A stretch of DNA of 15,031 nt, taken from NCBI GenBank assembly GCA_018830405.1, contig JAHJSF010000079.1:1-15031 (forward strand). Direction: 5' to 3'. This stretch comes from Nitrospinota bacterium. Lineage in GTDB: Bacteria; Nitrospinota; Nitrospinia; UBA9942; JAHJSF01. The translations under genes were made by a program, and so were the position numbers. The notes under the pieces are model-generated. The model saw only the letters and a list, made by a program, of their open reading frames with translations, searched no databases and had not been told where the DNA came from. Shown here one piece after another: positions 1 to 15,031 of this stretch. Position 1 is the first letter of the stretch, and each line of letters starts with the position of its first letter.

Positions 1-78
1 TATGTAACCAAGCCATACACCAAGGAGGAACTCCTATCAGCTATCAACCTACATCTTAAACTTTCCAATAATGGGTAG
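1..78 (+). CDS. Response regulator receiver domain, C-terminal end (partial)
   Basis: An open frame enters from the left edge and ends at TAG (76-78), leaving 25 residues that begin YVTKPYTKEELLSAIN. This matches the end of a CheY-like receiver domain: the conserved lysine followed by proline at the end of beta-strand 5, then a last helix of the 'F/YxxEELLxxI' type. No output domain follows before the stop. The protein is therefore either a single-domain regulator or one whose receiver is C-terminal, such as a hybrid kinase. It converges on the ATPase operon. The rest of the gene lies outside the window, so partner and start cannot be judged. Confidence 0.75.
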   Translation, partial: YVTKPYTKEELLSAINLHLKLSNNG

Positions 79-153
79 ATTTGGGTAGGGGATGGAGAAA
101 ATGGACTGTATGCAGATAGTCGCTCTCCTAAAAGACTTCGAGAGGGGCGACAG

Positions 154-189
154 AAAAAAGGATCAGCCCCGGTAAAAGGGCTGATCCTT
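154..189 (-). terminator. Rho-independent terminator of the V-type ATPase operon
   Basis: A perfect 12-bp stem (158-169 with 178-189) encloses an 8-nt loop. Read on the minus strand it is followed directly by six T residues (complement of 154-159). It lies 17 bp beyond the stop codon of the D subunit gene and so ends the ATPase transcript. No T-run follows on the plus strand, so it is probably one-directional. A weaker, bulged hairpin without a T-run lies next to it at 119-151. Confidence 0.85.
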
Positions 190-206
190 AAAAATTCAGG
201 AGCTAA

Positions 207-827
207 TTAATGCTTTCTGACTATATCTTTAACCTTCATCAAACGAGTCAGGGCTGACCTCTCTATCTCTCCCAGACGGAGAACAATCTGATGGAGGGCA
301 TCCTCTAAAGAAGGAACCATGACATGCTCCAGGGCGTTAACCCTACGCCTTGTCTTTTCAATATCAACGGCCAGAAGCTGAATTGCCTTCTCTTTCTCAG
401 AAAGTCTAACCATAAGAGGAAGTGCATCGGCGAAGAGTTTCAAGGAATAATCCAAGTCTCCGGAGGTTTCTGAAAAGCCGTAACCGATTATATCCCCCTT
501 ATACTCAAGAGACAGTTTAGGAATCTTAATATTCATAATGTTTCCCTTGGAAACAGTCATAGATATCTTATCCTTAGAGGTGAGGAGGGCTTCCTCCAGA
601 AACTCGTTAGCCATTCCGGAGCGAGCCACTATAAAACCTTGAAAGGCTCCGGAGAGGGCTGCCTCAACCTTATTGCGCAAGTCTCTGTAATCCTGTATGA
701 GGATCATAAACTGGCGCATCATCTCATCCCTTTTATCCTTCAAGAGCTTATGACCGCGCTTGGCCAAAACCAAACGCTTCTTGTAGTTCATAAGCTCCAT
801 TCTGGTGGCGCTTACTTGTTGTTGCAT
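207..827 (-). CDS. atpD: V-type ATPase subunit D (central rotor shaft)
   Basis: Subunit D is the coiled-coil central shaft that turns inside the A3B3 head and passes torque between ATP hydrolysis and the membrane ring. The 206-residue length fits the family. The N-terminal part shows the typical pattern TRMELMNYKKRLVLAKRGHK followed by LLKDKRDEM, and the C-terminal helix (about 150-206) carries the usual ...RRVNALEHVMVP... signature. Both ends are predicted long helices that would pair as an antiparallel coiled coil. It is the last gene of the operon, 193 bp after B, and that gap is filled by a family B palindromic repeat. The ribosome site before the ATG is modest (GGGGAT). The name follows V-type usage and is not the F-type beta subunit. 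Confidence 0.95.
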   Translation of the reverse strand: MQQQVSATRMELMNYKKRLVLAKRGHKLLKDKRDEMMRQFMILIQDYRDLRNKVEAALSGAFQGFIVARSGMANEFLEEALLTSKDKISMTVSKGNIMNIKIPKLSLEYKGDIIGYGFSETSGDLDYSLKLFADALPLMVRLSEKEKAIQLLAVDIEKTRRRVNALEHVMVPSLEDALHQIVLRLGEIERSALTRLMKVKDIVRKH

Positions 828-853
828 AATATCCCCGATAAATTAAAAGATGT

Positions 854-1012
854 TATCCAGAGCATCATAACTTAGTATACCTTCGTTGCTCCTTGGCTCT
901 TCGTTATACAACCCCCTATCCCCCTTTGTTAAGGGGGAATAAGGGGGTTGTATAACGCCTCACCCCTCGCCTTCGTTGCGCCTCGGTCTACTTTTTTCTG
1001 ATGCCCTGACAA
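854..1012. repeat. Palindromic repeat element, family B copy 1 (B1), with core palindrome
   Basis: This element fills nearly all of the D-B gap, ending 8 bp from the B stop codon and 26 bp from the D start. Its ends are imperfect inverted repeats: about 25 bp from 857 matches the complement of the right end, sharing CAGrGCATCA and AGTAnACC. A second copy, B2, lies at 9427-9552. The two share the left arm (GTATACCTTyGTTGCTCC..., from 875) and the right arm (CGCCTTCGTyGCGCCTCGG followed by TCTACTTTTTTCTGA). The arms also contain a direct repeat of about 18 bp, CCTTCGTTGCkCCTyGGy. The centre (906-953) is the 48-bp C-run/G-run palindrome also found in the family A elements. The exact ends are uncertain by a few bases. 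Confidence 0.75.
906..953. repeat. 48-bp core palindrome, copy 1
   Basis: The left arm is ATACAACCCCCTATCCCCC and the right arm AGGGGGAATAAGGGGGTTGT followed by AT. They form a long hairpin with a short loop and a two-base asymmetry between the C-runs. The same 48 bp recurs exactly at 2503-2550, and the first 46 bp recur at 5785-5830. In this copy the pairing extends outward to CGTTATACAAC on both sides. Confidence 0.9.
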
Positions 1013-1020
1013 ATTACCCC

Positions 1021-2400
1021 TTAAGCCTCAGCCTTAGGGAGATATTTCTCTATATGCTCAACCTTAACCCTCTTAAGCTCAGACTTGGGTAGTATGCTAA
1101 GTAATTCCCATCCTATCTGCAAGGTATCGGCAATACTTCTATCCTCGTAATCTCCCTGCTGCAGAAATTTCTTCTCAAACTCACTGGCAAATTTCAGATA
1201 CTGCTGATCCTGCTCAGAAAGAGCTGATTCACCAAGAATAACGGACAACTCTTCGGCCTCTTTACCACGGGCATAACTGGCGAACAACTGACTTGACCAA
1301 CCACTATGGTCCTCTCTGGTCTTACCTTCTCCAATACCCTTGTCACGAAGTCTTGAGAGACACGGAAGGACATCGATCGGAGGATAGATTCCTTTATTCT
1401 GCATGGCTCGGCCAAGTATAATCTGTCCCTCGGTTATATAACCGGTCAAGTCAGGAACCGGGTGGGTTTTATCATCCTCAGGCATAGTAAGAATAGGAAT
1501 CTGGGTTATTGAACCTGATTTTCCTTTAACCCTTCCGGCACGTTCATATATGGTCGAAAGGTCGGTATAAAGATAACCGGGGAATCCTCTACGGCCGGGA
1601 ATCTCTTTACGGGCAGCAGAAACCTCACGAAGGGCCTCACAGTAGTTGGTCATATCGGTTAAGATAACCAAGACATGCATCCCCTTCTCATAGGCCAAAT
1701 ACTCAGCAGCGGTCAAGGCCATACGTGGGGTAGCTATCCTCTCTACCGCAGGGTCGTTGGCCAGGTTGACAAATAGAACCGCTCTATCCAAAGCACCTGT
1801 CTGCTGGAAGTCATTTCTGAAGAACTCATACTCATCAAAGGTAATACCCATGGCCGCAAAAACAACGGCGAATTCCTCATCCTTGCCCAAAACCTTAGCC
1901 TGTCTGGCAATCTGGGCTCCGAGGCGTGAATGGGGAAGACCTGACCCTGAGAAGATAGGCAGCTTCTGCCCTTTAACCAGGGTATTAAGACCATCTATGG
2001 TAGAAATACCGGTCTGAATAAACTCGGACGGATAATCTCTGGCATAGGGGTTAATCGGGCTGCCGTTAACATCAACCAGCTTATCCGGAATGATTTTTGG
2101 CCCATCATCTATCGGTCGTCCCATTCCGTCAAATATTCTTCCGAGCATATCCTCGGAAACGCCGAGCTCAATCCCTTTACCCAAGAAGCGGATAGTGGTG
2201 TTCTCAATATTGATACCGGTGGTTCCCTGGAAGAGCTGAACTAGGGCCTTATCGGCATTGATCTCCAAGACCTTACCCAAACGTATATCTTTGCCGGAAA
2301 GCTCAACCTCAACCAGCTCCTCATACTTTACCCCCTCAACACCCTCGACGAGGACCAATGGCCCGGACACCTCAGCCATCGTTTTATATTCTTTAAGCAT
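1021..2400 (-). CDS. atpB: V-type ATPase subunit B (non-catalytic nucleotide-binding head subunit)
   Basis: Subunit B alternates with A in the A3B3 hexamer in the cytoplasm. The 459-residue length is normal. The N-terminal barrel starts [20 protein letters not shown]. In place of a Walker A loop it has the B-type sequence [10 protein letters not shown] (151-160), which identifies it as the non-catalytic subunit. The signature [16 protein letters not shown] starts at 191. [12 protein letters not shown] (340-351) is the site of the arginine that reaches into the neighbouring catalytic site. The start is a good ATG preceded by AGGAGG with about 5-nt spacing. It lies 176 bp downstream of A, separated by a 150-bp repeat element, and no transcriptional terminator with a U-run is visible there. 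Confidence 0.97.
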
Positions 2401-2448
2401 CTTTTTCCTCCTGCCTTAACAATGAGTTATTTAAATTATTTCTACTTA

Positions 2449-2598
2449 TACGAAGTCGCATTCAAACGCTAACTGTGTTGGCTTCGTCGTCAGCTCCTCG
2501 ACATACAACCCCCTATCCCCCTTTGTTAAGGGGGAATAAGGGGGTTGTATGTCGCTTCCTCCTGGCCGCCTTGTTATCATTTTGAATGCAACTCCGTA
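2449..2598. mobile_element. 150-bp MITE-like palindromic element, family A copy 1 (A1)
   Basis: The element is exactly 150 bp and differs from copy A2 (5731-5880) at 7 positions by direct comparison, about 95% identity. The ends are inverted repeats: TACGAAGTCGCATTCAAA on the left against TACGGAGTTGCATTCAAA on the complement of the right, 16 of 18 matching. It is flanked by TTA on both sides (2446-2448 and 2599-2601), which looks like a 3-bp target duplication. A TA duplication with a 146-bp element is the alternative reading. The centre is the 48-bp core palindrome. It has no coding capacity, so it would be non-autonomous. Its right end overlaps the 3' end of the A-subunit gene. Confidence 0.8.
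2503..2550. repeat. 48-bp core palindrome, copy 2
   Basis: This is identical over 48 bp to 906-953, but here it sits in the middle of a family A element. The pairing extends outward to CGACATACAAC on both sides. On the operon mRNA it would form one long hairpin between the A and B coding regions. Confidence 0.9.
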
Positions 2599-4343
2599 TT
2601 AATGGACGCGACCTGCTCCTTAACCTTGGCAAAGATAGCATCTATTGTATCCATCTTATCCTCAGGAATAAGCTTTACCCTAGCTACCTCTTCCAATACA
2701 GGCAGGGCAACCAACTTACGGAGAGACACATGTTCTTCAACCGCTTTCTTGAAGAGGGCATAGATGTCGTGTATAAGTTTCAACATCTTATACTGCTTCT
2801 TTAGGGATGTATAAGCATCCAACTCCTCAAAGGCGCTCTGATGCAGGTAATCCTCTCTTATCATCTTAGTAATCTCCAAAATGAGCTGATCATTCGGCGA
2901 TAGAGAATCCTTGCCTATCAACCTGACTATCTCCTCAAGCTCAGATTCTCTCTGTAGAAGACTCATTGTTTCCTGACGGAGCTGACCCCAACCTTTAGCA
3001 ACATCGCTCTCAAAATAACCTTTAAGGTTGTCGTTGTATAGAGAATAACTCGTTAACCAGTTGATGGCCGGGAAGTGACGGCGGTAAGCCAATTTAGAAT
3101 CCAATCCCCAGAATACCTTAACAACCTTCAGGGTAGACTGAACAACAGGGTCAGACATGTCACCACCCGGAGGAGAAACAGCTCCAACCGAACTGATAGA
3201 ACCGATACGCCCATCTGAACCAAGGGCCTGAACCTTACCGGCTCTCTCGTAGAAGTTGGCTATCTTGGTAGCCAGGTAGGCTGGATATCCCTCTTCGCCG
3301 GGCATCTCCTCGAGACGTCCGGACATCTCACGCAAGGCCTCAGCCCAACGTGAAGTAGAGTCGGCCATAAGGGCAACATCGTAGCCCATATCCCTATAAT
3401 ATTCGGCTAGTGTAATACCTGTATAGATTGAGGCCTCACGGGCCGCAACCGGCATATTAGAGGTGTTGGCTACAAGAACCGTTCTCTTCATCAATGACTT
3501 CCCTGTCTTCGGGTCTATAAGCTCAGGCATCTCCATTAAAACGTCGGTCATCTCATTACCACGTTCTCCGCAACCGATATAAACAACTATCTCTGTGTCG
3601 GCCCATTTGGCCAACTGCTGCTGAACAACGGTCTTACCGGAACCGAAAGGCCCGGGAACACAAGCAGCACCACCTTTAGCCAAGGGGAAGAGCGTGTCGA
3701 TTATTCTCTGTCCGGTACATACCGGAACACTAGGGGATAGTCTCTTTTTATATGGTCTGGCGACACGAACAGGCCAGGTGGTAAGCATACGAAGCTCTTT
3801 TACCCCTTCGGAGGTCTTAAGCTTAGCAATGGTCTGCTCAACATTAAACTTTCCGGATGATATCTCAACGATCTCTCCGGCTAAACCGTAAGGGACCATA
3901 ACCTTATGGGTAATAACCTCTGTCTCGGGAACCGTACCGATAATGTCACCAGCCGCAACCTTATCCCCCTTTTTAACGGTCGGAGTAAAGGCCCACTCTT
4001 TTTTCCTGTCGATACTCGGAACAGAAACACCGCGGGCAATCAGGTGACCAGTTTTCTCATATATAAGGTTTAGGGGACGCTGAATACCATCATAGATAGA
4101 TTCAAGTATGCCCGGCCCAAGCTCAACGCTGAGGGGGAGATTTGTACTATAAACAGGGTCTCCCGGACCTATACCGCCTGTCTCCTCATATACCTGGATA
4201 GAAACCAACCCCCCTTTTATTTCAACAATCTCTCCGATGAGCTCTTCTTTGCTGACCTTAACAACGTCATACATCCTGGCGTTTTCTATTCCCTCAGCCA
4301 ACACCAAGGGTCCGGCTACTTTTACAATCTTTCCTTTTTTCAT
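2577..4343 (-). CDS. atpA: V-type ATPase subunit A (catalytic ATP-hydrolysing subunit)
   Basis: Subunit A hydrolyses ATP in the A3B3 head. The 588-residue length fits the bacterial family. In order: an N-terminal barrel (KIVKVAGPLVLAEG), the V/A-type 'non-homologous' insert (about 115-190), Walker A GPFGSGKT (231-238, with K237), the catalytic glutamate region GCGERGNEM (258-266), and the Walker B/ADP-binding stretch LMADSTSRWAEALRE (325-339). The ATG has GAGGAG just upstream and overlaps the F stop as ATGA, so translation is probably coupled. The last six codons (TELHSK) and the TGA lie inside the terminal repeat of element A1, so an insertion has rewritten the extreme C-terminus. That tail lies well beyond all catalytic motifs and probably does no harm. 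Confidence 0.98.
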   Translation of the reverse strand: MKKGKIVKVAGPLVLAEGIENARMYDVVKVSKEELIGEIVEIKGGLVSIQVYEETGGIGPGDPVYSTNLPLSVELGPGILESIYDGIQRPLNLIYEKTGHLIARGVSVPSIDRKKEWAFTPTVKKGDKVAAGDIIGTVPETEVITHKVMVPYGLAGEIVEISSGKFNVEQTIAKLKTSEGVKELRMLTTWPVRVARPYKKRLSPSVPVCTGQRIIDTLFPLAKGGAACVPGPFGSGKTVVQQQLAKWADTEIVVYIGCGERGNEMTDVLMEMPELIDPKTGKSLMKRTVLVANTSNMPVAAREASIYTGITLAEYYRDMGYDVALMADSTSRWAEALREMSGRLEEMPGEEGYPAYLATKIANFYERAGKVQALGSDGRIGSISSVGAVSPPGGDMSDPVVQSTLKVVKVFWGLDSKLAYRRHFPAINWLTSYSLYNDNLKGYFESDVAKGWGQLRQETMSLLQRESELEEIVRLIGKDSLSPNDQLILEITKMIREDYLHQSAFEELDAYTSLKKQYKMLKLIHDIYALFKKAVEEHVSLRKLVALPVLEEVARVKLIPEDKMDTIDAIFAKVKEQVASINTELHSK

Positions 4344-4675
4344 GAATCTCCTCTTTCCGATGACAGCAGATCGATTCCAACCGCTTTTTCGATCATCTTG
4401 CGTACCTTTTCCATGCCAAGCCCCTTACTTCCTTTAAAGCTGGGAATAATAACAATACTTGGATACAGCTCTATCTCCTTCTCTAACTCCTCTATCCTCT
4501 TAAGCATATTTGCCGCGTAATCTTCAGTTATGAAGATTGAAGCAAAGTTCTCCTGAACCAACTTAGTCAGAATCTTTTCCGCCTCTTCCGAGGTCTTAAC
4601 GGGATAGACGGATAAACCGAGGGCCTTAAAGCCAAGGATAGAATCTCTGGCCCCGATAATTGCCATATCAGCCAT
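4340..4675 (-). CDS. atpF: V-type ATPase subunit F (central stalk)
   Basis: Subunit F is a small Rossmann-like protein that binds the D shaft and forms the lower central stalk. At 111 residues it has the usual length. The N-terminal beta-strand and glycine stretch MAIIGARDSILGFKALGL and the C-terminal PSFKGSKGLGMEKVRKMIEK, followed by AVGIDLL, are typical. The gene overlaps C by 8 bp (ATGGCTGA) and A by 4 bp (ATGA), forming a tightly coupled C-F-A block. A second in-frame ATG two codons downstream is possible, since neither start has a clear ribosome site. The first is kept because of the overlap. Confidence 0.93.
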   Translation of the reverse strand: MADMAIIGARDSILGFKALGLSVYPVKTSEEAEKILTKLVQENFASIFITEDYAANMLKRIEELEKEIELYPSIVIIPSFKGSKGLGMEKVRKMIEKAVGIDLLSSERGDS

Positions 4676-5693
4676 AAAACACCGTTAACCTTTCTCTTAT
4701 CAAATCTAAAGGGATGGAGTTGATCTTGCCAACCAGAATAATTCGGAGAATCTTTATCTCCTTATCCTTTTGCATGAGATAGGAAAGTAAAGGTTCCGGC
4801 CCCGAAGTTACTATACGAGCCTGGCCGAGATAACCCAATATAAAATTATCAGATAAATGCTCAAGTTTTGATATGTCCCCCTTATGGAGCCATTCTCCCC
4901 CCCCGGCATTAGCTATAGAAGCGTAAGAGGTCCGGCGCAAGGCGGACAATATATCTTCATTGGAACGATCATATAACCGCAACAAAACAGCGTTATCTAT
5001 CTCACCACCGGGCAAAAGGGCATCTACCAGAAGCTTTCGGTTAGACTCCATCTTTCTAATCCGCATCAAGGTCTTGATATTTGTAAGATCCACCTGCTTT
5101 GACACGAGCCTATCAAAAAATTGAATCCCTATCTCGCTACCCATCTTAGAGATATAGTCGATATAGGCCTTGTCAACCAACAGATCAACAACCTGCGGGC
5201 TGCTTTCGTTCTCAAGATAGGCCTTAACATCTCTGACAACTACATCAAGCTCAGGAGAAATCTCCTTAGCTTTGCCGGACAGAACATCCTTCATTCTGCT
5301 GACAGGTATCTCCCCCAAGGTACTAAGGGAGGGTTCCGGGTCTTCTCCCAACAGATCGGCCTTGAGCAACGCCTTCAGGTTGTGAAAATCGTAGCGGCGA
5401 CGGGAAATACGGGCGATTAGACGACCGGCCGACATCTTCTCTATCAGCTCATAGCTGCGGCGAAGGTGAGCGGACAGGATAGATTCAAAGTCGTGTATGC
5501 TGCTGCCGTCATCCAGAAACTCACCGTACCCATAATCACCGAGGACCCTGCACATCTCGTCCTCGCTCCTAGCCTCCAGGAGCCTGACCATAGCCGGACG
5601 CCCCATGATCCTCTTTTCGAGAACCCTGATATTGCCCACCGCCGACAGGTACCGCGAGTCCCATTTCATTTTAATTAACGATGAATAGGCCAT
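4668..5693 (-). CDS. atpC: V-type ATPase subunit C (d-type, rotor socket)
   Basis: This subunit is the funnel-shaped adaptor that joins the D/F shaft to the membrane K-ring. The 341-residue length is close to the usual 320-350. The protein is soluble and mostly helical, with the AC39/d-family pattern of internally repeated helical units: an N-terminal YSSLIKMKWDSRYLSAVGNIRVLE, a central RISRRRYDFHNLKALLKADL and a later SKQVDLTNIKTLMRIRKM. The paired 'D/N-x-x-N-L/I-K-x-L' motifs are the best identifier. Its ATG follows a purine-rich stretch. The 216-bp gap upstream, to E, holds repeat element A2. The gene overlaps F at its 3' end. Confidence 0.92.
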   Translation of the reverse strand: MAYSSLIKMKWDSRYLSAVGNIRVLEKRIMGRPAMVRLLEARSEDEMCRVLGDYGYGEFLDDGSSIHDFESILSAHLRRSYELIEKMSAGRLIARISRRRYDFHNLKALLKADLLGEDPEPSLSTLGEIPVSRMKDVLSGKAKEISPELDVVVRDVKAYLENESSPQVVDLLVDKAYIDYISKMGSEIGIQFFDRLVSKQVDLTNIKTLMRIRKMESNRKLLVDALLPGGEIDNAVLLRLYDRSNEDILSALRRTSYASIANAGGGEWLHKGDISKLEHLSDNFILGYLGQARIVTSGPEPLLSYLMQKDKEIKILRIILVGKINSIPLDLIRERLTVFYG

Positions 5694-5730
5694 ATAAACT
5701 AATTCCTACCTAAGGATAAATTTTATTTAA

Positions 5731-5880
5731 TACGAAGTCGCATTCAAACGCTAACTGCGTTGGCTTCGTCATCAGCTCCTCAACATACAACCCCCTATCC
5801 CCCTTTGTTAAGGGGGAATAAGGGGGTTGTGCGTCGCTTCCTCCTTGCCGCCTTGTTATCATTTTGAATACAACTCCGTA
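5731..5880. mobile_element. 150-bp MITE-like palindromic element, family A copy 2 (A2)
   Basis: This is the second copy of the A element, exactly 150 bp, in the same orientation as A1 and with 7 mismatches to it. Terminal inverted repeats are as in A1 with one extra difference on the right. It is flanked on both sides by TAA (5728-5730 and 5881-5883), again consistent with a 3-bp target duplication, or with TA if the end bases are counted as target. The core palindrome occupies 5785-5832 and is identical to the other copies over its first 46 bp. The element lies wholly between the E stop and the C start. Confidence 0.8.
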
Positions 5881-5909
5881 TAAACCACGGGTCGCCCCGG
5901 GCCGCCAAG

Positions 5910-6503
5910 CTAAAATAGAACCTTAGCTATCTTGGGCTCCAATCTGTCCCTGCAAGACTTCAAAAGAGAGACAAATGTAGAGTTTATCTTCACCTTACCT
6001 CTTTTAAGGACAAACCCCCCTTTTTCTTCCAAATTATCGGAGGAGAACTTAAGCCCCCCCTTCTTTCCCGTGCCGGTCAGTGCGCTGTTAACCGCCGTAA
6101 TCCAACCTTTACCTAAACGGGTTACATCGGATGCATGGAGCAAAACTTCTTCATCCCCGGTTACAGCAGCATCTACAACCATTTTTTTTAACAGCTCAGC
6201 ATACTCTTTGTCAGGAATGTTGGAGAGCCTCTCTAAGGCAGTCGCAAAAACCTCCCCCATAACCTCCTGCTTGGTAGCCAAAAGGCCCTTCCTGGCCTGA
6301 ACACTGGCAACCTGTTCCATCCTGTGCAAACGGTGGGCAGCGTCGGCCTTCCCCTTCTTCAGGATTGCGTCAGCCTCTTTAGAACCTCTCTCTTCGGCCT
6401 CCTTCAGAAGTTTATCAGCCTCCTTCTGCGCATCACTCCTGATATTGCTAACCTGATCGGCCGTATCCTTGCGAATCTTGTCTATAATATCTTTTAATGC
6501 CAT
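5910..6503 (-). CDS. atpE: V-type ATPase subunit E (peripheral stalk)
   Basis: Subunit E pairs with the G/H-type subunit to form the peripheral stalk that holds the A3B3 head still against rotation. It has 197 residues. The N-terminal half (about 1-105) is a long charged helix rich in K, E and A (DKIRKDTADQVSNIRSDAQK, then EADKLLKEAEERGSKEADAI), typical of E. The C-terminal half (about 105-197) is the globular domain that binds B, ending in SLLKSCRDRLEPKIAKVLF. The gene lies 34 bp after K in AT-rich DNA with only a weak AGAG ribosome site. This contrasts with the strong site of K and fits a lower copy number in the complex. Confidence 0.93.
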   Translation of the reverse strand: MALKDIIDKIRKDTADQVSNIRSDAQKEADKLLKEAEERGSKEADAILKKGKADAAHRLHRMEQVASVQARKGLLATKQEVMGEVFATALERLSNIPDKEYAELLKKMVVDAAVTGDEEVLLHASDVTRLGKGWITAVNSALTGTGKKGGLKFSSDNLEEKGGFVLKRGKVKINSTFVSLLKSCRDRLEPKIAKVLF

Positions 6504-6537
6504 ATTGACTCTATATATTTATATACAACTATTATAA

Positions 6538-7011
6538 TTAACCTACCTGGATTCCCATGAGGAGAAGGATAGTAATAAGAAGACCTAGAACCGCATATGT
6601 TTCAACCAAGGCGGAAAATATAACAGCCTTTACGAATTCCTGAGGTTGTTTGGCAACAATGGCCACACCGGAGGCAGAAACCTTCCCCTGATGTATTCCG
6701 GAGAAAAGACCGGCCAGACCAACCGGAAGACAAGCGCCCAATATCTGCCATCCCTGAGCCGGGGTTACAGCTAAGGTGGTTCCCAATAATCCTACTTTCA
6801 ACATAACAAAGAAGGCGACGACGAAACCATACATACCCTGGGTACCGGGAAGAACGGAAAGAATCAAAAGACTTGTAAACTTCTCCGGCTCCTCGGTCAT
6901 GACGCCGTTAGAGGCCTGGGCTGCGTAACCAATACCAATACTAGAACCAATACCAGCCAAAGCAACGGCTAGGGCTGCTCCGAAAACGGCCAAAATCATT
7001 CCCAACTCCAT
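6538..7011 (-). CDS. atpK: V-type ATPase subunit K (four-helix proteolipid, rotor ring)
   Basis: K monomers form the membrane rotor ring that carries the transported ion. The protein has 157 residues with four hydrophobic segments (about 5-30, 46-76, 87-115, 127-153), a tandem duplication of the two-helix c-subunit hairpin. The Na+ ligands of Enterococcus NtpK (L61, T64, Q65, Q110, E139) have counterparts here: L54, T57 and Q58 in VLPGTQGMYG, Q108 in GIHQGK, and E137 in ALVETYA. The only carboxylate in a membrane helix is E137, giving one ion site per four helices. That is the pump-type arrangement. Ion specificity is inferred from the residues, not shown. A strong ribosome site precedes the gene. 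Confidence 0.96.
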   Translation of the reverse strand: MELGMILAVFGAALAVALAGIGSSIGIGYAAQASNGVMTEEPEKFTSLLILSVLPGTQGMYGFVVAFFVMLKVGLLGTTLAVTPAQGWQILGACLPVGLAGLFSGIHQGKVSASGVAIVAKQPQEFVKAVIFSALVETYAVLGLLITILLLMGIQVG

Positions 7012-7015
7012 AATA

Positions 7016-7025
7016 ACTCCTCCTT
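7016..7025 (-). promoter_or_regulatory. Strong Shine-Dalgarno site of the K gene
   Basis: On the minus strand the sequence AAGGAGGAGT lies with its AAGGAGG about 7 nt before the K ATG, a near-perfect anti-16S match. It is the strongest ribosome site in the operon and suits the one subunit needed in many copies per complex. The remaining 56 bp of the I-K gap (7026-7081) shows no other clear signal. Confidence 0.75.
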
Positions 7026-7081
7026 AATAACGATTATTTTACAAAAAACAGCAGACCAACCTCCTACACTTTTTTTAGGGG

Positions 7082-9085
7082 TCAATCCTGCAAACTTACT
7101 CCATCAATAATAACTGAATATTTGTCCACACTCCTGAATGGACTAAACATCTTTCCTCCTCCCGAAAAGAACTTCGGGAAGAACTCCACAAACTGCAATC
7201 TCAAAGAATGGACCGCCGCAGCAAGACAGTTTAGAACAAGATTGTAGGTATGTCCCCCCACCAGGATAAGAACCATAACCCCATACCCAACAAAAGGTAT
7301 GTTTGAGGAGAGTACCGCAATCTTGTTGATTACATTAGCAACGGCAGCAGTCGCCAGACCCAAGGCCAACAACCTCGAATATGACAAGATATCGCTTAGG
7401 TACCCTACCAACCCATATATCTTCAAAAGTCCATAACCCACCCTTTTAAGGATATTCTTCTCCCCCCAGGCATTGCCATAGAAGAAGAGGAAAAAGAGGA
7501 GGCTTCCAACCCATACCCACTTCCCTACAATAGCCAACTGCGCATACTTAACGGCATCCACGTATTGAGAGAGAAACATGGCCAACCCAAAAAAGAAGGT
7601 AACCCAAGGAAGCTGCCCAAAAATAGCGTCCTTGTAATTACCGTGCCTCATTAGGTCCCAAACTTCGATAATGACACCGAAAGTAACCTGGATATATCCT
7701 AAGACTACGGCCAGGATAAAGAAGGTCATCGGTTCTTTAATCGGATCAAAAAGCATCAAGGAGTTCTGAATAGATATCAGGGTAGGATTACCTACAATAA
7801 GCACCAAGTCACCAAACCAACCGCCGGTAACTACGCCGGCAACAATGGTTGAGATTCCGCAGAACAAAACTAATTTAACCATATTCTTGGAATCTTTTGA
7901 CAATTCAAACTTAAACATCACATAGAGGGCAATAAGAAAGATGATAAGACCGTAACCGGCATCTGTCAGACAAAGACCGAAAAAGAGAAAGAAGAATGGG
8001 GCCAGGAAAGGGGTAGGGTCTGCCTCACCGCTGTTGGGCATACCATAAAGCTTTGTTATCCCTTCAAATGGCGCAATCAGGGACCTGTTCTTTAGAGCAA
8101 TTGGCGGGTCATCATCTTTGGCGGGAGAGGCAAGGGAGATATATATTCCATCAAAACCATCTTCCAATAATTTTTTAATCTTATCGGCGTCCTTCGACCG
8201 GACCCATCCCTCGAGGAAGAAGGTATCCCTTGTATCTCCGAGGAAGCGTTGGGCCTCAACCCTCTCCTTCTCGTTGAAATAGTAATCATGAATAATTTTA
8301 ATCTCGGGAACCTGCTTGGCATATTCAGCCGCCTTGGCCTTAACTCTAACCTGCTCAGCCTCTATCTCTTTTATTTTGACGCTCATAGAAGAGGCAATCT
8401 GGGCAGGAGTTCCGGACATACCGGCAAAATTAACCTTCTCCAAGCCGAGACGGCCGAGTATGGAGATTAGTCTGGCCTTCTCTTCTCGATTGGAAACAAA
8501 GACAACATATTTAGAGGCGTCCTTATCAGAGACAGGATAGATATCGCTATCGGAGAGTTCCTCCTTAACCGCCGCCAGGAAGGAATCATAGGCGTCAGCA
8601 GGAATCTTAAGGGGGGAGGCGTCTACAATCCTCCCGCCGGCTAAATCCTCAACGGGAATATCCATCTCTATCCAAGGGGCCAACATATCAAGTTCAGCCT
8701 TTAGGTCGTATATCTTCTTACTATCTTCAGAAAGACTATGAGCTATAGAACGAACCACGTCATATGTCTTTTGATTTTTATAATCATTTATGTGGGACCG
8801 AATGTTATCGGCCGTAACTTTCGGTTTGCTGCTGCTGAGACGCTTAAAGAGACCCTCTTCAACCATAAAGGGAGAAAGAAAGCCTATAAGATAGTCGAGC
8901 TCCCCCAACATCTCCGTAACCTCCTCAGAGGCAACAGCGCCTCTATCGGCCGTATCAGGAGAATCCCCCTCTCGCTCCAACTCCTTAAAATGAACAGCGC
9001 CTAATTGCTGCAAAATGTCCAGAACCGGCATACGGATCGTTTTATGACCCAATATCGACATTTTTTTCATTGCATCAATTGCCAT
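7082..9085 (-). CDS. atpI: V-type ATPase subunit I (a-type stator membrane subunit)
   Basis: Subunit I holds the half-channels through which ions reach the K ring. It has 667 residues. The N-terminal cytoplasmic arm (about 1-350) starts MAIDAMKKMSILGHK, the usual start for this family, and includes coiled-coil stretches (about 235-285). The membrane domain (about 356-640) has roughly seven to eight hydrophobic segments and the motifs LTDAGYG (373-379) and SDILSYSRLLALGLA (564-578). R571 is the expected essential arginine facing the proteolipid glutamate. The late HSLRLQFVEFFPKFF segment with H626 and R629 is also typical. The start overlaps the upstream G/H-type gene by 11 bp, so translation is probably coupled. 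Confidence 0.97.
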   Translation of the reverse strand: MAIDAMKKMSILGHKTIRMPVLDILQQLGAVHFKELEREGDSPDTADRGAVASEEVTEMLGELDYLIGFLSPFMVEEGLFKRLSSSKPKVTADNIRSHINDYKNQKTYDVVRSIAHSLSEDSKKIYDLKAELDMLAPWIEMDIPVEDLAGGRIVDASPLKIPADAYDSFLAAVKEELSDSDIYPVSDKDASKYVVFVSNREEKARLISILGRLGLEKVNFAGMSGTPAQIASSMSVKIKEIEAEQVRVKAKAAEYAKQVPEIKIIHDYYFNEKERVEAQRFLGDTRDTFFLEGWVRSKDADKIKKLLEDGFDGIYISLASPAKDDDPPIALKNRSLIAPFEGITKLYGMPNSGEADPTPFLAPFFFLFFGLCLTDAGYGLIIFLIALYVMFKFELSKDSKNMVKLVLFCGISTIVAGVVTGGWFGDLVLIVGNPTLISIQNSLMLFDPIKEPMTFFILAVVLGYIQVTFGVIIEVWDLMRHGNYKDAIFGQLPWVTFFFGLAMFLSQYVDAVKYAQLAIVGKWVWVGSLLFFLFFYGNAWGEKNILKRVGYGLLKIYGLVGYLSDILSYSRLLALGLATAAVANVINKIAVLSSNIPFVGYGVMVLILVGGHTYNLVLNCLAAAVHSLRLQFVEFFPKFFSGGGKMFSPFRSVDKYSVIIDGVSLQD

Positions 9086-9392
9086 GGATCACCGTGTCCT
9101 TGACTAAGGTTATAGCTTCTTCAGTCTTACTGCGACTATCATCTCTAAGAATGCCCTTCTTACGGTCTGCCTCGGAGAGTATGGATTCGGTCTTATCTTT
9201 CCCCTTAACTTCAGCCTCAAGAATAAGGCGGGCTACCTTGTCTTCGGCCTGCTTAATCTTGTCGGCCATAAGCTGTTGACTCTTCTCGGCCGCCTTCTCG
9301 AGAGTAGAAACGGATTCTTTGCGGGCAGCTTCTATGTCCCTCTCCGCTTCTTCCTCAACGGTTCTAACCTGATTAATATTCTCTTTAAGCAT
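9075..9392 (-). CDS. V-type ATPase G/H-type coiled-coil subunit (peripheral stalk)
   Basis: This is the first gene of the operon: 105 residues, almost wholly one predicted charged helix rich in E, K, A and R (VEEEAERDIEAARKESVSTL and onward). It has no hydrophobic membrane segment. Its position just before I and its size match Enterococcus NtpF, Thermus subunit G and archaeal AhaH, which pair with E to make the peripheral stalks. Low-complexity helices like this diverge quickly, so the call rests on length, helix character and conserved position more than on individual residues. The start is ATG with a modest AGAAGACGG ribosome site. Its TGA overlaps the start of I by 11 bp. Confidence 0.85.
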   Translation of the reverse strand: MLKENINQVRTVEEEAERDIEAARKESVSTLEKAAEKSQQLMADKIKQAEDKVARLILEAEVKGKDKTESILSEADRKKGILRDDSRSKTEEAITLVKDTVIHGN

Positions 9393-9426
9393 ATAATACC
9401 GTCTTCTGTAATGGTTTTTAACATCC

Positions 9427-9552
9427 TATACAAAGCGACATAAATTTGTATACCTTTGTTGCTCCTTGGCTCTTCGTTACGGCGTATGCTAAATACGCCT
9501 CACTCTTTGCCTTCGTCGCGCCTCGGTCTACTTTTTTCTGACGCTCTGTATA
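9427..9552. repeat. Palindromic repeat element, family B copy 2 (B2), without the core palindrome
   Basis: The ends are inverted repeats, TATACAAAGCGACA on the left against TATACAGAGCGTCA on the complement of the right. The similarity continues inward to GTAnACC, about 20 of 27 positions. Both arms match B1 closely (GTATACCTTTGTTGCTCCTT, then GGCTCTTCGTTA on the left; CGCCTTCGTCGCGCCTCGGT on the right). The centre differs: instead of the 48-bp core there is a small hairpin, GGCGTAT-gctaa-ATACGCC (9481-9499). TA at both ends suggests a TA target duplication. It lies in the transcribed leader if the promoter proposed at 9632-9659 is right. Confidence 0.75.
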
Positions 9553-9631
9553 TATCTTGTCTCCGCCAAACCCTCCTAAATCAGCGGGGGGGAGAGACCA
9601 ACTTAAAACTTCACAAAAACACATCCAGTGA

Positions 9632-9659
9632 ATAATATAACAATTTCGAATAAATGCAA
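9632..9659 (-). promoter_or_regulatory. Candidate sigma70-type promoter of the ATPase operon
   Basis: On the minus strand TTGCAT (9654-9659) and TATTAT (9632-9637) are separated by 16 nt in AT-rich DNA. The -10 matches 5 of 6 consensus bases; the -35 is weak. Transcription would start near 9625 and give a leader of about 230 nt containing repeat B2. Confidence 0.35.
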
Positions 9660-9800
9660 AAGATTTTTTATTTTTTGATCCACCCGACTAATCATCAAAC
9701 CACTCCAAGTAATGCCAATAAAAGGCTTCCCCCTGCCACCAGACCTAATGCCCTATTAACTATCCCCTTATACCCCCAATTGGGCCAAACACTTTTATCT

Positions 9801-9829
9801 TATTACTTTGGCGATATATTCGTTATAAT
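9801..9829 (+). promoter_or_regulatory. Candidate sigma70-type promoter of the epimerase-metF pair
   Basis: A perfect TATAAT lies at 9824-9829. The -35 at the proper 17-nt spacing (TATTAC, 9801-9806) is poor, so the call rests on the -10 and its position, about 85 bp before the epimerase start. Confidence 0.35.
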
Positions 9830-9914
9830 AGACAAAACACTGTGGCGGCACAATGTATGTCTTCTATTGATAGACCTCGGCCGCACTGACAGACACTAAT
9901 ATATCGGGCATGAA

Positions 9915-10928
9915 ATGAACAAAATATTGGTTACCGGCGTGGCCGGTTTTATCGGCTCTCATCTGGCCTATAGGCTCCTTGAAGATGAAAATAATATAGT
10001 CGTTGGCCTTGATAATCTAAATGACTATTACGATGTAACCCTGAAAGAGGCCAGACTGAGTCGTCTGGAGGGGAAGGAAGGTTTCTTATTTGCCAGGCTT
10101 GACCTTGTCGACCGAGAGGGCTTGGTAAGGTTATTCGCCGAACATAAATTCGATAAAGTGATTAACCTGGCGGCCCAGGCGGGGGTTCGATATTCACTCA
10201 CCAACCCCTACGCCTACATAGATTCAAACATTGTCGGATTTATCAATGTCCTGGAATGCTGCCGTCACAATAAGGTTAAACATCTGGTCTATGCCTCTTC
10301 AAGTTCTGTCTATGGGAACAATACCAAGATGCCTTTCTCGGTTCACCACAATGTGGACCACCCCATCTCCCTCTATGCGGCCACCAAAAAGGCCAATGAG
10401 CTGATGGCCCACACCTATTCACACCTGTACGGCCTTCCAACGACGGGGCTGAGGTTTTTCACGGTCTACGGGCCTTGGGGGCGCCCCGATATGGCTCTCT
10501 TCCTCTTTACCAAGGCAATCATTGAAGGAAAACCGATAGAGGTCTTTAACCACGGTAAGATGAGGCGCGATTTTACCTACATAGATGATATTGTTGAGGG
10601 GGTTGTCAGAACTATGAATAATATTGCCGCCCCCAATAAGGATTGGAATTCGGATGACCCTGATACGGCCACCTCAAGCGCCCCCTACCGTATCTACAAT
10701 ATAGGGAACAATAATCCGGTAGAGCTGATGGACTTTATCGTGGCGATAGAGAAGCAGGTTGGCCGGAAGGCGGTAAAAAAGATGTGTGATATCCAGCCGG
10801 GGGATGTGCCGGCTACCTATGCCGATATTGAGGCCCTGGTCAAGGATGTCGGGTTTTCCCCCTCCACCCCGATTGAGGTTGGGATAGGCAGGTTTGTGGC
10901 TTGGTACAGAGATTATTACAATGTATAA
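9915..10928 (+). CDS. NAD-dependent epimerase, probable UDP-glucuronate 4-epimerase
   Basis: This is an extended short-chain dehydrogenase/reductase of 337 residues. It likely interconverts UDP-glucuronate and UDP-galacturonate for surface polysaccharide. The NAD-binding glycine motif GVAGFIG is at 8-14, followed by the acidic loop [10 protein letters not shown] (31-40) typical of this subfamily. The catalytic region ASSSSVYG (127-134) and YxxxK with Y154 and K158 (LYAATKK) are intact. [17 protein letters not shown] (180-196) and [14 protein letters not shown] are strong markers of the UDP-glucuronate 4-epimerase group rather than GalE. The ATG at 9915 has no clear ribosome site (only CGGGC). 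The sugar specificity is inferred from motifs. It ends 18 bp before metF, so the two are probably co-transcribed. Confidence 0.9.
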
Positions 10929-10946
10929 AAATATGGGGGGTAGATA

Positions 10947-11822
10947 TTGAAGGTTATAAAACTTTTAGAGGATAGAAGCACCCCTATATTTTCGTTTGAA
11001 TTTTTCCCCCCTAAGACGGATGAGGGATTAGAGTCCCTGATGGAAACGATAGGCCAACTTAAGGGGCTTGAGCCGTCATACGTTTCGGTAACCTACGGGG
11101 CGGGGGGATCAAACGCAGGCAAGAGTCTTGATCTAATTTCAACCATCAAGGAGAGGTTCGGGCTGGAATCGATGGCCCATCTGACCTGTGTCAACTCCAG
11201 GGCCGATGATATCACCAAGGTCTTGGATGCCTACAGGGATGCCGGGGTAGCCAATATATTGGCCCTGAGAGGCGACCCTCCGGCAGGGTCAAGGGAGTTT
11301 AAGGCATCTGAAGGGGGTTATAGGCACGCCTCGGAGTTGGTCTCCCATATAAAGAAGAATTATGACTTCTGTATAGGGGTGGCAGGGTATCCGGAGGGAC
11401 ATCCTGAGAGCAAAAGCATTGATGAGGATATTAGAAACCTTAAGCTCAAGGTTGATGCCGGGGGAGACTTTATTGTTACCCAACTCTTCTTTAACAATGA
11501 CGACTTTTTCCGGTTTGAGGAAATGGTGCGTCAGGCGGGGATAGAGGTTCCGATTATTCCCGGCATCATGCCGATAACCAACTTTGGCCAGATAGAGAGA
11601 TTCACAAGTATGTGCGGGGCGTCTATTCCCGATACGGTTAGAAACGACCTCTCCGATATTAAAGATGATGCGGACGAGGTTGCGGAGTACGGGACGGAGT
11701 ATGCCCTAAGGCAGTGTAAAGGGCTTATAGAGAGGGGAGTCGCGGGGATCCATTTTTATACCCTCAATAAATCTATGGCTACCGTTACTATATTAAAGGC
11801 CCTCCATCTGTCCGATTCTTAA
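10947..11822 (+). CDS. metF: 5,10-methylenetetrahydrofolate reductase
   Basis: This FAD enzyme reduces 5,10-methylene-THF to 5-methyl-THF for methionine synthesis or C1 metabolism. Its 291 residues form a single TIM-barrel domain of bacterial MetF length. Motifs in order: FSFEFFPPK (15-23, with E18 the counterpart of E. coli Glu28), VTYGAGGS (48-55), AHLTCV (77-82), ILALRGDPP (104-112, with D110), GVAGYPEGHPE (144-154), VTQLFFNN (177-184), PGIMPI (205-210) and GIHFYTLNKS (267-276). The start is TTG at 10947: an in-frame TAG lies two codons upstream, the next ATG is about 30 codons in and would remove the catalytic glutamate, and GGGGGG sits 6 nt before it. It follows the epimerase by 18 bp. 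That pairing is not a standard one. Confidence 0.96.
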   Translation: MKVIKLLEDRSTPIFSFEFFPPKTDEGLESLMETIGQLKGLEPSYVSVTYGAGGSNAGKSLDLISTIKERFGLESMAHLTCVNSRADDITKVLDAYRDAGVANILALRGDPPAGSREFKASEGGYRHASELVSHIKKNYDFCIGVAGYPEGHPESKSIDEDIRNLKLKVDAGGDFIVTQLFFNNDDFFRFEEMVRQAGIEVPIIPGIMPITNFGQIERFTSMCGASIPDTVRNDLSDIKDDADEVAEYGTEYALRQCKGLIERGVAGIHFYTLNKSMATVTILKALHLSDS

Positions 11823-11840
11823 ATGGCCTGGTGGCCGTTT
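11821..11840 (+). terminator. Possible weak terminator after metF
   Basis: AAATGGCC and GGCCGTTT pair through 8 bp, one a G-U pair in RNA, around a TGGT loop. The hairpin starts within the metF stop codon. The T-run is only the three bases that close the stem, so it may be a stability hairpin rather than a terminator. Confidence 0.3.
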
Positions 11841-11861
11841 AGTGTGGGGCATTCGGGCCTG

Positions 11862-11890
11862 TCCGGCTTGATTGACAAAACCTTGCCGGA
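11862..11890 (+). promoter_or_regulatory. Inverted repeat around the -35 box (possible operator)
   Basis: TCCGGC (11862-11867) and GCCGGA (11885-11890) form a spaced palindrome with 17 bp between. It straddles the -35 box of the promoter before the receiver-phosphatase gene, a position where a dimeric regulator could block or assist RNA polymerase. The half-sites are short, so chance is possible. Confidence 0.25.
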
Positions 11891-11899
11891 TGCTATCAT
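11872..11899 (+). promoter_or_regulatory. Sigma70-type promoter of the receiver-phosphatase gene
   Basis: A perfect TTGACA (11872-11877) and TATCAT (11894-11899, 5 of 6) are separated by 16 nt. Transcription would start near 11906, leaving a leader of about 125 nt. It is the best promoter match in the window. Confidence 0.6.
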
Positions 11900-12031
11900 G
11901 TAGTAGTCAGGGTGCTCTTTGTTTGGTCATTCTTTTTATGGTCTGGGGTCTTTTTTGTTAGGTGTTTATTCTGGTTCGGTCCGAGGTTGGCCTAAAGAAA
12001 GTTTCGTTATGAGAATAGAGGCGAGGTGAAG

Positions 12032-13150
12032 ATGAGACCGGTGGTCCTGATAGTCGATGACAATCCGATAAATGTAAAACTGTTGGTGGTAATTATGTGC
12101 AACCATTACGATCTTCTTACCGCCCAGAGCGGGGCTGAGGGGAGGGAGATAGCTCTAAAAGAGCAGCCTGACCTTATACTCCTCGATATAATGATGCCCG
12201 GTGAAGACGGCTATGAGACCTGCGCCAAACTTAAAAATAATCCGCAAACGGCCAATATCCCCGTCATATTTGTAACCGCTATGGGTGACACATCAAGCAA
12301 GGTGAAGGGGCTCAGTATGGGGTCGGTAGACTATATTACCAAGCCCTTTGAAAAGGATGAGATATTGGCCAGGGTCGGCCTTCACCTTAAACTTGATAAC
12401 TCCCGCAAGAAGATACTGCAGGAGAGTAAGGCGCAAACTATCAGGTTAAAGCAGCTTGGCCAGGCGCAACGGGATATGCTGGTTCTTCCCGCGGACATCC
12501 CTGAGGCCTCATTTGGAGTTAACTATGTCTCCCTTCTTGAGGCCGGAGGAGATTTTTACGATGTCTTTAAGGTCTCGGATGGGGTGTATGGTTACTTTAT
12601 GGCCGACATAAGCGGTCATAATATATCCACATCTTATGGGGCGTCTGCCCTGAAGGCCCTGATATATCAGAACGTCAAGGATGGGGCTACCCCTGAGGCG
12701 ATGTTTGATTCTCTCAACAGCGCCATGAAAAAGGTTCTCTCCAGCGGGACATACCTGACCGCCTGTTACTGCCTGCTTGACCGGAACAAATCGGAATTAC
12801 AACTAGTAAACTGTGCCCATCTGCCGATAATACACATCAAAGGGGGGGAGAGTTATCAACTCTTCAAGAGTAACGGGCCGGTTATAGGGGCATTTGATTC
12901 TGTGGCAGTTAATCCTGTTAAGGTACCCGTCCAGCCGGGGGACAGGGTCTTTATCTATACTGATGGGCTGATAGAGAGATTTGGAACAAGTAAAAGGGAT
13001 GTGGAGGACGCCATCAAAGAGTTGTCTTCCATCGCCCTATCAAAAAATGATTTACCTATAGAGAAGGCCGTTGAGGAGATAAGTCAGATCATGCTCTCCA
13101 ACAGAGAAGAATGTGTGGACGACGCTATTCTGCTTGGTTTTATTGTCTAA
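12032..13150 (+). CDS. Response regulator with C-terminal PP2C/SpoIIE-type serine phosphatase
   Basis: A receiver controls a PPM/SpoIIE-family phosphatase of the RsbU type, which usually dephosphorylates an anti-sigma-factor antagonist. There are 372 residues. The receiver (about 3-120) has the acidic pair D9/D10, phospho-acceptor D52 in LLDIMMPGEDG, T82 and K104 in TKPFE. A linker helix (about 120-150) precedes the phosphatase (about 155-372). There the metal-binding aspartates are in place: GGDFYD (D174), MADISGHN (D192), YTDG (D311) and DDAILL (D364). The usual glycine after SGH is asparagine. ATG at 12032 is chosen because GAGG lies 5 nt before it; GTG at 12026 would add two residues. No antagonist or anti-sigma gene is visible nearby. 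Confidence 0.92.
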   Translation: MRPVVLIVDDNPINVKLLVVIMCNHYDLLTAQSGAEGREIALKEQPDLILLDIMMPGEDGYETCAKLKNNPQTANIPVIFVTAMGDTSSKVKGLSMGSVDYITKPFEKDEILARVGLHLKLDNSRKKILQESKAQTIRLKQLGQAQRDMLVLPADIPEASFGVNYVSLLEAGGDFYDVFKVSDGVYGYFMADISGHNISTSYGASALKALIYQNVKDGATPEAMFDSLNSAMKKVLSSGTYLTACYCLLDRNKSELQLVNCAHLPIIHIKGGESYQLFKSNGPVIGAFDSVAVNPVKVPVQPGDRVFIYTDGLIERFGTSKRDVEDAIKELSSIALSKNDLPIEKAVEEISQIMLSNREECVDDAILLGFIV

Positions 13151-13213
13151 TATGCCTTTGGGCAGGATATTTGATTAGAAGGAGATAAAAGGGTTTTCGA
13201 CTAAACCTTCCCC

Positions 13214-14791
13214 TTAGGCCCCTTTCAGTTTGAGGGGGATGAGCAAGCTGAAGGTGCTCCCCTTCCCTAAGCCCTCACTCTCTGCCTTAACTATCCCATT
13301 GTGCAGTTCGGCCAGTTTTTTGGCCAGAAAGAGTCCAAGTCCTGTCCCGCCGTAACCGCGTGTCTTTGACCCATCGATCTGTTCAAACTTATTGAATATC
13401 CGCTCCAAGTCCTCCTCCTTTAGGCCTATTCCGTTATCCTTGATGGTGAAGAGAAGAAAGTTATCTCCACTTTGGGGGGGGAGTTCAAATCGCTCCATAT
13501 CTTTTCGGCTGACTATATCCAGCCTCAAATCAATCTCTCCCCCCTTGGGGGTAAACTTCTCGGCGTTGGAGAGGAGATTGGATAGAATGAGTTTGAGTTT
13601 GTTCTCATCGGCGATTATAGTGTCCGGGATATTATCGGCTACTATAGTAGTCAGTTTTTTCCCAAGCCCCGCCACATTTTTTTTTGATGTCTCGGCGACT
13701 ACATTTACGATGGTCTTTATATCAACCTCCCCCTCTTTAAGCTTGGACTGGTCGATTTCCATGTTGGTTATTTTGAGGATATTGTTTATAAGGGCGAGCA
13801 GGGCATTACCGCTTTCATGAATGGTATCCAGATATTCCTTTAGAGATGCATTTTCCTCCCCCCCTCTCTCAGCGAGGTCGCTAAGGGCGAGTTCGGAGAA
13901 CCCCATTACATGTGTCAGAGGTGTGCGGAGTTCATGGGTCATGTTTCTGAGGAACTCACTCTTGGCCTGGTGGGCCGCCTCCGCTTCATATTTTGAGTCT
14001 ATTAGTTCGTCGGTCATCTGCTTAAGGTTGGCCGACATCTTGTTGAATGACTCGCCAAGGTTGACAAATTCCGGCGTCCCCTCTATCTTTATCTGGTGGC
14101 CGAGATCTCCCTTGCCTATCTCTTCCGTCCCTTTTAGTAGGATGGCGACCGGGTTAAGTATCCTTTGTGCTATTCCCCATCCGGAGGCGGTGGCTACAAT
14201 AAGCCCGACTAAGCCGACCAAGAATATTATTGCGTTGGCTGAACTGGTTATATCCGTTATTTCGTTGTGGTATGTCTCCAACCTGTCTTGAATTAGCGGT
14301 TCAATCTTATTATCAAGCAGGTCATCTATCTCGCCGACTTTGGCGTCAAAGGCGTTTAGAAGGAGATCTATTTTTTCGTTGTTATCCAATGTGTGGGGGC
14401 CTTTTGATTTGCTGACCAGGAGTATGATTTGGTCGCCGACTCGGGTTGCCTCTTCGTATAGGAGGCCTATCCTGTGACCAAGCTCTTCTTCCTCCTTTGT
14501 CCTTATCAAGGATAGATATTTTGTGTTCCAGGCCGCAAAGTCATCGGCCGAATCGTTTTTCTTGTCTAGATACTGGATGTCTCCGGTGTGAATATAGCTG
14601 AAGAGAGCGGTCGATGTTTCAATCGCATTGATCTCCATCTCATCGGCCGCTTCATGGAGGTGGGTCTCCAATTCGGCGTTGGCGGATGACAGTTGTACGG
14701 CCCTTATTCTTTCACTGGCCGAGCCGGTCACAAGGGCTATGGTTACGACCAACAAGCCCATATAGGCCACCATTCTGTGAGTTATATTCAT
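13214..14791 (-). CDS. Membrane sensor histidine kinase (HAMP-HisKA-HATPase)
   Basis: This sensor kinase has 525 residues. Transmembrane helix 1 is at about 8-24, followed by a helical extracytoplasmic sensor region (about 25-185) like a four-helix-bundle or CHASE3 domain. Transmembrane helix 2 (about 187-206), HAMP (about 207-260), HisKA with phospho-acceptor H286 in MTHELRTPL, and the ATP-binding domain follow. The ATP-binding domain has an N-box NLLSNAEKF (405-413), DNGIG (452-456), an F-box region FNKFEQ and GGTGLGL (481-487). All catalytic boxes are intact and there is no C-terminal receiver. AAGGA lies 7 nt before the ATG. It converges on the receiver-phosphatase gene with a 63-bp gap. 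That gene is a plausible partner, but convergent order means they are not co-transcribed. The ligand is unknown. Confidence 0.95.
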   Translation of the reverse strand: MNITHRMVAYMGLLVVTIALVTGSASERIRAVQLSSANAELETHLHEAADEMEINAIETSTALFSYIHTGDIQYLDKKNDSADDFAAWNTKYLSLIRTKEEEELGHRIGLLYEEATRVGDQIILLVSKSKGPHTLDNNEKIDLLLNAFDAKVGEIDDLLDNKIEPLIQDRLETYHNEITDITSSANAIIFLVGLVGLIVATASGWGIAQRILNPVAILLKGTEEIGKGDLGHQIKIEGTPEFVNLGESFNKMSANLKQMTDELIDSKYEAEAAHQAKSEFLRNMTHELRTPLTHVMGFSELALSDLAERGGEENASLKEYLDTIHESGNALLALINNILKITNMEIDQSKLKEGEVDIKTIVNVVAETSKKNVAGLGKKLTTIVADNIPDTIIADENKLKLILSNLLSNAEKFTPKGGEIDLRLDIVSRKDMERFELPPQSGDNFLLFTIKDNGIGLKEEDLERIFNKFEQIDGSKTRGYGGTGLGLFLAKKLAELHNGIVKAESEGLGKGSTFSLLIPLKLKGA

Positions 14792-14834
14792 CCCTTAATC
14801 CTTTACCTTTAACAACCCGCTTTGATTCCCCCCT

Positions 14835-14872
14835 AATCTCCCCTCTTTGGCAAAGAGGGGCTAGGGGAGATT
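14835..14872. repeat. Long hairpin upstream of the histidine kinase gene
   Basis: AATCTCCCC and TCTTT on the left pair with AAAGA and GGGGAGATT on the right around a GGC loop, with a 7-nt bulge (14857-14863). A competing register pairs CCCCTCTTT (14840-14848) with AAAGAGGGG (14852-14860). It would lie in the 5' leader of the kinase mRNA, about 45 bp before the start codon. Confidence 0.7.
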
Positions 14873-14878
14873 TCATAA

Positions 14879-14908
14879 ATTCTATTGTTTGACTCTAATA
14901 ACCTTCAA
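14879..14908 (-). promoter_or_regulatory. Candidate promoter of the histidine kinase gene
   Basis: On the minus strand TTGAAG (14903-14908) and TAGAAT (14879-14884, 5 of 6) are 18 nt apart. A start near 14872 would place the 14835-14872 hairpin at the very 5' end of the kinase mRNA. Confidence 0.4.
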
Positions 14909-14910
14909 AT

Positions 14911-15031
14911 CCCCCTTCATCCCCCTTTTCTAAAGGGGGAATTATAGCAGATTCCCCCTTAATTCTTCCCCACTAACAAAGGGGAACAGACCTCTTATTC
15001 CCCCTTAACAAAGCCTCCCATTAAGGCGACA
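14911..15031. repeat. Cluster of degenerate C-run/G-run palindromes
   Basis: A perfect 9-bp hairpin TCCCCCTTT-tct-AAAGGGGGA lies at 14920-14940. TTCCCC/GGGGAA pairs at 14966-14971 and 14981-14986. The 20 bp at 14994-15013 (CTTATTCCCCCTTAACAAAG) exactly match the complement of the core palindrome found in the ATPase operon, so a rearranged or partial core lies here. The window ends before any further gene. Confidence 0.65.

Follow-up and report, generated by a model that had tools for sequence, protein, structure and literature searches.

BOX, RUP and SPRITE repeats of pneumococcus insert into each other, and in BOX the middle module, boxB, may be absent or multiple between constant ends (PMC3049150). 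Other small palindromic repeats with some likeness to the elements described here are the Rickettsia palindromic elements (RPEs; ~105-150 bp), which occur in frame within genes (PMC10969869, PMC2229807), Correia/NEMIS and other TA-ended MITEs (PMC2229807), and Yersinia YPAL, a 168-bp element that inserts in or beside dyad symmetry with target duplications of 3-26 bp (PMC2229807). The element studied here is a 44-bp palindromic core that sits at the apex of three families of long palindromes, A, B and C. Unlike boxB, which forms a tandem module in a single element family, the core occupies the apex of several arm families and replaces the loop there. Families A, B and C resemble Correia/NEMIS and other TA-ended MITEs in their length (~125-165 bp), their terminal inverted repeats and the TA at or near their ends, but pairing covers most of each arm, their apical module is exchangeable, and no related transposase was found. 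The core shares with YPAL an insertion in or beside dyad symmetry, whereas target duplications were not seen for the core. One core-like copy in a relative lies in frame in a gene, as RPEs do; the size of the core and the bacterial lineage differ from those of RPEs, and we set the two apart by description.

A literature search for the core sequence returned no relevant paper, and the part of the literature that we searched contains no description of several palindrome families that share a core at their tips and have matching core-less counterparts. Nesting of small repeats has precedents; the repeated capture of a single core by the tips of unlike palindromes appears to be a new form of it. 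Within one genome, these composite palindromic repeats have arms and apices with separate histories and are made of exchangeable parts. To our knowledge, movement of bacterial MITE-like repeats has seldom been shown experimentally. Three arm families in filled and unfilled forms provide a natural test of hairpin-tip repair or recombination, and of how bacterial MITE-like repeats become mosaics.

The core and its composite elements in the window

We analysed a 15,031-nt stretch of DNA (hereafter the window; contig C50 of genome G000) from a draft MAG of 1.42 Mb in 185 contigs that is 87% complete. The 42-bp sequence CAACCCCCTATCCCCCTTTGTTAAGGGGGAATAAGGGGGTTG occurs exactly at positions 909-950, 2506-2547 and 5788-5829, with 0 copies expected (200 shuffles). 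A sequence-only reading of the window had reported an identical or near-identical 48-bp core at 906-953, between B arms, and at 2503-2550 and 5785-5832, between A arms. Indeed, 906-953 equals 2503-2550 over all 48 bp, and 5785-5832 departs from them by 2 bases. The shared stretch is therefore real, but the constant unit is shorter: judged from free-standing copies, it is the 44-bp ACAACCCCC...GGGGGTTGT (908-951), with the outer AT/TA belonging to the context, and the palindrome itself spans about 44-46 bp. The copy in element B1 (ACAACCCCCTATCCCCCTTTGTTAAGGGGGAATAAGGGGGTTGT) lies at 908-951, its termini set by the free-standing copies, and those in A1 and A2, each with the exact 42-bp match, lie at 2505-2548 and 5787-5830.

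Arm alignment and folding place the core at the apex of B arms in composite element B1 (854-1008, plus strand) and of A arms in A1 (2448-2602, plus strand); a second family A composite, A2 (5730-5884, plus strand), is 95% identical to A1. The arms of B1 recur in a family B element without the core, B2 (9427-9552, plus strand; terminal inverted repeats TATACAAAGCGACA.../...CTGACGCTCTGTATA), with 847-906 and 955-1008 matching 9420-9479 and 9495-9548 at 83-89%. As the sequence-only reading had noticed, B2 combines the same arms with another central hairpin; alignment and folding identify this as the original apical hairpin, GGCGTAT-GCTAA-ATACGCC (9481-9499), the part that the core replaces. The outward pairing of flanks described for B1 and A1 is also real (CGTTATACAAC/GTTGTATAACG and CGACATACAAC/GTTGTATGTCG): compared with dinucleotide shuffles, the fold of B1 has z = -6.3 and that of A1 z = -7.9, and the fold of B2 is moderate (z = -2.4).

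B1, A1 and A2 occupy the larger gaps (828-1020, 2401-2576 and 5694-5909) of a minus-strand V/A-type ATPase operon encoding subunits D, B, A, C, E, K and I (Pfam), and B2 lies immediately upstream of this operon (9393-9600). These elements might function as intercistronic RNA hairpins. The end of the window (14832-15031) carries G5/C5 hairpin repeats of a looser type, AATCTCCCCTCTTTGGCAAAGAGGGG... and CCCCCTTAACAAAG.

Arm families and core subtypes across the genome

An exact search of the genome for the 18-bp inner hairpin of the core, CCCCCTTTGTTAAGGGGG, gave 91 copies, and allowing up to 2 mismatches raised this to 127; a reversed-pattern control gave 0 and 2, respectively. Sorting 104 core places with flanks by arm similarity gave 39 in family A, 5 in family B, 18 in family C, which is a third family of long palindromes (~165 bp) absent from the window, and 42 elsewhere. 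The three families of long palindromes that bear the core at their apex are MITE-like, being short and non-coding, with TA-ended terminal inverted repeats and many dispersed copies; family B ends in TATACAGAGCGACA...CTGTCGCTCTGTATA, A and C have similar inverted ends, and there are tens of copies. Core-less copies with a small, family-specific apical hairpin occur in all three. Approximate counts, drawn from match lists, are 3 for A, ~28 for B and ~20 for C, such that core-less forms are the majority within B and within C. Core-less A reads CGACATAC-caaaca-GTATGCCTGTGTCGC in L055 and is also found in L047 and L051; core-less B comprises B2 and ~27 more copies; core-less C reads GCCATAG-gccct-GCTATGGC, with seven copies aligned (L127, L130, L131, L135, L136, L139 and L140) and ~20 shorter matches in all. 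The two-sided composites, with differing flanks on many contigs, are unlikely to be assembly joins, but a copy that has just one of its arms might be such a join.

Across families, ungapped comparison gives the cores 89-95% identity, a figure reduced by length variants, whereas the 45-bp flanks are 28-33% identical (ungapped), which is the chance level. Local similarity between A and B is within that of shuffles (40 of 500 score as well), and that between B and C is not above it. Families A and C have ~26 bp of inner arm in common, adjoining the apex (2 of 500 shuffles), so the two may be partly related, and from this sequence their acquisitions of the core may not be wholly independent.

We defined core subtypes according to the two linkers that border the inner hairpin, and counted independent events as minimum numbers by subtype rather than from a tree. 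Family A contains TAT/AATAA, TTATT/ACTTGA (L050, L101) and TATT/ACTTTGA (L042); family B contains TAT/AATAA (B1, L002) and TCAT(T) (L087, L090); family C contains TAT/AATAA. By this count, the linkers show at least six family-by-subtype acquisitions, with the other subtypes having entered A and B separately. The core of L042 probably represents a separate entry into a core-less A, because L042 keeps the CCTGT of core-less A that is gone from A1-type copies. Intact TAT/AATAA dominates at nested positions in all three families and was not found among 11 two-ended copies outside them. Subtypes of other outside copies do occur at apices: ACTTGA, found in A, is also that of L085 and L175, and TCATT, found in B, is that of L106.

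Collecting the cores, clustering their flanks and mapping their junctions thus yields several arm families with a constant core, and core-less copies in each. These results bear out the suggestion of the sequence-only reading that the core is an exchangeable module: it is common to A, B and C and present at ~42 other places, rather than restricted to a single family of arms, nor do A and B behave as divergent forms of one element. The accompanying suggestion, that the core is independently mobile, fares less well for its nested form, because entry replaces the loop and because intact TAT/AATAA, dominant at nested positions, was not found among the two-ended copies outside.

Two further arrangements involve A arms. 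At L166 (G000:C39), positions 470 to 589 hold four tandem inner hairpins with an exact 34-bp period (CCCCCTTTGTTAAGGGGGACTTGAGGAAACTATT) and an A-arm fragment at the end. The A-type copies L182, L185 and L049 form a subfamily in which A arms enclose a longer, multi-hairpin centre (~110 bp) and the left arm is trimmed at CGCTAAC.

Free-standing cores and related genomes

Copies outside A, B and C occur in genes and in intergenic DNA. Where their ends are intact, ACAACCCCC and GGGGGTTGT are constant and the bases further out are not. Palindromy of their flanks is weak (5 of 11 pairs at positions 2-4), and we did not use it as evidence. REP sequences are defined by a GTAG or CGTC tag beside a hairpin (PMC3733652); the free-standing cores have constant ACAAC ends with no constant base outside them, and do not belong to this class.

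The core, but not the A arms, was found in the same order and in some of the class; a search of 39 relatives returned no A arms. Ten of the 77 genomes of the phylum that were searched contain the 18-bp inner hairpin. An exact 31-bp match to the core was found on a single contig among GTDB r220 genomes, that of a Nitrospirae MAG, in a set that may lack records of the genome itself and of its closest kin; the precise form of the core therefore appears to be narrowly distributed. Carriage by viruses was rejected, viral contigs having given no exact 28-bp match.

Some same-order relatives have core-like elements inside genes whose orthologues lack them. In G003 (C20), the insert keeps the frame open (FAKDDNPLNPPLLRGTKGVVSPS), where the orthologues read FAKGTVNSPS (G005) and FAEWTVNSPS (G006); G003 C201 and G002 C139 provide further cases of presence and absence. 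In-frame insertion of the RPE kind was thus found in relatives, rather than among copies in the window. The orthologous sites are not clean, in that 10-25 bp of the orthologue are replaced, and the inspected sites show no target duplication. Core-like hairpins also cap other palindromes, of the CACTTCCAAA...TTTGGAAGTG type in G011 and G008, and of yet another type at L161. A putative type III restriction-modification methylase gene (L240, G002:C129) contains a core-like insert that is apparently in frame (RRNSPLTKGGRGLLEDA).

Junctions and the origin of the composites

Mapped against core-less reference elements, the junctions of the core fall at 58|73-76 of 124 in family A, at 53|69-70 of 129 in family B (65|69 for L087 and L090, in reverse orientation) and at 69-76|85-94 of 163 in family C. 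Junction midpoints lie at 0.47-0.54 of element length, the only exceptions being L050, in which one arm is trimmed, and L003, in which the left arm is poorly or incompletely aligned. In the aligned nested cases, the loop between two TA steps has been replaced, not interrupted: filled copies read CGACATA[CAAC...GTTG]TATGTCGC in A, CGTTATA[CAAC...GTTG]TATAACGCC in B and GCCATA[CAAC...GTTG]TATGCTACGG in C. TA flanks the core in all three contexts, and alignment of filled with core-less A, B and C revealed no target duplication. The centre can be flipped, as in L040 and in C, where both orientations occur. Several A derivatives (L094, L139, L029, L052 and L050) have shortened arms that end at TAAC or GTTATC, as we would expect from deletions between short direct repeats common to the core end and the arm.

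At the level of sequence comparison, these data establish a modular structure, an apical position, loop replacement, repeated acquisition and amplification of composites. We propose that the core is one of a dispersed group of small G5/C5 hairpin repeats, with constant ends and variable linkers, that also occur alone, and that the loops of the long palindromic, MITE-like A, B and C took it up on several occasions. Each capture would have swapped the apical loop of the element for the core at symmetric stem positions; the composites A+core and C+core would then have multiplied as units, and some would later have lost parts of their arms through short common sequences (TAAC/GTTA, TTGT). Entry may have occurred when the hairpin tip was single-stranded or cut, by template switching or by end joining over 2-4 bp of common sequence (TA/TAC), which would account for the loop replacement, the symmetric junctions and the lack of target duplication. 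Movement of A, B and C would be that of MITEs, driven by a transposase supplied in trans. Several points count against this account: the entry step was not observed directly, the intact TAT/AATAA subtype lacks a source among the two-ended outside copies, no transposase could be tied to the elements, A and C have part of their inner arms in common, and the orthologous sites show 10-25 bp replaced instead of a clean empty site. We nonetheless consider that modular capture and amplification of composites, with these steps of entry and movement, probably explain the repeats. It is conceivable, but doubtful, that the tips of long palindromes are capture sites more generally, with the loop of an extruded hairpin being cut, or a strand switching there, and a small hairpin being joined as a new cap. 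If so, exchange of caps would give palindromic repeats a way to evolve that is distinct from transposition.

An alternative is that the core is a miniature transposon whose transposase prefers hairpin loops or palindromic targets, in the manner of YPAL, whose targets span or adjoin dyad symmetry (PMC2229807), with the loop being lost afterwards. Its defined ends, its copies outside the three families, the gene insertions in relatives and the TA on either side of nested copies would all fit a transposon. However, neither nested copies nor the inspected orthologous sites have a target duplication, free-standing copies lack a constant target base outside their ends, the nested cases that were aligned have lost the loop to the core, and a cognate transposase was not found; we consider this explanation unlikely. 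Cores might instead pass only between palindrome tips, unconnected with the free-standing copies, through ectopic recombination or gene conversion. Such exchange would be consistent with the flipped centres and with a TAT/AATAA subtype that all three families contain and that was not seen in two-ended outside copies, but it is hard to reconcile with the outside-copy subtypes at the apices of A (as in L085 and L175) and B (as in L106), and we regard it as improbable.

Simple descent, in which A, B and C diverged from one core-bearing palindrome and selection or conversion kept the core alone, might be suggested by the inner arm common to A and C, by the TA-like ends of three families that are all long palindromes, and by the one core subtype that occurs in all of them. 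We rejected this explanation as very improbable, since it is already contradicted by the dissimilarity of the arms (A-B and B-C similarity within shuffles), by core-less forms with family-specific loops in all three families, including the majority in B and C, and by the variety of core subtypes and junctions found in A, and likewise in B; cores outside palindromes also speak against it. Modular capture remains our preferred explanation.

The terminal repeat of family B is CAGAGCGACA, and that of the core is ACAACCCCC. We looked at Y1_Tnp and DDE_3, the DDE family searched, and found no cognate transposase for the core or the arm families; no DDE_3 gene, which would have been a candidate IS630-type source, was matched in the 87%-complete assembly. 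A RAYT/REPIN origin was ruled out, because the only Y1 transposase is bordered by GGGGTCAGGTCTTGC rather than by the core, A, B or C. At L141:1321-1480 and 2310-2345 (G000:C26), this single Y1_Tnp gene (Y1/IS200-like, RAYT-type) and the GGGGTCAGGTCTTGC repeats that flank it constitute a separate repeat system.
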